From Algisphaera agarilytica (GTDB lineage Bacteria; Planctomycetota; Phycisphaerae; Phycisphaerales; Phycisphaeraceae), in contig NZ_JACHGY010000001.1 in the NCBI RefSeq assembly GCF_014207595.1, positions 1,488,001 through 1,552,000 on the forward strand: DNA of 64,000 bases, read 5' to 3'. Below the pieces are notes generated by a model. The model was given only the letters and a program-made list of their open reading frames with translations. It was not told the origin of the DNA and made no database searches. Positions 1 through 64,000 of this stretch are shown here, one piece after another. Position 1 is the stretch's first letter, and each line of letters begins with the position of its first letter. The position numbers were made by a program, and so were the translations under genes.

Positions 1-54
1 TATTCGGCCCCTGACCCCGAACCCCCCGCCGACGGCATGATTCGATCGGCTTAG
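1..54 (+). CDS. 3' end of an upstream gene, possibly cytochrome oxidase subunit II (partial)
   Basis: Frame 1 is open from the window edge to a TAG at 52-54, giving a 17-residue proline-rich tail (…[14 protein letters not shown]). The other two plus-strand frames are closed by stops in the first 40 bases. It sits 20 nt upstream of ctaD, where ctaC (subunit II) usually lies, so a ctaC C-terminus is a reasonable guess. The fragment is too short to recognise by sequence. Confidence 0.35.
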
Positions 55-74
55 TTGAGACCAAGGACACACGT

Positions 75-1868
75 ATGTCTGTCATCCCGAACCCCGCACC
101 CGGCGACGTCGCCGCTGAAAAGACTCCCACCGAGCCGCCCCACGGCGATAACTACATCACCCACGGCAAGGGCTTCCTTTCGTGGGCGCTGACCATCGAC
201 CACAAACGCATCGGCATCATGTACATGGTCGGTGTGCTCGCGGCGTTCTTCATCGGCGGGATCATGGCCATCGCGCTGCGGACCGAGCTCATCGCCCCCG
301 GCGCCACGCTCATGTTCTGGGCCAACGACGACGCGGCGCTCAACTCCAACTGGCGGCTCTACAACCAGCTGTTCACCGTCCACGGCGCGGTGATGGTGTT
401 CATGTTCATCATCCCCGCGATCCCGGCGATCCTGGGCAACATGGTCCTGCCCATCATGCTCGGGGCCAAGGACGTGGCCTTCCCCAAACTCAACCTGCTG
501 AGCCTCTACTGCTGGATCGGCGGATCGATCTTCTTCACCTGGATCCTCTTCGGCGGCGTCATCGGCACGCTCTTCGGCATCCAGGACATGCCCTGGTACT
601 TCCCCAAGGGCCTGGACACCGGCTGGACGTTCTACACCCCCTACTCCACCGAGACCAACACCGGCGTGCTCCTGGGCACCATCGGCGTGTTCATCCTCGG
701 CTTCTCGTCGATCCTCACCGGCGTGAACTTCATCGCCACCATCCACATGCTCCGCCCCAAGGGCATGGGCTGGGGCAAGCTCCCGCTGTTCCTCTGGGCC
801 CTCTACGCCACCGCGATCATCCAGATCCTGGCCACCCCCGTCCTGGCGATCACCGTCCTGCTGCTCATGGCGGAAAAGGTCCTGGGTATCGGCATCTTCG
901 ACCCGGCCCTCGGCGGCGACCCGGTGCTGTACCAGCACTTCTTCTGGTTCTACAGCCACCCGGCGGTGTACATCATGATCCTCCCGGGTCTGGGCGTGAT
1001 CTCCGAGATCATCTCGATCCACAGCCGGAAGCACATCTTCGGCTACAAGTTCATCGCCGCCTCGTCGCTGGCGATCGCCCTGTTTGGCTTCATCGTCTGG
1101 GGCCACCACATGTTCACCTCGGGTCAGTCGGCCCTCTTGAACTCGGTGTTCTCGCTGCTGACCATGTCCGTGGCGATCCCCTCGGCGGTCAAGGTATTCA
1201 ACTACCTGGCCACGCTGTACAACGGCCGGATCCGCCTGGACTCGCCCATGCTCTACGCCCTGGGCTTCATCTGGCTGTTCACCATCGGCGGCCTGACCGG
1301 CCTGCCCCTGGCGGCCCTGTCCACAGACATCCACTACCACGACACCTACTTCGTCGTCGCCCACTTCCACTACGTGATGGTCGGCTCGACGCTGTTCGCC
1401 TTCCTCGCGGGCATGAACCACTGGTGGCCGAAGATGTTCGGCAAGATGCTCGACGAGAAGTGGGCCCGCATCGGCGCGATCATGACCTTCGTCGGCTTCA
1501 ACGCCACGTTCTTCATCCAGTTCATCGCCGGCTCGCAGGGCATGCCCCGCCGTTACGCCGACTACGACCAGCAGTACTTCTGGTACCACCTGTTCTCGAC
1601 GCTCGGCTCGTACGTGCTGACGATCGGGCTGTTCATCGTCCTGTTCAACTGGATCCACTCGCTGCGTAAAGGCAAGCCCGCCCCGGCCAACCCCTGGGGC
1701 GCGAACAGCCTCGAGTGGCACACCCCCTCGCCGCCGCCGCACGCCAACTTCGAAGACGGCGTCGAGCCCGAGGGCGTGGACCCCTACGACTACCACGGCT
1801 GGGACTACGACGAATCCATTGACGGCTACGTCAAGAAGGAAGGCTACGTCCCCAAGGAACACCACTAA
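75..1868 (+). CDS. ctaD: Cytochrome c oxidase subunit I, A2-type haem-copper oxidase
   Basis: This is the catalytic subunit of an aa3-type cytochrome c oxidase, a 597-aa inner-membrane protein with about twelve hydrophobic segments that reduces O2 and pumps protons. The haem and copper ligands are recognisable: a His in TVHGAVM near residue 105, HPAVY near 294, the GHHMF His pair near 344, and [12 protein letters not shown] near 421. The segment before the CuB ligand reads [11 protein letters not shown]. The YS pair replaces the glutamate of GHPEVY, which is the signature of the A2 subclass of haem-copper oxidases. The start has AAGGA at 62-66 with suitable spacing. The C-terminal tail is hydrophilic and acidic and ends EHH. 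Subunits III and IV follow on the same strand. Confidence 0.97.
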
Positions 1869-1961
1869 ACGCAAGCAAACCGTCGGACGCCCGACACCCG
1901 GAACCCGTTCCGACTTGCCAGATTGTTTCACTTTCGTATTGCAAACCTCGAACTGAACACC

Positions 1962-2969
1962 ATGAGCGATCACGCCCACGACCACGACCACCCGCCACAC
2001 CTGGCGCACCACTTCGAGACCTCCGAGCAGCAGATGGAATCGGGCAAGCTCGGCATGTGGGTCTTCCTCGCCACCGAGATCCTGATGTTCGGCGGCCTGT
2101 TCTGCGCCTACTCGGTCTACCGGGCCAACCACCCCGAGGTCTTCCTCTTCGCCCACCAGTACCTCGACACCATGTGGGGCGCGATCAACACCGCCGTCCT
2201 GCTCGCCTCGTCGTTCACCATGGCCTGGGGCGTCCGGGCGGCGCAGCTCGGGCAGAAGAGCATCCTCATCATCATGCTCAGCCTCACCCTGCTCGGCGGG
2301 TTCGGCTTCATGGTCATTAAGACCATCGAATACTCGGGCAAATACTCCCACGACATCTGGGTCGGCGGCCTCAACGGCTTCTACCAAAAGGACGGCCTGC
2401 TGCTGAACCCCGAGGGCAACTACGAAGCCCTGCACTACCTCGACGAAAAGAAGGCCAAGAAGTACGGCAAAGACGCTCACGGCGATGACCACGGCGACCA
2501 CGCACACGGCGACAGCCACGCGGCCCACCACGGCGAAGACACCCACGCCGAGGCCACGCCCGTCGTCGAAGTCTCCGGCATCGGCCGTCCCGCCGCCGCC
2601 GAGGCCGGCCTGATCCCCAGCCTTACCGAGTACAAGGCCGCCATCCCCACCGGCGGCGAAGCCTTCGTCACCGGCGTCGGGGCCGAGCAGATCGCCTACC
2701 ACGGCAGCCACTACCCCGAGTTCGACGAACTCGCGCCGATGGACCACAACTCGACCCACATCTTCTTCCAGATCTACTTCATGATGACCGGCCTGCACGG
2801 CATCCACGTGCTCATCGGCATGGGCCTGATCACCTGGATCCTCGTCAAGTCCATCGCCGGAGCCTTCAGCCCGGCCTACTACACCCCCGTCGACCTCGTC
2901 GGGCTGTACTGGCACTTGGTCGACCTCATCTGGATCTTCCTCTTCCCCCTGCTGTACCTGATCCACTGA
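1962..2969 (+). CDS. ctaE: Cytochrome c oxidase subunit III with a long His-rich insertion
   Basis: This is subunit III of the haem-copper oxidase, about 335 aa. Family hallmarks are [16 protein letters not shown] near the N-terminus, [12 protein letters not shown] and the final [18 protein letters not shown]. The ATG at 1962 is preferred over a TTG at 1923 in the same frame because the His-rich N-terminus begins there. The N-terminus has alternating His/Asp. Between the early and late membrane helices lies a loop of roughly 100 residues containing a dense His/Asp stretch (about residues 170-200, [18 protein letters not shown]). Ordinary subunit III lacks this loop. The insert may bind metal, but that is inferred from composition only. 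Confidence 0.93.
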
Positions 2970-3094
2970 TTTTGGAAATTAGGGGCTTGGGAGTTGGGGG
3001 CTTAGAAAAAGCCTCCCCCGCTCTGCCTAAGCCCCCAACATCTAAGCCCCCAACTCCTAACACCAAACACCCAACCCCCAACCCCCCAAACACC
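2970..3094. repeat. Low-complexity inverted and direct repeat between ctaE and the subunit IV gene
   Basis: The 125-base gap is almost entirely repeat. A left G-rich block (GGGGCTTGGGAGTTGGGGG, CTTAG) faces C-rich copies (CTAAGCCCCCAACATCTAAG, then AAGCCCCCAACTCCTAA), so the transcript could fold into a hairpin. The right part is a tandem of CTAAGCCCCCAAC-type units followed by C/A-rich sequence up to the next start. An open frame runs through it in frame with the next gene, but the composition does not look coding. Confidence 0.7.
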
Positions 3095-3466
3095 ATGTCC
3101 GACACCACTGCCCACGACGCTGAACACCACGACGATCACGGCGACCACGGCCACCACGTCGTGCCGCTGAGCCTGCTCTTCGGCGTGTTCCTGATCCTGA
3201 TGTTCCTGACCGTCATCACCGTTGCCGTGACGAAGTTCGACTTCGGCTACGAGCTCAACCTCGTCGTCGCGATGGCCATCGCCCTGGTCAAGGCCGTGTT
3301 CGTCGGGCTGTACTTCATGCACCTGCGGTGGGACGCCCCGCTCAACGGGTTCATCCTCGTGACCTCGCTGCTGTTCGTGACTCTGTTCATCGCGTTCACG
3401 CTGATCGACACCGGCCAGTACGCCACCTTCCAGGAAGCCGCCGCCATCCGCGGCTCGGCCCCGTAA
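3095..3466 (+). CDS. Cytochrome c oxidase subunit IV family protein
   Basis: A 123-aa membrane protein with three predicted helices: PLSLLFGVFLILMFLTVITVAV, LVVAMAIALVKAVFVGLYFMHL and FILVTSLLFVTLFIAFTLI. The KAxFVxLYFMHLRWD motif is typical of prokaryotic subunit IV (CtaF/CyoD-like). The ATG at 3095 is chosen because an upstream in-frame start at 2972 would translate a low-complexity repeat. The N-terminus is His/Asp-rich (HDAEHHDDHGDHGHH), like subunit III. A terminator follows at 3504-3525, so this is probably the last gene of the first oxidase transcript. Confidence 0.9.
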   Translation: MSDTTAHDAEHHDDHGDHGHHVVPLSLLFGVFLILMFLTVITVAVTKFDFGYELNLVVAMAIALVKAVFVGLYFMHLRWDAPLNGFILVTSLLFVTLFIAFTLIDTGQYATFQEAAAIRGSAP

Positions 3467-3503
3467 ATCGGGCCAACCCCCAACCCCATTTTCTCGACTT
3501 CTC

Positions 3504-3525
3504 CACCCGCTCCGGCGGGTTTTTT
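3504..3525 (+). terminator. Rho-independent terminator after the subunit IV gene
   Basis: CCCGC-TCCG-GCGGG (3506-3519) is followed directly by TTTTTT. It separates the subunit IV gene from the second subunit III-like gene. Confidence 0.8.
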
Positions 3526-3582
3526 CTTGGCCCGAGCCGCTTCGAATGGCCTTGGCGTTTCGATCCTCCTAAAGTGAAGGCT

Positions 3583-4260
3583 GTGAACGAAACCGCCCCC
3601 CCTGCCCCCGCCAGCCCGCCTCCGCCCACGATCTTTTCCGGCCACGGGCAACGCACGCCCCGCGGCACCGGCGAACTGGGCATGTACCTGTTCCTCGCGG
3701 CGCTGGTGATGCTGTTCGTCTCGTCGATGATCGGCTACGTCCTGGTCCGGTTCACCAAGGCACGTACGATCTACGAGCCCGGCTCCACCACCGAGATCGC
3801 GTACCATCCCACCGCGCCGCCTTTCGGCACGATGGACTTTCCCATTCTGGGCCTGCTTCTTTCGACCGTCGTGATCCTCGCCTCGAGCGTCACGATGCAC
3901 CTGGCGATCAAGAACGTCCGGCTGGAGCGTCAAGGCAAGTTCCGCGCTTCGCTGATCGCGACGCTGGTGCTCTCGATCCTGTTCTGCGTGGTCCAAACCC
4001 CCTGCATGTGGAGCCTGCTGTCCGCCCACGACGCGGAGAACATCAGCAACACGATGTACGGCATTGTGTTCTTCCTGGTCCTCGTCCACGCCCTGCACGT
4101 CGTCGGCGGCATCATCCCCCTAGCCGTGACCACCTACCGCGCCGGGCAAGGCCGATACGACCACGAGCACTACACCCCGGTGAAACTCGTCGGGATGTAC
4201 TGGCACTTCCTCGACGGCGTCTGGCTGTTCATGTTTGCGGTGCTGCTCATCGCGCGGTGA
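3583..4260 (+). CDS. Second cytochrome c oxidase subunit III-like protein
   Basis: A protein of about 225 aa of the haem-copper oxidase subunit III family. It shows GELGMYLFLAALVMLFVSSMIGY at the first helix and HALHVVGGIIPLA and YWHFLDGVWLFMFAVLLI at the end. It is shorter than the ctaE product and lacks the His-rich insert. The GTG at 3583 (VNETAPPAPA) is a likely start. A GTG at 3574 is possible, and further in-frame starts upstream overlap the preceding gene and encode non-family sequence. It lies beyond a terminator, so it may be expressed separately or by read-through. It may serve a second oxidase or act in assembly; the sequence does not decide. Confidence 0.85.
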   Translation: MNETAPPAPASPPPPTIFSGHGQRTPRGTGELGMYLFLAALVMLFVSSMIGYVLVRFTKARTIYEPGSTTEIAYHPTAPPFGTMDFPILGLLLSTVVILASSVTMHLAIKNVRLERQGKFRASLIATLVLSILFCVVQTPCMWSLLSAHDAENISNTMYGIVFFLVLVHALHVVGGIIPLAVTTYRAGQGRYDHEHYTPVKLVGMYWHFLDGVWLFMFAVLLIAR

Positions 4261-4356
4261 GCACGGGACGCTGCGCGTCACCCGCTAAACATCCTCCCCA
4301 TTAGCTGCTTTGTCTCGATAACACCAAAGCGATCGATCCCCGTGAAACGGATTGGC

Positions 4357-5190
4357 TCACCACGGCTCATCTCGGATGAGCACGGGCTCGATCAGCGGGC
4401 CCCAGTACTGGGGGTAAGTCAGGTAGAAATCCTGAAGCCTTTCCGCGAGCGGGTTGCCGTTGCTCAGCGGGTCGAGACGGCGGTCGTAGTCGCTGTAGAA
4501 GATTTCACGTACCGCGGTGGACGGCGACTGGCTGGGGATCGTCACGAAGCTGCCGCCGGACGTGTTGCGGGAGCTGTCCCGGATCGGGCGGTACTCCCCG
4601 CTGCGGTCGTCGTACCACTCTTCATCCTCGATGACGAAGTTCATGAACCGCCAGTCGGTGTCCATCACGGTGTGCCGGTGCCGGATCGACCCGGGGAACA
4701 GGCGTTCCCACATCGCGGGCCCGTCCGGCGAGCTCACAAAGAAACGCATCGATCGGCCGCGCGGATACTCCTGGAAAAACTGGTTCGCCAACTCGCCCGC
4801 TCCCGTGGACCGCCCCGACGCGGCGATCTGCAGGTCATCGCTCGGCTCGATCGGGAAGTAGTCCGAAGGCTCAAACCGCAGCGATGGATTGTCGCCGGGG
4901 AAGAACGTGTCGCGCAATTGCTCGGTGCTGGCGCTGGCGGTCAGCCCCGTGGCGGGCCCGGGCGCTTTGGCCGACCCGCGCCAGGCCTCGTAGCGGTCGA
5001 TCATCATGCCCCGCTGCATCCGCTCCATCGCGAAGCCGAAGTAGATCACCAGGCTCAACACGAACAGGATCAACGGCAACACCAGGACCGCTTCCATCAT
5101 CGCGGCGCCGCGAGCGCGGCGGGGATTTAGGATTTGGGGATTGGGGGTTCGCGTAGCCGCTTGCGGCTTAGCGGTCGACGACTTATGCAT
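4357..5190 (-). CDS. TadE-like pseudopilin protein
   Basis: A protein of about 277 aa with the TadE signature: a basic stretch (NPRRARGAAMMEAVLV) leading into one hydrophobic helix (VLVLPLILFVLSLVIYFGF), then a hydrophilic outer domain. TadE proteins are minor pseudopilins of Flp/Tad-type systems. It is the third gene of a minus-strand set (8128 to 4357). The start is unclear. The ATG at 5190 falls in the loop of an inverted repeat, so the first 20 or so residues are encoded by repeat sequence. The Met pair near 5100 lies within the signature itself, so a start upstream of it is required. No TadA, B or C genes are in the window. Confidence 0.7.
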   Translation of the reverse strand: MHKSSTAKPQAATRTPNPQILNPRRARGAAMMEAVLVLPLILFVLSLVIYFGFAMERMQRGMMIDRYEAWRGSAKAPGPATGLTASASTEQLRDTFFPGDNPSLRFEPSDYFPIEPSDDLQIAASGRSTGAGELANQFFQEYPRGRSMRFFVSSPDGPAMWERLFPGSIRHRHTVMDTDWRFMNFVIEDEEWYDDRSGEYRPIRDSSRNTSGGSFVTIPSQSPSTAVREIFYSDYDRRLDPLSNGNPLAERLQDFYLTYPQYWGPLIEPVLIRDEPW

Positions 5191-5215
5191 TGCGCTAAGC
5201 CGCAAGCGGCTGCGC
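5151..5215. repeat. REP-like inverted repeat, copy 1
   Basis: Arms at 5151-5173 and 5193-5215 (core AGCCGCTTGCGGCTTAGCG) are complementary over 23 bases with one G-T position. A second copy lies at 28143-28197. It is followed by short tandem TCCGAAATC-type units (5221-5258) and preceded by a G/T-rich low-complexity tract. It overlaps the likely start of the TadE-like gene. Confidence 0.8.
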
Positions 5216-5255
5216 CACGTCCGATCCGAAATCCGAAATCTGAAATCCGAAATCA

Positions 5256-7187
5256 CTACTCGTCCTCCAGCATGAGGTCCATGAGCGGCTTGGTCGCCTG
5301 GAGATACGCGGTGATGGCGTTGAGATCGGTTTCTTCGATCCACGGCATCTGCTCGAGCGCTTGAGGTTCTTCGAGCGCTTCCATCCAGCCATCGATATCG
5401 TCGATGGGGGTGAGCTGGGCGTGCCACATCGCGGTCCACAGGTCCCACGAGTGGTTGTTGAACACCTGGGCCTGGGCCAGCGCCACCATCTTCGAATCGG
5501 GTCGTTCGCCGTCGAATTTTTCCGGCCAGAACCGTGCCGCTTTGGGTTGGTGGGCGATGCCGAAGATTTTCAAGGCGTCGTACGAGTCCGAGGATTCGGG
5601 GCTAAATTCATCGACGGTGAAGTTCAACGGGCCGGGCATGCCGCCGCGCTCTTCCGCATCGAAGTTGTAGGGGTTGCGGATCTCGACCTCTTCGCCGACG
5701 TTGATGCCCAACCAGACCAGGTAGTTCAGGAACTGGGTGTCGCCTTCGCCGAGCTCGGGGTCGTCGGATTGGGGAAGCTCTTCTCGCCAGACCTGGTCCT
5801 CGATCTCCAGCAGCGAGGACGTGCCTTGCGTAGGCGGGGATAGCGCACGGCTCCCGGAACGACGGGCCAGGCCCCAGCGGGTAAGGATGGGTTCGCTGAA
5901 GGTGAAGCCGGTGGAGGTTTTGGTCCGCTCGAATTCGAGCGCGAGGTAGAGGCCATACACGATCGAGTCGGGGTCCGATTCGAAGATCGCCTCGGCGGCG
6001 TTGCGGTCGGTGATCCATTCGGGGTCGTAGACGAGTTGGTTGTTGCTGGCGGTCCCGGGGAACGCGCGGTTGATCTTCTGGTTGGCGGCGAAGCTGACGC
6101 GTTCGCTCCATTGGCTGGGCGACAGGGGCGTGGCGTCCGAGGTGATTGTGGGCGGGGTCGGGGCCTCGGAGAAGTTCCGGCCCGATGGTCCACCCAGCGA
6201 CGTCAGCAGGGCGAGCTGCTGCTGGTAGGTTCCGGTGGTATAGTAGGTCTCGATATCCGCCCGCTCGAACTGCCGGGTACTGGGCGGGGAAATCCATCCA
6301 AGCGCGTTGGCGCCGTGCCGTGCGTCGCGGGGGAGTTGGCTGTAGATCGCGTTGCTGACACGCCCGGGCCGACGCTGTCCGAACAACACGTCGAACGGCC
6401 CGCGGTTGTAGAGCGGGTCGTTCTGACCGTCGGGTAGCTGTCCTTCCTGCACCGCCGACTCGAAGTCGTCGAACGCCCCTTCGGTCCACGGCACCTCCGG
6501 CACCCAGGGCAGCAGCAACCCCCCGGCATCCTTGCCGCCTTCACGCTGCGCGATCTGGGCGCCGCGGAATCCGCTCTGCTGTGTGAGCACGGCCAGGTTG
6601 TCCATCGTCGCGCGGTTCACATCCGCCAACGCTTCGATCGCCTGCCAGATTTCTCCGCGTTGACCGGAACTGGATTTGTAAAACGTGGTGCGGGCGATGT
6701 CGTAGTCACCGCCGTTAAACAGTTCGTCGAGCGGCTCGAGGTAGTTGATCTGCGTGACCAGGTTGGGCTGAACGATGTCGCGGACGACCTGATCGACCCA
6801 GTAGTCGTCCGCGTAGCCGATGCGGTTTTGCCGGTCGATCGCGGTGAGTATCGCGTTCTGGTCTTCGAGCGTGTGGGCCACCGCGAGGGGGACCGCGTCG
6901 AGCACGCCGGACAGCGCGATGAGCCGAGACATCTCGACGTTGTTCATGGCGACGGTGTTGAACGACCGCGCCATCCACCGCCCGCCGGAGATCGCGGCGT
7001 TGTCGGCGGCGTTCTGCGTTTCGACCCGCTTGGAGACGTGGTTGCCGACGTTGAAGATGTAGAACACCATCGCCGCGAGCAGGATCAACGAGAGCAACGC
7101 CACGACCATGATCGCGCCGCGCGGCTCGCGGCGGATACCGAGGCGGGGGCGAGTTGATCGGGGGTGGAAGTACTGGCGCGTCGTCAT
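5256..7187 (-). CDS. TadG-like pilus assembly protein, large
   Basis: A 643-aa protein. The N-terminus reads RREPRGAIMVVALLSL and continues as one transmembrane helix (about residues 28-48), then NVGNHVSKRVETQNAADNAAISGGRWMAR. This is the TadG/TadE-like N-terminal pattern in which a membrane-anchored pseudopilin-like helix precedes a long outer domain. The other 590 residues have no motif I recognise. It is the middle gene of three. Its ATG overlaps the stop of the upstream gene by four bases, so the two are probably translationally coupled. The role in a pilus or secretion system is inferred only from the N-terminus and neighbours. Confidence 0.75.
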   Translation of the reverse strand: MTTRQYFHPRSTRPRLGIRREPRGAIMVVALLSLILLAAMVFYIFNVGNHVSKRVETQNAADNAAISGGRWMARSFNTVAMNNVEMSRLIALSGVLDAVPLAVAHTLEDQNAILTAIDRQNRIGYADDYWVDQVVRDIVQPNLVTQINYLEPLDELFNGGDYDIARTTFYKSSSGQRGEIWQAIEALADVNRATMDNLAVLTQQSGFRGAQIAQREGGKDAGGLLLPWVPEVPWTEGAFDDFESAVQEGQLPDGQNDPLYNRGPFDVLFGQRRPGRVSNAIYSQLPRDARHGANALGWISPPSTRQFERADIETYYTTGTYQQQLALLTSLGGPSGRNFSEAPTPPTITSDATPLSPSQWSERVSFAANQKINRAFPGTASNNQLVYDPEWITDRNAAEAIFESDPDSIVYGLYLALEFERTKTSTGFTFSEPILTRWGLARRSGSRALSPPTQGTSSLLEIEDQVWREELPQSDDPELGEGDTQFLNYLVWLGINVGEEVEIRNPYNFDAEERGGMPGPLNFTVDEFSPESSDSYDALKIFGIAHQPKAARFWPEKFDGERPDSKMVALAQAQVFNNHSWDLWTAMWHAQLTPIDDIDGWMEALEEPQALEQMPWIEETDLNAITAYLQATKPLMDLMLEDE

Positions 7188-8128
7188 TGCTCACGCTCCA
7201 CTTCGGGCAGCTCGGGCAGGTTCACGTCGTAGCCTTCGAGCGACATCGTGCTGGTGGCGGTGACGACCGAGTAGGCCGTCTCGCCGCCGACGGTCTGGTG
7301 CGTGCCGTCGGCGAACAGGGCCGAGGCGTAAGGGATCGACAGGTGCAGGCGGTGGCTGACGCCGACGGTGACCGGGTCTTTGGGGCCGAAGTCCACGCGG
7401 TTGTCGCCGAAGGGCTGGGTCTGTTTGTCGAGGATGACCTCGCCGTTTTCACCCACGCGGGTTTCGTAGAGGTCGAGTGTCGTGTGAGTCAGGGCGTAGG
7501 ACAAGCGTTCTGCGGCGAGGCGATCGACCCAAGCCGGGGCGTCTTCGCCGTAGGCAGTGAAGTAGGCCTGGAGCCCGGCCTCGAAGGCGACCGCGTCCCC
7601 GCCGCCGCCCGAGTTCTCCCTGCCGGAGACGGGGGCCAGCGCGAACGCCGCGGCACGCCGGGCCCGGTTGTAGGCCGGGTCGTTGTCGTCGGCGAGGTAG
7701 CCGCCCCCACCGAGTGCGCCGCGTGGAGCCTCGACGATCGCCGAGCGTGTCGCGACAAACGCCCCGTAGTGCACGAACAGGTTGCCCGAGAACATCAGCA
7801 CGGTCTGCAGCAGGATCAGGCTGATCCCCAGCGCCGGCACGAAGACCAATACAAACTCCACCGTCGCCGTCCCGCTCTCGCCCGCCAGGCGTTGTCGGAG
7901 GGTCGAACGCCTCACCGCCACCGGCCGGGTCCGCCAAAGCATCCACCCCGCCCGCAACGCTACCGCCAGCAGCAGCGCCCCCACGCCCGCGATCACCGCG
8001 CACCGCACCCCCAGGTCGCTGCTCAACGCAGACGACCACCACGGGGCCAGGCCCAAAACGCTGGATTCGATTGGTGGGAAACACATCATCGGCGGGACGG
8101 CCATTTTACCCCGCCAACCCGCATTCAC
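7184..8128 (-). CDS. TadE-like protein with an extra N-terminal membrane segment
   Basis: A 314-aa protein. A first hydrophobic segment (CAVIAGVGALLLAVALRAGW, about residues 43-62) is followed by the TadE signature GESGTATVEFVLVFVPALGISLILLQ (about 83-108, shown in parts: SGTATVEFVLV then PALGISLILL). The rest is hydrophilic. It is first of the three pseudopilin genes, and its last four bases overlap the next start. GAGG lies 8 nt before the ATG at 8128. Later Met codons near 8104 and 8089 are alternatives. The extra helix is unusual for TadE proteins. Confidence 0.72.
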   Translation of the reverse strand: MNAGWRGKMAVPPMMCFPPIESSVLGLAPWWSSALSSDLGVRCAVIAGVGALLLAVALRAGWMLWRTRPVAVRRSTLRQRLAGESGTATVEFVLVFVPALGISLILLQTVLMFSGNLFVHYGAFVATRSAIVEAPRGALGGGGYLADDNDPAYNRARRAAAFALAPVSGRENSGGGGDAVAFEAGLQAYFTAYGEDAPAWVDRLAAERLSYALTHTTLDLYETRVGENGEVILDKQTQPFGDNRVDFGPKDPVTVGVSHRLHLSIPYASALFADGTHQTVGGETAYSVVTATSTMSLEGYDVNLPELPEVEREQ

Positions 8129-8239
8129 CCAGCCTCATTCGGGCTGTTTTCCGCCCCCGGCCGACCCCGGCGCAGGCATTTTGAGCCAATCGCGTAACCC
8201 CCCTGCAACCACCCCGCGCCCCCGGCAGGATCACCCGGC

Positions 8240-8338
8240 ATGAAGCTGCTCATCCCCCCACGCCAGTTCACCGCCCCGCTCGCCGCCACCGTGGCCGTGC
8301 TCGCGGGCCTGCTGATGCTGACGCTGTATGCGGGGTGA
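8240..8338 (+). CDS. Possible 32-residue single-helix membrane peptide
   Basis: The frame ATG at 8240 to TGA at 8336-8338 encodes MKLLIPPRQF followed by a hydrophobic run (APLAATVAVLAGLLMLTLYAG). AGGA at 8227-8230 precedes it by 9 nt, a good ribosome-binding site in a region where many genes have none. It is flanked by a repeat downstream and by no gene in the same direction. No family is recognised. It could be a real small membrane protein or a chance frame. Confidence 0.4.
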   Translation: MKLLIPPRQFTAPLAATVAVLAGLLMLTLYAG

Positions 8339-8387
8339 GCCTCTCCCACAACGGTGCTGGGGACGCTGGGCTTCAACTCATTCACCC

Positions 8388-8508
8388 CTCTCCCGCCGGG
8401 GGAGGTGGCCCGCGAAGCGGGTCGGAGGGGGCACTCCCGAGGGCCTCGTGGCAAAGTACTCACATTCGCCCTCAGTCGCCTTTGGCGACAGCTCCCCCGC
8501 AGGGAGAG
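8388..8508. repeat. Long inverted repeat, GC-rich CTCTCCC type
   Basis: The left arm CTCTCCCGCCGGGGGAG (8388-8404) and right arm CTCCCCCGCAGGGAGAG (8492-8508) are complementary with two internal differences. Smaller palindromes lie inside, such as GGCCCGCGAAGCGGGTC and GTCGCCTTTGGCGAC. It fills the gap before the 3' end of the ygfZ gene. No open frame here looks real. Confidence 0.7.
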
Positions 8509-8522
8509 CAGTTAACCGAACA

Positions 8523-9803
8523 TCAGGAAGTCAGCGTTCCGAGTTCAACCACCTCGGCCTCGATCAACCGCCCCCCCGACGGGACCATGACCTTCGTGCC
8601 CGGCTGGTGACGACCCCAGCGCACCACCGCCATGCCGATGCCCGCCTGACCCCGCAAAGGCGAGGCGGTCGAACTGGTGACGCCACCGATGATCTTTTCC
8701 TTCTCGCCGGGCTCGAGCACCTGGGCCCCCGCGATGCCCGGCAGCTCGAGCGCCGCTTCGGGATCGCGGTCGGTCACCTTCAGCCCCACGAGCATCTTCT
8801 TGGGGTGGCCCAGACTTTTCATCCGCGCGACGACTTCCTGCCCGAGGTAGCAGCCCTTGGTGAAGCTCACCGCCCCGTCGATGCCCCAGTCGCCGGGCAC
8901 CTCGGCGGGCAGCGAGTTGCGCCCGAAATCGATGTGGTACCGCGGCACACCCTCTTCGATCCGCACCGTGTTGAACGCCGACCAACCCACCGGCCGGCCC
9001 CGCATCGAGTCCCGCCGACGCTGCGCGAACGATTCGTCCACCTCCACGCCGATCTCGTAGCCCGCCTTCACCAGCAGCGCCCCGTAGGCTTCGAGCGCGT
9101 GTTCGCTCGGCACCGCGACGCGCACACCCAGCACCCCGCCCAGGTCCCAGCGATACGCCGTGCATCGCGCAACCGCCCCGCCGTTCATCGGCAAGTCGAT
9201 CACGTGGTGCGTGCCGGGGGCTGCGCCCATGCGGGTGACGTTTTCTTCGTGGTCGTCCGCCGCGACCGCCGCCAGCAGACGGACGGCCGACGGCCCGAGC
9301 AGCCAGAGCACGGTGCGCTGGGCGGTCCAGTCTTCGATGGTCACGTCCTCGGCAAACAGCCGGGCCTCAAGCAGGTCACTCACCCAGGGCAGGTCGAAGA
9401 CGTCAATCTCCAGCCAGGTGGATTCGTCGCCGTGATGCACGACGAGGTCCGCCGCGATCTGGCCCTTCTCGTCGAGTTGAAATGCCCGCGTGGTCTGTCC
9501 GCCCTCGAGCTTGTTGATCTCCTGGGTGCACAGCCGGTGCAGATAGTCTTTTACGTCCGCGCCGGTGAGCTGAAGGATCGCCCGCTGGGGCAGGTGCAGC
9601 ACACCGACCCGCTGGCGGATCGCCGCGTATTCCGCCTCGAACCCGCCGCCCGCCGCAATCGATTGCCCGTTGTCATCCACCCCCGCAAAAGACTCCGCCA
9701 CCTCGATCACGCTCCCGTCCGGCAGCGGCGGCCCCCAGGGCATCATCTCCGCGCCGAGGCGGGTGTACAGGTCGTTCATAGTGGGCGAGGGCGTGTCGGA
9801 CAT
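8523..9803 (-). CDS. ygfZ: YgfZ/GcvT-fold folate-binding protein
   Basis: A 426-aa protein of the YgfZ family, which binds folate and helps assemble or repair iron-sulfur clusters. The family signature KGCYLGQEVVAR is present (about residues 315-326), with the conserved Cys. The N-terminal half carries the GcvT-like fold. At 426 aa it is longer than E. coli YgfZ (about 330), with extra sequence at the N-terminus and in the middle. There is no Shine-Dalgarno sequence. TACACT lies 6 nt before the ATG, suggesting a leaderless message. Confidence 0.9.
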   Translation of the reverse strand: MSDTPSPTMNDLYTRLGAEMMPWGPPLPDGSVIEVAESFAGVDDNGQSIAAGGGFEAEYAAIRQRVGVLHLPQRAILQLTGADVKDYLHRLCTQEINKLEGGQTTRAFQLDEKGQIAADLVVHHGDESTWLEIDVFDLPWVSDLLEARLFAEDVTIEDWTAQRTVLWLLGPSAVRLLAAVAADDHEENVTRMGAAPGTHHVIDLPMNGGAVARCTAYRWDLGGVLGVRVAVPSEHALEAYGALLVKAGYEIGVEVDESFAQRRRDSMRGRPVGWSAFNTVRIEEGVPRYHIDFGRNSLPAEVPGDWGIDGAVSFTKGCYLGQEVVARMKSLGHPKKMLVGLKVTDRDPEAALELPGIAGAQVLEPGEKEKIIGGVTSSTASPLRGQAGIGMAVVRWGRHQPGTKVMVPSGGRLIEAEVVELGTLTS

Positions 9804-9809
9804 GCCACC

Positions 9810-9815
9810 AGTGTA
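9810..9815 (-). promoter_or_regulatory. -10-like box, leaderless start of ygfZ
   Basis: TACACT on the minus strand is separated from the ATG (9803) by GGTGGC. No ribosome-binding site intervenes, so transcription would begin at or near the start codon. No good -35 hexamer is seen. Confidence 0.45.
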
Positions 9816-9851
9816 GGCCCGTTCCTCGCCGGGGATTCCCAGCGGTCCCGA

Positions 9852-10313
9852 TCAGGCTTGGCCGTGGGCACGGGGGAAATGACTCGATCGGCTGCGGCCC
9901 GTGGCGAGCGACCGCCGTTGGCGCACCGCTGCACGGCGTTGACCGCGAGCCCGCTGGATCAACCGCATGGCGACCAACGACGCAGCGACCACACCCAACC
10001 AGTTCATCGCCAGGTCGAGCCAGCTGAACGTACGGCTCTCCAGCCAGATCTGCGTCACCTCTTCGCAGGAAAACAACACGCCGACCACCAACGAACCCGC
10101 CATGAACGACACGGCCCCGACCGACACCGTGTGGCGGTGCCAGGCCAGGTTGGCGAGCAACGCCAGCCCGCCCATCAGCAGGAAGTGCATCAGCTTGTCG
10201 CCCGCGGGGATGTAGTCCTGGATCGGCGGGATCAGCGCAAAGTTCGCCGCGGCGATCAACGCGATCAGTAACACCCCGGCCAGCAACGTGGCTAAGCCAA
10301 AACGCAAACTCAC
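9852..10313 (-). CDS. VanZ-like family membrane protein
   Basis: A 153-aa protein with about four membrane segments. It carries VanZ-like landmarks: GDKLMHFLLMGGLALL near residue 38, EEVTQIWLESRTFSWLDLAMNWLG near residues 84-107 (E-x-x-Q and the FSWLDLxxNxxG segment), and a basic C-terminal tail. VanZ-family proteins have varied and mostly unclear roles; the name comes from a teicoplanin-resistance accessory protein. It is on the same strand as ygfZ with a 48-base gap, so the two could be co-transcribed, though ygfZ seems to have its own start. Moderate confidence in family, low in function. Confidence 0.8.
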   Translation of the reverse strand: MSLRFGLATLLAGVLLIALIAAANFALIPPIQDYIPAGDKLMHFLLMGGLALLANLAWHRHTVSVGAVSFMAGSLVVGVLFSCEEVTQIWLESRTFSWLDLAMNWLGVVAASLVAMRLIQRARGQRRAAVRQRRSLATGRSRSSHFPRAHGQA

Positions 10314-10485
10314 AATTCATCTCCTCGCCCCCGCGTGCCGGATAATCAAGCACAGGCAGCCAAACAACATATCGGATAACGCCGAATTGTCTAGGTCATT
10401 GCCGCCAATATCGCCGAATTTACGGGTTTTTCATGACAATCGGCATCCGCTCTGCCGAGCGCCGATCAGCCGAACGATTTGGGTT

Positions 10486-10491
10486 TATAGT
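10486..10491 (+). promoter_or_regulatory. -10-like box, leaderless start of the ThuA-like gene
   Basis: TATAGT lies 6 nt (TTGGGT) before the ATG at 10498. The preceding 30 bases hold no Shine-Dalgarno sequence and no clear -35. Confidence 0.45.
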
Positions 10492-10497
10492 TTGGGT

Positions 10498-11163
10498 ATG
10501 AGTGATTCCCCTATCCGCCTGGCCGTGATCATCGGCGATCACCCGTTCGATGTCCCCGCGTTCTACGACATGTTGCGGTCGATGCCGGACGTGGATCCGT
10601 ATGTGCAGAACCTCGAAGACTTCACCGCCGACTTCGGCAAGGTCGCCGAGACCTACGACGTGGTGCTGTTCTACAACTTCCACCAGAACGACCCGGCTAA
10701 GGAATTGCCTTGGTTCAAGCGCGACATCTTCGAAGGGCTCGAAAAACTCGGCCGACCCGGGCAAGGGGTTTTCCTGTTGCACCACGGCTGCGTCGCCTTC
10801 AAACAATGGCAAGTCTGGACCGAGCTCTCGGGTTGGCCCCAGCGTGGCTTGATTCCGCACCACGACGAGACGGTCAACACCTTCGTCGCCGACCGCGACC
10901 ACCCCGTGACGGCGGGCGTGGACGACTGGACCATGACCGACGAGACCTACGAGATGCCGGACGTGAAGGAAGCCGACGGCAACCACATCCTGCTCACCAC
11001 CGACCACCCCAAGAGCTGCAAGCCGTTGGCGTGGACGCGGACGTTCGGCGAGTCGGACGTGCTGTGCTACCTCGCCGGCCACGACGGCGAAGCCCTGGGG
11101 CATACGAATGTGCGGCGGATCATCCACCAGGGCATCAAATGGTTGGCCGGGCGGAGCGGATAA
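10498..11163 (+). CDS. ThuA-like domain protein
   Basis: A 221-aa protein of the ThuA (trehalose utilisation) family, which has a class I glutamine amidotransferase-like fold. Recognisable parts are VVLFYNFHQND, GQGVFLLHHGCVAFKQW and DRDHPVTAGVDDW, then RTFGESDVLCYLAGHD and a C-terminal RRIIHQGIKWLAG. There is no signal peptide, so it is probably cytoplasmic. An in-frame start at 10288 would add 70 residues unlike the family, so the ATG at 10498 is used. The gene stands alone. The exact substrate is unknown; ThuA-like proteins in Planctomycetes often sit near sugar oxidoreductases, but none is adjacent here. Confidence 0.85.
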   Translation: MSDSPIRLAVIIGDHPFDVPAFYDMLRSMPDVDPYVQNLEDFTADFGKVAETYDVVLFYNFHQNDPAKELPWFKRDIFEGLEKLGRPGQGVFLLHHGCVAFKQWQVWTELSGWPQRGLIPHHDETVNTFVADRDHPVTAGVDDWTMTDETYEMPDVKEADGNHILLTTDHPKSCKPLAWTRTFGESDVLCYLAGHDGEALGHTNVRRIIHQGIKWLAGRSG

Positions 11164-11275
11164 AGGCGCCAAGACCCTAGGGATTCAGCAACTTCAGCCG
11201 GTTCACGCAACGCCAAACGGTGGTGGAAGTGACCCCGCCGACGGGCGTCCACCGCAAGATTTACACGTCTTGAGA

Positions 11276-11298
11276 TTGACGAAAATATTTTCGTTCAA
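11276..11298. promoter_or_regulatory. AT-rich palindrome, possible operator
   Basis: A perfect 14-bp palindrome CGAAAATATTTTCG (11280-11293) is flanked by TTGA and TTCAA, extending the symmetry. It stands out in a GC-rich region and lies about 100 bp upstream of the YHS-protein gene, past the end of the ThuA-like gene. It could be a regulator site or a weak hairpin. The rest of the 236-base gap shows nothing else. Confidence 0.4.
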
Positions 11299-11399
11299 TC
11301 CGAAATAGAACCCATCGCCACGCGGTTGGTCAGGGGCGTGCACGCCATCACCACAACCCTTACCTCCCGACTCAACCCTCAAACCAACCGGAAAACCCG

Positions 11400-11870
11400 A
11401 TGTCCCGACCCCTCCCTGCTTCGTTGATGCTGGCTGCCCTCGCCTTGCTGGTGGCCCCCTTGTCCCTCGCGGGTGACAACCCGCAAGCCCCGCAGCACAC
11501 CACCGCCCTCGGCCTCGCGGGCTACTCGCCCGTGTCGTACTTCCACCAAGACGGCCCGCACTTCGGCTCGCCCGAATTCGCCGCCGAGCACGCGGGCGTG
11601 ACCTACTTCTTCGCCAACGCGCAAGAACTCAGCACCTTCTCGGCCGACCCCGAACGCTACGCCCCCGCCTACGGCGGCTGGTGCGCGACCGGGATGTCCA
11701 AGGGCAAGTACTTCGACGTCGATCCGACCGTCTTCAAGCTCGTCGATGGCCAACTCTTCCTCTACAAGAAGAACGCCCAGGTCAATGCCCTGGACGTGTG
11801 GAACGCCGGCAACGAAGCCCAGCTGACCAAGAAAGCCAACGAGTTCTGGAAGAGCGAAAACAGCATGTAA
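11400..11870 (+). CDS. Secreted YHS-domain protein
   Basis: A 156-aa protein with a signal peptide (MSRPLPASLMLAALALLVAPLSLAG, cut near SLAG-DN) and one YHS domain: GYSPVSYFHQDGP, FANAQELSTFSADPERYAPAYGGWCATGMSKG. YHS domains are often found in metal-handling proteins. The pattern GYSPVSYF…YxPxYGGxCA is typical of the secreted single-domain form. The Cys in GGWCA is kept. A clear terminator follows, so the gene is monocistronic. A GGAA about 7 nt before the ATG may serve as a weak ribosome-binding site. Confidence 0.87.
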   Translation: MSRPLPASLMLAALALLVAPLSLAGDNPQAPQHTTALGLAGYSPVSYFHQDGPHFGSPEFAAEHAGVTYFFANAQELSTFSADPERYAPAYGGWCATGMSKGKYFDVDPTVFKLVDGQLFLYKKNAQVNALDVWNAGNEAQLTKKANEFWKSENSM

Positions 11871-11902
11871 TTTCGCCTCGACTTACCTAACCACTCACCC
11901 CG

Positions 11903-11933
11903 ACCCGGTACGCATAACGCTTACCGGGTTTTT
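11903..11933 (+). terminator. Terminator of the YHS-protein gene
   Basis: ACCCGGTA (11903-11910) pairs with TACCGGGT (11922-11929), followed by a T run. A separate hairpin AACCTGCAT/ATGCAGGTT (11991-12017) lies just past the 3' end of the minus-strand TetR gene, without a T tail. Confidence 0.8.
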
Positions 11934-12057
11934 CGTGCGTGCTGCATTCAAAGACGTCCGTCAGTTCCCCCGAGACAATCGTTCGCAACCAACCTGCATC
12001 AACGAAGAATGCAGGTTCAGCGACACCGCTGTGAAAACGCATAGACCGTAAACGTGA

Positions 12058-12657
12058 TTACGCCTTCGCCTGATCCAACATCGCCAACGCTGCGGCGATG
12101 GCGTGCTCGATCATCGAGCCGGGCATCCCGCCTCGGCCGACCACCGCGACACCAAAAGCAGACGTCAACAACGAATCGGCCAGCACGGCCGGGTCGGTGT
12201 CGGGTTTGAGTTGACCCGCCTCAATCGCTCGTCGCAGGGTGGTGGTTAGCGTCCGGCGGAGTCGGCCGGTGTAGGCACGGGCCACGGCGTCGGGGGCCTC
12301 GGGCTCGGACCGGTCCGAGCGGGACAGCGCCTGGGTGAACAGGCAGCCATCCTCACGCGACGCGCCGATGTGCCGTTTCCATTGCCGAACGAAGGCCTCA
12401 ACGCCCGCCAACGCGTCGTCGCTTTCTTCCAAGGCCTGGATCTGCGGGTCGTTGGCGGTCTTGCCGAAACGTTCGAGCGCCTCGCGGTACAGCCCCGCCT
12501 TGTCGCCGAAGCGGTGGTAGAGGCTCTGCATCGCCATGCCGGTCTCTTTGCAGAGCTCGGCCACGCCAACCCCGTCGTAGCCGTCACGCTTGAACAGCGC
12601 CGCGGCGGTGTCCAGCACCTGTTCTTCGTCGAATTTGGGGGGGCGTCCACGTGGCAT
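12058..12657 (-). CDS. TetR/AcrR-family transcriptional regulator
   Basis: A 199-aa repressor-type protein. The N-terminal DNA-binding domain is clear: EEQVLDTAAALFKRDGYDGVGVAELCKETGMAMQSLYHRFGDKAGLYREAL (about residues 11-61), with the helix-turn-helix around VAELCKETGMAMQSLYHRF. The C-terminal ligand domain is of the TetR_C type, with GCLFTQAL. It is divergent from a short-chain dehydrogenase across 139 bases that hold an inverted repeat. Local autoregulation and control of the neighbour are likely. The message looks leaderless (TAAAAT, 6 nt before the ATG). Confidence 0.93.
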   Translation of the reverse strand: MPRGRPPKFDEEQVLDTAAALFKRDGYDGVGVAELCKETGMAMQSLYHRFGDKAGLYREALERFGKTANDPQIQALEESDDALAGVEAFVRQWKRHIGASREDGCLFTQALSRSDRSEPEAPDAVARAYTGRLRRTLTTTLRRAIEAGQLKPDTDPAVLADSLLTSAFGVAVVGRGGMPGSMIEHAIAAALAMLDQAKA

Positions 12658-12663
12658 ACCACA

Positions 12664-12728
12664 ATTTTAGATTATTTACTCAAAAAATCAAACCCCGGCC
12701 TTGATTTATTGAGTGATCATTCTATTAT
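12664..12728. promoter_or_regulatory. Divergent tetR/SDR promoters with an overlapping operator
   Basis: The inverted repeat has arms ACTCAAAAAATCAA (12678-12691) and TTGATTTATTGAGT (12701-12714): 13 of 14 bases pair, with a 9-base centre. Minus-strand promoter: TTGATT (12691-12686), 16 bp, TAAAAT (12669-12664), 6 nt, ATG. Plus-strand promoter: TTGATT (12701-12706), 16 bp, TATTAT (12723-12728). Each -35 lies inside one operator arm, so a bound TetR dimer would block both. Confidence 0.75.
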
Positions 12729-12796
12729 TCCCCCGACAGGCCCGAGACGCCTGCACGCAAGCGACTTTTCACCCCCTACTTCAGAGGAGCATCGAT

Positions 12797-13519
12797 ATGA
12801 ACATTCAAGGAACCACCGCTTTCGTCACCGGCGCCAACCGCGGCATCGGCCGCGCCCTGGTCGAGGCCCTGCTGCAACGCGGGGCGAGCAAGGTCTACGC
12901 CGCCGCCCGGCAACTCGGCTCGCTCGACGGCGTGGTCGCCCTCGACCCGCAACGGGTCGTCGCGGTCGAGCTGGACGTCACCAACGCCGATCAGGTCGCC
13001 GCCGCGGCCCAGCAGGCGGGTGATGTCGACCTGCTGATCAACAACGCCGGCAAGCTCGACTTCGGCGGCGTGCTCGAGGCGGACCTCGACAGCCTCGCCG
13101 GCCAACTCGACGTGAACCTCTACGGCCTGCTCCGCGTGACCCGGGCCTTCCAGCCCGCGCTCACCCAGGCCACGGGCGGCGTGGTGAACCTGCTGTCGGT
13201 CGTGTCGCTCGCCCCGATGCCGGGCATCGGGCACTACTCGGCGTCGAAGGCGATCGCCCACTCGGTCACCGAGTCGATGCGGGCCGACTTCACCGAGAGC
13301 GGCGTCTCGGTCTTCGGCGTGTTCCCCGGCCCGGTCGATACCGATATGGCCAAGGACGTGCCGATGGACAAAACCGCCCCGGAGGACGTGGCCCGCGACA
13401 TCCTCAGCGGCATCGAGGCCGACCAGCACGACATCTTCCCCGACCCGTTTGCCGAGCAGGTCCAGGCCGGCTGGGCGGCCGACCCCAAGGCCGTCGCCGC
13501 CCAGTTCGCGGGGGCATGA
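12797..13519 (+). CDS. Short-chain dehydrogenase/reductase (SDR)
   Basis: A 240-aa classical SDR oxidoreductase. It has the Rossmann nucleotide motif [11 protein letters not shown] (about residues 11-21), NNAG near residue 78, and the catalytic Ser…YSASK (Tyr and Lys about 145-149). The absence of an acidic residue after the second strand and the AARQ sequence lean toward NADP(H), but this is not firm. The ATG at 12797 has AGAGGAG 7 nt upstream; earlier in-frame starts would include the promoter region. It is probably repressed by the divergent TetR protein. The substrate is unknown. Confidence 0.92.
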
Positions 13520-13536
13520 TCCACACCCGAGCCGTG

Positions 13537-13570
13537 GCGGGGGTCTCCAGCCGGAGGCCCCCGCTGTTTC
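13537..13570 (+). terminator. Probable terminator after the SDR gene
   Basis: GCGGGGGTCTCC pairs with GGAGGCCCCCGC (13537-13564) around AGCC. The tail TGTTTC is only weakly T-rich. Confidence 0.55.
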
Positions 13571-13655
13571 ATGCGCGGCGGACGCCGAACCGTTAGAATC
13601 CCCGCTCGGAACCCCCCGCAACACACCCCCATCCCCCACGAAACGGAGCCCACCC

Positions 13656-14849
13656 GTGGCCAAGAAAACGATCGCTGACCTCGACCTCGCCGGCAAAAAA
13701 GTCCTCATGCGCTGCGACTTCAACGTGCCGCTGGACGACGCCAAGAACGTCACCGACGACCGCCGCGTCCGCATGGCCCTGCCCACGATCCAGCACGTCC
13801 TGGACAACGGCGGCAGCGTGATCGTGATGTCCCACCTGGGTCGGCCCAAGGGTGCCCCCAACCCCGAGTTCAGCCTCAAGCCCGCCGCCGACAAACTCGG
13901 CGAGCTGCTGGGCAAGCCCGTCGAGCTCGCCGCCGACACCGCCGGTGACGACGCGGCCGCCAAAGCCGGTGCTCTTCAGCTCGGCGGCGTGCTGGTCCTG
14001 GAAAACGTCCGCTTCAACGCCGGCGAGAGCAAGGGCGACGACCCCGCCTACAACTCGGCCCTCGCGGCGCTCGGCGACGTGTACTGCAACAACGCCTTCG
14101 GCACCTGCCACCGCACCCAGGCGTCGATGTACGCCGTGCCCAAGGCCATGAAGGAAGCCGGCAAGCCCGCGGTCGTGGGTTTCCTCGTCGAGAAGGAAAT
14201 CAAGTACCTCGCCGACACCCTCGAAAGCCCCGAGCGCCCCTTCGTCGCGATCCTCGGCGGCGCGAAGGTCTCGGACAAGATCAATGTCATCGACAACCTC
14301 CTGGGCATCTGCGACAAGGTGCTCATCGGCGGCGCGATGGCCTACACCTTCAGCCTCGCCGAGGGCGGCAAGGTCGGCGGCTCGCTCGTCGAGCCCGACA
14401 AGGTCGAACTCGCGAAGTCGCTGATCGAGAAAGGCGGCGACAAGCTGGTCCTGCCGATCGACACCCATTGCGGCGACGACTTCTCGGGCGACTGCAACAA
14501 GCAGATCGTCAAGGCCGGCGAGATCGCCGACGGCTTCGAGGGCCTGGACATCGGCCCCGAGACCGCCAAGCTCTACGCCGACATCGTCACCAACGCCAAG
14601 ACCGTCGTCTGGAACGGCCCGATGGGCGTGTTCGAGATGCCCCCCTTCGACGCGGGCACCAAGGCCGTCGCCCAGGCCATCGCCGACGGCGACGCCACCT
14701 CGATCATCGGCGGCGGCGACTCGGCCGCGGCCATCGAGCAGCTCGGCTTCGCCGACCAGGTCAGCCACGTCTCCACCGGCGGCGGCGCCTCGCTGGAGAT
14801 GCTCGAAGGCAAAAACTTCGAGAGCGTCGCCCTGCTCGACGAAAAATAA
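13656..14849 (+). CDS. pgk: Phosphoglycerate kinase
   Basis: A 397-aa glycolytic enzyme that transfers phosphate between 1,3-bisphosphoglycerate and ADP. Motifs are [14 protein letters not shown] near the N-terminus (PGK signature), [19 protein letters not shown]-like [23 protein letters not shown] (about 203-213) and the nucleotide segment [14 protein letters not shown] with [13 protein letters not shown]. Length matches the family. The GTG at 13656 has GGAG 7 nt upstream and gives the expected N-terminus. An earlier in-frame start would run into the SDR gene. A terminator with a TTCG loop follows. Confidence 0.98.
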
Positions 14850-14894
14850 ATGGCCAAACCCCGCCCCGGGCGTTTACCATCAACGCAAACTCAC

Positions 14895-14920
14895 AACCGC
14901 GATTCGTCGCGGTTTTCTTT
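14895..14920 (+). terminator. Terminator of pgk
   Basis: AACCGCGA-TTCG-TCGCGGTT (14895-14914) followed by TTCTTT. The TTCG tetraloop is a strong hairpin cap. Confidence 0.88.
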
Positions 14921-14939
14921 TGGCCACAGGAGAGCAGCG

Positions 14940-15620
14940 ATGGGTGGTTTCGCAAAGATCGGGATCGGTGGTTTGTTGGTCGCCGGGTGTTGCCTGGCGC
15001 TGGGATTGATGGGGCCGGCCCTCGTCACCGCGCAGCCCGCCGGCGAAGAAGAGGCCCCCCAAGAGGCGGCGTCCATGGGCGTGCTCGCGCCGTTCCTGCT
15101 CTACGGCGAAGAACCCGACGGCCCGTGGATCGGCCAGACCGACGGCAACGGCTACCGGCTGATCAACCCCGACGACCCGGACGCGATCACCTACTTCTTC
15201 GTGGGCACCAAGCCCGAGGCCGACGGCAAACGCACGTTCTCCGCCAAGGTCGCGGTGCTGCAGGGCGACGGCAAGATCGGGCTGTTCTACGGCTACCAGG
15301 AAAATCCGAAGGAGTACTACCTGCTTGTGCTCGACTCGAGCGGCCTGCTCCAGATGTACCACCGCCTGCCGGAGGGCGGCATCGTTGAAGCCTTCAACGT
15401 CACCCTCGAAGGCAACACCGACGAAAACGGCAACCCCGCCGGGCTCATGGTCGTCACCCTCAAGATCGTGGAAGACGGCAACTCCGCCAAGGCCTACGTT
15501 GACGACGTCGAAGTCGGCACCCTGCAAGGCCCCGCCATCGGAACCGGCGGCATCGGCATCGCGGGCTTCGGCCGAGTGGACGGGTTGTTCCTGGACTTCG
15601 ACCTGAAGATCGCGGACTAA
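14940..15620 (+). CDS. Secreted protein of unknown function
   Basis: A 226-aa protein with a signal peptide (about residues 1-32, ending ALVTAQPA). The mature part is rich in Gly, Asp and Glu, with predicted beta-rich stretches such as YYLLVLDSSGLLQMYHRLPEG, AKAYVDDVEVGTLQGPAIG and GGIGIAGFGRVDGLFLDFDLKI. This resembles jelly-roll, lectin-like (LamG/DUF1080-like) sheets in general pattern, but I cannot assign a family. AGGAGA precedes the ATG at 14940. It is separated from pgk by a terminator and ends 22 bases from a convergent gene. Confidence 0.75.
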   Translation: MGGFAKIGIGGLLVAGCCLALGLMGPALVTAQPAGEEEAPQEAASMGVLAPFLLYGEEPDGPWIGQTDGNGYRLINPDDPDAITYFFVGTKPEADGKRTFSAKVAVLQGDGKIGLFYGYQENPKEYYLLVLDSSGLLQMYHRLPEGGIVEAFNVTLEGNTDENGNPAGLMVVTLKIVEDGNSAKAYVDDVEVGTLQGPAIGTGGIGIAGFGRVDGLFLDFDLKIAD

Positions 15621-15642
15621 TCGCCGACCAGGCTCAGCGTAA

Positions 15643-16668
15643 TCAGCGATCGTATAAACCGGCGATCTCGTCCCAGGCGTCGTGCAGCAATTGCTTGAAC
15701 CGCCGCTCATCTTGCTGACGTTTCTGCTGACGCAGCTCGGCGTCGATCGGACGCGCCCCGATCTCCATATGCCGCACCGGCCACTGGCCGTGGGTGTGAC
15801 GCATCATCAGGCGAAGGTTTTGTTCTGCCCAAGGGCCTTGTTCTGCCCATGAATCCAAAACGTCTTGCATCGCATCGTCGTTGAGAAGCGCCGAGTCACC
15901 GAGCTCCGCGGGGCCTTCCTTCGACTGCATCGCCATGATGCTCCAATTGCCACGTTCGGCCACGCCCGAAGCATTGATCTGATCCACGCGGAAGACCACC
16001 AACACGAAGTGCGCCAGCTCAGGGACCTCGTTGCGCGTGTAGGTGAAGCTCGCGTGATGGGCCTGCACGCGTGCCCGAAACTCTTCGCCGAGGTTGTTGG
16101 GCATCGAGGCGTTGAGCTGGCGATAGGATTCGAGCCAGGGGTGATAGAGTTTGCTCAGCGCGGCCTGCGTCTCGGGGAGTTCGGTTTCGCGGATCAGCCG
16201 AGGACCCGCCACCCCGGGCGCGGGGTTCTCTTCGATCAAAGTCAGCAACCAATTCCCGTAAGTTTCCGGCGGGGGCATCGCGATCCAACCCCCCGCGGTC
16301 GCGGACCACGGCGCAATCCCCGCCGGCCACGCCCGGTCGTACGCAAAGCCCATGCTCGGATAGAACCGCACCGCCCTCCCATCCGGCGCCGCAACCCGCA
16401 GATCGATCATCAACGATTGCTTGGAGTACTCATACCCCAAGCGTTGCGAGATAGGTTCAGGCACCCAGTCTTCGGGCGCGTTCACCGTCACCGCGGGCAT
16501 GTTGTTCAGCCACGGATCGTGGAGCGTGATGGTTTGCCAAGCCGGGTCAGGGGATGTGAGATCGGCCGTGGTCTGGCACCCGCTGGTACTCAGGCACACC
16601 GCTCCAAGCACCAGCCCCCACGCAAACCACCACACGTCACCAACGCGTTGTTGGTTCGAGATACTCAT
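15643..16668 (-). CDS. Lipoprotein, paralogue of the upstream gene
   Basis: A 341-aa protein with a lipoprotein signal (LSTSGC, Cys about residue 31). It aligns with the preceding gene's product over its centre: both have a DPxLNxM…VxxPEDW segment, then APDGR…F-[FY]-PS[ML]xF, then a WL[LM]xLxExNP-like stretch. The C-terminal part has His/Arg-rich segments and helices. The function is unknown. Its start overlaps the upstream stop by four bases (ATGA), so the two are co-translated. It is probably attached to a membrane facing the periplasm. Confidence 0.75.
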   Translation of the reverse strand: MSISNQQRVGDVWWFAWGLVLGAVCLSTSGCQTTADLTSPDPAWQTITLHDPWLNNMPAVTVNAPEDWVPEPISQRLGYEYSKQSLMIDLRVAAPDGRAVRFYPSMGFAYDRAWPAGIAPWSATAGGWIAMPPPETYGNWLLTLIEENPAPGVAGPRLIRETELPETQAALSKLYHPWLESYRQLNASMPNNLGEEFRARVQAHHASFTYTRNEVPELAHFVLVVFRVDQINASGVAERGNWSIMAMQSKEGPAELGDSALLNDDAMQDVLDSWAEQGPWAEQNLRLMMRHTHGQWPVRHMEIGARPIDAELRQQKRQQDERRFKQLLHDAWDEIAGLYDR

Positions 16669-18125
16669 CGCTGCGGGTCGACTTTCGTCCAGTTGCCGGA
16701 CAAATTCAGGTCGCGGTTGGGGTTGTAGTTGAAGTCGTTGCTGAGGATGTATCGGCCGGTGCCGTCGGTGTGGACGTTGTCGTAGTAGTCGGGGATCTTC
16801 ACGGTCTGACCGCCGATCTCGTACGGCGTGACCTCGCGGATCGAATCGATCGTCTTGGCATCACCCGCGTCACGGATGGCAGAGCGGGTGGCGTAGCCGC
16901 CGGCGATGATGGCGTTGGTGTCTTCGCGGTACTGCTGCATCTTGGCGTTGTGGGCCTGCCAGTCGCGGTTGCGTTGGGCTTGGCCGTCGGCCCGGATCTT
17001 GGCCAGTTGCTGCCAGTAGCGGTTCATCTCGGCCTGCCACTGCGGGTTGATGCGCATCGATTGCATCACGGTCATCAGCTCGGGGTCCTTCATGTAGTCC
17101 GTGCCGACCGGGCCACGCATACTGATCATCAAGGGCACCGCCCAGGTCCCGCTGGTGAGCTGGCCCTGCGAGAAGTTGACGAAGTACTGCCAGGCGATCA
17201 GCACCGATTCTTCCAGCTCGATGCCGTTTTCGACGTACTGGATCTTCACGACCGTGGCCTGGGTATCGAAGGCCGCGCCCATGCCCAATTGAGCCCCCGT
17301 CTCCGAGAGCTGTTGCGCCGACTGGTACATCAGCGCCGACTGCTGCTGCAGAAGCTTGGCGAACTCGGGCTCGGGCTCCTCGGAGATGAGCCGGAGGTTA
17401 CTGACGTCGGGGTCGGGGTTGTTCTTGGCCAACTCCATCAGCCACGAACCCGGGGTTTCGGGCAGCGGATAGAAGAGGTTGCCGTTGATCGGCTGGAAGA
17501 GCTGGGCGCCCTGCTGCATCGCCTGAGCGCTGAACTCAAACGCCAGGCTCGGGAAGAAGTGCAGCTGTCGGCCGTCGGGCGCGCTGTACATGACGTCGTG
17601 GAAGAACGGGTTGTTCCACATCATGTTCGAGCCGCGGGTGATGCCGCCCTCGATCTTCCAGTCTTCGGGGACGAGGATGGTCTTGGCGACCATGCCGTTG
17701 AGCCCCGGGTCGGTGACCTGGTGCTTGCGGAAGACGGTGGGCGTGTTGGCGTTGGACGCGGGGGCGGAAGCGGCTGGAGAACCGGACGTGGGCTTGGCTT
17801 GAGCCTGGGGTTTCTGGCCGATCTCGGGGAACGGCGCGTTGGTGTCGATCTCGACCTTGTCCGACTTGGCTTGAGCCTTTGCATCGGGCTTCGGCTTGCT
17901 CTGAGATTCGGCCGTCTTATCCGACGGGTCTTGCTCGCCCGCCTGCTCAGCGCGGAACTTCGCCAGCGCCTCGGCTTCCTCGGGGGTCAGCGTCTCGACC
18001 ACCGCGTCGTTAGCCTCAGCCGTTGGCTCGGCCTCGCCCCCGTCGCCGCAGCCGACCAGCTGCAACCCCAAAACCGCCACGCACATCGTCCCCCAACTCA
18101 GCCCCATCTTTCGCATGATCGACAC
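16665..18125 (-). CDS. Lipoprotein with charged linker, paralogue of the downstream gene
   Basis: A 486-aa protein with a lipoprotein signal (LQLVGC, Cys about residue 26). A low-complexity linker follows (about 30-130: Glu/Ala/Lys/Pro/Ser-rich, with KPKPDAKAQAKSDK). The folded part shares DPGLNGMVAKTILVPEDW and SAPDGRQLHFFPSLAFEF with its neighbour. A helical Gln-rich segment (about 385-420, WQAEMNRYWQQLAKIR) is extra. The C-terminus has a short region with NPNRDLNLSGNW. No known domain is recognised. The pair looks like a local gene duplication. Confidence 0.75.
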   Translation of the reverse strand: MSIMRKMGLSWGTMCVAVLGLQLVGCGDGGEAEPTAEANDAVVETLTPEEAEALAKFRAEQAGEQDPSDKTAESQSKPKPDAKAQAKSDKVEIDTNAPFPEIGQKPQAQAKPTSGSPAASAPASNANTPTVFRKHQVTDPGLNGMVAKTILVPEDWKIEGGITRGSNMMWNNPFFHDVMYSAPDGRQLHFFPSLAFEFSAQAMQQGAQLFQPINGNLFYPLPETPGSWLMELAKNNPDPDVSNLRLISEEPEPEFAKLLQQQSALMYQSAQQLSETGAQLGMGAAFDTQATVVKIQYVENGIELEESVLIAWQYFVNFSQGQLTSGTWAVPLMISMRGPVGTDYMKDPELMTVMQSMRINPQWQAEMNRYWQQLAKIRADGQAQRNRDWQAHNAKMQQYREDTNAIIAGGYATRSAIRDAGDAKTIDSIREVTPYEIGGQTVKIPDYYDNVHTDGTGRYILSNDFNYNPNRDLNLSGNWTKVDPQR

Positions 18126-18251
18126 CCCAATCGTAAACCCAAGACCTTACGGATATACCCAAAACACGACCCTCAACATTAACCCAACGCCACCGTATTT
18201 CCTAGCCCAACCCTGCGAAAAACTCCGGCAAAACCACCCCGGGCGGATACC

Positions 18252-19232
18252 ATGCGTGGTATGAATCTCCCCCCCCTCGCCGTTCGCTATGGGTTGTGTC
18301 TCGTCTTCGCGAGCCTGCTGCCCGCCGCCGCTTTCGCTCAGGTCGGTAGTGCCCTGATCGCCGTGCCGTGGCAGCCGGGCAAGTCGGTCAGCGCAACCAA
18401 CTACTTCATCGGCTTCGAGTCGGAGTCCGACGGCGCGGGGTTCGACACCGACCTCGCCCGCGGCGTGTCGCTCGGCCGGGTCCGCATCGACTCCAAAGAC
18501 CCCAACTCCGTCACCTTCGGCTGGCTGTACGACCACACCGTCATCGACTCCAGCGACCCGCTGCTGCCCGAGCGACTGGTCAACGCCGCGTTCGCCGCCG
18601 GGTTCGGGCTGGGCGAGATCGGCGACTGGAACCTCAAGCTCTCCGCCGGCGGCGGCACCGCCAGCAACCACATCATCACCGACGAGAACAGCTGGTACGG
18701 CGTGGGCAGCCTCGTCGCCACCAAACCCCTGGACCGACGCAGCAGCCTCTCACTCATCCTCGACTACGACGGCAGCCGAAGCATCTGGCCCGACATCCCC
18801 CTGCCCGGTTTCCAATACAACGTGTTCGAATCGCAGACCCTGCGTTACAGCGTCGGCGTGCCGTTCTCCACGCTGTACTACCAACCCGACGACCGCTGGA
18901 CCTTCGACCTGCGCTACATCGTGCCCATCGGCGGCTCGGCCAACATCTCCTTCCGTATCAGCGACCAGTGGTCGGCCTACACCAGCTACACCTCGACCAC
19001 CCGCGGCTTCCACCTCGAAGGCGAGTCCAACGACGAACGCTTCTTCTTCTCCCAGGACCGCGGCGAGCTGGGCCTGCGTTACTCCCCCGCGCCGGGATGG
19101 ACATGGGTCTTCGCCGGCGGCTGGGCGTTCGATCAGGAATTCACCCGCGGCTTCGACACCCGCCGCGACGACCTGGTCCGCGAGCTCGACGACACCGCGT
19201 TCCTCCGGCTCGGGTTAAACTTCTCGTTCTGA
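18252..19232 (+). CDS. Outer-membrane beta-barrel-like protein
   Basis: A 326-aa protein (323 if starting at 18261) with a signal peptide ending AAAFAQ. The mature sequence alternates polar and hydrophobic residues through many predicted strands (YSVGVPFSTLYYQ, WTFDLRYIVPIGGSANISF, WVFAGGWAFDQEF) and ends LRLGLNFSF, with the C-terminal Phe typical of outer-membrane barrels. It resembles DUF6268-like barrel proteins in planctomycetes, but that assignment is uncertain. The GH16 enzyme follows 44 bases downstream, so a joint role in polysaccharide handling is possible. Confidence 0.7.
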   Translation: MRGMNLPPLAVRYGLCLVFASLLPAAAFAQVGSALIAVPWQPGKSVSATNYFIGFESESDGAGFDTDLARGVSLGRVRIDSKDPNSVTFGWLYDHTVIDSSDPLLPERLVNAAFAAGFGLGEIGDWNLKLSAGGGTASNHIITDENSWYGVGSLVATKPLDRRSSLSLILDYDGSRSIWPDIPLPGFQYNVFESQTLRYSVGVPFSTLYYQPDDRWTFDLRYIVPIGGSANISFRISDQWSAYTSYTSTTRGFHLEGESNDERFFFSQDRGELGLRYSPAPGWTWVFAGGWAFDQEFTRGFDTRRDDLVRELDDTAFLRLGLNFSF

Positions 19233-19276
19233 TCCCCTCTTTCTGCTTTCTTTTTCTTTGTTCGGAAAGGTTTTCG

Positions 19277-20185
19277 ATGCCGCGCATCTGTTCTTTGGTT
19301 TCGGCCCTGCTGCTTACTTATTTCATTACCGGTTGCACCGCGACACCGGCGGACACCAGCGCCGCGGTGATCCCCCCGCCGCCGGTCGATCCGCCCGCGG
19401 GTTATCAGTGGGTGCTCAACGAGCCGCTGAGCGACGAGTTCAACGGCACCGAACTGGACCGCGACAAATGGCTGGACCACTACCCCGGCTGGGAAGGCCG
19501 TGTGCCCGGCCTGTTCGTGCCCGAGTCGATCAGTGTGAAAGACGGCACGCTCAAGATCCGCAGCCACATCCTCGACGAGCCGCGCGGCGACGAGGGGCAG
19601 TGGACCATCGGCTGCGGCGCGATCCAATCGAAAGCCATGACCGCCCACTACGGCTACTTCGAAGCCCGCATCAAGACGTCCAACGTCCGCACGTCCACCA
19701 CCTTCTGGATGAAAAACGACCGAGGGCCCAAGCCCGAGCGGCCGTTCAAGATCACCGAGCTGGACGTCATGGAAGCCGTGGGCAACGCCGGACGCTGGCC
19801 GGGCTTCGCCACGCAGATCAAGTCCAACACCCACATCGAGTACTTCGCCGAAGACCCCGACAGCGAGCCGGTCAACCTGAAGAAAGGCGGCGGGGCCAAC
19901 CTGCCCGACGGCGGCCGGTCGCACGACCGCTTCCGCACCTACGCCTGCTGGTGGGTCGACGCGAACACGATCCACTTCTACGTGGACGGCCAACTCATGT
20001 ACACCGTCGAGCCGTCGACCGAGCTCGACCCCTCGCCGATGGACCTACCGATGTTCATCAACGCGGTCTGTGAGATCTACACCTGGGAGCTGCCGCCGGA
20101 AGAAGCCAACCTCCGCGACGATTCGCGCAACACGTCCTACTACGACTTCATCCGGTCGTGGACGTTGGAGAAGATCGAAGACTAA
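19277..20185 (+). CDS. Glycoside hydrolase family 16 lipoprotein
   Basis: A 302-aa secreted hydrolase of family GH16 (beta-agarase, porphyranase or kappa-carrageenase type). The signal ends in a lipobox (FITGC, Cys about 19). The catalytic motif ExDxxE is intact as ELDVME (about residues 157-162). Other GH16 features are LSDEFNGTELDRDKW, YGYFEARIKTSN and the late CWWVDANTIHFYVDGQL. GGAAAGG lies 6 nt before the ATG at 19277; the same frame is open further upstream but there it runs antisense to nothing known and opposes the barrel gene's frame. It probably cuts an algal galactan on the cell surface, though the exact substrate cannot be read off. Confidence 0.92.
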   Translation: MPRICSLVSALLLTYFITGCTATPADTSAAVIPPPPVDPPAGYQWVLNEPLSDEFNGTELDRDKWLDHYPGWEGRVPGLFVPESISVKDGTLKIRSHILDEPRGDEGQWTIGCGAIQSKAMTAHYGYFEARIKTSNVRTSTTFWMKNDRGPKPERPFKITELDVMEAVGNAGRWPGFATQIKSNTHIEYFAEDPDSEPVNLKKGGGANLPDGGRSHDRFRTYACWWVDANTIHFYVDGQLMYTVEPSTELDPSPMDLPMFINAVCEIYTWELPPEEANLRDDSRNTSYYDFIRSWTLEKIED

Positions 20186-20290
20186 ATTCCCCTCCCTTGA
20201 GGGAGGGGTTAGGGGTGGGTGCCGTGGTACCGAAACCCTACGAGCACTCGGCACCCCCACCCGGCCTCCCCCTCAAGGGGGAGGAGTCGC
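20186..20290. repeat. Inverted repeat of the CCCTCCCTTGAGGGAGGGG type
   Basis: A short palindrome (CCCTCCCTTGAGGGAGGGG) starts right after the GH16 stop. It pairs as a larger unit with the GGCACCCCCACCC … CCTCCCCCTCAAGGGGGAGG side, which gives arms of about 35 bases around a GTACC-containing centre. It may also act as a terminator, but there is no T run. Confidence 0.65.
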
Positions 20291-20330
20291 AAACCGCCTC
20301 GATGCTTGAGCAGGATAAGTTCGTCACTGT

Positions 20331-20359
20331 GTGTTGGCCCTCATGGATTGCGTTACGAT
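20331..20359 (+). promoter_or_regulatory. Promoter of rpe, leaderless
   Basis: TTGGCC (20331-20336), 17 bp, TACGAT (20354-20359), then 7 nt to the ATG at 20367. This is the best -35/-10 pair among the leaderless candidates in the window. Confidence 0.5.
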
Positions 20360-20366
20360 TGCCCGC

Positions 20367-21050
20367 ATGATCGACCTCTCGCAAAAGCCCGCCCAGCCGC
20401 TCGTCCTGCCCTCGATCCTCGCGGCCGACTTCACCACGCTCGGCGAAGACGTCGCGGACGTGCTGGACAAAGGCGCCGACGGCATCCACGTCGACATCAT
20501 GGACGGGCACTTCGTGCCGAACCTGTCCATCGGCGTGCCGATCATGGCGTCGCTGCGCAAGCGGTTCCCCGATGCGTACTTCGATGTGCACCTGATGGTG
20601 ACCAACCCCGAGCTGTTCGTGCAACCGTTCGCCGATGCCGGGGCCGACCACATCACCTTCCACATCGAGGCCACCGCGGGGCGTAAGGAAAACCACGAGT
20701 TCGACCTCATCAAACAGATCAAAGCGACCGGCTGCACCGCGGGCATCAGCTTCAACCCGCCGACGACCGCCGCGTCGGTCCAGCACCTGGTCGGCCACGT
20801 CGAGATGTTCCTGGCCATGAGCGTCCACCCCGGATTCGGCGGGCAGAAGTTCATCCCCGAAGTGCTCGACAAGATCCGCGAGCTGTCGCCCAAGCTGCCC
20901 GACACCGCCCGCTTCGAGATCGACGGCGGCGTGGGCCCGGTCAACGCCGGGGACGTCGCCGCGGCGGGCGTCGACATGATCGTCGCAGGCTCGGCCGTGT
21001 TCGGCGCACCGGACCGCGCCGCAGCCATCGCCGCGATCAAGGCCGGATGA
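20367..21050 (+). CDS. rpe: Ribulose-phosphate 3-epimerase
   Basis: A 227-aa TIM-barrel enzyme of the pentose phosphate pathway that interconverts ribulose 5-phosphate and xylulose 5-phosphate. Motifs are LPSILAADFTTLGED, HVDIMDGHFVPNLSIG (the metal-binding His/Asp), FDVHLMVTNPE, MSVHPGFGGQKFIP and EIDGGV, all in order. The start at 20367 gives the family N-terminus and normal length, and matches a promoter whose -10 is 7 nt away. A start at 20343 is possible. The gene is monocistronic; the next gene lies about 105 bases on. Confidence 0.95.
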   Translation: MIDLSQKPAQPLVLPSILAADFTTLGEDVADVLDKGADGIHVDIMDGHFVPNLSIGVPIMASLRKRFPDAYFDVHLMVTNPELFVQPFADAGADHITFHIEATAGRKENHEFDLIKQIKATGCTAGISFNPPTTAASVQHLVGHVEMFLAMSVHPGFGGQKFIPEVLDKIRELSPKLPDTARFEIDGGVGPVNAGDVAAAGVDMIVAGSAVFGAPDRAAAIAAIKAG

Positions 21051-21156
21051 TCCGCCAGTCAAGCCACCCCGGGGACGTGGTCGATAGAATTGAACGACGC
21101 GTTTCCCGCTTCTCCCCTGCGTCACCCTTCCCCTCCGAGGTAAACTCTATCTAACG

Positions 21157-21492
21157 ATGGAAAGCCCAATCGCCAACATCCAGCAAGACGGCCCCCGCGT
21201 CACGGTCGAGATCACCGAACGCGAAGTCGACACCGACGAGCTCCGCAGCCTCGTACACGAGCTCAAACAAACCCTCGAAGGCGAAGCCCGGGTGTTTGTG
21301 TTCCGCCTGGAGACCGTGGAGTTTCTCCCGTCCGCCTGCCTGGCGTTGCTGCTGATGTTCTATCAAGAGGTGAAGAAGCACGACGGCCGGATCATCCTGC
21401 TCAACTGCCAGGAAAACGTCGCCTTCCTCCTGCGGCTGGCCCGGCTGGACAAGATCTTCGAGCTCGCCGAGGGCGAGGCCGACCAGGCCTGA
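21157..21492 (+). CDS. STAS-domain protein (anti-anti-sigma type)
   Basis: A 111-aa single-domain STAS protein. It has the pattern of alternating strands and helices ending in FVFRLETVEFLPSACLALLLMFYQEVKKHDGRIILLNCQENVAFLLRLARLDKIFEL. The Ser in LPSACL is where anti-anti-sigma factors are phosphorylated. The charged first 45 residues are less conserved. Such proteins usually bind an anti-sigma kinase, but no kinase gene is in the window. A paralogue follows 200 bases downstream. TAAACT lies about 10 nt before the ATG. Confidence 0.85.
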   Translation: MESPIANIQQDGPRVTVEITEREVDTDELRSLVHELKQTLEGEARVFVFRLETVEFLPSACLALLLMFYQEVKKHDGRIILLNCQENVAFLLRLARLDKIFELAEGEADQA

Positions 21493-21694
21493 ACCCGCCC
21501 CGCCCACGCGGACCCCGCCCCTCCAAACCCACCCCCTTCCTAAGCCGCCGCCGTGCGGGTTGTTATCGGCTGTAACGTCTGGATAAGTTCCCGCCCCTCC
21601 AGCTTTACCCCCAACACCCAAAGTGACTCGCCCGCCGCTCCGATGAATCGTTAGCTGGAGGTACCCCTTCCTCTAACCGCAGCGAGGCAAGCCC

Positions 21695-22063
21695 ATGGCG
21701 ACCTACGAATCCGACATCGAACAAACCGGCCCCAACGTCACCATCAAGGTCGCCGGCCCCGACGCGTCTCACGCCGAGATGAACGAGGTCGTCACCGAAT
21801 GCTGTGACCGTATGCGTTACGAGTCGGCCACCAACTTCGTCTTCGACCTCGAAAACGTCGAGTTCCTCGCCTCGGCCTGCATCGGGTCGATGGTCGAGCT
21901 GCTCCGCGAGGTCGAGCCGATGCGCGGCAAGATCGCCCTGGCCAACTGCGACGACAATGTCGCCTTCCTCTTCAAGGTCACCAAGCTCGACGACATCTTC
22001 GGCATCTTCGACGACATCGAAGAAGCACTCGAGTCGTTCAAAAAGCAAGACGCGCGGTTCTAA
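21695..22063 (+). CDS. STAS-domain protein, paralogue
   Basis: A 122-aa STAS protein close to the upstream one: NFVFDLENVEFLASACIGSMVELLREVEPMRGKIALANCDDNVAFLFKVTKLDDIFGIFD. The candidate phospho-Ser is in LASACIG. Both share the V-E-F-L-x-S-A-C pattern and the ENVAFL/DNVAFL stretch, so they are a tandem duplication. A hairpin terminator follows at 22192-22225. The two may respond to different partners. No sigma factor or phosphatase partner is adjacent. Confidence 0.87.
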   Translation: MATYESDIEQTGPNVTIKVAGPDASHAEMNEVVTECCDRMRYESATNFVFDLENVEFLASACIGSMVELLREVEPMRGKIALANCDDNVAFLFKVTKLDDIFGIFDDIEEALESFKKQDARF

Positions 22064-22088
22064 ACCACCCGCACACCTCTGTTTCAAT

Positions 22089-22152
22089 AGCTGCGACGCC
22101 ACGCGTCGCTGCAACCGAAGCACCGAAAACAGCGACGCGTGGCGTCGCAGCT
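22089..22152. repeat. Perfect 23-bp inverted repeat
   Basis: Arms at 22089-22111 and 22130-22152 (core CTGCGACGCCACGCGTCGC) are perfectly complementary with an 18-base loop. It follows the second STAS gene, 26 bases past its stop. The left arm itself is nearly self-complementary (GCGACGCCACGCGTCGC). Confidence 0.9.
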
Positions 22153-22191
22153 AGGTGAGTCTAAAAAACACTCCACTTTGATTGCATCGAG

Positions 22192-22225
22192 GCTCACACA
22201 GGGTTCCTGCCGTGTGTGGGCTTTT
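22192..22225 (+). terminator. Terminator after the STAS genes
   Basis: GCTCACACA (22192-22200) pairs with TGTGTGGGC (22213-22221), followed by TTTT. It lies just before the 3' end of the convergent phosphoesterase gene. Confidence 0.7.
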
Positions 22226-22229
22226 GTCG

Positions 22230-22985
22230 TTAGCGCCCTTCGAGCAAGCGCTGCCCCAAGAAGTCGGACAGGTCGTCGATCGCGGCGATCTTGTCGACGA
22301 CGGTCTGGATGTCGTAGTCCAGACGGACAAACTCGACGCGGTCGTCGTGGAGGATGGCGTAGCTGGCGCGGGGGTCGCGGTCGCGGGGTTGGCCGACGCT
22401 GCCGGGGTTGACGATGCACTTCTCATCATCCCGGAAGGTGTAGGCCTCGCCCAGGTCGCCGGGCGGGTAGAAGTCGGGCTCGTCGGTGAACACGCCGGTG
22501 ACGTGGGTGTGGCCGCAGAAGGCGCGGGTCTCGATGCGGTCGAAGATGGCCGACATCTTGTTGGGCGCCGCCACGACGTCGTCGGGGAAGATGTACTCGT
22601 TGATCGGGCGACGCGGCGAGGCGTGGACCCACAGCGCCCCGTCGTACCACCGGCGGATCAAGAGGTTGCCCAGGTACTCGAACCGCTTGCGACGCTTCTC
22701 GGCGTCGGGCTCGTCCTCGAACTGTTTGCGGGTCCAGAACGACGCCTGCTCGGCCGACGAGTTGAAGCTCGTGGGCTCGTAGAGCACCGCGAAGTCGTGG
22801 TTGCCCATCATCGCGAACTCGCAGCGCTCCATCACCAGGTCCAGGCAGTCGGTCGGGTTCGGCCCGTAGCCGATGATATCGCCCAGGCAGACGATCCGGT
22901 CGATGCCGCGTTGATCGATGTCAGCCATGACGACCTGCAGGGCGTCGACGTTGCCGTGGATGTCGGAGATGATGGCGGTGGGCAT
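22230..22985 (-). CDS. Metallophosphoesterase
   Basis: A 251-aa calcineurin-like phosphoesterase. The metal-binding motifs are in order: ISDIHGN (D-x-H, about residue 7), LGDIIGYGPNP (GD), MMGNHDFAV (GNHD) and FCGHTHVTGVF (GH-x-H), then VNPGSVGQPRDRDP. This matches the YfcE/diadenosine-type subfamily with a C-terminal GSVGQPRD. The ATG at 22985 gives an N-terminus just before the first motif. An earlier in-frame start would cross a G/C-rich tract. Divergent from the GT9 gene. The natural substrate is unknown. Confidence 0.92.
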   Translation of the reverse strand: MPTAIISDIHGNVDALQVVMADIDQRGIDRIVCLGDIIGYGPNPTDCLDLVMERCEFAMMGNHDFAVLYEPTSFNSSAEQASFWTRKQFEDEPDAEKRRKRFEYLGNLLIRRWYDGALWVHASPRRPINEYIFPDDVVAAPNKMSAIFDRIETRAFCGHTHVTGVFTDEPDFYPPGDLGEAYTFRDDEKCIVNPGSVGQPRDRDPRASYAILHDDRVEFVRLDYDIQTVVDKIAAIDDLSDFLGQRLLEGR

Positions 22986-22992
22986 GGATACA

Positions 22993-23023
22993 GGGAGCCG
23001 GGGGTGGGGAGTAGGGAGCAGGG
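22993..23023 (+). other. G-run tract, possible G-quadruplex
   Basis: Five G-runs (GGG, GGGGG, GGGG, GGG, GGG) separated by 1 to 4 bases lie on the plus strand 8 bases before the phosphoesterase start. On the coding strand this is a C-rich leader without a ribosome-binding site. Confidence 0.5.
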
Positions 23024-23139
23024 CATACTGCCCGAGAGAACACCGTATTCCGTAACCGATACGATAACGCAAAGTTCACATTCACGCGGCCCGCGGACCA
23101 CCCCGGCGGCCTCAGAATCCGGAATCTGATATTCACCCT

Positions 23140-24240
23140 GTGCAGCGCATCCTGATCATTCGGCCATCGGCGCTGGGCGACGTCGCCCGCACCGTGCCCT
23201 GTCTGGCGTCGCTCCGGCGGGCGTATCCCGAGGCCCGGATCGACTGGCTGGTGGGGTCGGCGTTTGTCGATGCCGTGCGGGCCCACCCGGGGCTGACGGG
23301 CGTGATCCCATTCGACCGCAAGAAGCGCTCGGCGGTCTGGCCGATGCTGCGGACGCTGCGACAGACGCGATACGACATGGCCATCGACCTGCAGGGCCTG
23401 GCCCGCTCGGGGTTCTTCGCCTGGGCCAGCCGTGCCAAGCAACGCGTCGGCTACGCCAATGCGCGGGAGCTGGGGTGGCTGGGGTATACCGACAAACACC
23501 TGATCGACGAAAAGCTCCACGCCGCCGACCGCATGCTCCGGCTGATCGACGCGTTGGACGTGCCGCGGGTCAACGATCTGTCGCTGCACGTGCCCGACGA
23601 GGATCAGCAGTGGCTGGATCAGCACCTGGCCGAGCTCGGAGTTTCGCCGGGGCGATACGCGTGTGTCGCGCCAACGGCGCAGTGGGGCTGCAAGTGCTGG
23701 CCGATGCAGCGCTACGCTGAGGTGACCCAGCGGTTGCTTGAGCAGCCGGACATCGACCACGTGTTCGTTCTCGCCGCGCCGCACGAGCAGGCGCGGGTGC
23801 AGGCGGGCTTCACCGCCCTGTCGCCCGAGGAACTCGAGCGCACCGCCACCCCGCCCACCACGGTCGGAAAACTCATGGCCGTGCTCGCCGGAGCGAAACT
23901 GCTGGTGTGCAACGACTCGGCCCCCCTGCACCTGGCCGTCGGCCTCGCCACACCCACCGTCAGCCTCTTCGGGCCGACCGACCCCGCGCTCGTCGGCCCG
24001 CCGCCGCCGGGCTTCTTCACGCCCCCGCTCGGCGACGCGTCTGCCGTGCCGTTGCCCGAAGGCTCTTCCGGCCAGCGCGTGGCCGATCTGATCACTACCG
24101 GCCGGCACCGCGTGTTGCGTGCCCCCTCGGCCGTCGGTCGGACGTTTAACTACCGCGCCCACCGCGACGACGATACGTTGATTTCCGAGTTGACGGTCGA
24201 TGAAGCTTGGTCTGCCATCGATCAAGCGTTACAACCTTAG
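23140..24240 (+). CDS. Glycosyltransferase family 9 (heptosyltransferase-like)
   Basis: A 366-aa GT9-type enzyme, related to lipopolysaccharide heptosyltransferases (WaaC/WaaF). The N-terminus ILIIRPSALGDVARTVPCLASLRRAYPEARIDWLVG is diagnostic. The C-terminal nucleotide-sugar region has LVCNDSAPLHLAVGLATPTVSLFGPTDP. It probably adds a sugar to a cell-envelope glycolipid in the cytoplasm. It starts with GTG at 23140 and has no Shine-Dalgarno; GATATT lies 6 nt upstream. Its 3' end abuts the ECF sigma gene, so the two may be co-transcribed. Confidence 0.92.
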   Translation: MQRILIIRPSALGDVARTVPCLASLRRAYPEARIDWLVGSAFVDAVRAHPGLTGVIPFDRKKRSAVWPMLRTLRQTRYDMAIDLQGLARSGFFAWASRAKQRVGYANARELGWLGYTDKHLIDEKLHAADRMLRLIDALDVPRVNDLSLHVPDEDQQWLDQHLAELGVSPGRYACVAPTAQWGCKCWPMQRYAEVTQRLLEQPDIDHVFVLAAPHEQARVQAGFTALSPEELERTATPPTTVGKLMAVLAGAKLLVCNDSAPLHLAVGLATPTVSLFGPTDPALVGPPPPGFFTPPLGDASAVPLPEGSSGQRVADLITTGRHRVLRAPSAVGRTFNYRAHRDDDTLISELTVDEAWSAIDQALQP

Positions 24241-24242
24241 GG

Positions 24243-24824
24243 GTGGACACCTTCCGGCAACTCGAAGTGCTCAGCGACGAACAGCTCGTCGAACACGCCA
24301 ACCGCGGCGACGCTCAGAGCCCCGCGGCCTTCGAGACGCTCTACCGCCGACACCGCGACACCGTGCTGCGCCTTGCCCGGCGGTACACCCGGGGCGACGA
24401 GGCCCTCGCGCTCGACGCCGCGCAGGAAACCTTCATCTATCTGCTGGGCAAGTTCCCCCCGCCGCCCGAAAACCAGCTGACGCTCACCGCGAAGCTCACC
24501 ACCTTTTTGTTTCCCGTGGCCAGGCATGCCGCACTCTCGGCCACCAAGAAGAAGGCCCGCCTCCGGCTGACCACGGGCGACGCCCTGCCCGAGCCGATCG
24601 CCGAATCCCCCATTCCCCTCGACGACGGCCTCGACGCCCTGCTGGGCCGGCTCAGCGACGAACACTGCGAGGTGGTGCTGCTGCGTTTTGTGGACGACAT
24701 GACGGTCCCCGAGATCGCCCGAGCCCTCGACATCCCGCAGGGCACGGTGAAATCGCGTCTGCACCACGCCGTGGCCCAGCTCCGCCGTGACCCGGCCACG
24801 AAAAAATATTTCGAATTGCCTTGA
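24243..24824 (+). CDS. ECF-type RNA polymerase sigma factor
   Basis: About 193 aa. Region 2 is AFETLYRRHRDTVLRLARRY…DAAQETFIYLLGKF. Region 4 is LSDEHCEVVLLRFVDDMTVPEIARALDIPQGTVKSRLHHAVAQLRRD, with a clear helix-turn-helix. The start is uncertain: GTG at 24243 lies 2 bases past the GT9 stop, and a TTG at 24207 would overlap it. It heads a tight operon: a membrane dockerin protein 67 bases on, then a cohesin-like protein and a VIT-VWA lipoprotein with overlapping starts. The next gene is a plausible membrane anti-sigma partner. Confidence 0.9.
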   Translation: MDTFRQLEVLSDEQLVEHANRGDAQSPAAFETLYRRHRDTVLRLARRYTRGDEALALDAAQETFIYLLGKFPPPPENQLTLTAKLTTFLFPVARHAALSATKKKARLRLTTGDALPEPIAESPIPLDDGLDALLGRLSDEHCEVVLLRFVDDMTVPEIARALDIPQGTVKSRLHHAVAQLRRDPATKKYFELP

Positions 24825-24891
24825 ACGGTTCGCCCCGCTTGCGCCCTTCACCTTCCGAACCCCTCACCGCGCCCGTGCGCCGAGGACTCAC

Positions 24892-25407
24892 ATGACCCAC
24901 CCCGACGACCCCCAACTTCCCGACGACCTGATCGCCGAGCTCAAACGCCGGGACGCTCAGCCGTTTGCCGACACCGACCGGCTCGACGAGCGCATCCGCC
25001 TCGCGATCGATGCGCACTATGCGCCCACGGACCTGGTGGCGACTGCTTCGGCCCCCGCGTCGTGGCGTTTCCGTCGCCGGCTGATCGGAGCTGGCCTGGC
25101 GGCGGCCGCCGCGGTGGGCTTCGTGGTTTGGCTCAACCCGAACACCTTTTCGCCGCCCGCCGATCCGGTCGCGCAGGTCGCCCCATCGCCCGAACTCCCT
25201 CACGACTTCAACCGCGACGGCGCGCTCGACATCCTCGACGTCATGCGGCTGGCAAAACACGTCCAGGACACGCCGCCTTCCGGCCCCCTCGCGGACTCGG
25301 CCGCCGTGTTCGATGTGAACCATGACCAGCGCATCGATGCGCAAGACGTCCAGACGCTCGGCCGATCCATCGTCCGCCTCGCTTCCGAGAAGGACGGTGA
25401 GGTATGA
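24892..25407 (+). CDS. Single-pass membrane protein with a dockerin-like domain (putative anti-sigma)
   Basis: A 171-aa protein in three parts. The N-terminal 60 residues are charged and helical (LPDDLIAELKRRD…LDERIRLAIDAHY) and presumably cytoplasmic. One transmembrane helix spans about 67-87 (LIGAGLAAAAAVGFVVWL). The outer C-terminal region carries two calcium-loop repeats of dockerin type I: DFNRDGALDILDVMRLAKHV and DVNHDQRIDAQDVQTLGR, both with Asp/Asn at 1, 3, 5, 9 and 12. GAGGA lies 5 nt before the ATG at 24892. Its place after an ECF gene suggests an anti-sigma factor, though it lacks the zinc-binding HxxxCxxC motif. Its stop overlaps the next start (ATGA). Confidence 0.82.
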   Translation: MTHPDDPQLPDDLIAELKRRDAQPFADTDRLDERIRLAIDAHYAPTDLVATASAPASWRFRRRLIGAGLAAAAAVGFVVWLNPNTFSPPADPVAQVAPSPELPHDFNRDGALDILDVMRLAKHVQDTPPSGPLADSAAVFDVNHDQRIDAQDVQTLGRSIVRLASEKDGEV

Positions 25408-25919
25408 GAACGCTGGCCGCGATGAGTTTCGTGCTGCTTTGCTTGAGCCTCGCTGTGTCGTTAGCGCCGCCGACGGCATCCGGGGATGTGCAAACCCTGC
25501 CCGACACGCGGCCCGCCGCCGCGGCCTCGCCCTACTTCGAAGCGGTCCCCGTGGTGATCGATCCGCAGGGGCAACCGTTGGCAGCGTATCAGTTCGAGCT
25601 GTCCTCGCCCAACGCCGAGCTCACCATCGTGGGCTTGGAGAACGGCGAGCATCCCGCGTTTGCCGACGCGCCCTTCTACGACACCGACGCGGTCAACCAG
25701 GGCCGGGCCGACCGCATCATCGTTGCCGCCTACTCGCTTCTGCCCGGCGAAGAACTGCCGAATCAGCCAACGCGCGTCGCCACCGTCATGGTGCAGGTGC
25801 AGCTCTCGCCGGATGCCGAGCCGGGCACCGTTGCCGAATATCAACTCGACCTCATCACCGCGGGCAACCCCGCCGGCGAGCCGATCCCCGCCGCCCTTTT
25901 CCGTGGAGCGCAGCCTTGA
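25404..25919 (+). CDS. Secreted cohesin-like domain protein
   Basis: A 171-aa protein with a signal peptide (about 1-27, ending PTASGD). The mature part has the outline of a cohesin or CBM-type jelly roll: VVIDPQGQPLAAYQFELSSP, AELTIVGLENGEHPAF, RIIVAAYSLLPGEELP, VATVMVQVQLSP, YQLDLITAGNPAGEPI. This family-level match is by pattern only. It is encoded directly after a dockerin protein, with its start overlapping that gene's stop, and directly before a lipoprotein whose TTG start overlaps its own stop. A cohesin-dockerin partnership between the two products is an attractive inference. Confidence 0.6.
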   Translation: MRTLAAMSFVLLCLSLAVSLAPPTASGDVQTLPDTRPAAAASPYFEAVPVVIDPQGQPLAAYQFELSSPNAELTIVGLENGEHPAFADAPFYDTDAVNQGRADRIIVAAYSLLPGEELPNQPTRVATVMVQVQLSPDAEPGTVAEYQLDLITAGNPAGEPIPAALFRGAQP

Positions 25920-28141
25920 AACACGTCATTCAACTTTCGATTCTGAGCATCGTAGCCGTACTACTTCTGGTGGGATGCACCACCGAGGAATCGGCGTATC
26001 TCGACCCGACGGTGACGGGACGGTGGCAACAGACCCACGCGAATATGCCGATGACCGACTCCGACAGAGACGGTATTGCGGATTCACGGTGGAACTGGGC
26101 ACCCTTGCGAAACGAATCTCTGACGCATGTCATGGGCGTCAAAATCGTCGATGGCAAGCCCCAGCCCGCTGCTGCCCCCGTCTTCACCACCGTCGCCCCC
26201 GACGAAGAGGTCTGGATCATCGCCACCCCCGGCAATCAAGCGAATCCCGCGGCCCAAGACGACGACACCCCCGGCAGCGGCGCGCTGCTCGCACTGATGC
26301 CGCCCCCAACCGGAGGCGGCGAAGCCGAGAAAGTTCCTGTTCCGCTTGAGCACACCGACGTGCAGGCCCGCGTGGATGCCTACCTCGCCACCGTCGATGT
26401 CACCCAGCAGTTCCGCAACCCCTACGACACCAAGATCGAAGCGGTCTACGTCTTCCCGCTCCCGCAGAACGCCGCCGTGAGCGAGTTCATCATGATCATC
26501 GGCGAACGCAAGATCCGCGGCATCCTCCGCGAGAAAGAAGAAGCCAAGCGTCTCTACGAACAGGCCAAGCACCAGGGCTACAACGCCTCGCTGCTCACCC
26601 AGCAGCGCCCCAACCTCTTCACGCAGAAGGTCGCCAACCTCGAGCCCGGCCAACGCATCGACGTGAAGCTCAGCTACTTCCAGACCCTTGCCTACGCCGA
26701 CGGCGTGTACAGCTTCGTGTTCCCCATGGTCGTCGGGCCCCGGTTTAACCCGCCCGCCACGACCGCCACCGGCCAAGGGGTCGGGGCCGTGGGCTACGGC
26801 CGCACCGGCGCCTCCGGCCAATCCACCGAGGTGTCCTATCTCCGCCCCAACCAGCGCACCGCCCACGACATCGACCTTTCGCTCACCCTCGAGGCGGGCC
26901 TGCCCGTTGAAGAATTCCGCAGCCACCACCACGACGTCACCACCACCCGCCACGACGACGGCTCGATCACCTACGCGTTGGCCGACCACTCCGACAACCG
27001 GATCCCCAACCGCGACTTCGTGCTGTCCTACCGCGTGGCGGGCGATGACATCCGCACCAACGTGCTCACCCACACCGACGAAGCCACCAGCGAGAACTAT
27101 TTCACCATGATGCTGATCCCCCCGGCCGAGCTCGGCTCGCTCGAACGTCAGCCGATGGAGATGGTGTTTGTCATCGACTGCTCGGGCTCGATGGGCGGCG
27201 AGCCGATCGCCCAGGCCAAAGCTGCGATCGTGGCGGCGCTCGATCAACTCGGGCCAGACGACACGTTCCAGATCATCCGCTTCTCGTCGGACGCCTCGCA
27301 GCTCGGGCCCCAGCCAATCGCGGCGACTGACAAGAACAGGCGACACGCCAAACGCTACGTCCGCAACCTCCACAGCGGCGGCGGCACCATGATGATCGAG
27401 GGCATCAAGGCGGCGCTCGACTTCCCGCACGACCCCGAACGCTTCCGCGTGGTCACCTTCCTTACCGACGGCTTCATCGGTAACGACCGAGACATCATCG
27501 GTGAAGTGTCCAAACGCGTCGGCCCGGCCCGCATCTTCTCCTTCGGCGTCGGCTCCTCGCCCAACCGCTACCTCATGCAGCGCATGGCCAAGCAGGGACG
27601 AGGCGCCGCGGCCTACCTCGGGCTCAACGACGACGCCGCCGCGGTGATGGACACCTACTTCGACCGCGTCAGCCGACCCGCGCTCACCGACGTGGCCATC
27701 CACTTCGGCAACGCCGAGGTCAGCGACGTCTACCCCGCGACGCTGCCCGACCTGTTCGTCGGCCGACCTGTCGTAGTCACCGGCAAGTACACCGGCACGC
27801 TCGACCACGTCCGCGTCGGCGGGTTTGCCGGGGGCGAGAAACGCGTGGCCACCATCGCGCCGCCCGACGACAACGCGACCCACCCCGCGCTCGCCCAGGT
27901 CTGGGCCCGCCAACGCATCGCCGACCTCTCGGATCAGATGACCTTTGCGGGTGTACGTTTGCAGAAAGAACTCGCGACCGAGATCCTCGACACCGCGCTG
28001 AGCCACTCGCTCATGAGCGACTACACCGCGTTCGTCGCCATCGACGCCGCCCACGTCACGGCCGGGAGCAGCGGCGTGACTGTCCACCACCCCGTACCCG
28101 TACCCGACGGCGTGCGTTACGACACCACAGTCGCCAAGTAA
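25916..28141 (+). CDS. VIT and von Willebrand factor A domain lipoprotein
   Basis: A 741-aa protein, lipid-anchored (signal ending LLLVGC, Cys about residue 21). A calcium-loop-like DSDRDGIADS lies near residue 45. The VIT domain covers about 130-280 (QARVDAYLATVDVTQQFRNPYD, FPLPQNAAVSEF). The VWA domain starts near 417 with an intact MIDAS: FVIDCSGSMGG, HSGGGTMM and FLTDGF. The start is a TTG at 25916, sharing TTGA with the upstream stop. GGAG is 7 nt upstream, and it is the only start that gives the lipoprotein signal. Such proteins are surface adhesion or assembly factors in many bacteria. It ends the sigma-factor operon. Confidence 0.93.
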   Translation: MKHVIQLSILSIVAVLLLVGCTTEESAYLDPTVTGRWQQTHANMPMTDSDRDGIADSRWNWAPLRNESLTHVMGVKIVDGKPQPAAAPVFTTVAPDEEVWIIATPGNQANPAAQDDDTPGSGALLALMPPPTGGGEAEKVPVPLEHTDVQARVDAYLATVDVTQQFRNPYDTKIEAVYVFPLPQNAAVSEFIMIIGERKIRGILREKEEAKRLYEQAKHQGYNASLLTQQRPNLFTQKVANLEPGQRIDVKLSYFQTLAYADGVYSFVFPMVVGPRFNPPATTATGQGVGAVGYGRTGASGQSTEVSYLRPNQRTAHDIDLSLTLEAGLPVEEFRSHHHDVTTTRHDDGSITYALADHSDNRIPNRDFVLSYRVAGDDIRTNVLTHTDEATSENYFTMMLIPPAELGSLERQPMEMVFVIDCSGSMGGEPIAQAKAAIVAALDQLGPDDTFQIIRFSSDASQLGPQPIAATDKNRRHAKRYVRNLHSGGGTMMIEGIKAALDFPHDPERFRVVTFLTDGFIGNDRDIIGEVSKRVGPARIFSFGVGSSPNRYLMQRMAKQGRGAAAYLGLNDDAAAVMDTYFDRVSRPALTDVAIHFGNAEVSDVYPATLPDLFVGRPVVVTGKYTGTLDHVRVGGFAGGEKRVATIAPPDDNATHPALAQVWARQRIADLSDQMTFAGVRLQKELATEILDTALSHSLMSDYTAFVAIDAAHVTAGSSGVTVHHPVPVPDGVRYDTTVAK

Positions 28142-28142
28142 A

Positions 28143-28197
28143 AGCCGCCTGCGGCTTAGCGGGAATCGACAGGTTCCTGCGCTAAGCCGCAAGCGGC
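28143..28197. repeat. REP-like inverted repeat, copy 2
   Basis: Left arm AGCCGCCTGCGGCTTAGCG (28143-28161) and right arm CGCTAAGCCGCAAGCGGC (28180-28197) pair with one mismatch. It is the same element as at 5151-5215. It lies between two convergent genes (ends 28141 and 28223). Confidence 0.85.
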
Positions 28198-28222
28198 GGT
28201 TGAACATACTTCGAGGTTTGCG

Positions 28223-29044
28223 TTACTCCGCCGTGAGCACGGCCGTCCGCACCGCGTCGAGGATGGCTTGCAGCTTCGCCTGCATCTCCGGCTGGTCGGC
28301 GTAGAGGTACTCGCGCATCTGGTCCAGACGCTTGATCGTCGCGGGGCGGAACACCACGCCTTCGGGGAGCTCGGGGGTGTCGGGCATCAGCGCCGCGCCG
28401 CCGGCCAGGTCGCCCGAGAGCACCGCCGCGAGCGCGTGGCCCGTGCGGGTGGGCGTGTCGTCGACGGTGCCGAGCAGCGCGAACTGCTGACGGGCTTCGC
28501 GGTAGTAGCCGTGGTTGAGCAGCGCCCACGCATCGTCGCGGTGCGCTTCGGGGACGACGACGGTTTCGACCGCGGTGACCTCGATGTCCTGGGCCAACAC
28601 CGGCTGGAGGTCGATCGATGGGGCGCGTCGGGCCGAAGACTCGTCCCGGGCGTTGGGGTTGGTGAAGGTCTGGGGCGGGTTGTAGACCGGCGGGTCGTAG
28701 GTGACGTACGGCCGAACGACGCCGATGGCTTTTTCGTAGCGCGGGGTGTAGCGGTCGTAGCCGTACCGGTACCCGTCGCGGTAGGAGAAGCTCGGCACGG
28801 GCCGTAGCGGACGCACGACGCCGATGGCCTTCTCGCTCTCGGCATACCGCCCGACGCGCACCGCTTCGCCGCGGAATGTGCGCAGCGGGCGCTCGGTGAT
28901 CACCACGGTCTGCGACCGCCCGGTGTCGAGCGCCTCGGCGTCCGCCTCGACCTGCAGCTGGGCCGACGACATCGTCGCGGGCCACGCCAACAAACCGGCC
29001 ACGGCGAGCCGGGCCATCCATCCGAATTCACAACGGGTTTTCAT
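28223..29044 (-). CDS. Secreted protein with two EKAIGVVRP repeats
   Basis: A 273-aa protein with a signal peptide (about 1-28, ending ATMSSA). The N-terminal part has EKAIGVVRP twice, flanking a Tyr/Arg-rich stretch (YRDGYRYGYDRYTPRY). The C-terminal half (about 150-270) is helical, with AWALLNHGYYREARQQFALL and RTGHALAAVLSGDLAGGAALM. This looks like two or three divergent TPR-like helix pairs. The ATG at 29044 has GGAGA about 7 nt upstream. No known family. It is the only gene on its transcript, ending next to a REP-like repeat. Confidence 0.75.
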   Translation of the reverse strand: MKTRCEFGWMARLAVAGLLAWPATMSSAQLQVEADAEALDTGRSQTVVITERPLRTFRGEAVRVGRYAESEKAIGVVRPLRPVPSFSYRDGYRYGYDRYTPRYEKAIGVVRPYVTYDPPVYNPPQTFTNPNARDESSARRAPSIDLQPVLAQDIEVTAVETVVVPEAHRDDAWALLNHGYYREARQQFALLGTVDDTPTRTGHALAAVLSGDLAGGAALMPDTPELPEGVVFRPATIKRLDQMREYLYADQPEMQAKLQAILDAVRTAVLTAE

Positions 29045-29120
29045 CTCAATATCTCCAGGCAACGGCAAAACTCCATGCCCCTTGACCCACCCGGGCGATT
29101 GAACGCGCTTCACGGGCTAC

Positions 29121-29126
29121 ATTATA
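29121..29126 (-). promoter_or_regulatory. -10 box of the EKAIGVVRP protein gene
   Basis: A perfect TATAAT on the minus strand, about 77 bp before the start codon. No clear -35 is seen at 16-18 bp. Confidence 0.45.
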
Positions 29127-29135
29127 CGGACGTTT

Positions 29136-29161
29136 CCGCCGGGTTTTGAGAAACCCGGCGG
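29136..29161. repeat. Perfect 11-bp hairpin upstream of the RNase HII-like gene
   Basis: CCGCCGGGTTT-TGAG-AAACCCGGCGG, 36 bases before the ATG at 29198. It lies in a divergent intergenic gap, so it may be an operator, an attenuator or part of a 5' leader. Neither strand has a clean T tail. Confidence 0.65.
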
Positions 29162-29197
29162 CCAAAACTTTCGTTAACTGCTTTCCGAAAGCGATTT

Positions 29198-30196
29198 ATG
29201 TTTATTTACGCGGGCATCGACGAGGCGGGATACGGGCCGTTTTTCGGCCCGATGACCGTCGGCCGATGCGTGCTGCGGATCCCGAAGCTCGACCACGACG
29301 CCGATCCGCCGGACCTGTGGGCCCGGCTGAACAAGGCGGTGTGTCGCCGATTGTCGGGCCGCAAGGGCCGGCTGGTAGTGAACGACTCGAAGAAGCTGAC
29401 CACCAAGGCCGCGGGGATCAAGCACCTGGAAATGGGCTGCCTGGCGTTCGCCTCGCTCATGCACGACGACCCCGCCGAGGTGCCGGGCGACCTCGCGGCG
29501 TGGCTGGACGCGATGGGTGAACAGTCGCACCGCTCGCTGCACGAGTTGCCGTGGTACACGATGGACGAGGTCGGGCCGTGGGCGGAGCTGCCGGTGTCGG
29601 CCGACGAGGGGGAACTGGCAATCGCGCGGAACATGCTGCGCCAGACCTGCGGGCGCATCGGCGTGGAGGTCGCGGACCTGGGCTGCGCGGTCATTTTGGA
29701 GGACCGCTTCAACCGCATGGTCGACGCGACGCGGTCCAAAGCCGCGGTGAGTTTTACCTTTGTCGCCGGGCATTTACAGCACATCTGGCAGCACTACGGC
29801 GAGCACCACCCCACCGTCGTGGTCGACCGCCAGTCCGGCCGGATGCGCTACCGCGATACGCTGGCAATGAACTTCCCCGAAGTCGAAGTCGATGTACTAG
29901 CCGAGTCGCCGGCGCGATCGAGCTACCGTATCGAGTGCGGAGGCGGACGCGAGATGACCGTCGTGTTTCAGACCTCCGCCGAGGAGAACCACATGCCCGT
30001 GGCCCTCGCGTCGATGATCGCCAAGTACAACCGCGAGCTGATGATGGAGCGGTTCAAGGCCTATTTCACGAAACACCTGCCCGAAGTCGCCCCTACCGCG
30101 GGCTACGGCAGCGACGCCAAGCGGTTCTGGCAAGAGGTCCAGCCCCACCTCCAACGCCTGAAGATCGCGCCCCGCGCCCTGCGGCGGCACGCTTGA
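29198..30196 (+). CDS. RNase HII-like protein, divergent
   Basis: A 332-aa protein, much longer than normal RNase HII (about 200 aa). It keeps the outline of the family: GIDEAGYGPFFGPM at the N-terminus (Asp8, Glu9), NDSKKLT near residue 66, VVVDRQSGRMRYRD near 207, and ASMIAKYNRELMMERF near 270. The usual DEAGRG motif reads DEAGYG, so the Arg that helps recognise the RNA-DNA junction is replaced by Tyr, and the RD after AKxxR reads RE. About 100 extra residues lie between the second and third motifs. It may not have ordinary RNase HII activity. A terminator follows at 30359-30398. Confidence 0.75.
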   Translation: MFIYAGIDEAGYGPFFGPMTVGRCVLRIPKLDHDADPPDLWARLNKAVCRRLSGRKGRLVVNDSKKLTTKAAGIKHLEMGCLAFASLMHDDPAEVPGDLAAWLDAMGEQSHRSLHELPWYTMDEVGPWAELPVSADEGELAIARNMLRQTCGRIGVEVADLGCAVILEDRFNRMVDATRSKAAVSFTFVAGHLQHIWQHYGEHHPTVVVDRQSGRMRYRDTLAMNFPEVEVDVLAESPARSSYRIECGGGREMTVVFQTSAEENHMPVALASMIAKYNRELMMERFKAYFTKHLPEVAPTAGYGSDAKRFWQEVQPHLQRLKIAPRALRRHA

Positions 30197-30424
30197 CAGC
30201 CCGATCGGCTTCGATATGATTCGCCTGCTTGAGATAGAAAAGCAGCCCCAAAGGCTCTAAACCCGCTTTTTTCCTCAACACCCCTCATCAAAACACACTA
30301 AGTGGATTTCCATAGAAATTGTGTTAAGATTTGATGAGCAAAACATTGCCCCCGGAAGGGTTCGGCTTGGGACTTCGGTTCCAGCCGAGCCTTTTTTTAT
30401 GGGCCGGGTCAATCCAGCTCGGGA
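30197..30424 (+). other. Intergenic region with possible small RNA
   Basis: The 228 bases between the RNase HII-like and RND genes contain an AT-rich inverted repeat (CATCAAA … TTTGATG, about 30287-30336) followed by the strong terminator at 30359. The terminator is about 160 bases past the preceding stop, so either that gene has a long 3' UTR or a small RNA is made here. No good promoter could be read. Confidence 0.3.
30359..30398 (+). terminator. Strong rho-independent terminator
   Basis: GGTTCGGC…GCCGAGCC stem (30359-30366 with 30384-30391), with an inner TGGGAC-TTCG-GTTCCA stem-loop, then TTTTTTT. It is oriented on the plus strand. Confidence 0.9.
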
Positions 30425-33400
30425 TTACGCGGGGTTCGGGGCGCCGGTGTCGCCCGAAGGCTGCGGCGGAGAGGCGTCCGCGGCTTTCTTTGGCGGCTTC
30501 ACCTTCTCGGCCATGGTCTGGATGATGTAGAAGAACACCGGGACAAAGATCACCCCGACGATCGTCGCCAACAACATCCCGAAGAACACCGCGGTACCCA
30601 GCGAGCGCCGACTCGACGCACCCGCGCCGGTGGCGATGACCAGCGGCGCCGTGCCGAAGACAAACGAGAACGCCGTCATGAGGATCGGCCGGAAGCGGAG
30701 CTTGGCGGCTTCGATCGCCGCGTCCGCGATCGATCGGGCCTGGTTCATCCGCAGGTCGCGCGCAAACTCCACGATCAGGATCGCGTTCTTCGCCACCAGG
30801 GAGATCAACAACACGAAACCCACCTGCGTGTAGATGTTGTTGTCCAGGCCCAGCGCGTTGACGCCGACCAGCGCACCGAAGACGCCCAGCGGCACGGTGA
30901 ACAGGATCGAGATCGGCGTGGTCCAACTCTCGTACTGCGCGGCAAGCACAAGGAACACGATGATGAACGCCATGGCGAACGCGACCGACGCCTGGCTGCC
31001 CGCCTCGAGCTCCTGATACGTCTGGCCCGACCACGCGTAGCTGAAACCCGGGGGCAGGACCTCGTCCGACAACCGGCGCATCGACTCGATCGCCTGGCCC
31101 GACGACACGCCCGACGTCGCCGAGCCGGTGATGGTTGCGGCGGGGTATTGGTTGAACCGGACGATCGCCGCGGCGCCGAGCGAGTCTTCCACCCGCGCGA
31201 CCGAGTCCAGCGGCAGTGTGTCGCCGTTCTGGTTGCGGACCTTCAGCAGCGTGATGTCCTCGGCCGACCGGCGGAAGTCCGCCTCGGCCTGGGCGTAGAC
31301 CCGGAAGACCCGGCCGAAGTAGTTGAAGTCGTTCACGTACGCCCCGCCGAGGTTGGTCGCCATGGTGTCGAACACCACGCCGAGCGGCACGCCGAGCTTC
31401 TGCGCTTTCACCCGGTCGATGTCCACGAACAGCTGCGGGACACGGGCCCGGAAGCTGCTGAACATCTGCGTGAGCGTGGGGTCCTGCGTGCCCGCGGCGA
31501 CCATCGCGTCGGCCACGTCCTGCAACGCCCCGACCCCCGCGTCGCTGCGATCCTGGAGCTGGTACTCAAAACCGCCCGAAGCGCCCAGGCCCTGGATGGG
31601 CGGCGGGGTGAACGGGAAGACCACGCCCTCGGGGATCTGCGCCAGTCGGGGGGCAACCTGCGCGAGGATCTCGTCCACGTGCGGGCGGTCGTCCCAGCCC
31701 TCGAGGATCGCGATCGAGAAGCCGTTGTTGCTGGCCTGGGTTCCGCTGAGGATCGAGTAGCCGTTGACGCTGATGATGTCGACCACACCCTCGGTGCTGA
31801 ACAGGATCTCGTCGACCTGATTCACCACCTCGCGGGTCCGGGCGAGTTTCGCGGCGTCGGGAAGCTGCACGTTGACGAAGAAGTAGCCTAGGTCGTCGGA
31901 CGGCACGAAGCCGGTGGGCGTCTTCTTGTAAAGCCCGCCGGTCAGCGCGACGAACCCGCCAAAGACGATCAGCACGATGAGCGCGAGGCGGACACCCTTC
32001 TGCACCAGCCAGAGGTAGCCGGTCCGCGTGCCGTTGAGCGTCTTGTTGAACAGCACGAACAGCGGGAAACGGACCTGCTTTTGCGGGCGGAGCAGCAAGC
32101 CGCAGAGCGCCGGGCTGAGGGTCAGGGCGTTGATGGTCGAGAAGCTGGTGGCCACGGCGATGGTGATCGCAAACTGGCGGTACAACACGCCCGTGAGCCC
32201 GCCGAGGAGTGCCGTGGGGATGAACACCGCGAGGACGACGAGCGTGGTGGCGATCAGCGCGCCGCTGACCTCGTCCATTGCTTGGCGCGCGGCTTCCTTG
32301 GGGTCCAGGCCTTTCTCGTCGATGTTTCGAGAGGTGTTCTCGACCACAACGATGGCGTCGTCGACCACGATACCCACCGCGAGGATCAGGCCGAACAGCG
32401 TGAGCATGTTCAGCGAGAAGCCGAAGATCAGCAGTACGCCGAAGGTCGCCAGCAGCGACACGGGAATGGTGACCGCGGGCACGAGCGTCGCCCGCAGGTT
32501 CTGCATGAACAGGTAGGTGATCAGGAACACGAGGAAGATCGTGATGAATAGCGTCGTGACGACTTCTTCGATCGAGGCGGTGACGAAAGTGGTGAAGTCG
32601 AAGGTGACCTTCTGCTTCAGGCCGGGCGGGAAGTCGCGCTCGAGCTCGGCCATCGCGGCGTTGATGCCTTCGGCCACGGCGACCGCGTTGGAACCGGGCA
32701 GCTGGTACACGCCCAGCGTCGCGGCGGGACGGCCGTTGACCTCGGCCGACCAGGCGTAGTCCTGCGAGGACAACTCGACGCGGGCGACGTCTTTCACGCG
32801 GACGGTGCGTTGGTCCTCGCCGACCTTGACGATGATCTCTTCGAACTGCTCGACGCTCTGCAGACGGCCGAGCGTGGTGACGGTGTACTGGAAGCCGTCC
32901 TGCGTGGACGCGGGCTCTTGGCCGATCTTGCCGCCGGAGACCTGCACGTTCTGCGAGCGCAGCGCGTCGAGCAGGTCGACGGTAGTCAGGTCGCGGGCGG
33001 CGAGCTTCTCGGGGTCGAGCCAAATCCGCATCGCGAACGGCTTGCCGCCGAACACAAACACCTCGCCGACGCCCGGCACCCGGGCGAGGCGGTCCTTGAC
33101 GTAGATCTCGACGTAGTTCGACAGGAACAGCTCGTCGTACGACGGGTTGATCGGGTTGCCGTTCTCGTCCGTCTCGGCGTAAACCGAAACGACCTGCAGC
33201 AAGCTGGTCGAACGCTTCTTGGTCTGCACGCCCTGCCGGGTGACTTCCTCGGGCAGGCGCGGCTCGGCGATCGCGACGCGGTTCTGCGTGTAGACCGACG
33301 CGAGGTCGGGGTCGGTCCCCAGCTCGAACGTGACGTTGATCGTGCACGTGCCCTCGGAGGTCGAGGTCGAGCTCATATAGATCATGCCCTCGACGCCGTT

Positions 33401-33610
33401 GATCTGCTGTTCGAGCGGCGCGGTGACCGTGTCGACCACGGTCTGGGCGTCGGCCCCGGGGTAGCTCGCGGTGACCTGCACGACCGGCGGCGCGATCTCG
33501 GGGTACTGCTCGATCGGCAGCACCAACACGCTCACCCCGCCGACGATCATCATGATGATCGCGACGACGGCCGCGAAGACCGGGCGGTCAATAAAGAAGC
33601 GAGAAATCAT
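30425..33610 (-). CDS. RND multidrug efflux transporter, inner-membrane pump
   Basis: A 1061-aa AcrB/HAE1-family pump. It has the start ISRFFIDRPVFAAVVAIIMM, two repeats each with a periplasmic domain and six helices, the proton-relay Asp pair in GIVVDDAIVVVENTSR (about residues 404-419) and the Lys in LVAKNAILIVEFA (about 942). It ends with a short KPPKKAADASPPQ tail. The ATG directly follows the TAG of the adaptor gene, so the two form an operon. No outer-membrane TolC-like gene is in the window. It probably exports hydrophobic or amphiphilic compounds by proton antiport. Confidence 0.97.
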   Translation of the reverse strand: MISRFFIDRPVFAAVVAIIMMIVGGVSVLVLPIEQYPEIAPPVVQVTASYPGADAQTVVDTVTAPLEQQINGVEGMIYMSSTSTSEGTCTINVTFELGTDPDLASVYTQNRVAIAEPRLPEEVTRQGVQTKKRSTSLLQVVSVYAETDENGNPINPSYDELFLSNYVEIYVKDRLARVPGVGEVFVFGGKPFAMRIWLDPEKLAARDLTTVDLLDALRSQNVQVSGGKIGQEPASTQDGFQYTVTTLGRLQSVEQFEEIIVKVGEDQRTVRVKDVARVELSSQDYAWSAEVNGRPAATLGVYQLPGSNAVAVAEGINAAMAELERDFPPGLKQKVTFDFTTFVTASIEEVVTTLFITIFLVFLITYLFMQNLRATLVPAVTIPVSLLATFGVLLIFGFSLNMLTLFGLILAVGIVVDDAIVVVENTSRNIDEKGLDPKEAARQAMDEVSGALIATTLVVLAVFIPTALLGGLTGVLYRQFAITIAVATSFSTINALTLSPALCGLLLRPQKQVRFPLFVLFNKTLNGTRTGYLWLVQKGVRLALIVLIVFGGFVALTGGLYKKTPTGFVPSDDLGYFFVNVQLPDAAKLARTREVVNQVDEILFSTEGVVDIISVNGYSILSGTQASNNGFSIAILEGWDDRPHVDEILAQVAPRLAQIPEGVVFPFTPPPIQGLGASGGFEYQLQDRSDAGVGALQDVADAMVAAGTQDPTLTQMFSSFRARVPQLFVDIDRVKAQKLGVPLGVVFDTMATNLGGAYVNDFNYFGRVFRVYAQAEADFRRSAEDITLLKVRNQNGDTLPLDSVARVEDSLGAAAIVRFNQYPAATITGSATSGVSSGQAIESMRRLSDEVLPPGFSYAWSGQTYQELEAGSQASVAFAMAFIIVFLVLAAQYESWTTPISILFTVPLGVFGALVGVNALGLDNNIYTQVGFVLLISLVAKNAILIVEFARDLRMNQARSIADAAIEAAKLRFRPILMTAFSFVFGTAPLVIATGAGASSRRSLGTAVFFGMLLATIVGVIFVPVFFYIIQTMAEKVKPPKKAADASPPQPSGDTGAPNPA

Positions 33611-34822
33611 CTACTGGGCCTCCCCCTCGGCGGGCGCGGCGGGCTTCTCGCTGGACGACTGGGGCCTGAGCCGTGGAGCCCCGTCGTCCTGCGACTTCTC
33701 GCGGATCGTCACCGGCGAACCGGGACGGGCCTTCTGGATGCCGACGGTCACGTAGGTCTCGCTGCCATCCAGGCCCTCGGTGACCACGATGTAGCCGTCG
33801 TCGGTCTTCTCGCCGAGCGTCACGGGGCGCTGCTGCACGATGTTTTTCTCATCCACCACCAGCACGTACTTGCCGGTGAGGCTCGCACCCAGCGCGTCCT
33901 CGCGGACGAGCACCGCGTTTTCGATCGTGTCGTAGGGCACCCGCGCCCGGACGAACAGCCCGGGGAACAGCCGGCCGTCAGCGTTCGGGATGCTGCCGCG
34001 GACACGGAGCGTGCCGGTGCTTTCGTCCACGACGTTATCCACGTAGTCGATCATGCCGTGGAACGGGTAGGACCCCGGATCGTCACTGGAGCGGGCGATC
34101 TCGATCGGCGGCGGCGGCGGCGCGTCGTCGGCGTTAATGCTTCCGTTGCGCTCCCGGTTGAGGTATTCCTGCACGATGCGTTCGCTGACATCCACGTAAA
34201 CGTGGATCGGGTCCATCTGCACCACTGTGGTGAGCAGCGTCGGCTCGCCCATACCCACGAGGTTGCCCACATCCACCAGCTCTCGGCTGACCCGGCCGGA
34301 GATCGGCGCGACCACGTCCGCGTAGTTACGTTGCAGCCTCGCGTCGTCCAGCGACGCCTCGGCCGAGAGCTTCTCGGCCTCGGCGGTCTTCAGCGCGGTG
34401 ATGTACTTCTGGAGCTCTCGCTCGTTCGCGGCGTTGCGGTCAAACGCTTCCTGAACCTGGTCACGCTCGATCGTCGCCAGCTCGACCGCGGCCTCGGCCG
34501 ACTGCACCGCGGCCTCGGCGGCCTGGATCGCCACGTCGTACGGCGCCGTCTCGATCGTAAACAGCTTCGCGCCCTGATCGACCGGAGAACTGACCTCGAA
34601 GTGTTTCTCTTCGAGAACCCCCGACACGCGGGCCCGCACCTCGACACTCGCGATCGACTCGAGGTTGCCGGTGTAGTGGTAGTACGACGTGACATCACGC
34701 CGTTCGGGCGTCGCCACCTCGACCGCGGGCGGCGGGGGCGTAGGCTGCTCCGAAGGTCCGCCACAACCGGTGACGGTCAACGCCGCCGCGGCCATGGCCC
34801 AGAAAGTCATCCCTACTCGCAT
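33611..34822 (-). CDS. RND efflux periplasmic adaptor lipoprotein
   Basis: A 403-aa membrane fusion protein. The signal ends in a lipobox (LTVTGC, Cys about 20). The barrel-sandwich and helical hairpin regions are typical: YYHYTGNLESIASVEVRARVSGVLEEKHF, then a coiled-coil (AIQAAEAAVQSAEAAVELATIERDQ) and the return ADVVAPISGRVSRELVDVGNLVG. The ATG at 34822 is chosen for the signal peptide. The same frame stays open upstream, across the gene at 34903. It pairs with the downstream pump. Start and stop positions abut the pump gene exactly. Confidence 0.94.
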   Translation of the reverse strand: MRVGMTFWAMAAAALTVTGCGGPSEQPTPPPPAVEVATPERRDVTSYYHYTGNLESIASVEVRARVSGVLEEKHFEVSSPVDQGAKLFTIETAPYDVAIQAAEAAVQSAEAAVELATIERDQVQEAFDRNAANERELQKYITALKTAEAEKLSAEASLDDARLQRNYADVVAPISGRVSRELVDVGNLVGMGEPTLLTTVVQMDPIHVYVDVSERIVQEYLNRERNGSINADDAPPPPPIEIARSSDDPGSYPFHGMIDYVDNVVDESTGTLRVRGSIPNADGRLFPGLFVRARVPYDTIENAVLVREDALGASLTGKYVLVVDEKNIVQQRPVTLGEKTDDGYIVVTEGLDGSETYVTVGIQKARPGSPVTIREKSQDDGAPRLRPQSSSEKPAAPAEGEAQ

Positions 34823-34902
34823 CGTCAACTCCGAAGGAAGCTCGTTCAACCAACCACAATGATAGGGCAAACCCGCGGCCCCGACCCACCACAAACCCAT
34901 GC

Positions 34903-35286
34903 TCACGGCCGATATCGGGCCGTGCACCCCACCGCCTCGCCCACCGACACTTCCTTCAGCCACACCTGATCCGGGATCTGGCCCGAGATGGTCCACGCGA
35001 TCTGCTCCGCGACCCGCTCGGCACTGGGGTTCACCGTCAGCTCGCCGTTCTTGTTCGCAAACGGCGCGACCGCGTTGAGGTTCTGGTTCCGCCACGGCGC
35101 GATGCGCTGCTCGACCAGGTCCTGCAGCTTGTGGAAGTCCATGACCGTGTCGATCTCGTCGAGCCCCTCGCTCGCCACGGTGACCTTGATCAACCAGTCG
35201 TGGCCGTGCAAAGGCTCGAGCGTGCCGTCGGGCAAACGCAAAGCATGGGCGGCGCTGAAGGTCTTCTCGATGGTGGCTTCGTACAT
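34903..35286 (-). CDS. 6-pyruvoyltetrahydropterin synthase/QueD family protein, PTPS-III-like
   Basis: A 127-aa protein of the PTPS/QueD family. The zinc-binding His residues are in FSAAHAL and LHGHDW. The catalytic Cys expected four residues before HGH is missing: the segment reads TLEPLHGHD, with Glu three residues before the first His. This is the arrangement of PTPS-III, a family shown to bypass dihydroneopterin aldolase (FolB) in folate synthesis. The C-terminal EVSVGEAVGCTARY is typical of the family. So it could belong to folate rather than queuosine synthesis. It is an isolated gene between the RND pair and a membrane protein. Confidence 0.85.
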   Translation of the reverse strand: MYEATIEKTFSAAHALRLPDGTLEPLHGHDWLIKVTVASEGLDEIDTVMDFHKLQDLVEQRIAPWRNQNLNAVAPFANKNGELTVNPSAERVAEQIAWTISGQIPDQVWLKEVSVGEAVGCTARYRP

Positions 35287-35479
35287 GGTGCCTACACTGT
35301 GCCGCTACGGGCAGCGAATCGCAAGCCCGAATCCGAAAATTCCGCGCAGCATTTGCGACGCCATCTCGATCCGCCGCCCAAAGCCCCCATTCGATCCTCA
35401 AAGGCCGATGGTTCAACGGACAGCGCCGTTAGTCACCAAAGCTCGCCAACCCACAGGCCGACTACTTAAGCCTCCAAAC

Positions 35480-35998
35480 TCACGGCACACAGATCACCTT
35501 CGGCTCGCCGTTCTCACAGAGCCCGACGATGCTCATGCTCAGGCCGTTCGAGTTCCCGTACGGCAGCCAATCGCCCGCAACCGCCTGCTCCGTGGTGGCG
35601 ATCAGCTGATAGTCGGGGCGCATCAAGGGCCCAACCTCTTCACTCGGAACACTTCCCCGCTTGGGATACTTCTCAAGCAGCTTCTTCGCGGCGTCCGACC
35701 GTTTCTCCAGGTACCCAACCTTGAGCTCCGAAACAGCCTCCGGGCAACTGCCACACCCGTACATATGCGCGAGCACTCCCTGCTCTCCGTTGCCCAGATC
35801 GATCGGCGGAACAAACTTGCTCGACTTGACCACGATTTCCTGGGTCGCCAAGTTGTAGTAGTAGGCTTTGGACGGGCCCGCGTAGGGGTCCTTCATCAAT
35901 CGGTTGACTAAGAAATAAACCGCCAGCGCAGCAACCGCTCCAATCACGATATAACTGGTCAGCTGATTGTTATCGAGATATACGCGTAGTTTTGTCAT
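35480..35998 (-). CDS. Small membrane protein of unknown function
   Basis: A 172-aa protein with one transmembrane helix near the N-terminus (YIVIGAVAALAVYFLVNRLM, about 14-33). The outer part contains YNLATQEIVVKSSKFVPPID and a Cys pair in YGCGSCPEAVSELKVGYLEK. It ends GLCENGEPKVICVP. It lies downstream of a prepilin-type gene on the same strand with a terminator-like hairpin between them. The ATG at 35998 is used, because in-frame sequence further upstream runs through that hairpin. The pairing with a prepilin-type gene suggests a cell-surface role, but this is a guess. Confidence 0.7.
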   Translation of the reverse strand: MTKLRVYLDNNQLTSYIVIGAVAALAVYFLVNRLMKDPYAGPSKAYYYNLATQEIVVKSSKFVPPIDLGNGEQGVLAHMYGCGSCPEAVSELKVGYLEKRSDAAKKLLEKYPKRGSVPSEEVGPLMRPDYQLIATTEQAVAGDWLPYGNSNGLSMSIVGLCENGEPKVICVP

Positions 35999-36056
35999 GT
36001 CACGATCTGTAAAAAAGGGAAGACTTCCAGAAACAAACGTTATGGCGTACAGGACG

Positions 36057-36101
36057 CAAACAAACCCGCCGGGTGCTGCCACCAGTGATGGTAGCACCCG
36101 G
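36057..36101 (-). terminator. Hairpin after the prepilin-type gene
   Basis: Read on the minus strand: a 10-bp stem CCGGGTGCTA/GGCAGCACCCGG type (36069-36101), with an inner CCATCACTGG, followed by CGGGTTTGTTTG. It lies 6 bases past the stop of the prepilin-type gene. Confidence 0.6.
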
Positions 36102-36106
36102 TCCAT

Positions 36107-37021
36107 CTAACGTTTCTCGGCATTCATAAGCCCTTCGCCATCGCTAAAGACCGTATTGGGGGCCTCGTTGGGATTGAGTAGAGAAGCCGCCTGTTCTGAA
36201 GACGCGTGCCCATCAGCAAAGGCAAAATTGACGTTGAGGCTGCGCGGGTCCTGCCCGGGTTCAGACGCCGGCCCGCCGTAGCCATAGAACCGACTCGGAT
36301 TGGCCGCCCAGGGGCCCTGGATAATAAAGCTCCGGGCGTTACCAAACAGCTCGAAGCTATTCATCTCTGCGCCGTTGGCCCAACCACAGAAATTCAATTC
36401 CGTGAAGTTTGGCGTGTAGTCGATCGACGTCGAACTCGCCTGAACATCATCGACGCGACGCGAGAACCCCTCATCGCCCGCCACCGGGGTGAGGCTGTCG
36501 TCCTGAACAAATATCGTCACCGAGACGCCATTACGCGTACGCTTCTGGAACGGGTTGTCGGAAGGCCTTTCCGCTTGATTGATCGAGTAGCTGCGGTTGT
36601 AGGTGTTGGGCTCAAAACGGTTCGCAAGCGTATCCACCGGCGATTCCCAGATCGACATGTCCGGGATATTGTCTGCTCCCCGCCGCATGTACTGCGTGTT
36701 CCACGCCTGATCGCTGGTGTACGTGAAGCCCGACGTGTAGGAAGCCAGCTGCTCCTCAATACTGATGTTGAACTCGTTGCCGGGCTGCCCGGGGAGCCGG
36801 TAAACCACGGGGTAATAGCCGTCGTAATCATTCGTGTATGTGGCGTTTCCCACCTTGATCTGCTGGAGCTGAGTCAAATCCTGAACCAGGCGGGCCGCTT
36901 GGCGCGATGCCGACAGTGCGGGTAAGAGAATGGCAATCAGTAAAGCAATGACACTTATAACAACTAACAACTCAATCAAGGTAAAAGCGTGAGAATGTAT
37001 GCGGCGGAGCGTTTTATTCAT
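36107..37021 (-). CDS. Prepilin-type N-terminal cleavage/methylation protein
   Basis: A 304-aa protein with a prepilin signal: HSHAFTLIELLVVISVIALLIAILLPALS (cleavage before FTLIE, about residue 12). The body is extracellular with NATYTNDYDGYYPVV and, near the C-terminus, VNFAFADGHASSEQ. This ADGH segment is a mark of the large planctomycete family of such proteins (DUF1559-like or H-X9-DG type). Such proteins are abundant in Planctomycetes with no proven function. SD-like AAGGA is 7 nt before the ATG. It stands upstream of the small membrane protein. Confidence 0.9.
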   Translation of the reverse strand: MNKTLRRIHSHAFTLIELLVVISVIALLIAILLPALSASRQAARLVQDLTQLQQIKVGNATYTNDYDGYYPVVYRLPGQPGNEFNISIEEQLASYTSGFTYTSDQAWNTQYMRRGADNIPDMSIWESPVDTLANRFEPNTYNRSYSINQAERPSDNPFQKRTRNGVSVTIFVQDDSLTPVAGDEGFSRRVDDVQASSTSIDYTPNFTELNFCGWANGAEMNSFELFGNARSFIIQGPWAANPSRFYGYGGPASEPGQDPRSLNVNFAFADGHASSEQAASLLNPNEAPNTVFSDGEGLMNAEKR

Positions 37022-37391
37022 AACAAATCCTTCGAGTAATACGAGAAATGAAGCCGATAGAAGCCCCCGCGCGCGACACGGATGAATACAAAAGTTTTTT
37101 GTTTTTTGCGTACAGTCTTTAAGTCTGTTTTATGCCAGTCGAGAATCAGGGAGAATTACTTTAGATACAACACAAACCCCGTGACATGTATTCCGGACAT
37201 TATGGTTCGTTAAAAACAAAGTCAACCAGATGAACTAAATAATCGCAAACCCCCTTCCGCATGACGCTATACCGCCAACTTCACGTCCTCCGGTTCATAA
37301 GTAATGCGAACCCCCCTGCTTGTAGATCGACTCCAGATCGATGGATCCGCTCATCTAGCACCCCCGGTCGGGTCTGGCTTAAACTGGATCG
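37022..37391. other. AT-rich intergenic region with divergent promoters
   Basis: These 370 bases separate two divergent genes and are much richer in A/T than their surroundings. They hold several T-runs (for example GTTTTTTGTTTTTTG at about 37090-37105) and a TTTATTTA-like stretch on the minus strand. I found no open frame longer than about 60 codons that looks real, and no RNA gene or terminator. The composition suits a strong promoter region for the prepilin-type gene. Confidence 0.6.
37380..37385 (+). promoter_or_regulatory. -10-like box, leaderless start of the zinc-ribbon gene
   Basis: TAAACT, then GGATCG, then the ATG at 37392. There is no Shine-Dalgarno. Confidence 0.45.
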
Positions 37392-38405
37392 ATGTCTCTG
37401 CCTTCCGATCTTCCGGCTCCTTCCCCTTCCATCGATCCCCAACCGAACGCCCCACCCCTGGACTTTTCTCGCATCCCGCGCGGCGCCCTCGACAATCAGG
37501 GCCGGGTCGACTGCGAGCTGCTCTGCCGCCAGTGCGGCTACAACCTGCGCACGATGGACGCCCGCGGCGACTGCCCGGAGTGTGGCACCGCGGTCCACTG
37601 GTCGCTCATCGGCGACCTGCTGCGCTTCGGCGACGCCAACTGGCTAAGAACCCTGGCCCGCGGCATGGCGTGGGTGCTGGCCGTGCTGCTCGTCAGTATC
37701 GTGACCGGTATTTTCATCGAGTTATTTGGCGTGGCCTACGACTTCTACATGTTTCTCGAAGTCTTCGTCTTGGTCTTCACCTTCCTGGCCACCCTCGCCA
37801 CCGCCTACGGCTACTGGCGGCTGACCACCCCCGAACCCCAGCCCGACCCGAGCATCGTCATCCCCGGAGGCACCCGTGCCTGGGCGCGCGGCCTGCTGAT
37901 GATCTACTCCGGATTCTCGCTGGTCACCGCGGGGCTCAGCTCGCTCACCCTCGGTACCTCATACGATCGATCCACCCTGGAGATCGACAACACCATCGAA
38001 GCCCTCGACAGCGTGGCGGGACTGATCGGCCTGGCCGGGCTGTTCTGCCTCGCGGTCGTCCTCCGCCGGCTGGCGCGACGCGCCCCTCACCCGGGGATCG
38101 CCCGCCAAACGACCATCCTCATCTGGGCCTGGGCGGTCACCCTGGGGCTTTTCGTGTTCTCGCTCATCGCCTTGAGCCTGGCGTCGGCCTACTCGGGCGG
38201 CAACCCCACAGCCCCAACCCCGTTGAGCAACAGATATCTGCTTTCGGCCCTCGGCTGCGGCGGAGGCCTGACGGCCGTGGTCCTGGGGATTTGGTCCATG
38301 ATCCTGATGCTGCGCTACCACAACCTCTTCCGACGCCACGCCCGCTACGCCAGCTTCCGCATCCCGGACAACCGCCCGATCCCCCGGGCCGACTGGGAAC
38401 ACTGA
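37392..38405 (+). CDS. Zinc-ribbon membrane protein of unknown function
   Basis: A 337-aa protein. The N-terminus is Pro-rich (about 1-40). A zinc ribbon follows: CRQCGYNLRTMDARGDCPECG (shown in parts: CRQCGYNLRT, then CPECG), about residues 45-65. The rest has about six hydrophobic segments, including ARGMAWVLAVLLVSIVTGIF and FVLVFTFLATLATAYGYW, and a short basic tail. The CxxCGYNLR ribbon is common in planctomycete membrane proteins. The function is unknown. The gene is monocistronic with an apparent leaderless start, and the intergenic region beyond it is repeat-rich. Confidence 0.8.
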   Translation: MSLPSDLPAPSPSIDPQPNAPPLDFSRIPRGALDNQGRVDCELLCRQCGYNLRTMDARGDCPECGTAVHWSLIGDLLRFGDANWLRTLARGMAWVLAVLLVSIVTGIFIELFGVAYDFYMFLEVFVLVFTFLATLATAYGYWRLTTPEPQPDPSIVIPGGTRAWARGLLMIYSGFSLVTAGLSSLTLGTSYDRSTLEIDNTIEALDSVAGLIGLAGLFCLAVVLRRLARRAPHPGIARQTTILIWAWAVTLGLFVFSLIALSLASAYSGGNPTAPTPLSNRYLLSALGCGGGLTAVVLGIWSMILMLRYHNLFRRHARYASFRIPDNRPIPRADWEH

Positions 38406-38742
38406 CCGAGGGCGAGAGTCAGATTCGTGCGCACAGTTGCTCGCATCCGAACGCAAAAAATCATCACCCCAGAAAATTTCTTACTCCTTGTCAGTACTCA
38501 TCTCCGTGAATTCAGCGACCTTTCCGTGCGCACACCCGACGCGTCTCATCCCCTAATGTCGGACCACGGTGGCACTCCAGGCGTGAAGGTCGCACAGGCA
38601 AGGCACCAAGCACGCCCATACCCGTGGAACCGGGCTGACGCACACGTCGGGTGCGTGGCGACACTTGAGCTCACCACCTTGCCGGGATCGCTCAAGGTCG
38701 GAACCCGTCGTCGTTGGTCGAGGGTCCGTGTTCAAGGGGACT

Positions 38743-38868
38743 CGTTTCGATCCACCACGGAGAGCGCGGAGGCACGGAGAAGAACCAAGGCATTGATTAT
38801 TGAAATCAAATGCTTCCTGCCTTCCTCCGTGTCTCCGTGCCTCCCAAGCTCCGTGGTGGATCGAAACG
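38743..38868. repeat. Long inverted repeat with 20-bp arms
   Basis: CGTTTCGATCCACCACGGAG (38743-38762) and CTCCGTGGTGGATCGAAACG (38849-38868) are perfectly complementary. Inside, GGAGGCACGGAGA pairs with TCTCCGTGCCTCC. The whole could fold as a stem of about 40 bp with internal loops and an AT-rich apex. It looks like a small dispersed palindromic element. Confidence 0.9.
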
Positions 38869-38949
38869 ACAACCCAACCGCCCACCCCAAGCCGGCCACG
38901 GCAGCGGGTGTTGCGGGGAACACGGGTTCGCTCTTTGGCATCTCAGGGT

Positions 38950-38955
38950 TACACT
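38950..38955 (+). promoter_or_regulatory. -10-like box, leaderless start of pgeF
   Basis: TACACT, then 7 nt, then the ATG at 38963. The hexamer is the same as the one before ygfZ. No -35 was identified with confidence. Confidence 0.45.
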
Positions 38956-38962
38956 TTCGCCG

Positions 38963-39700
38963 ATGTTTGAACTGGTCCAACTCGGCTCGGGGCAGCGTGT
39001 CTGGAAGTCGTCACTCTTCGACGGCCTGGGCGTGCGGCACCTGTTCACCACCAACGACTGGGACGTGAAGTCGCCCGACGAGGTCGCGGACGTGATCGGG
39101 GCGGCGTGTTGGCTAGGGGACGCCCCACCGCGCATCATCATGGCCAAGCAGGTGCACGGCAACACGGTCAGTTCGCCGAACGCGCGGGCGGCCGAGGCCG
39201 ACGCACACTTCACCCAAGACCCCAGCGAAGTCGTCGTCGTCCGCACCGCCGACTGTGTGCCGGTGTTGATCAGCTCGGCCGACGGCAAGCTCGTCGCGGC
39301 GGTGCACGCGGGTTGGCGAGGCTTGGACCCGACCGTGAACGTCATCGGCCGAACCCTCGCCGCGCTCGCCGAAGCGGCGCCGGGTTTGTTTGAGGCGACG
39401 AGTTGTGTCGCGGCGATCGGGCCGTGCATCTCGGCCGAACGCTACGAGGTCGGCGAAGAGGTCGCGGCGCTCTTCCGTGACGCCACGCCCCACGCGGTCC
39501 GCGACGATCTGGGCGTCAAGCCCCACCTCGATACCCGGGCGGTCGCGGTGGCCCAACTGCGCGAGTCGGGGCTGGCCGCGGAACACATCGATGTCTTCCC
39601 CGGCTGCACGTTCGACGACCCCGCCCTGCACAGCTACCGCCGGCACGGCAAGGGCGTCGGGCACCTCGCGGCCATGATTTCCCCGCGGCCTTCGGCCTGA
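38963..39700 (+). CDS. pgeF: Laccase-domain peptidoglycan editing factor
   Basis: A 245-aa protein of the PgeF/YfiH family, a zinc- and purine-related fold that proofreads peptidoglycan precursors. Motifs are the His in KQVHGNTV, RTADCVPVLI, AAVHAGWRGL and AAIGPCISAERYEVG, then RHGKGVGHLAAMI. The ADC…HAGWRG…GPCI series is complete. The ATG at 38963 fits the family start. In-frame starts further upstream would run through the repeat. The gene is monocistronic and followed by an ABC ATPase gene. Confidence 0.92.
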   Translation: MFELVQLGSGQRVWKSSLFDGLGVRHLFTTNDWDVKSPDEVADVIGAACWLGDAPPRIIMAKQVHGNTVSSPNARAAEADAHFTQDPSEVVVVRTADCVPVLISSADGKLVAAVHAGWRGLDPTVNVIGRTLAALAEAAPGLFEATSCVAAIGPCISAERYEVGEEVAALFRDATPHAVRDDLGVKPHLDTRAVAVAQLRESGLAAEHIDVFPGCTFDDPALHSYRRHGKGVGHLAAMISPRPSA

Positions 39701-39797
39701 AACGGGTGCCGCAACACGCAACCCCCGTGTTAGCGCACGATTAATCACAGCCATAAACGTAGACCCACCCGCCAATAGCCTTTACCCTATCCGGGTT

Positions 39798-40904
39798 ATG
39801 ACCCCAATCATTATCCGCCAGTTACGCAAAGAGTTCGGCAAGACCGTCGCGGTCGACAACATCAACCTCGACATCGGATCGGGCGAGCTGTTCTTCTTGT
39901 TGGGGCCCTCGGGCTGCGGCAAGACGACGCTGCTGCGGATGATCGCGGGCTTCACCGACCCGACCTCCGGCGAGATCCGCTTCGGCGACGACAACGTCAC
40001 CCACCTGCCCCCCAACAAACGCAACACCGGCATGGTCTTCCAGGGCTATGCGCTCTGGCCGCACATGACCGTTCGCCAGAACGTGGCGTTCGGCCTGGAG
40101 GTCCGCAAGGTGTCCAAAGCCGAGATGGACAAGCGTGTCGACGAGGCACTCGAATCGGTGCAGCTCACCGTGCAGGCCGAACGCAAAATCAATCAGCTCT
40201 CGGGCGGACAGCAGCAACGCGTCGCGCTGGCGCGGGCGCTGGTGATCAAGCCGACGGTGCTGCTGCTCGACGAGCCGTTGTCCAACCTCGATGCGAAGCT
40301 GCGTCTGGAGATGCGTCAGTCGATCCGCAACATCTGCAAGGCCTCGGGCATCACCGGGGTGTACGTGACGCACGACCAGAAGGAAGCGTTGTCCATGGCC
40401 GATGGCGTCGCGGTGCTCAACGCGGGCAACGTGATGCAGGTCGGCCCGCCGCGTCAGCTCTACGAGCGTCCCGCCAACCGCTTCGTCGCCGACTTCCTGG
40501 GCGAGACCAACTTCGTCACCGCCGAGGTCAAGGGCCGGGAGCCCAACCCCGCGGGCGGCGAGTTCGTGGTGCTGGACACGCCGATGGGCCTGCTGCGTTC
40601 GGGCGTCTTCCCCGAGGAGCTGCCCAACGCGGGCAACGTGACCGTGTCGATCCGCCCCGAGACCGTCTCGCTCAGCTCGGACGCCGCCGACGGCTCGAAC
40701 GGCCAGAACTTCAACGGCACCAACCACTTCTCCGCCGCCCGGGCCGACTCGGTCTACCTCGGCGAGATGGCCCAGTATCAGCTACAGATCAGCGACGAGC
40801 TGAGCCTCAAGGCGTTTGAGCTCAACCCCCGCCTGGTCGAGGCCGCGGGCGCGACCCTCTCCGCCACGCTGGACCCCGAGGACGTGGTGATCCTGAAGGA
40901 TTGA
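39798..40904 (+). CDS. ABC transporter ATPase with TOBE domain, orphan
   Basis: A 368-aa ATPase of the MalK/UgpC/PotA type. Walker A is GPSGCGKTT (about 37-45), the signature is LSGGQQQRVALARAL (about 135-149), Walker B is VLLLDEPLSNLD, and the switch His is in YVTHDQKEAL. After residue 240 comes a TOBE-like domain (VSIRPETVSLS). Substrate-binding protein and permease genes are absent from both sides, so it either energises a transporter encoded elsewhere or serves several, as MsmX does. TACCCT-like bases precede the ATG and there is no Shine-Dalgarno. The DUF-rich locus further downstream has its own RbsA. Confidence 0.92.
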   Translation: MTPIIIRQLRKEFGKTVAVDNINLDIGSGELFFLLGPSGCGKTTLLRMIAGFTDPTSGEIRFGDDNVTHLPPNKRNTGMVFQGYALWPHMTVRQNVAFGLEVRKVSKAEMDKRVDEALESVQLTVQAERKINQLSGGQQQRVALARALVIKPTVLLLDEPLSNLDAKLRLEMRQSIRNICKASGITGVYVTHDQKEALSMADGVAVLNAGNVMQVGPPRQLYERPANRFVADFLGETNFVTAEVKGREPNPAGGEFVVLDTPMGLLRSGVFPEELPNAGNVTVSIRPETVSLSSDAADGSNGQNFNGTNHFSAARADSVYLGEMAQYQLQISDELSLKAFELNPRLVEAAGATLSATLDPEDVVILKD

Positions 40905-41016
40905 GTAAGCTTTTTAAAACAATCGACTTACGCCCGGAACGCTGGCGGGCGGGGCCCCAAAACCACGCCCCCCGCCCCGGCGGTCAGACGCGTCGATCGA
41001 GTTTGCAACAAGCGCC

Positions 41017-41045
41017 TTGAACCTTGGGCGCAGATCGCTAACCTA
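41017..41045 (+). promoter_or_regulatory. Possible promoter of the tRNA gene
   Basis: TTGAAC (41017-41022) and a weak TAACCT (41039-41044) 16 bases on, about 20 bases before the tRNA. The -10 is poor. Confidence 0.3.
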
Positions 41046-41063
41046 TGTGACTCGCCCTGCGTT

Positions 41064-41135
41064 TCCCGCGTAGCTCAACGGTAGAGTAGGTGACTGTTAA
41101 TCACTTGGTTGCTGGTTCGAATCCAGCCGCGGGAG
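41064..41135 (+). tRNA. tRNA-Asn (GTT)
   Basis: The acceptor stem TCCCGCG pairs with CGCGGGA (41128-41134). D-arm GCTC…GAGT, anticodon arm GGTGA-CTGTTAA-TCACT with anticodon GTT, and a T-arm CTGGTTCGAATCCAG are all present. The discriminator base is G. The CCA tail is not encoded (CTT follows). A terminator lies about 50 bases downstream. Confidence 0.96.
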
Positions 41136-41182
41136 CTTCAAAACCCGATCGCACCCCACGCGACGGAACAGCGAAATAAGGA

Positions 41183-41211
41183 CGCCACCAGCCTTGTCTG
41201 GTGGCGTTTTT
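41183..41211 (+). terminator. Terminator of the tRNA-Asn transcript
   Basis: CGCCACCAG-CCTTGT-CTGGTGGCG followed by TTTTT: a perfect 9-bp stem. Confidence 0.92.
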
Positions 41212-41269
41212 CATTGCCGTCTTTTCGTGAAAGATCGAGCACTCACCTCCGGGGCCAGGGCCCGATCGG

Positions 41270-42814
41270 TCACTCGACGTACTCGGCGGACTCGCCCTCG
41301 GCGGGCGCCTCCCCCTCGGCAACGGGTGTCTCGGGCCCGGCGGGTTGGGGGACGAGGATCTCGCAGTCTTTCAACGCGCCGCGGAGCAGTTCGATGCCCT
41401 CGGCCGAGATGCCGGTGTCGAAGAGGAAAAGCCGACGCAGCGACTTCATCTGCGACAGGGTTTCGACGGCCGAGTCGTCGATCGCGGTGCCGTGCAGGTT
41501 GAGCGAGCGGAGCTTGTTCAGCCCGACGAGGTGCTGGAGGTCTTCGGGGGTGATGTTCGTTTGGCCGAGCTGCAGCGTTGAGAGCGCGGGGAAGGATACG
41601 ATCTGTTGGACCGCCCCGGGTTCGAGTTGGCGACGCCAGAGGTTGATCGACACCAGGTGAGTCGCCACCGGCTCGAGTTCAGCCAAGACCTCCGCGCTCA
41701 ACGGGGCCGAGGCGTTCTGGGTTTCGAGGAACAGCCCGTCTTCGAGGTTCTGCGAGTAGGCGAAGAGGTCGATGCCGTAGTGAGACTTGATCTGGCCCGC
41801 GACCGCAGCGAACGCCTCGGGGCTCAGCGGCTCGGGTACCTCTTCTTCGACGCCCAGCAGTTCCATCACCGCAGCTTCGATCGCTTCGGGGAATGATTGC
41901 TCGGCGAGTTGTTGGATCGTGACTGTCTCGGACGCACCGCCCTCGATCCACCAGCCGATGAGCGCGGCTTCCTGTGCGGAGAGCCGGTCCTTCTCGATGG
42001 GCGGCATGACTTTGTCGTCGTTGAGGGGCAAGGAGATGCGCGTGAAGACTTCGCTGCCCGACAGGTCGCCGTGGACCACGCCGGGGATTCCGCTCTTGCC
42101 GCCGGCGAGCAGCAGCTCGAACTCGTCCATGCGGAATCGACCCTTCTCCTTGGCTTCGCTGTGACACGAGTAGCAGTGCTGGTTGAAAATCGGCTCGATG
42201 ATGCCCGCGAACACCGGCGAGGCTTCGCTCAAGGGCGGCGGCGGCGCTTCGTACACCCCCAGCGTCTGCTGGAACGACACGGGCAGCTTGGCGTAGAGGT
42301 AGTCTTCGCCGTGCACCAGCGATGCCCCGTGGTGGCTGCCCCAGGTCAGCGACGCCAGGCTCAAACCCAGCGTCGCGAGGTAGGGCACGTAAACCCCGGC
42401 ACGTTTGGTCGTGGTGTACGCCAGCCGAATGACGAGCGCCGCGATCATCACCACTGTCGTGATGATCCCGCCCCAGAGGTGGTCGTCGAGCAGCTCGCCC
42501 GCATCGCCGTCGCCCCAGGCAAGCATGTAGCCCAGCACGCAGGTCGCCACCGCAAAGCAGATCGCCAAGCCCATGAGCACCGACGGCACGGGGCGCAACG
42601 CCTTGCCGAACTTCGGCAGCCCGAGCATCTCGAACACGGGCACGATCAGCAGCAAACCGATCGGGAAGTGCAGCGCCAGGATATGGAACCTCCCCGCCGC
42701 CACGACCCAGTCGGGCCCGGGCTCGCCTTCCAGCGGAAACACGAACGGCATCGCCACGAGCGCGGCCGCCACTAGCGCCCCGAGGATTCCCAAAACAATG
42801 GTGAGTGTCTTCAT
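41270..42814 (-). CDS. Membrane-anchored cytochrome c (PSCyt1) with leucine-rich repeats
   Basis: A 514-aa protein. The N-terminal 160 residues form about five helices of a DUF2231-like anchor (GRFHILALHFPIGLLLIVPVFEMLGL). A PSCyt1 c-type haem domain follows, with CYSCH (about 216-220) and a C-terminal MPPxEKDRL. The last third has leucine-rich repeats (LQLGQTNITPEDLQHLVGLNKLRSLNLHGTAIDDSAV). It ends in a Glu/Ala/Pro-rich tail. It is last in a three-gene unit with PSD1 and DUF1501 proteins. It presumably accepts electrons from them and passes them into the membrane. The GRFHxLxLHxPIG anchor is also found on the 1194-aa protein of the next unit. Confidence 0.88.
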   Translation of the reverse strand: MKTLTIVLGILGALVAAALVAMPFVFPLEGEPGPDWVVAAGRFHILALHFPIGLLLIVPVFEMLGLPKFGKALRPVPSVLMGLAICFAVATCVLGYMLAWGDGDAGELLDDHLWGGIITTVVMIAALVIRLAYTTTKRAGVYVPYLATLGLSLASLTWGSHHGASLVHGEDYLYAKLPVSFQQTLGVYEAPPPPLSEASPVFAGIIEPIFNQHCYSCHSEAKEKGRFRMDEFELLLAGGKSGIPGVVHGDLSGSEVFTRISLPLNDDKVMPPIEKDRLSAQEAALIGWWIEGGASETVTIQQLAEQSFPEAIEAAVMELLGVEEEVPEPLSPEAFAAVAGQIKSHYGIDLFAYSQNLEDGLFLETQNASAPLSAEVLAELEPVATHLVSINLWRRQLEPGAVQQIVSFPALSTLQLGQTNITPEDLQHLVGLNKLRSLNLHGTAIDDSAVETLSQMKSLRRLFLFDTGISAEGIELLRGALKDCEILVPQPAGPETPVAEGEAPAEGESAEYVE

Positions 42815-42838
42815 AAAAAACAGATCGATGCGTCGCGC

Positions 42839-44329
42839 TTACGACTTCAGGAGGTCCTTGATCACGTGCGCCTCTTCCACACCGGTCAGGCGCTGGTCCA
42901 GGCCCTGGTGCTTGACGCTGAACCGGCTGTGGTCGATGCCCAGCTGATGAAGGATGGTGGCGTTGAGGTCGCGGATGTGGACGGGGTTTTCGGTGATGTT
43001 GTAGCCGAAGTCGTCGGTCTCGCCGTAGACGATCCCGGGCTTCACGCCCGCGCCGGCCATCCACATGGTAAAGCAGCGCGGGTGGTGGTCACGGCCGTAG
43101 GTCTTGCTGGTCAGCGGGCCCTGGCAGTAGATCGTTCGGCCGAACTCGCCGCCCCAGACCACGAGCGTGTCTTCGAGCAGGCCGCGCTGCTTCAGGTCGG
43201 TGATCAGGGCGTAGCTGGCCTGGTCGATGTCGCGGCACTGGTTGGGCAGGTCCTGCGGGATCGCGCCGTGCTGGTCCCAGCCGCGGTGGAAGATCTGGGT
43301 GAAGCGCACGCCGCGCTCGGCCATGCGCCGTGCGAGCAGGCAGTTGTAGGCGAAGGTGCCGGGCTTCTCGACGTCGGGTCCGTAGAGCTCGAGCGTCTTC
43401 TTGGACTCGCCGGACATGTCGGTGAGTTCGGGCACGGAGGCCTGCATGCGGAAGGCCATCTCGTATTGGGCGATACGTGCGTGGACCTCGGGGTCGCCGA
43501 TCTCTTCGTAGGTTTCCTGGTTGAGGTGCTCCAGGCCGTCGAGCATGATCCGGCGGGAGTGCGTGCCCACGCCGTCGGGGTTGCTGAGGTAGAGCACGGG
43601 GTCGCCCATGGACTGGAAGGCCACGCCCTGGTGCTCCGATGGCAGGAAGCCGCTGCCCCATAGGCGTGAGAACAACGCCTGGGCGCTCTGGCGTCCGGTC
43701 CAGCTGGAGTTGAGCACGACGAACGTGGGGAGGTTTTCGTTGCTCGCGCCCAGGCCGTAGCTCACCCACGCGCCGAGGCTCGGCAGGCCGGGGATCTGCC
43801 GGCCGGTCTGGATGTAGGTGATGGCCGGGTCGTGGTTGATCGCCTCGGTCCACATCGACTTGATGATCGCGATGTCGTCAACCATCTGCGAGGTGTAGGG
43901 AAGAAGTTCACTCACGAACGCGCCGGACTGGCCGTGTTGTTTGAAGTCGTAGATGGAGTGGGCGATGGGGAAGCGTGCCTGCCCGGAGGTCATGCCAGTG
44001 AGGCGTTGACCGCCGCGGATTTCTTCGGGCAGGTCCTTGTCGTGCCAGAGCTTCATGTACGGCTTGTAGTCGAACATGTCGTGCTGCGACGGCGCGCCGG
44101 ACATGAACAGGTAGATCACCCGCTTGGCCTTGGGCGCGAAGTGCGGAGAGCCGAGGGCGCCGCGCCCCTCGGGCAGGATCAGCGACGCGGGGTTGGTCTC
44201 GCCCGCCGAGGCGAGCGGGTTCTTGCCGAGCATGGAGGCGAGCGCGATGCCGCCCAGGCCTTTACCCATGCGGGTAAAAAACTGTCGGCGGGTTTCGAGC
44301 TGGAGGTATTCTTCGACGGGGTAACTCAT
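42839..44329 (-). CDS. DUF1501 protein
   Basis: A 496-aa protein with a twin-arginine signal ([22 protein letters not shown]), so it is exported folded. The body is the DUF1501 family, distantly related to sulfatase/alkaline phosphatase-like folds: [44 protein letters not shown] and VWGGEFGRT. It is second in a unit with the PSD1 cytochrome protein, the usual partner in Planctomycetes. The pair is thought to act on an extracellular or periplasmic organic substrate, but the reaction is unproven. Confidence 0.93.
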
Positions 44330-44378
44330 GGTTGATGCCTTTGCGGGTGCAGGATCAGGGGCGAGTCGTTGGGGCGGG

Positions 44379-47300
44379 TCAGTTCTTGTTGATGAACGCG
44401 TCCATGTTCATCACCTGGTTGGCGATCATGGTCCACGTGGCCAAGTCGACCGGGTCGAGTGTTTCGTCCACCGGCGAGTCGCCCACGGCCAGCAGCTTCT
44501 TCGCGCTCTCGGGGTCTTCTTGGTAGATCGCGTGGAGCTGGTTGAACGTGTCTTCGAGGACGCCGCGTGCTTTGTCCGACGGGGCCTTGCCCATCGCCTT
44601 GGTGTAGATCAGGGCGAAGCGGTCGTCGCTTTCGGTATGCATCACGACCTGCGCGAGGTGGCGGGCCGCCTCGACGAACTGCGGGTCGTTCATCAGCACC
44701 AGCGCCTGCAGCGGCGTGTTGGTGCGCTCGCGGCGGACCCGGCAGTGCTCGCGGTCGGGCGCGTCGAAGATCATCATCGCCGGCGGCGGCGAGGTGCGCT
44801 TCCACATCGTGTACAGCGAACGGCGGTAGAGCTTGTCGCCCGTGTCGGCCTTGAAGACCCCGGTGTTGCTGTTGGGGTACGCCACCGTCTTCCACAGGCC
44901 CGCTGGCTGGTACGGCTTCACCGGGGGGCCGCCCATATCCTCGACGAGCAACGTGCTCAGCCACAACGCCTGGTCGCGGATCACCTCCGCATCGAAGCGG
45001 AAGCGGGCACCACGCGCCAGGAGCCGGTTCTCCGGGTCGACCTTGAGCACTTCGGGGCGGACCTTCGACGACTGTCGATAGGTCGAGGACATCAGCATCA
45101 GCTTGTAAATGTGCTTCACGTCCCAGCCGCTGGCGACGAACTCGTGCGCCAGCCAGTCGAGCAACTCGGGGTGCGTGGGCGGGCTGCCCTGGCTGCCGAA
45201 GTCCTCGGTGGTTTCGACGAGGCCTGCGCCGAATATCTCTTGCCAGAAGCGGTTGATCGTGACGCGTGCGGTCAGCGGGTTGTCCTCGTCGACGATCCAC
45301 CGGGCGAGGCCGAGGCGGTTGGCCGACTCGCCTTCGGGCAGCGGCGGCAGCGCCTCGGGGACGCCGGCCGTGACCCGCTCGCCGAGCTTGTCGTAGAGGC
45401 CGCGCTCCAGCACGTGGGCGAACGGCTCGGAGTCGGCCTTCTCTTCCATCACCATCGTGACCGGAGCGTAGGCACGCATCACCGCCAGCTCCGACTCGAG
45501 TGCACTAGCCTCGGCAAGCAACCCCGCAACGGCTTCGTGCTTAAACTCGGGTTCAGAGCCCTCGGCGTTTTCCGCCGCCACTTCAGCCGCCTCGCCCGAT
45601 ACCTCGGTCGGCTTGGCGGCTTCGCCCCTACGCTCTTCAGGGGTCAGCGCATTCGCCAACAACTTCAGCTCAGTCGTCGAGAGTGCCCGGTTGAACACTC
45701 GCACCTCACGCAGCCCCGCTTTCGGTCCTTCGTAGGGCTTGGCTTCTTTAGCCTCACTCTCTCCTTCAGCTTCGACTGTCGCGCTCCGATCGCCGATGAC
45801 CAACGGCTTGTCGACCGCGAAATCGCCTTTGAGCATGTGTGAGCTGCCACGGTTGGGGCCGTTCGGGATATTGCCGTGGATATAGATCTGCAGGCCCGGG
45901 CTGCTGTCGTGGTTGATCACGACACGGGACTGATCGAGCGGGTGGTAGTTCAGCGCGACGTGGTTCCATTCGCCCTGCCGAATCACCCCACCCCAAGACT
46001 TGAGTTTTGCGGTCACGACGTCGTGTTGATTGTCGCCGGACGCCAGGCGGACCTCGATCCACTTGTTCCTCAAGAGGCGGACCTGCCAGCCCTGCCCGTG
46101 GTTGTCCTGGTCGTAGCGTCCGAAGAGTACCTTGTCCGCGGGGAGGCCGCCTTCCTTGGGGACGTAGGCCCAGAAGCTGATCGTGAACGCCTCATCCCGG
46201 CTGAGGTTGCCGAAGTCTCCAAGTTCGAGGTACGTGTCGGGGCCGATCTCGATCGCGTCTTGGCCCAGCACCTCGGTCGTGGCGAGGCGCGGGAGTTGCG
46301 CTTCGGGCGCAGTCGGCTCGGCCAACTCGGTGGCTTCCGACGATTCGACAGGCTCCGCAGCCGTTTCGGAGGCAACCGCTTCGGCTGGCTCGCTGCTGTC
46401 GAACAAGTCTTCCAACCGCACGCTCAAGGCATCGGCCCCGAGCCAATCGACGCCCTGCTCGAAGCGCCAGGCATCGCCAACGGTCTGCGCGACTTCCTGC
46501 CGGATATCCCCGAGCCGGGCCTCGATCTCTTTCACCCGCGGCTGATCTTCTGCTTCGAAGACGCTGATCACCGGCTTGCTGTTCGCGCGGTTGCCATCGA
46601 GCGCCGGCTGCGTGGTGTTCCGGAAAAACGCGGCGAACTGGTAGAACTCCTTCTGCGAGACCGGGTCAAACTTGTGGTCGTGGCACGATGCACAACTCGC
46701 GGTCAGCCCGAGCCAGGTCGTCGTGGTCGCCTCGACCCGGTCGAGGGCGTAGATCGCCAGGTACTCGTCGGGGATCACGCCGCCTTCGTTGGTCGTGGGG
46801 TTGTTGCGGTTGAAGCCGGTGGCGACGCGCTGCGACTGCGTGGGGTTGGGCAGCATGTCGCCGGCGATCTGCTCGACGGTGAACTGATCGAACGGCATGT
46901 TGTCGTTGTACGCCTTCACCACCCAGTCGCGGTACGGCCAGATGTTGCGGAAGTTGTCGTAGTGGAATCCGTGCGTGTCGGCGTAGCGGGCCGCGTCCAA
47001 CCAGTACCGCGCCCGGTGCTCGCCGTACTTCGGCGAGGCGAGGAAGCGATCGACCATCTTCTCGTAGGCGTCTTCCGATTCGTCACCGACAAACGCGGCG
47101 ATCTCTTCGGGCGTCGGCGGCAGGCCACGCAGGTCGAAGCTCACCCGCCGAACGAGCGTGTACCGGTCCACGTGGTCGTTGGGCGAGAGGCCTTCGCTGT
47201 CGAGGCGACTCAGAATGAACGCGTCGATCGGGTTCTCCACCCACTCGGGGCGCGAGACGTCCGGCAACAGCGGCTGCTCGACCGGCTCGAACGACCAGTG

Positions 47301-47882
47301 GTCTTCCCACTGCGCCCCTTCTTCAATCCAACGGCGGAACAGATCGATCTGCTCGGCGTTGAGATGCTTGTGAGACTTGGGCGGCGGCATGATCTCGTCC
47401 GCGTCGGTCGCGATGATGCGTTTGTACAGCTCGCTCTGCTCGGGCTTGCCGGGGACCACGGCAAAACGCCCGCCGAGGTCACGCAGGAGGTCTTCGTGTG
47501 TGTCGAGGCGCAGCCCCGCTTCGCGGGTCCCCGAGTCGGGGCCGTGGCAGTGGAAGCAGTTGTCGGAGATGAGCGGCCGGATGTCGCGGTTGAAGCGGAC
47601 CTGCCCCTTCTGAGCGGGCGGCTGGTTGTTCGCCGCGGGCGTGATGGCGATGCCTTCACGGCTCGCTTCGGTTGCAGGCGATCCGCCCTTCCAACCCACC
47701 GCCGTGCGCACCTGGCTTCGTTCGCGTTGCGTGCCCCACATCACCAGCGGGACCGCCGCCACCGCCAGCAGCAAGCACAACAAACCCGCGACCTGCGCAA
47801 GACGGGCACCCCCCCGCCGCTTGTCTGACTCCCCGGATTGACCTGTTTCAGAACGGGAGCTGGACGTTTTACAAGACTTCAT
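44379..47882 (-). CDS. PSD1-type cytochrome protein (PSCyt1, DUF1549, LamG-like, DUF1553)
   Basis: A 1167-aa protein. An N-terminal helix (about 28-50) anchors it. A PSCyt1 haem domain follows with CFHCH (about 109-113), then DUF1549 (about 210-400: [35 protein letters not shown]) with a second haem motif CASCH. A LamG-like jelly roll (about 540-690) may bind carbohydrate. DUF1553 (about 860-1140) ends it: [41 protein letters not shown]. It is first in its unit, followed by DUF1501 and PSCyt1-LRR proteins. The upstream element at 48036 is shared with two neighbouring units. Confidence 0.95.
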
Positions 47883-48035
47883 ATCAAACTCGTTTATTCG
47901 TGCCCTTGGCGATCGCCGGGCTAATGCACCGATCCGGTTTCACATGAATCCGATTCAAACCCCAAGAAGCCCGCTTCTTCAATTAAAAAAGACCATTCAT
48001 CTTAAATCAAGCCCAATCAAAATCCATGAACTTAT

Positions 48036-48064
48036 CCGTCAAGCTCATGCCTTATTCCGCGAAC
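48036..48064 (-). promoter_or_regulatory. Shared upstream element, copy A
   Basis: Plus-strand reading CATGCCTTATTCCGCGA (48046-48062), preceded by CCGTCAA (48036-48042). On the minus strand this gives TCGCGGAATAAGGCATG then TTGACGG, a -35-like hexamer. It lies about 155 bp before the PSD1 start (47882). 24 of 29 bases match copy B. Confidence 0.6.
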
Positions 48065-48144
48065 GCGAAACAGTCCTCTATGTTAAATCGCAAGGCGCAA
48101 TTCAGGCCAAAACTCTCATGCACGGGGTATGGAAAAAGCTATCT

Positions 48145-48176
48145 GAAACAAACCTCAAGACTGAAAACGCTTGAGG
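48145..48176 (-). terminator. Terminator of the ABC importer transcript
   Basis: On the minus strand, CCTCAAG (48176-48170) pairs with CTTGAGG (48159-48153), followed by TTTGTTTC. The stem overlaps the permease stop codon. It separates the importer unit from the PSD1 unit, which therefore needs its own promoter. Confidence 0.7.
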
Positions 48177-49165
48177 TGCTTAAGCCGATCGATGCCGACG
48201 GCGATGATGACGATCGAGCCGATGGTCATTTCCTGCACGTAGGTTTCTGCGCCGAGCATGGTGCAGGTGCTGCCGAGGATCGACATGATCAGCGCCCCGA
48301 TGAACGTGCCCATCGCCGAGCCGGACCCGCCGTTGAGCGAGCCACCGCCGATGACGACCGCGGCGATGATGTTGAGCTCCAACCCCACGGCGATCGTAGG
48401 GTTGCCGCTGCCCAGGAACGAGTACTGCATCACGCCCGCCAGGCCGGTGAACACGCCGCAGAGCACGTAGATGAACACCTTCTGGTTTTCGACGCCGATG
48501 CCGCAGAGGCGGGCCGTGTTTTCGCTCGACCCGATCGCGTAGATGTACCGCCCCAACACCGTGCGTTTGAGCAGCACGGCCGTGACGATAATGGAGGCAA
48601 TCAGCAGGTAGAACCCGATGCCGATGCCCAGCGCCCCGTCGTAGTCCATGAAGCCCTGAGCCGCGTTCTTCGGGGTGCGCACCGCCTCGCCGCCGGCGAT
48701 CCACTTCGCCACCCCGCGGAAGATCAGCATGGTTCCCAACGTGACGATGAACGGCACGATGCGGAACTTCGAAGAGATCCACCCGTTGAACAGCCCGCAT
48801 AACCCGCACGCCCCGATGGTAGCCAGGATCGCCAACGTCACCGCCAGGCCCGACGCGCTGTCCACCTCCGGCGGCGTGACACTCCCGCCGTTGACCACAA
48901 ACGCAAACACCACTGTCGCCAGCGCGATCTGCGACCCCACGCTCAGGTCGATGCCCGCGCTGATGATCACCAGCGTCATGCCCAGCGCCGCGATCCCCAC
49001 CACCACGGTCTGGATCAGCACCGTGCGGATGTTGTCGAAGCTCATGAAGTTGGCCAGGTCTTCCCCGCTGGGGTCTTTGATCTGGATCGCGATCATGCTG
49101 ACCACGATCACGAAGACCAGGCCGACGAAAGGGAGCATGTTGTAGAGGAACGGCTTGAGTTTCAT
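48155..49165 (-). CDS. Sugar ABC transporter permease, RbsC-like
   Basis: A 336-aa membrane protein with about nine helices of the ribose/xylose-type permease family. The motif AGIDLSVGSQIALA (about 70-83) and the later FIVTLGTMLIFRGVAKWI and GIGVENQKVFIYVLCGVFTGLAGVM are typical. It is third in the order binding protein, ATPase, permease, with short gaps. The substrate is probably a sugar or polyol, given the family and the nearby Gfo/Idh and isomerase genes. Translation ends inside the terminator stem. Confidence 0.95.
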   Translation of the reverse strand: MKLKPFLYNMLPFVGLVFVIVVSMIAIQIKDPSGEDLANFMSFDNIRTVLIQTVVVGIAALGMTLVIISAGIDLSVGSQIALATVVFAFVVNGGSVTPPEVDSASGLAVTLAILATIGACGLCGLFNGWISSKFRIVPFIVTLGTMLIFRGVAKWIAGGEAVRTPKNAAQGFMDYDGALGIGIGFYLLIASIIVTAVLLKRTVLGRYIYAIGSSENTARLCGIGVENQKVFIYVLCGVFTGLAGVMQYSFLGSGNPTIAVGLELNIIAAVVIGGGSLNGGSGSAMGTFIGALIMSILGSTCTMLGAETYVQEMTIGSIVIIAVGIDRLKHLKRFQS

Positions 49166-49181
49166 AACACGGTGTCACCGC

Positions 49182-50693
49182 TCAGGCGGTCTGGGCGTGG
49201 GCCTCGCCGGTGGTCGCAAACCCCATGATGTCTTGCAGCGTCCAATCCTCGATCGCGCGGACCGGGCTGAGCCGACCGCGGTACATCACAGCCAACGAGT
49301 CGCAGACGCCCTGGAGCTCGGGCAGATACGAACTGACGATGATGATCGACTTCCCCGCCGCGGCGAGCTCCTGGATGATCAGGTAGATCTCCGATTTGCT
49401 GCCGACGTCGATGCCGCGGGTGGGTTCATCCAAAAAGAAAATATCCGAGTCGTGGTTCATCAGCCGTCCGATGGCGACCTTCTGCTGGTTGCCGCCCGAC
49501 AAGGTGCTGATCGGGTCCGTGGTGGTGTGGCACTTCACGCCCAGGCGGTCGGCCCAGCGGTCGGCGATCACTTTCTCTTGTTTGAGATCAATGAATCCGT
49601 AGCGCGACGATTTGTAGAGCGACGACAGCGTCGTGTTCGCCACGATCGTCATGCTCTGGGCCAGACCCTCCTGCTTGCGGTCTTCGCTGAGCAGGTCCAG
49701 GCCCGCGGCCAAGGACCGCCCGGGCGTGACACGACGCCGCGTGAGCTCACGCCCCTGTTCCAACGCCACCTCGCCATCGATCATCGGGTCGAGGCCGAAC
49801 AGGCAGCGCAGCATTTCCGACCGCCCCGCGCCCACCAGGCCGAACACGCCGAGGATTTCGCCCCGCCGCAGCTGTAGCGAGGCGCTGGTCGGGAACTCCT
49901 GGCCGGACACGTGACCGCAGCGCAGCGCCACCTCGCCGATCTCGTGCTCAAGCCGGGGGTACATCTCGTCGAGTGATCGGCCAACCATCATCTCAATGAT
50001 CTGCGGGACAGTTACGCCGTCCATCATCCCGGTGCCGACGGTCTCGCCGTCGCGTAGCACGGTGTAGCGGTCGGCGATCTCCTGCACCTCTTCGAGGAAG
50101 TGGCTGATGTAGATCACGGCGATGCCCTGGTCGCGCAGCTTGCGGATCACCTCGAACAGCCGACGCGTGTCTTCGCTGGACAGCGAGCTGGTCGGCTCGT
50201 CCATGATGATGATCTTCGCTTCGCTGACGATCGCCCGGGCGATCTCGATCAGCTGCTGGGTGCCGATCTTCAGCGAGCCCACGCGCGTCTGCGGCGACAG
50301 GTCGGGGTGCCCGAGCAGGGCCAGCGCGTCGCGGATCTTCGGGGTGTTGTTCTTGGCGAAGCCCCAGCGGTGCTGCTCCATGCCGAGCATGATGTTCTGC
50401 TCGATGCTCAGGTCGGGGGCGAGGGTGAGCTCCTGGTAGATCATCGCGACCCCCGCGCGTCGGCCGTCGTTGGGGCGGGCCGGGGTGTACGGCCGATCGT
50501 TCAGTGTGATGCGGCCTTCGGTCGCGGGGTGGGCGCCGCTGAGGATTTTCATCAGCGTGCTCTTGCCCGCGCCGTTTTCGCCGATGAGCGCGTGGACCTC
50601 GCCCTCGTAGACGTCCAGCTCCACGCCGCGCAGGGCGTGGACCGGGCCGAAGCGTTTGTGAACGCCTTCGAGGTGGAGGATGCGACGAGCCAT
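49182..50693 (-). CDS. Sugar ABC transporter ATPase, RbsA-like (two domains)
   Basis: A 503-aa protein with two tandem ATPase domains. Domain 1: Walker A GENGAGKST (about 36-44), Walker B IIIMDEPTSSL. Domain 2: a degenerate Walker A (GLVGAGRSEM, about 286) and signature LSGGNQQKVAIGR with IFFLDEPTRGIDV. This half-degenerate pattern is normal in RbsA/MglA/XylG. It starts 4 bases past the stop of the binding-protein gene. It powers uptake by the adjacent permease. Confidence 0.96.
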   Translation of the reverse strand: MARRILHLEGVHKRFGPVHALRGVELDVYEGEVHALIGENGAGKSTLMKILSGAHPATEGRITLNDRPYTPARPNDGRRAGVAMIYQELTLAPDLSIEQNIMLGMEQHRWGFAKNNTPKIRDALALLGHPDLSPQTRVGSLKIGTQQLIEIARAIVSEAKIIIMDEPTSSLSSEDTRRLFEVIRKLRDQGIAVIYISHFLEEVQEIADRYTVLRDGETVGTGMMDGVTVPQIIEMMVGRSLDEMYPRLEHEIGEVALRCGHVSGQEFPTSASLQLRRGEILGVFGLVGAGRSEMLRCLFGLDPMIDGEVALEQGRELTRRRVTPGRSLAAGLDLLSEDRKQEGLAQSMTIVANTTLSSLYKSSRYGFIDLKQEKVIADRWADRLGVKCHTTTDPISTLSGGNQQKVAIGRLMNHDSDIFFLDEPTRGIDVGSKSEIYLIIQELAAAGKSIIIVSSYLPELQGVCDSLAVMYRGRLSPVRAIEDWTLQDIMGFATTGEAHAQTA

Positions 50694-50697
50694 GCGG

Positions 50698-51702
50698 TTA
50701 CTGCCCGGCGATCCACTTCTGGTAATCCGGGAACAACACCTGCTGCATCTCCGGGGCGTCGATGTTGTCCTTGGTGACGATAGAAACGCCCGTGTCGACG
50801 AGCTTCTCGACGGGCTTGTCTTCGAGCAGGTTGATCGATGTCTTCACCGCGAGGTAGCCCATGTTGAACGGGTCCTGCGACGCGGTGGCCGCGAGCAGGC
50901 CGTTGCGCAACGATTCTTCGATGTACGGATTGAAGTCGAACCCGACGACCTTGATCTTGTCCTTGAACGGGGACTTGTCGAGCGCCAGGAGCATACCCTC
51001 GGTGGTGGTTTGGTTGCTGCAGAAGATGCCGTCGAGTTTGTCGCCCTCGGTCTGGAGCAGCCGGGCGCCGACTTCCTGGGACTTCACTTCATCGCCGCCG
51101 CGCTGCGAGTCGGAGATGACTTGGATATTGGGGTATTTCTTGATCTCGCTGAGGAAGCCCGCCTCGCGTTGCTCGGTGCTCTGCGAACCCTCGACAAAGC
51201 GGAGCAGGCCGATGCTGCCCGATTCGTTGATCGCCTCGGCCATCGCCCGGGCACAGAGCACGCCGCCCTGGAAGTTGTCGGTGGCGACGAAGGATTCGTA
51301 GGCCGACTCGTCGTCGAGGCCCGAGTCCCAGACCACGGTTTTGATGCCCTTCTTCTTGGCGTTGGACACCGACTTGACCAGGTCCACCGCGTCGATGGGC
51401 GCAACCGCAACGGCGTCGACTTTCTTGACGATCAGGTTCTGGATGGTCTTGATCTGTTCCGAGCGGTCGTTGCCGATGGCCGGGGGCTGCCAGACGACTT
51501 CGTAGCCGGTTTCTTCGCTGGCGGCCTTCAACACGCCGCCCTGGACCATCTTCCAAAACTCCACATCGCCCGCCTTGGGCACGACCGCGATGCGCGGCAG
51601 TTTTTCGGACGAGCCCTCCGACGACGAGCCGTCGCCGCCTCCGCACGCAACGAGAGACGAGGCGACAAACACCAGGGCCAGGACGAAGATGGATTGCTTC
51701 AT
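50698..51702 (-). CDS. Sugar-binding lipoprotein, RbsB-like
   Basis: A 334-aa periplasmic binding protein of family 4 (ribose type). Lipobox SSLVAC (Cys about 20), then a Gly/Ser linker, then IAVVPKAGDVEFWKMVQGGVLKAASEETGYEV. Other marks are VDAVAVAPIDAVDLV, TVVWDSGLDD, and DGIFCSNQTTTEGMLLAL. It leads the ABC part of a large unit after the DUF1592 and DUF1552 genes, 48 bases downstream. That arrangement suggests it captures a product of those periplasmic enzymes. Confidence 0.95.
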   Translation of the reverse strand: MKQSIFVLALVFVASSLVACGGGDGSSSEGSSEKLPRIAVVPKAGDVEFWKMVQGGVLKAASEETGYEVVWQPPAIGNDRSEQIKTIQNLIVKKVDAVAVAPIDAVDLVKSVSNAKKKGIKTVVWDSGLDDESAYESFVATDNFQGGVLCARAMAEAINESGSIGLLRFVEGSQSTEQREAGFLSEIKKYPNIQVISDSQRGGDEVKSQEVGARLLQTEGDKLDGIFCSNQTTTEGMLLALDKSPFKDKIKVVGFDFNPYIEESLRNGLLAATASQDPFNMGYLAVKTSINLLEDKPVEKLVDTGVSIVTKDNIDAPEMQQVLFPDYQKWIAGQ

Positions 51703-51750
51703 AAGATCACGGGTTCCGGAGGGGGAGGCAGAGAGAAGGGATACGCAGAA

Positions 51751-53103
51751 TCAGGCGAAGACCGAGGGCAGCGGCCCGTTGCTGTCGGCGAACGACACCG
51801 TCGGGATGCCCACCGCGTTGAGCATGCTCACGTACAGATTAGACATCGGCACGTGCTTCTCATCAAACACGGTGTACTCGCCGTGCTGCAGGCCCAGGTT
51901 CTCGCCGCCCGCGAGCACCAACGGGTAGTTGCGGGCGTTATGCGTGTTGCTGCAGGCGCTGCCGTAGAGCGTGAGCGTGTTGTCCAGCAGCGGGCCGTAT
52001 TCGTCGTGGGTGTTTTTCATCCGGTCGATGAAGTAGGCGAACTGCTTGGTGAGCCATTGGTCGTAACGGCCCCACTCGATCCAGTGGTCTTTGGTCTTGT
52101 CGTGGGAGATCTTGTGGTGGCCCTTCTTGATGCCCAGCGCGAGCATCGGGAAGTTTTCACCGAAGCCCATGCCGTCTTCGCGGGCCATCATGAACGTCAT
52201 CACGCGGGTGAGATCGATCTGGAAGCCCAGCACCATCAGGTCGAACGTCGAACGCAGGTACGCCTCAGGATCGACGGTCGCGTCCACGTTGAGATTCAGG
52301 TTGCTGGCGTCGAAGTCGGCCAGCGGGATGTCGAGCCACTGCTCGTTGCGCTGCAGCTGCGCCTCGACGCTGCTGAGCGAGCTGAGGTACTCGTCCATCT
52401 TCGCTTTATCCTGGCTGCCGAGGTGGCGCGACAGGCGTTTGCTGTCTTCGAGCACCAGGTCGACGATCTTTTGGCCCTGCTGCAGGCTCTTGCGTCGGTC
52501 TTCGGTGGTCCCGCCGCCGTTGGGCGAGAAGTATCGCTCGAAGATGTCGCGTTGCCGGTGTTCGGAGGGGATCGGGTTGCCCGACAGGTCGAACGACAAT
52601 GTGCTGATGCGCGACTTGTAGCCCACACCGCCGTCGGTCGACAGCGCGAGGAAGGGGTAGCGCGTGTGCGGCGCGAGCGCCTGCGCCGCGACCTGGTCGA
52701 CCGAGACCTGGTTCATGTATCGGCTGCCGCGGAGGTCGCCGCCGGTAAGCCAGGTGTCACCCGCGATGTGCCCGAGCACGCTGCGGCTGTTGGGGTGGCT
52801 GAGCCCACCGAGGATCGAGAGTTTGTCGCGGTGCGGCTCAAGCGGTTCGAGTGTTTTGGTGAAGGTGTAGTCCTTGCCCGAGCCGCGGGGGAACCAACTC
52901 CAGTCCGCGCGGTGCGGGCTGTCTTCGGGGGGCAGGCCCACGCCGTTGGGGAAGTACACAAAGCACATCCGCTTGGGCGCCCCCGCCGCGGAGGCCGACG
53001 CCACCGCCGGTGCCCCCATGCACTCGAGGTACGGCAGCATGCAGGACACGCCCACCCCCTTGAGGAACGTCCGTCGATTCAGTTGCCAGGGCTTGCGGGA
53101 CAT
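51751..53103 (-). CDS. DUF1552 (HXXSHH) protein
   Basis: A 450-aa protein with a twin-arginine signal (LNRRTFLKGVGVSCMLPYLECM). The body is DUF1552: KRMCFVYFPNGVG, LEPLEPHRDKLSILGGLSHPNS, SLDQVAAQ-like VSVDQVAAQALA, then IKKGHHKISHDKTKDHW with the His-rich HxxSH motif. The C-terminus has TLYGSACSNTHNARNYPLVLAGG. It normally pairs with DUF1592-type cytochrome proteins, as here: the gene before it ends 12 bases upstream. It is relatively close in fold to DUF1501. Confidence 0.93.
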   Translation of the reverse strand: MSRKPWQLNRRTFLKGVGVSCMLPYLECMGAPAVASASAAGAPKRMCFVYFPNGVGLPPEDSPHRADWSWFPRGSGKDYTFTKTLEPLEPHRDKLSILGGLSHPNSRSVLGHIAGDTWLTGGDLRGSRYMNQVSVDQVAAQALAPHTRYPFLALSTDGGVGYKSRISTLSFDLSGNPIPSEHRQRDIFERYFSPNGGGTTEDRRKSLQQGQKIVDLVLEDSKRLSRHLGSQDKAKMDEYLSSLSSVEAQLQRNEQWLDIPLADFDASNLNLNVDATVDPEAYLRSTFDLMVLGFQIDLTRVMTFMMAREDGMGFGENFPMLALGIKKGHHKISHDKTKDHWIEWGRYDQWLTKQFAYFIDRMKNTHDEYGPLLDNTLTLYGSACSNTHNARNYPLVLAGGENLGLQHGEYTVFDEKHVPMSNLYVSMLNAVGIPTVSFADSNGPLPSVFA

Positions 53104-53115
53104 GACGCGGTCTCC

Positions 53116-56100
53116 TTAATGCTGGGTAAACGAATCGCTTAGCACGATGTGCTCGAACACACTGCGGAAGGTGTAATCGTCGCCCTTGACCGCGGCAACG
53201 ATGTCGTTGATCTCTTCTTCGTCGGCAAACGTGACGTTTCGGCCCAGGGCGTAGGCGTAGAGATGCTCCACCAGAGCCTTGGTGAAGTGGTCGCGCTTGG
53301 CCATGAGCACGTAGTTCTTGATGCCGGTGACGCCGCGGACCTCGATGCCGTCGGGCAGGGTCGACGTGGAATCGACGCGCTCGCCCTGCACCTGCTCGCG
53401 GAATCGGCCGACGGCGTCATAGTTCTCAAACGCCACGCCGTAGGGGTCGATCTTCAGGTGGCAATCGACGCAGGACGCCTTGTCGCGGTGCAGCGCGAGC
53501 TGCTCCTTGAGCGTGAGGTTCTCGAAGCCGGGCGTGTCGGGGTCCAGCTCGGGGACGTTCGGCGGCGGCGGCGGCGGCGGGTCGCCCAGGATCTTTTCCT
53601 TCAGCCAGACCGCCCGCTTGATCGGGTGGCCGTCGGTGCCGTCGGAGTGGCCGGTGAGGAAGGCACCCTGGGACAGCAGGCCGCCGCGGTGCATCGACGG
53701 CAAAATCTCGACACGGCGGAAGTCGTGGCCTTTCACGCCCTCGATGCCGTAGAACTCCGCGAGGTTCTGGTTGAGCATCGCGAAGTCCGAGTCGATGAAG
53801 TTCATGATGCTCAGGTCGTTGACCAGCACCTCGTGCATGAAGTGGTAGGTTTCCTCGGCCATGTCCGCCTTCACGAATCGCGTGAAGTCCGGGTAGCGCC
53901 GGACATTGGTGTTCATCTCGCGCAGCCGGTCCACGCGCAGCCACTCCTCGGAGAACCGCCGGACCATCCGCCAGGCCTTAGGGTCCTGCACCATGCGTTC
54001 GATCTGAGCGGGCAGCTCGTCACGCAGCCGGCCTTCCTGAGCCAACCGACTCAACTCGGCGTCCGGCGGAGAGTCCCACAAGAAGTACGCGAGCTTCGAC
54101 GCCATGTAGTGCGGGTCGATCCACGGGCCCCGATCCTCGTCAACCTCTTCGTCGGCCTCGAACACGTACAGGAAGTTCGGCGAACACAGGATCGCGACCA
54201 GGACTTCCTTCACGCCGTCTTCGTAACGGTCGTAGTTGCCCTCGATGTTGCGCCAGAAGTCGAGGTACACCTCGACCTCCTCGGCGGCGAGTTCACGACG
54301 GAACGCACGCTCGGCGAAGGCCCCTACCACTTCACGGGTGTACGCCTCCTCGTCGCTGCGATTCGGCGAATCGAAGAAGATCTGCGTGTGGCTCGCGGGG
54401 GGCCACTGCGCGTAGGCCGGGGTTTTGAGTTCGAGCGAATGGACCATCAGCGGCGGGCCGGACTGGCTGCTGTGTTTGACCAGGAAGTCGTTCCACAAGC
54501 CGATGACCATCATGTTCGAGAACGAGTCCGAGCTCGCGTTGGGGTCGAACACGGGGGTGGGCAGGTTCTCGAAATAGCCTTGGAATTCATACGTTTCGGG
54601 CTCGCCGGGCGGCGCGGTGACTGTGCGGACGGCGTCGAACGTGGCGTAGTCCATGCCGTCGTCGGTGCGCGTGCCGGCGTAGGCCCGCAGCGACGGAGTG
54701 GAGTCGCCGTAGGCCTTGCGGTTCTTCTCCGCTTCCTTCATCAACGACTTGTAGGCCTGGTGGTTTTCGGGCAACGGCGTCAGGCGGACTTCCTTGAACC
54801 CGACAAAGAACGGCCCGCCGACCATCAGCAGATACTCCTTCTGCTTCAGGTAGACGAGGCTCACCGCCTCGGTGATCTCGCCCGCCTCGCGCAATTCGTC
54901 GGGCAGGTCCAGGCGTTCCTGTTTGCGGAAACGCCAGTCGAAAACAAACCGATACGACGGCATCGCGTCCTGCCCGGCGTAGGGGTGGACAAAGTCGAGC
55001 TGATAGAAGCCCGCCTTGGGCACCTCAAACCGGTAGTCCGCCCGGGAGTCGGCCGCCACATCGATCGGGCGGAGCCAACCCTCGGCGTCGATCTCGAGGT
55101 TGTCCAGCTCGAGGTAGTCCTCGGCCCGGACGATCAACGAATCCTCACGCACCGCCGCGGGCTCGGGGTTGCGCAGGGTGACAAAGCCCTCCTTCGCCGC
55201 GGGCGTGATCTCACCACGCGACGCCTTCACCCGGAAGACGAACGGGCCTTCCTCCGGAAAGATGTCTTTGATCAGGATCTTGAGGTTGGGCGACGGGCCC
55301 TGCCACGACTTGGGGCGTCTTTCACGGTGCGGGAGGGCGCCGTAGAGGTTGATGCCTTTTTCCGTGACGCTGAAACGGTCCGAGCCCGAGCCCCGCATCC
55401 CCAGCCCGATCTTGTTTTGGATGCGCTCGACACCCTCGCCGGCCATGGGCTGGCCGTTGACGTCGAGTACCTCGACGGTGATGTCGTCCGACGAAACCGG
55501 GACGGATTGATACCCGCCGAACTGAGCGCCGGGCAACTCTTTCCCCGAGTTTTTCGCGATGTTCACCCGCCAGCGCTGTGCCTCGGGCTGGTCCCCGAAC
55601 ACGATGGCCTTGTCCAACGCCTCGCGCGCGATCTGCTGGTAGTACTCGATGTGCAGCGGCGAGGCCTGCAACGTCTCGGCGTTGTTGGTGAAGCCCATCT
55701 CCGACTTGGCGTCGGGCGGCAGCGTCTGCCCGAAGTCGATCGGCAGGCCCAGGAGCTCGTTCAACGAGTGGGTGTACTGCGCCCGGGTCAGGCGACGGAA
55801 CGCCGGCTTGTCTTCACTCCGCCGAGCCTTCGCGGCGATCGCCAAAGACTCGGTCATCCAATCCACCAGGCGACGGCGTTCGTCTTCGTTTGGCTGCGAC
55901 TTGCCCTTGGGCGGCATCTCGCCGGAGTTGATCATGTCCAAGACCGACCGCCAGCTCTCAGCATCGGGGCCGTGGACCATGTCCCAGTCCAACCCATCCA
56001 GACGCACATCGCCCTTCTGCTTGTCCTCGCCGTGGCAGCCGTAGCAGTACTTGGCCATCGTCGGCTGAATGTGATCGACAAACATCTGCGCATCGATCAA

Positions 56101-56700
56101 CGAGTTCTGCGTCGCGGCCAGCTCGAGCACGTCCTCCTGCTCGCCTTCCTCGTCTTGTCCGATTCCGAGGTAGCGTTGCAGCGTCTCGGGCATGTACGCG
56201 GTGAGGTAGTCCGAGCCGTGCGTTAGCGAGCCGCCGAAGTGGCCGGCCAAAGACAACAGCGCGACATTGACCAGCAGCAACGGCCGATACAACCAGATCC
56301 AGCCGTGACGATCCAGACTGACACGCCGCAGATACAACAGCCACACCGCCAGGATCGCAGTGCCCCACCCCAGCCATTGGTGCTGCGACAGCAGGCTCTC
56401 CCGATACCCGCCACTCGAGGCCAGCAGAAACCCCGCCAGCACCGCCGGCACCGCACTCAACACCGACACCCACAACACGATCCGGCAGGCGATGTCGAGG
56501 TTCCACTTGGATCGAACCAGATTCAACAGCTCCAACAACGCCAACACGAACATCGCGCCGATCGGCATGTGCAGGACCAGCGGGTGGAACCGTCCGAGAA
56601 AATGTACCCAGCCGATCTCGTGAGACTCGGCCGGACGTAATAGCAGCGGCACGCATAGGGCGCACGTCAATGCGATCGAGAATATCAGGTGAGACTTCAT
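53116..56700 (-). CDS. DUF1592-type cytochrome protein with membrane anchor (DUF2231-like, PSCyt1, DUF1587/1592/1595/1588/1585)
   Basis: A 1194-aa protein. A DUF2231-like anchor of about six helices occupies residues 1-175 (GRFHPLVLHMPIGAMFVLALLELLNL). PSCyt1 follows with CYGCH (about 219). DUF1587 (about 300-350: FRRLTRAQYTHSLNELLGL), a carbohydrate-binding-like region (about 500-640), DUF1595/1592 (about 800-960: FAERAFRRELAAEEVEVYLDFW, YMASKLAYFLWDSPPDAEL), DUF1588 with a second haem motif CVDCH (about 1090), and DUF1585 at the C-terminus. It heads the unit with DUF1552 and the ABC importer. Element B lies about 145 bp upstream. Confidence 0.94.
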   Translation of the reverse strand: MKSHLIFSIALTCALCVPLLLRPAESHEIGWVHFLGRFHPLVLHMPIGAMFVLALLELLNLVRSKWNLDIACRIVLWVSVLSAVPAVLAGFLLASSGGYRESLLSQHQWLGWGTAILAVWLLYLRRVSLDRHGWIWLYRPLLLVNVALLSLAGHFGGSLTHGSDYLTAYMPETLQRYLGIGQDEEGEQEDVLELAATQNSLIDAQMFVDHIQPTMAKYCYGCHGEDKQKGDVRLDGLDWDMVHGPDAESWRSVLDMINSGEMPPKGKSQPNEDERRRLVDWMTESLAIAAKARRSEDKPAFRRLTRAQYTHSLNELLGLPIDFGQTLPPDAKSEMGFTNNAETLQASPLHIEYYQQIAREALDKAIVFGDQPEAQRWRVNIAKNSGKELPGAQFGGYQSVPVSSDDITVEVLDVNGQPMAGEGVERIQNKIGLGMRGSGSDRFSVTEKGINLYGALPHRERRPKSWQGPSPNLKILIKDIFPEEGPFVFRVKASRGEITPAAKEGFVTLRNPEPAAVREDSLIVRAEDYLELDNLEIDAEGWLRPIDVAADSRADYRFEVPKAGFYQLDFVHPYAGQDAMPSYRFVFDWRFRKQERLDLPDELREAGEITEAVSLVYLKQKEYLLMVGGPFFVGFKEVRLTPLPENHQAYKSLMKEAEKNRKAYGDSTPSLRAYAGTRTDDGMDYATFDAVRTVTAPPGEPETYEFQGYFENLPTPVFDPNASSDSFSNMMVIGLWNDFLVKHSSQSGPPLMVHSLELKTPAYAQWPPASHTQIFFDSPNRSDEEAYTREVVGAFAERAFRRELAAEEVEVYLDFWRNIEGNYDRYEDGVKEVLVAILCSPNFLYVFEADEEVDEDRGPWIDPHYMASKLAYFLWDSPPDAELSRLAQEGRLRDELPAQIERMVQDPKAWRMVRRFSEEWLRVDRLREMNTNVRRYPDFTRFVKADMAEETYHFMHEVLVNDLSIMNFIDSDFAMLNQNLAEFYGIEGVKGHDFRRVEILPSMHRGGLLSQGAFLTGHSDGTDGHPIKRAVWLKEKILGDPPPPPPPNVPELDPDTPGFENLTLKEQLALHRDKASCVDCHLKIDPYGVAFENYDAVGRFREQVQGERVDSTSTLPDGIEVRGVTGIKNYVLMAKRDHFTKALVEHLYAYALGRNVTFADEEEINDIVAAVKGDDYTFRSVFEHIVLSDSFTQH

Positions 56701-56842
56701 AGAATCTCTGGCGAGGGGCGGGGCTGCAAACGGCTAAAAACGCAGTAGAAAACGAGTGCAGAACCAAAAAGCACGGCTCAACGCCGCGCTCGAAAACAAA
56801 ATCCCATCTTAATCGGTACTAATTCATTTACTATGAAGAGAA

Positions 56843-56871
56843 CCGTCAAATTTATGTCTTATTCCGCGAAC
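56843..56871 (-). promoter_or_regulatory. Shared upstream element, copy B
   Basis: Plus-strand TATGTCTTATTCCGCGA (56853-56869), preceded by CCGTCAA (56843-56849) as in copy A. It lies about 142 bp before the start at 56700. On the minus strand TTGACGG again follows the element. No convincing -10 was found at a fixed distance. Confidence 0.62.
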
Positions 56872-56947
56872 TATTTGCCCAACAATATTCGGCATTCTGC
56901 CAGGAATCTGCCGTCACCCCCGTGAAGATGACCGCACGGGCCGCGGC

Positions 56948-58321
56948 TCAGCCTTCCAACGTCCAGCCGTCGCGGTAGGGCTTGGTCAACAGCGCGTTCG
57001 CGTCGGGGAAGTTGGTCACGACACCGCTCTTGCCGTCGTATTGCAGCTCTTCGCCCGCCCGGAAGGCGGCGAGGCCCAGGCACATGCTCTCGATCATGTT
57101 GGCGCTGTACTCAAAGTTGCACGCGGTGTTCTTCGGATCGCCCTCTTTGCAGGCCCGGGTCCACTGCTTCTGGAAGTTGCCCAAGGGCTCGATCAGCTCG
57201 GGTTCGGGACGCGGGGCGAAGTGGGTCATGTCGGTGACCTTCCCGTTGGGGATCAGCAGCCGGCGGGAGAAGTCGGCGACCACAAAACCCTTGTCGCCTT
57301 TGAACATCGCCCCGTGGTCGATCTTGTTCAGGTCGATCCACGGCGAAGGCGAGCTGGGCATCGCGCCGCCCTGGAACCACGTGCAACGGATGGGGCCACG
57401 CCAATCGTTGGCGGGGAAGTTCATCGAGGTGCGTAGCTGCACCGGCGTGACCTCGGGGTTGAACGCCTCGTCCGAGCTGGACTTGATGCTCGTGGGCAGG
57501 TCGGCGTCGATGACGTTCCAGACCAGGTCCATGGTGTGGCTGCCCATGTCGCCCATCTGTCCGATACCGAAGTCCCAGTACATGTTCCAGTTCAGGCAGT
57601 TCGCGCCGGGTCGGCCTGAGAAATACTCGGGGTGGTATGGGTGCTCGGGTGACGGGCCGAGCCAGAGGTCCCAGTCGATGTGGCTGGGGATGTCGTGTCC
57701 GCCGGGCAGGTAGCCGGGCTTGGGGATCTGGCGGTTGCCCCAGGCGTAGACCTCTTTGAGTTCGCCGACGCCGCCGTCGTGGATGAGCTCGCGGAGGCGG
57801 TTGAAGTTGGGCATGGCGTGTCGCTGCATGCCGACCTGGGTGGCGAGTTTGTCCTGCTTGCCGAGGTAGGTCTCGCGGACCGTACGGGCCTCGTGGACGG
57901 TGATCGCCAGGGGCTTTTCCATGTAGACGTGCAGGTCGCGGTTGAGCGCCCAGTTGGCGATGAAGGCGTGGGTGTGGTCGGTGGTGCAGCAGAGCACCGC
58001 GTCGAGGCCGGGGTGGTCCAGGGCCTTGCGCCAATCCTTGTACACGGCGGCGTTGGGGAACTGCTCCAGCGCAAAGGCGATCGACTTCTCGTTGACATCG
58101 CAGACCGCGACGACGTTTTCATCTTTGAGCGTGGCGTAGTGCGCGCCCGCTCGGCCGTGGGCGCCGATCAGCGCGACGTTGAGCCGATTGTTGGCACCGA
58201 CCGCGCCGTGTGCCGAACGCCCCGTACCCAGACCGGGCATCACCGCAAGCCCGGCCCCGGCAGCCAGACCTGCACGCAGTAAATCACGACGACCGATGGC
58301 GGGAGTTTCAGAGGGTTTCAT
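56948..58321 (-). CDS. Gfo/Idh/MocA-family oxidoreductase, Tat-exported
   Basis: A 457-aa protein. The Tat signal is [19 protein letters not shown]. The Rossmann domain follows: [45 protein letters not shown], then YMEKPLAI with the conserved Lys of EKP (about 156). The rest is the C-terminal substrate domain. The family oxidises sugars or polyols with NAD(P), and exported members are common in Planctomycetes. It follows the TIM-barrel gene closely on the same strand. The ATG at 58321 is chosen because it gives the Tat signal with GGAAGAG upstream. Confidence 0.94.
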
Positions 58322-58407
58322 GGATGCACTCTTCCGGGAAAATGAAAAAAACAGAAGCGGTGGTGGATACACAAATCAAACGCAGCAGTCTCGAGACGCG
58401 AAACGAA

Positions 58408-59334
<927 letters not shown>

Positions 59335-59655
59335 GTTCGTGAACTCCAAACGAAAAGAAAAGCGAAACAGAAAATCAGAATTGAGCACAACCACGATGTA
59401 AACGCGGCCGAGGCCGAGTGCGCGTTGTGGCTATACATTTTAGTTTTCGTCCGGACCGTGTCTATGACTTCAAACCGCTATCCCATGTCTCATTCCGTGA
59501 TGGCCGATTCTCGGGATTTGATGGCCGATCGTGGTGGTCGAAAAAGGCGGGCGTACCTCGACCAAGCCATGCGATGGGGATGCCTCACGGGGTAACCGAT
59601 GATTGGGAATTGTGCCCTGGGACAAAAGACGTTTTACGACCGATGTGAGACCGGA
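59335..59655. other. Regulatory region upstream of the TIM-barrel/Gfo-Idh unit
   Basis: These 321 bases hold no gene. They contain element C (59484-59500) and two direct copies of TGATGGCCGAT at 59498-59508 and 59519-59529, exactly 21 bp apart. The rest, near 59340-59450, is AT-rich and suits a promoter. Confidence 0.6.
59484..59500 (-). promoter_or_regulatory. Shared upstream element, copy C
   Basis: Plus-strand CATGTCTCATTCCGTGA, matching copies A and B at 14 of 17 bases. About 150 bp before the start at 59334. Unlike A and B, no CCGTCAA follows at the same place, but an ACCGCTA is near. Confidence 0.55.
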
Positions 59656-60258
59656 TCAGTCGAGCCGATCGATCTGCTGCCGGGCCCACTCCACCCAGAC
59701 TTCGCGCTCGTCGTTGTCGGCGATCTGCCAGAGCTGCTGCCGGAGACGTGCGTCGTCGTCGCCGCGCTTCACCCGGGCCCGCACCAGGTTGGTCAGGTAG
59801 TCGGGGTCGTCGGGGTTGAGCGCGATGGCGGCTTCGTACTGCTTGACCGCGTCGTCCAGCCGGAGCCCGATCTCCATCACCAGGCCGAGGTTGTTCGCCG
59901 GCTCGGGGCGGAAGGGCATGAACTCGATCGCCCGCTGAAACGAGATCGCCGCGTCTTGCAGCCAGTCTTGCTGGTAGTAGATCTTGCCGAGGTTGTTGTG
60001 GGCCGGGCCGTGACGCGGGTCGGACTCGATCGCAAGGAGGAAAAACTTCTCGGCTTCTTCCAGGTCCTGCAGGTGCACCGCCTGAACGCCGCGCTCAAAC
60101 GACGACTGCGCCGCCTGCGGATCGCCCGAGAGCTCGACCACTACCTGACGCGACGAGGCGTTCGACGACGAGCTGCACCCGATCGACACGAGCAGCCCCC
60201 CCGCCACCAGAAGAAGCAGACCCGACCGGACAACCGTGTTCGTGGAGATTTGTTTCAA
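59656..60258 (-). CDS. TPR lipoprotein
   Basis: A 200-aa protein with a lipobox (LLVSIGC, Cys about 28) and about three TPR units (FERGVQAVHLQDLEEAEKFFLLAIESDP, GPAHNNLGKIYYQQDWLQDAAISFQRAIEFMP, PEPANNLGLVMEIGLRLDDAVKQYEAAIALNP). The start is a TTG at 60258 whose first bases overlap the upstream TGA (TTGA). AGGAAG lies 6 nt upstream. It is last in the type II secretion-like operon, where a pilotin- or PilF-like role is possible. Confidence 0.82.
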   Translation of the reverse strand: MKQISTNTVVRSGLLLLVAGGLLVSIGCSSSSNASSRQVVVELSGDPQAAQSSFERGVQAVHLQDLEEAEKFFLLAIESDPRHGPAHNNLGKIYYQQDWLQDAAISFQRAIEFMPFRPEPANNLGLVMEIGLRLDDAVKQYEAAIALNPDDPDYLTNLVRARVKRGDDDARLRQQLWQIADNDEREVWVEWARQQIDRLD

Positions 60259-60764
60259 GGCTGGCTTCCTGATGAATCGAGGACCTCGGCTTCGATGCGC
60301 CACGACTCGACGCCGGGCGAACCGGGGACGGGCGAGTCGCTGGACCGAAGCACAAGCGTGGTGACACGGTTGGCCTGGCCCGAGCCCTCCGACAACGCGT
60401 GCAGCGCTTCGACGGCCGGCCGCAAGGCGACTGGGCTCAAGACCATACGGTACGAGACCGCCCCCGAGCGGTCGAGCCGAGGCGTGACCGACCGCAACGA
60501 CGACAGGGACAACTCGCTTTGGTTCAGCGCCGCTTCGATGCGCGGGATGAAGCCGGTCTGGGCCAACCCCTCCACCGCGCCGCCCGACTCGACGCCCGTG
60601 CGCACCAGCCGCAGACGCTCCACGAGCTGCATGCCTTCATCCAGATCGCGTTCGGCGCGCCCGGCCTGGTCACGGGCGTTCTGGTGAAAACCATAGGCCA
60701 CCACCAACACCACGACCCCGAGCAGTGCGATCGTCAGCGGGATGAACGGTTTGAATCGGCTCAT
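60255..60764 (-). CDS. GspM-like type II secretion protein
   Basis: A 169-aa inner-membrane protein with one N-terminal helix (FIPLTIALLGVVVLVVAYGF) and an outer helical and beta domain. It has the size and topology of GspM/PilO-type proteins and lies right after a GspL-like gene, with a four-base overlap. Sequence identity to known GspM is not obvious, so the call leans on position and layout. It probably forms the inner-membrane platform with the GspL-like protein. Confidence 0.68.
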   Translation of the reverse strand: MSRFKPFIPLTIALLGVVVLVVAYGFHQNARDQAGRAERDLDEGMQLVERLRLVRTGVESGGAVEGLAQTGFIPRIEAALNQSELSLSSLRSVTPRLDRSGAVSYRMVLSPVALRPAVEALHALSEGSGQANRVTTLVLRSSDSPVPGSPGVESWRIEAEVLDSSGSQP

Positions 60765-62071
60765 CGCGTCCCTCCCGCGTTGGCGTTTCGGGGCTGGGTA
60801 TTCACCTGGATTTCAAAGCGGGTTTGGCCGGACGGCATCACCTGCGTGGTCGGCGGCAGCACGCCACCCGCGGCGACCACCGCCGGGTGATCCGCCACGC
60901 TTTGGGCGATCGTGTCGATCATGCCGAACGACTTGGTCTCGCCCACCAGACGGATCGAGCTGACATCCGCGGAGATTTCGTCGAGTTCGTAGCCGCCTTC
61001 ATCCGGTAGCCGTTGCACGAGACCCAGCACGTCTTCCAAAGCGTCGCGTCCGCCCTGCGCTCCGTCCGATGTCGCCAGCACAGCAGCCTCGCTGCGCAGA
61101 CGGGGAAGCACGACACTCGGGGCGCGTTGGTCGGGGAAGAGCTGCTTGAATTCATCGCGGAGCTGATCGTTTGCGTTGTCCGCCCGCTGCTGTTGTTGCC
61201 CGCCCATGACAAAGAACAGCGCCGCCAATCCCCACGCCACCAGGCCCGCCGCTGCGATCGCCGGTGTCCAGACGCGCAGCGCCCGGGCCTCATCCGCCGC
61301 GCTCGGCAAGAGGTTCAACGGCAAACCCGCATCACCCGCCAAGACCTCGGTCGCGTGACGCATCGCCGCGTGATACCCCGCTTCGGGCGCGGTGGATTCC
61401 GAGCCGTCGGCCAACCCCGAGCCCGTCGGCATCAGCGCATCGTCCACGCCAAACGCTTCGCCCGCCGAGCCCTCGGCCTGCCCCAACACGCGGGCAACCT
61501 CTTCCGCTTCCGCCGGCACAAAACGCCAGTGTTCAAGCTGCCCCTCGGCATCAAACACCAGATGGTCCACGCCCGCCGGGTGATTCTGCACCACCACGCC
61601 CCCGCTCCGCTCCGATCGAGCCGCCGCGGTCAGCATCGCCGTGGGCGTCACTCCCTTCACCTCAAACCCCAAACCTTCCAACGCCTCAGCCCACGGTTGC
61701 CAAGTATCATTGCGTGCCGCCACCGCCAGCGCCGTCGGGCGGTGCGCCCCCACAAACGTCACGCTTAGCGTCTCCAAGTCGTCCGGGAGTTTGCCTTCGA
61801 GGCGGTAACGAAGCGCTTCTTCACGACGCCAGCGCGGCAGGTCCTCGGTCGGCAACTCCGCGGCGTAGCACAGCGTGCTGCCCAGGCCCAACACGATCGG
61901 CGATGGCGCGAGGCCGTTGTCCATCAGCCATGATTCGATGGCGGCGCGATCCGGTTCCTCATCCACCCACGACAGCCGTTCGAGCCGGGTCATGCCTTCC
62001 AGACGGATGCCGAAAACCAGTTCCCGGTCTTCGACAAACACCGCGATGATCTGCTCGGGATTGCTCATCAT
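60761..62071 (-). CDS. GspL-like type II secretion protein
   Basis: A 436-aa protein. The N-terminal half (about 1-170) resembles the actin-like cytoplasmic domain of GspL/PilM (IIAVFVEDRELVFGIRLEGM, ALRYRLEGKLPDDLETLSVTFVG). One transmembrane helix lies near 273 (AIAAAGLVAWGLAALFFVM) with a PilN-like periplasmic part behind it. So it looks like a fused PilM-PilN arrangement, as in GspL. The start overlaps the upstream stop (ATGA). It belongs to a secretion operon with GspJ, K, C and M. Confidence 0.78.
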   Translation of the reverse strand: MMSNPEQIIAVFVEDRELVFGIRLEGMTRLERLSWVDEEPDRAAIESWLMDNGLAPSPIVLGLGSTLCYAAELPTEDLPRWRREEALRYRLEGKLPDDLETLSVTFVGAHRPTALAVAARNDTWQPWAEALEGLGFEVKGVTPTAMLTAAARSERSGGVVVQNHPAGVDHLVFDAEGQLEHWRFVPAEAEEVARVLGQAEGSAGEAFGVDDALMPTGSGLADGSESTAPEAGYHAAMRHATEVLAGDAGLPLNLLPSAADEARALRVWTPAIAAAGLVAWGLAALFFVMGGQQQQRADNANDQLRDEFKQLFPDQRAPSVVLPRLRSEAAVLATSDGAQGGRDALEDVLGLVQRLPDEGGYELDEISADVSSIRLVGETKSFGMIDTIAQSVADHPAVVAAGGVLPPTTQVMPSGQTRFEIQVNTQPRNANAGGTR

Positions 62072-62571
62072 CGCCCCCCCGACTGCGCTTCGATGCGCTT
62101 GCGTTCGGTCTGGAGCTTGATCGAGCGGCCGTTCACGGAGAGGGTGGCTTGGCCGTCGCTCACGGATTCGACCCGTGCACCGCCGGGCAACTCTTCGCCG
62201 GGCTTGGCCACGACCAAGCGGTCACGGCCATCGATAAACAGCCCTTCCGGCTCGCCCTGCGACGGGATCAAGGTGCCCAGCAATTTGATCGAGCGGACTT
62301 CGATCGGCGGCAACGACACCGGGGTCGGCGGCGGCGCGGGGGCCTGCCCGCCTTGAAGACGCAGCGTGTCGAGACGCTCGAGCTGCTCCGCGGACAACGC
62401 CGTGGAGGTTGGCGTCACCACCACCGGCGACGTGCTTCCGCCCGTTACGGACCCGGGTTGTGCGGCCTCGCTCTGCGCACCACGCCACACCGTCCAGCCC
62501 CCGAAGCCCCCGGCGACGAGAATCACCAGCGCCAGGCCGCGGGCGAGAAGTTGTTGCAGGGATGGGGTCAT
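62068..62571 (-). CDS. GspC/PilP-like type II secretion protein
   Basis: A 167-aa protein with one N-terminal helix (LALVILVAGGFGGWTVW), a Pro/Thr-rich linker (about 35-95) and a C-terminal beta domain (IKLLGTLIPSQGEPEGLFIDG, RLVVAKPGEELPGGARVESV, ATLSVNGRSIKL) of the HR or PilP type. In E. coli-like systems GspC links the inner platform to the secretin. Here it sits between the K- and L-like genes. No secretin (GspD) gene is in the window. Confidence 0.72.
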   Translation of the reverse strand: MTPSLQQLLARGLALVILVAGGFGGWTVWRGAQSEAAQPGSVTGGSTSPVVVTPTSTALSAEQLERLDTLRLQGGQAPAPPPTPVSLPPIEVRSIKLLGTLIPSQGEPEGLFIDGRDRLVVAKPGEELPGGARVESVSDGQATLSVNGRSIKLQTERKRIEAQSGGR

Positions 62572-62624
62572 GAATGAATCGTTCCGTGGATATCCAACCT
62601 ATCGGCCGAGCGGGCCGAAAAAAC

Positions 62625-63509
62625 TTACCAACGCAGTTCGTAGTCGCCGCCCCGCCGGTTGCCCTGCGGGTTCTGCACACGCAGCACCACGTCCGTCCGC
62701 CGGCCGTCGTCGATCACGATGCGCAGGCTGGTGGTTTGCGCCGCACTCGTGAGGAGTGTTTCAAGACCTTCGATCATCTGCGGATTGTCCCAGCCTTCGA
62801 GCAGCTCGGCCAGCGCTTCTTGCAACGATTCGCGGCTCGACACCGCCTGACCCGACAACACCAGAGCCACTTCGTCGGCCTCGCGCGGCGGCAGGTGCGC
62901 TCGGAATGCCAAACCCAACGCCAACGGGTCGGCGTGACGCGGGTTGATCTTGCCCGAACCCCAGAGCGTCAGCCGATCAAACGGCCCCAGCGTCGGCGGG
63001 CTCTCGCGCATCACACGCTGCACCTCCTCGCGTTCCGACAATTGATCAAACGAGGCAAACGCCGGCCACCGGGCCTGCGCCCCCGAAGCGGTCAGCCCAA
63101 AGTCCTTGTACGCCCCGTCCGCGTCGAGGCTCAGCCCCTCGGCACCACCCGCCTCGGCGAAGCGATCCAGCTCGCGTGCAAATACCTCTTCACTCAACAC
63201 CTTCTGCAGGCTGTTGAGGTTCGCTTTGGCGTCTTCGTTGGCCCAGCGCAGCTGCACCAGCTGATCCCCAAGCAACGCACGCCCCGCCACCACACCCGCG
63301 GGTCCCGCCGCCAAGCGGTCGCGCTGGGCAAGGATCGCTTCGTCGGCACTGCGCACCGCCAAGTCACGCTGCAGGCGATGCAGATCCAACGCCGCGGCCT
63401 GCTGCTGCGTGTGCACACGCAACGCCAAGCTCGCCAACGCCGTGCCGAGCACCGCCAAGACGGCCAGCACCAACAACAACACAAAGCCTTGGTCCCGCGT
63501 CTGTCTCAT
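62625..63509 (-). CDS. GspK-like type II secretion protein
   Basis: A 294-aa protein with a prepilin-like N-terminal helix (DQGFVLLLVLAVLAVLGTALASLAL, about residues 6-30). A large helical outer domain follows, with ELDRFAEAGGAEGLSLDADG and GKINPRHADPLAL. This N-terminus has no Glu at position 5 of the mature chain, a mark of GspK. The ATG at 63509 shares its A with the TGA of the upstream GspJ-like gene. It presumably caps the pseudopilus tip with the GspI/J proteins. Confidence 0.8.
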   Translation of the reverse strand: MRQTRDQGFVLLLVLAVLAVLGTALASLALRVHTQQQAAALDLHRLQRDLAVRSADEAILAQRDRLAAGPAGVVAGRALLGDQLVQLRWANEDAKANLNSLQKVLSEEVFARELDRFAEAGGAEGLSLDADGAYKDFGLTASGAQARWPAFASFDQLSEREEVQRVMRESPPTLGPFDRLTLWGSGKINPRHADPLALGLAFRAHLPPREADEVALVLSGQAVSSRESLQEALAELLEGWDNPQMIEGLETLLTSAAQTTSLRIVIDDGRRTDVVLRVQNPQGNRRGGDYELRW

Positions 63510-64000
63510 CAGCCCGCCCCCCCGCGTTGCCGGTCGGCCAGATTGAATCGCAGCGGCCGCACCCCGGGGTCCGCAAAACGCAGCACCACCCAACCCTGTC
63601 GATCCATCTCAAAGTCTGCAACACACGCCGCGACGAGTTCGCGCTGAGTCGGGGCGAGTTGGACTTGGCCGAGGCGCTGCTGTTCGCGGAACAACAACTG
63701 TGTGTCGGCGTCGATGCGATAGGTGACGCGCACCGCGTTGTGATCCGTGGTGCCGAGTTCGACATCTCGACCGCTCCAGCCCTCGATGCTCAGCTCCTGG
63801 TCGTCGTACACCGCCCAGAGCGCCTGGTCGAGGTCCGCCTTGATCTGTCCTTGAACGATATCGCGCCACGGCGTCGCTTCTTCGATCGGCGCATCATCCG
63901 CCAACCGACGCTCGCTGCGCACCACGCCGCCGAGCGCTTGGAACAACGCCGCCAGCAGCATGCCGGTTAATGCCAGCACGGCGAGCATCTCAATCAACGT
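63509..64000 (-). CDS. GspJ-like pseudopilin (5' end cut by the window)
   Basis: At least 163 residues are visible. The sequence starts in a prepilin motif (TLIEMLAVLALTGMLLAALFQAL), so the true start lies beyond the window. The outer domain is typical in length for GspJ: DIVQGQIKADLDQALW, SIEGWSGRDVELGTTDH, TYRIDADTQLLF, RPLRFNLADR. It overlaps the GspK-like gene by one base (TGATG). The order J, K, C-like, L, M, TPR is unusual, because GspC is normally first. Confidence 0.85.
   Translation of the reverse strand, partial: TLIEMLAVLALTGMLLAALFQALGGVVRSERRLADDAPIEEATPWRDIVQGQIKADLDQALWAVYDDQELSIEGWSGRDVELGTTDHNAVRVTYRIDADTQLLFREQQRLGQVQLAPTQRELVAACVADFEMDRQGWVVLRFADPGVRPLRFNLADRQRGGAG

Follow-up and report, generated by a model that had tools for sequence, protein, structure and literature searches.

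Four genes on the forward strand of contig NZ_JACHGY010000001.1 of Algisphaera agarilytica encode an ECF sigma factor, a membrane protein ending in a dockerin, an exported protein with a predicted cohesin fold and a VIT-VWA lipoprotein. All positions refer to the window, i.e. the whole stretch of 64,000 nucleotides that was analysed. The four genes lie where the original prediction had placed them, and the translational overlaps it had described are present: ATGA (25404-25407) joins the membrane protein to the exported protein, and TTGA (25916-25919) joins the latter to the lipoprotein. The locus has the following features:

24243..24824, + strand: ECF sigma factor of 193 aa with a GTG start (Pfam matches to sigma regions 2 and 4; TIGR02937)
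24822..24848, + strand: putative ECF promoter of the anti-sigma gene, TGAAC-N16-GCCCTT (motif counts)
24892..25407, + strand: dockerin-tipped membrane protein, 171 aa, ATG start, proposed anti-sigma factor (Dockerin_1; locus linkage)
24892..25080, + strand: cytoplasmic segment, residues 1-63, putative short anti-sigma domain with RRR at its end (alignment A6)
25081..25134, + strand: transmembrane segment, residues 64-81 (hydropathy of the translated sequence; RRR before it)
25201..25368, + strand: type I dockerin, residues 104-159 (Pfam; genome scan)
25204-25239 and 25312-25347, + strand: dockerin calcium loops, DFNRDGALDILD and DVNHDQRIDAQD
25404..25919, + strand: exported protein of 171 aa with a predicted cohesin fold and a signal peptide at about residues 1-27 (AlphaFold, Foldseek, VIA-align)
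25524..25907, + strand: predicted cohesin-fold domain, residues 41-168 (range aligned to solved cohesins by VIA-align)
25916..28141, + strand: VIT-VWA lipoprotein, 741 aa, TTG start (Pfam VIT, VWA_3)
26345-26677 and 27158-27610, + strand: VIT domain and VWA domain, respectively, within the lipoprotein gene (Pfam)

The gene set is not a chance arrangement, because it is repeated at 59 distinct loci, mostly in Planctomycetota but also in Verrucomicrobiota and one Fermentibacteria MAG. The dockerin gene is located upstream of the cohesin gene in 58 of the 59 loci (the lone exception ends at a contig edge), and no cohesin gene without a dockerin gene was seen among them where the contigs allow. 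All 22 full-length matches to the dockerin protein (below 1e-10) in a sample of 392 genomes of the phylum adjoin a match to the cohesin-fold protein. The sigma gene adjoins the module in 51 of the 57 loci that are not cut short; in the remaining six, a close copy is encoded elsewhere in the genome (E 1e-45 to 1e-90) and stands out from the next best match (1e-29 or weaker). Where enough downstream DNA was available (54 distinct loci), 51 loci carry a VIT-VWA gene. No description of a sigma/dockerin/cohesin module was found in the open-licence literature, where dockerins together with anti-sigma or ECF sigma factors led only to clostridial cellulosome work; titles and abstracts on non-cellulosomal cohesins and dockerins show no tie to sigma factors.

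The first gene indeed encodes the ECF sigma factor that had been predicted, a protein of about 190 aa with regions 2 and 4, both over the Pfam cut-off (Sigma70_r2, 1.7e-9; Sigma70_r4, 2.5e-13), and a score of 68.4 bits against TIGR02937 (cut-off 42.9). Phylogenetic analysis grouped it with its counterparts from the other window-type loci in one clade (support 99/100). As judged from motif counts, a common ECF-type promoter directly precedes the dockerin gene. Of 58 loci, 32 have a motif scoring at least 9/10 upstream of this gene (against 1.4 expected) and 53 have one scoring at least 8/10 (against 12 expected), including loci with a divergent or unlinked sigma gene; the exact motif GAACCT-N15-CACT was counted 14 times over 549 kb, and 12 of these copies lie directly upstream of a sigma or dockerin gene. 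The window copy, whose -35 element starts with the stop codon of the sigma gene (TGA, 24822-24824), is weak against the strict consensus (7/10) and matches a variant common in Phycisphaerae. This variant has two matches in the genome, one of them the window copy; the other (L121) sits where two transporter genes meet and probably reflects chance. Upstream of the VIT gene, enrichment of the motif was at chance level.

The second gene product is, as anticipated, a single-pass membrane protein with two dockerin loops. It has one transmembrane segment preceded by RRR, is oriented with its N-terminus inside according to the positive-inside rule, and scores 35.5 bits against Dockerin_1 (PF00404; E = 1.1e-8, cut-off 22.9), the best score among the genome's 19 dockerin matches; score and two calcium-binding loops together identify a type I dockerin. 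With its position beside a sigma gene, the protein has the general layout of an anti-sigma factor. Its cytoplasmic segment belongs to a family with the conserved pattern LP..L...L...vP..vD..i...A (alignment A6), 25 of 40 members of which match the NCBIfam model 'antisigma' weakly (best 2.8e-5). In the window protein, this segment contains no zinc motif of class I (C..HX3CX2C) and matched no Pfam or NCBIfam family over cut-off. Among solved structures, the best match to the window-type segment was a methyltransferase, which was taken as chance.

Seven divergent members of the dockerin protein family have an invariant C..HX3CX2C motif, and a profile of these zinc-type members matches ChrR (4e-5) as well as DdvA, RsiW and RsrA. 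One of the divergent members (L114) combines zf-HC2 (1.8e-9) and Dockerin_1 (7.6e-9) within one protein. The zinc anti-sigma domain precedes the same transmembrane-dockerin layout in the same gene position. The divergent members resemble ChrR, RsrA and RsiW in both motif and structural match, whereas the window protein has a short non-zinc segment, which shares with the zinc-type members the vP..vD..i segment alone (hhalign probability 76, 18 columns) and is nearer in size to CnrY-like class II anti-sigma domains (PMC7406223). A segment this short, with neither zinc motif nor strong anti-sigma match, might suggest that the dockerin protein does no more than tether the cohesin and the lipoprotein to the membrane, and that the sigma factor controls this surface complex without being inhibited by it; an ECF promoter before the dockerin gene is expected of any target operon. 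However, a mere anchor needs no conserved cytoplasmic segment, and the zinc domain of the divergent homologues, the weak anti-sigma matches and the presence of the sigma gene in nearly every module-bearing genome make this explanation unlikely. Position, topology, linkage to one sigma clade, the ECF promoter in front and the zinc domain in divergent loci all back the anti-sigma role proposed earlier for the membrane protein, whose cytoplasmic segment would bind the sigma factor.

The exported protein of 171 aa had been called cohesin-like from its sequence pattern, and comparison of its predicted structure with cohesins favours this assignment at the level of the fold. The AlphaFold model (pLDDT 91.4, pTM 0.82) has the cohesin jelly-roll over the domain, and the top 22 matches in Foldseek and the top 38 in VIA-align were all cohesins, with Z up to 9.2 (over 115 residues). 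PDB searches with the single sequence and with the deeper profile A3 returned nothing, and the assignment was made by fold search; profile A1 matched only two PDB sequences at E <= 10, both of them cohesins (E 1 and 1.3). The window protein had no Pfam match and did not reach the cut-off of the Pfam cohesin model (PF00963), which a divergent homologue (L113) passes (24.9 vs 24.1). The genome carries a single copy of this family, which has the conserved core IVGIEGGEH...PPYYDP, and no Pfam cohesin over cut-off was found in the whole genome.

Cohesin-dockerin joints are known above all for holding cellulose-digesting complexes together, and the genome has 18 further dockerin matches that a cellulosome-like scaffold containing the cohesin might gather. 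Most of the other dockerins that were inspected belong to another type, with GNGVVDAADYTVWQD repeats ahead of a PEP-CTERM tail, and the cohesin protein is a single-domain protein, not a scaffold, and is always accompanied by its own dockerin gene, which makes such a function most improbable. The cellulosome reading was rejected because no second cohesin was found in the genome and the dockerins elsewhere differ. The locus shares the predicted cohesin fold and a canonical two-loop dockerin with type I cellulosome pairs (such as 3ul4 and 6kgc), but consists of one cohesin and one dockerin beside a sigma factor, with no scaffoldin and no enzymes, and its cohesin has diverged too far to be recognised by the Pfam model.

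The dockerin and cohesin genes are fused in L052 and in L057/L059, which represent two lineages on the sigma tree; these three members, and no others, have lost both calcium loops. Structure prediction of a read-through dockerin-cohesin chain from a homologous pair gave a whole-chain pTM of 0.76 over 254 residues, a model that is consistent with docking of the two domains. Binding of the pair is indirectly supported by the two fusion lineages and this confident predicted two-domain arrangement. Both calcium loops are present in 46 of 58 distinct dockerin orthologues and one or both are absent in 12; calcium-dependent docking is therefore not universal, and calcium-bound pairing in the cell is putative. 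Such losses, in about a fifth of the dockerins, would also fit a cohesin fold that binds something else (for example a glycan, or else the VIT-VWA protein) together with a dockerin with another partner or none, the genes being merely co-regulated; the cohesin jelly-roll is akin to carbohydrate-binding modules. This is rather improbable given that these very neighbours are fused in two lineages, that docking is confidently predicted, that the cohesin is not encountered without its dockerin gene where contigs allow, and that the genome offers one family copy and no other Pfam cohesin.

The fourth gene encodes the expected VIT-VWA lipoprotein (VIT, 6.5e-36; VWA_3, 3e-20; lipobox LVGC). It resembles the marine proteobacterial sortase target TIGR03788 in having VIT and VWA over most of its length, but differs in being a predicted lipoprotein and in its score (499.6 bits), which is under the cut-off of 551.65. 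Its calcium-loop-like DSDRDG, pointed out in the original prediction, is not a conserved component and was rejected as part of the system, because only 2 of 51 orthologues have a like motif before the VIT domain.

We assign a probability of about 0.7 to an ECF module in which the anti-sigma factor has its dockerin end outside the inner membrane and docks there with an exported cohesin from a separate gene; this reading draws on computed results, namely the linkage of the genes, the sequence of the dockerin, the predicted fold of the cohesin, the zinc anti-sigma domain of divergent homologues, the conserved promoter, the fusions and the predicted docking. By analogy, it is best regarded as an RseA/RseB-like module with the cohesin docked on the anti-sigma factor, the resemblance being one of layout and role. 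RseB is not known to be a cohesin, and the 171-aa protein with its predicted cohesin fold has no RseB family match. In the RpoE-RseA-RseB system of Escherichia coli, the sigma gene is followed by those of a single-pass anti-sigma factor and an exported partner of its periplasmic domain (PMC8103513), the same order as in the module; a second sigma-E promoter there also serves rseA (PMC8595263), much as the anti-sigma gene of the module has an ECF promoter to itself. The module differs in its dockerin joint, its cohesin partner and a fourth gene that encodes a VIT-VWA lipoprotein instead of rseC. SigI-RsgI of Clostridium thermocellum is likewise built on a membrane-bound anti-sigma factor that bears an extracellular module, and it comes from organisms with cohesins and dockerins (PMC4711584, PMC6056542, PMC11557425), but RsgI has its own fused polysaccharide-sensing module and controls cellulosome genes, whereas the present module has an ECF sigma factor, a membrane protein with a dockerin ectodomain and no RsgI domain match, and a separately encoded partner.

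In the proposed mechanism, the single-pass anti-sigma factor would end beyond the inner membrane in the type I dockerin, and the cohesin would plug onto it as a detachable extracytoplasmic module, in a role like that of RseB towards RseA. A signal that acts on the cohesin-dockerin assembly may expose the anti-sigma factor to cleavage or shield it, and cleavage would free the sigma factor by proteolytic release. The freed sigma factor would then use the ECF promoter before the dockerin gene to transcribe the gene of its own inhibitor together with those of the cohesin and of the VIT-VWA lipoprotein; the lipoprotein may be an output or a sensor.

To our knowledge, cohesins and dockerins outside cellulosomes are mostly without an assigned function. 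The locus provides a one-to-one pair with a promoter read-out, and a testable role for such a pair as the plug that joins an anti-sigma factor to a separately made extracytoplasmic module; it would also explain an otherwise unannotated family with the IVGIEGGEH...PPYYDP core. The proposed dockerin-cohesin plug is kept across more than one phylum. More tentatively, and with somewhat less than even confidence, the cohesin-dockerin pair may be a general signalling joint in Planctomycetota and Verrucomicrobiota, in which a detachable cohesin senses and calcium-dependent assembly in the envelope directly sets both how active the sigma factor is and the output of a VIT-VWA lipoprotein at the surface. 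If the plug works as proposed, ECF signalling would gain an input of a new kind, and the module would be an undescribed route from an outside signal to gene control.

The original prediction placed four genes in one operon, the last three coupled by ATGA and TTGA overlaps; the genes were confirmed at the following coordinates, and the couplings are real.

24243-24824, + strand: ECF sigma factor (Pfam sigma regions 2 and 4)
24822-24848: putative ECF promoter of dock, TGAAC-N16-GCCCTT (motif match)
24892-25407, + strand: dock, dockerin membrane protein (Dockerin_1, 35.5 bits against a cut-off of 22.9)
25404-25919, + strand: coh, exported 171-aa protein (nothing useful in Pfam)
25916-28141, + strand: vit, VIT-VWA lipoprotein (Pfam VIT and VWA)

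Dock is the top scorer among the 19 dockerin matches of the genome. A glycosyltransferase family 9 gene (23140-24240) ends 2 bases before the sigma start codon; such a gene lies close upstream of sigma in locus L047 too, which is not so in most loci. A 296-aa protein, exported by appearance and with no Pfam match, converges on vit (28226-29113, - strand).

Homologues of coh were found in 27 of 151 related genomes and in 33 of an even phylum sample of 392 genomes, where all 22 full-length dock matches below 1e-10 adjoin a coh match. Matches in related genomes and a scan of named genomes (mostly Phycisphaerae, Planctomycetaceae including Fuerstiella, and Verrucomicrobia, with one Fermentibacteria MAG) gave 59 distinct loci, window counted. 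One coh contig labelled Acidobacteria falls within the Verrucomicrobia grouping on the tree of the ECF sigma factors. A dock gene precedes coh in 58 of the 59 loci, the exception (L087) being cut by a contig end. With loci cut short left out, 51 of 57 have a neighbouring sigma gene (same strand 42, divergent 9), and the six genomes lacking an adjacent sigma each encode, at another place, a single close homologue that stands well clear of the rest (E 1e-45 to 1e-90, against 1e-29 or weaker for the runner-up). An in-frame stop breaks the sigma gene of L047 (4323-4907, equal to L085 3781-4365), as a pseudogene or a sequence error. Of the 54 loci whose downstream sequence is long enough, 51 have vit, and it is truly missing from L057, L058 and L059; L058 (4562-6659) has the order dock-coh-sigma and adjoins an ABC transporter set of the metal type.

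A dyad count on the DNA before sigma yielded GAACCT-N15-CACT, of which 12 of the 14 exact copies in 549 kb lie just upstream of sigma or dock. Sites scoring at least 9 of 10 precede dock in 32 of 58 loci (1.4 expected), and those scoring at least 8 in 53 of 58 (12 expected); upstream of vit, sites of this type occur at chance level. The window copy scores 7 of 10 against the strict consensus and fits a variant common in Phycisphaerae. Its TGA doubles as the sigma stop codon, a caveat that applies to same-strand loci and not to divergent ones; Planctomycetaceae with a divergent or unlinked sigma keep the site upstream of dock.

The claim that coh is cohesin-like was borne out by structure prediction. 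Sequence evidence is weak but specific: profile A1 of the coh family had two matches at E<=10 among PDB sequences, both cohesins (E 1 and 1.3), profile A3 had none, and L113, a divergent homologue at the equivalent place in its locus, exceeds the Pfam cohesin cut-off. Structure-based evidence for a predicted cohesin fold is strong (pLDDT 91.4, pTM 0.82). The first 22 Foldseek matches were cohesins, with E <0.001 for one alone, and the first 38 rows of VIA-align were all cohesins (best Z 9.2, 115 residues, rmsd 3.0).

Among 58 distinct dock proteins, 46 have both calcium loops, nine have one and three have none; in L077 (4372-4704) a long insert sets the loops apart. The three without loops are exactly the loci in which dock and coh form a single frame (L052, L057 and L059). 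Because L057 and L059 are sisters on the sigma tree and L052 is placed elsewhere, the fusion probably arose in at least two lineages, counted on a tree with many deep forks open. In L088 a stop codon separates dock and coh within one frame; a read-through model (stop as Gly, mixed alignment) reached pTM 0.76 over 254 residues, with 27 residues, mostly linker, at pLDDT <50. By our estimate, a dockerin not confidently placed on the cohesin would give a pTM near 0.5; this model supports docking but is not proof of it. Its dockerin portion aligns with the solved dockerin 8ajy_B (Z 7.2). No cohesin other than coh was detectable in the window's genome. The other dockerins inspected there are mostly different, of PEP-CTERM type, in a protein family (e.g. 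L003, L005-L008) with dockerins of GNGVVDAADYTVWQD type, for which no cohesin partner was found in that genome.

The predicted anti-sigma-like topology of dock also held. A single transmembrane segment follows 63 residues, and since these end in RRR the protein is predicted to have its N-terminus in the cytoplasm and its dockerin on the outer side. Window dock has no zinc motif; NCBIfam 'antisigma' matched 25 of 40 family members weakly (best 2.8e-5). The key evidence comes from seven divergent loci (L108, L109, L113-L117), where the protein encoded in place of dock, with an ECF sigma gene and a cohesin-like gene as neighbours, invariably starts with a C..HX3CX2C domain matching ChrR (4e-5), DdvA, RsiW and RsrA, followed by a transmembrane segment and, in most, a recognisable dockerin. 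One L114 protein carries both zf-HC2 (1.8e-9) and Dockerin_1 (7.6e-9). On the cytoplasmic side the two types have nothing in common but vP..vD..i, just ahead of the membrane (18 columns, hhalign probability 76), so that the anti-sigma role of window dock is a reasonable inference from these loci. In the zinc-type proteins of L113 (2800-3936), L114 (3029-4108) and L115 (2228-3373), membrane and dockerin are separated by a long coiled coil, which would keep the dockerin far from the membrane.

The layout resembles RpoE-RseA-RseB, comprising sigma, anti-sigma and an exported partner of the anti-sigma ectodomain (PMC8103513). E. coli rseA is described as having a second sigma-E promoter (PMC8595263), similar to the ECF-type promoter before dock. 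M50 proteases occur in the window's genome, as in 14 of 14 control genomes. Within the open-licence literature searched, papers linking a dockerin to anti-sigma factors were found for clostridial RsgI only. We rate the ECF sigma/anti-sigma pair as known in kind and its extracytoplasmic coupling as undescribed.

The usual downstream gene encodes the VIT-VWA lipoprotein. In zinc-type L115 (2-577) and L117 (4927-6558) a YfbK-type VWA protein replaces it downstream of the cohesin gene, which suggests a VWA surface protein as a common output or partner of the module; zinc-type L116 has a gene for a DUF4349 protein (4956-6185) after its cohesin gene. The original prediction envisaged a surface contact that signals to sigma. 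Fusion binds the cohesin to the anti-sigma factor for good, and the fused lineages have lost their calcium loops; we infer from this that the cohesin would act as a sensory module that plugs in, not as a signal needing dissociation, and that calcium would serve docking in the unfused forms.
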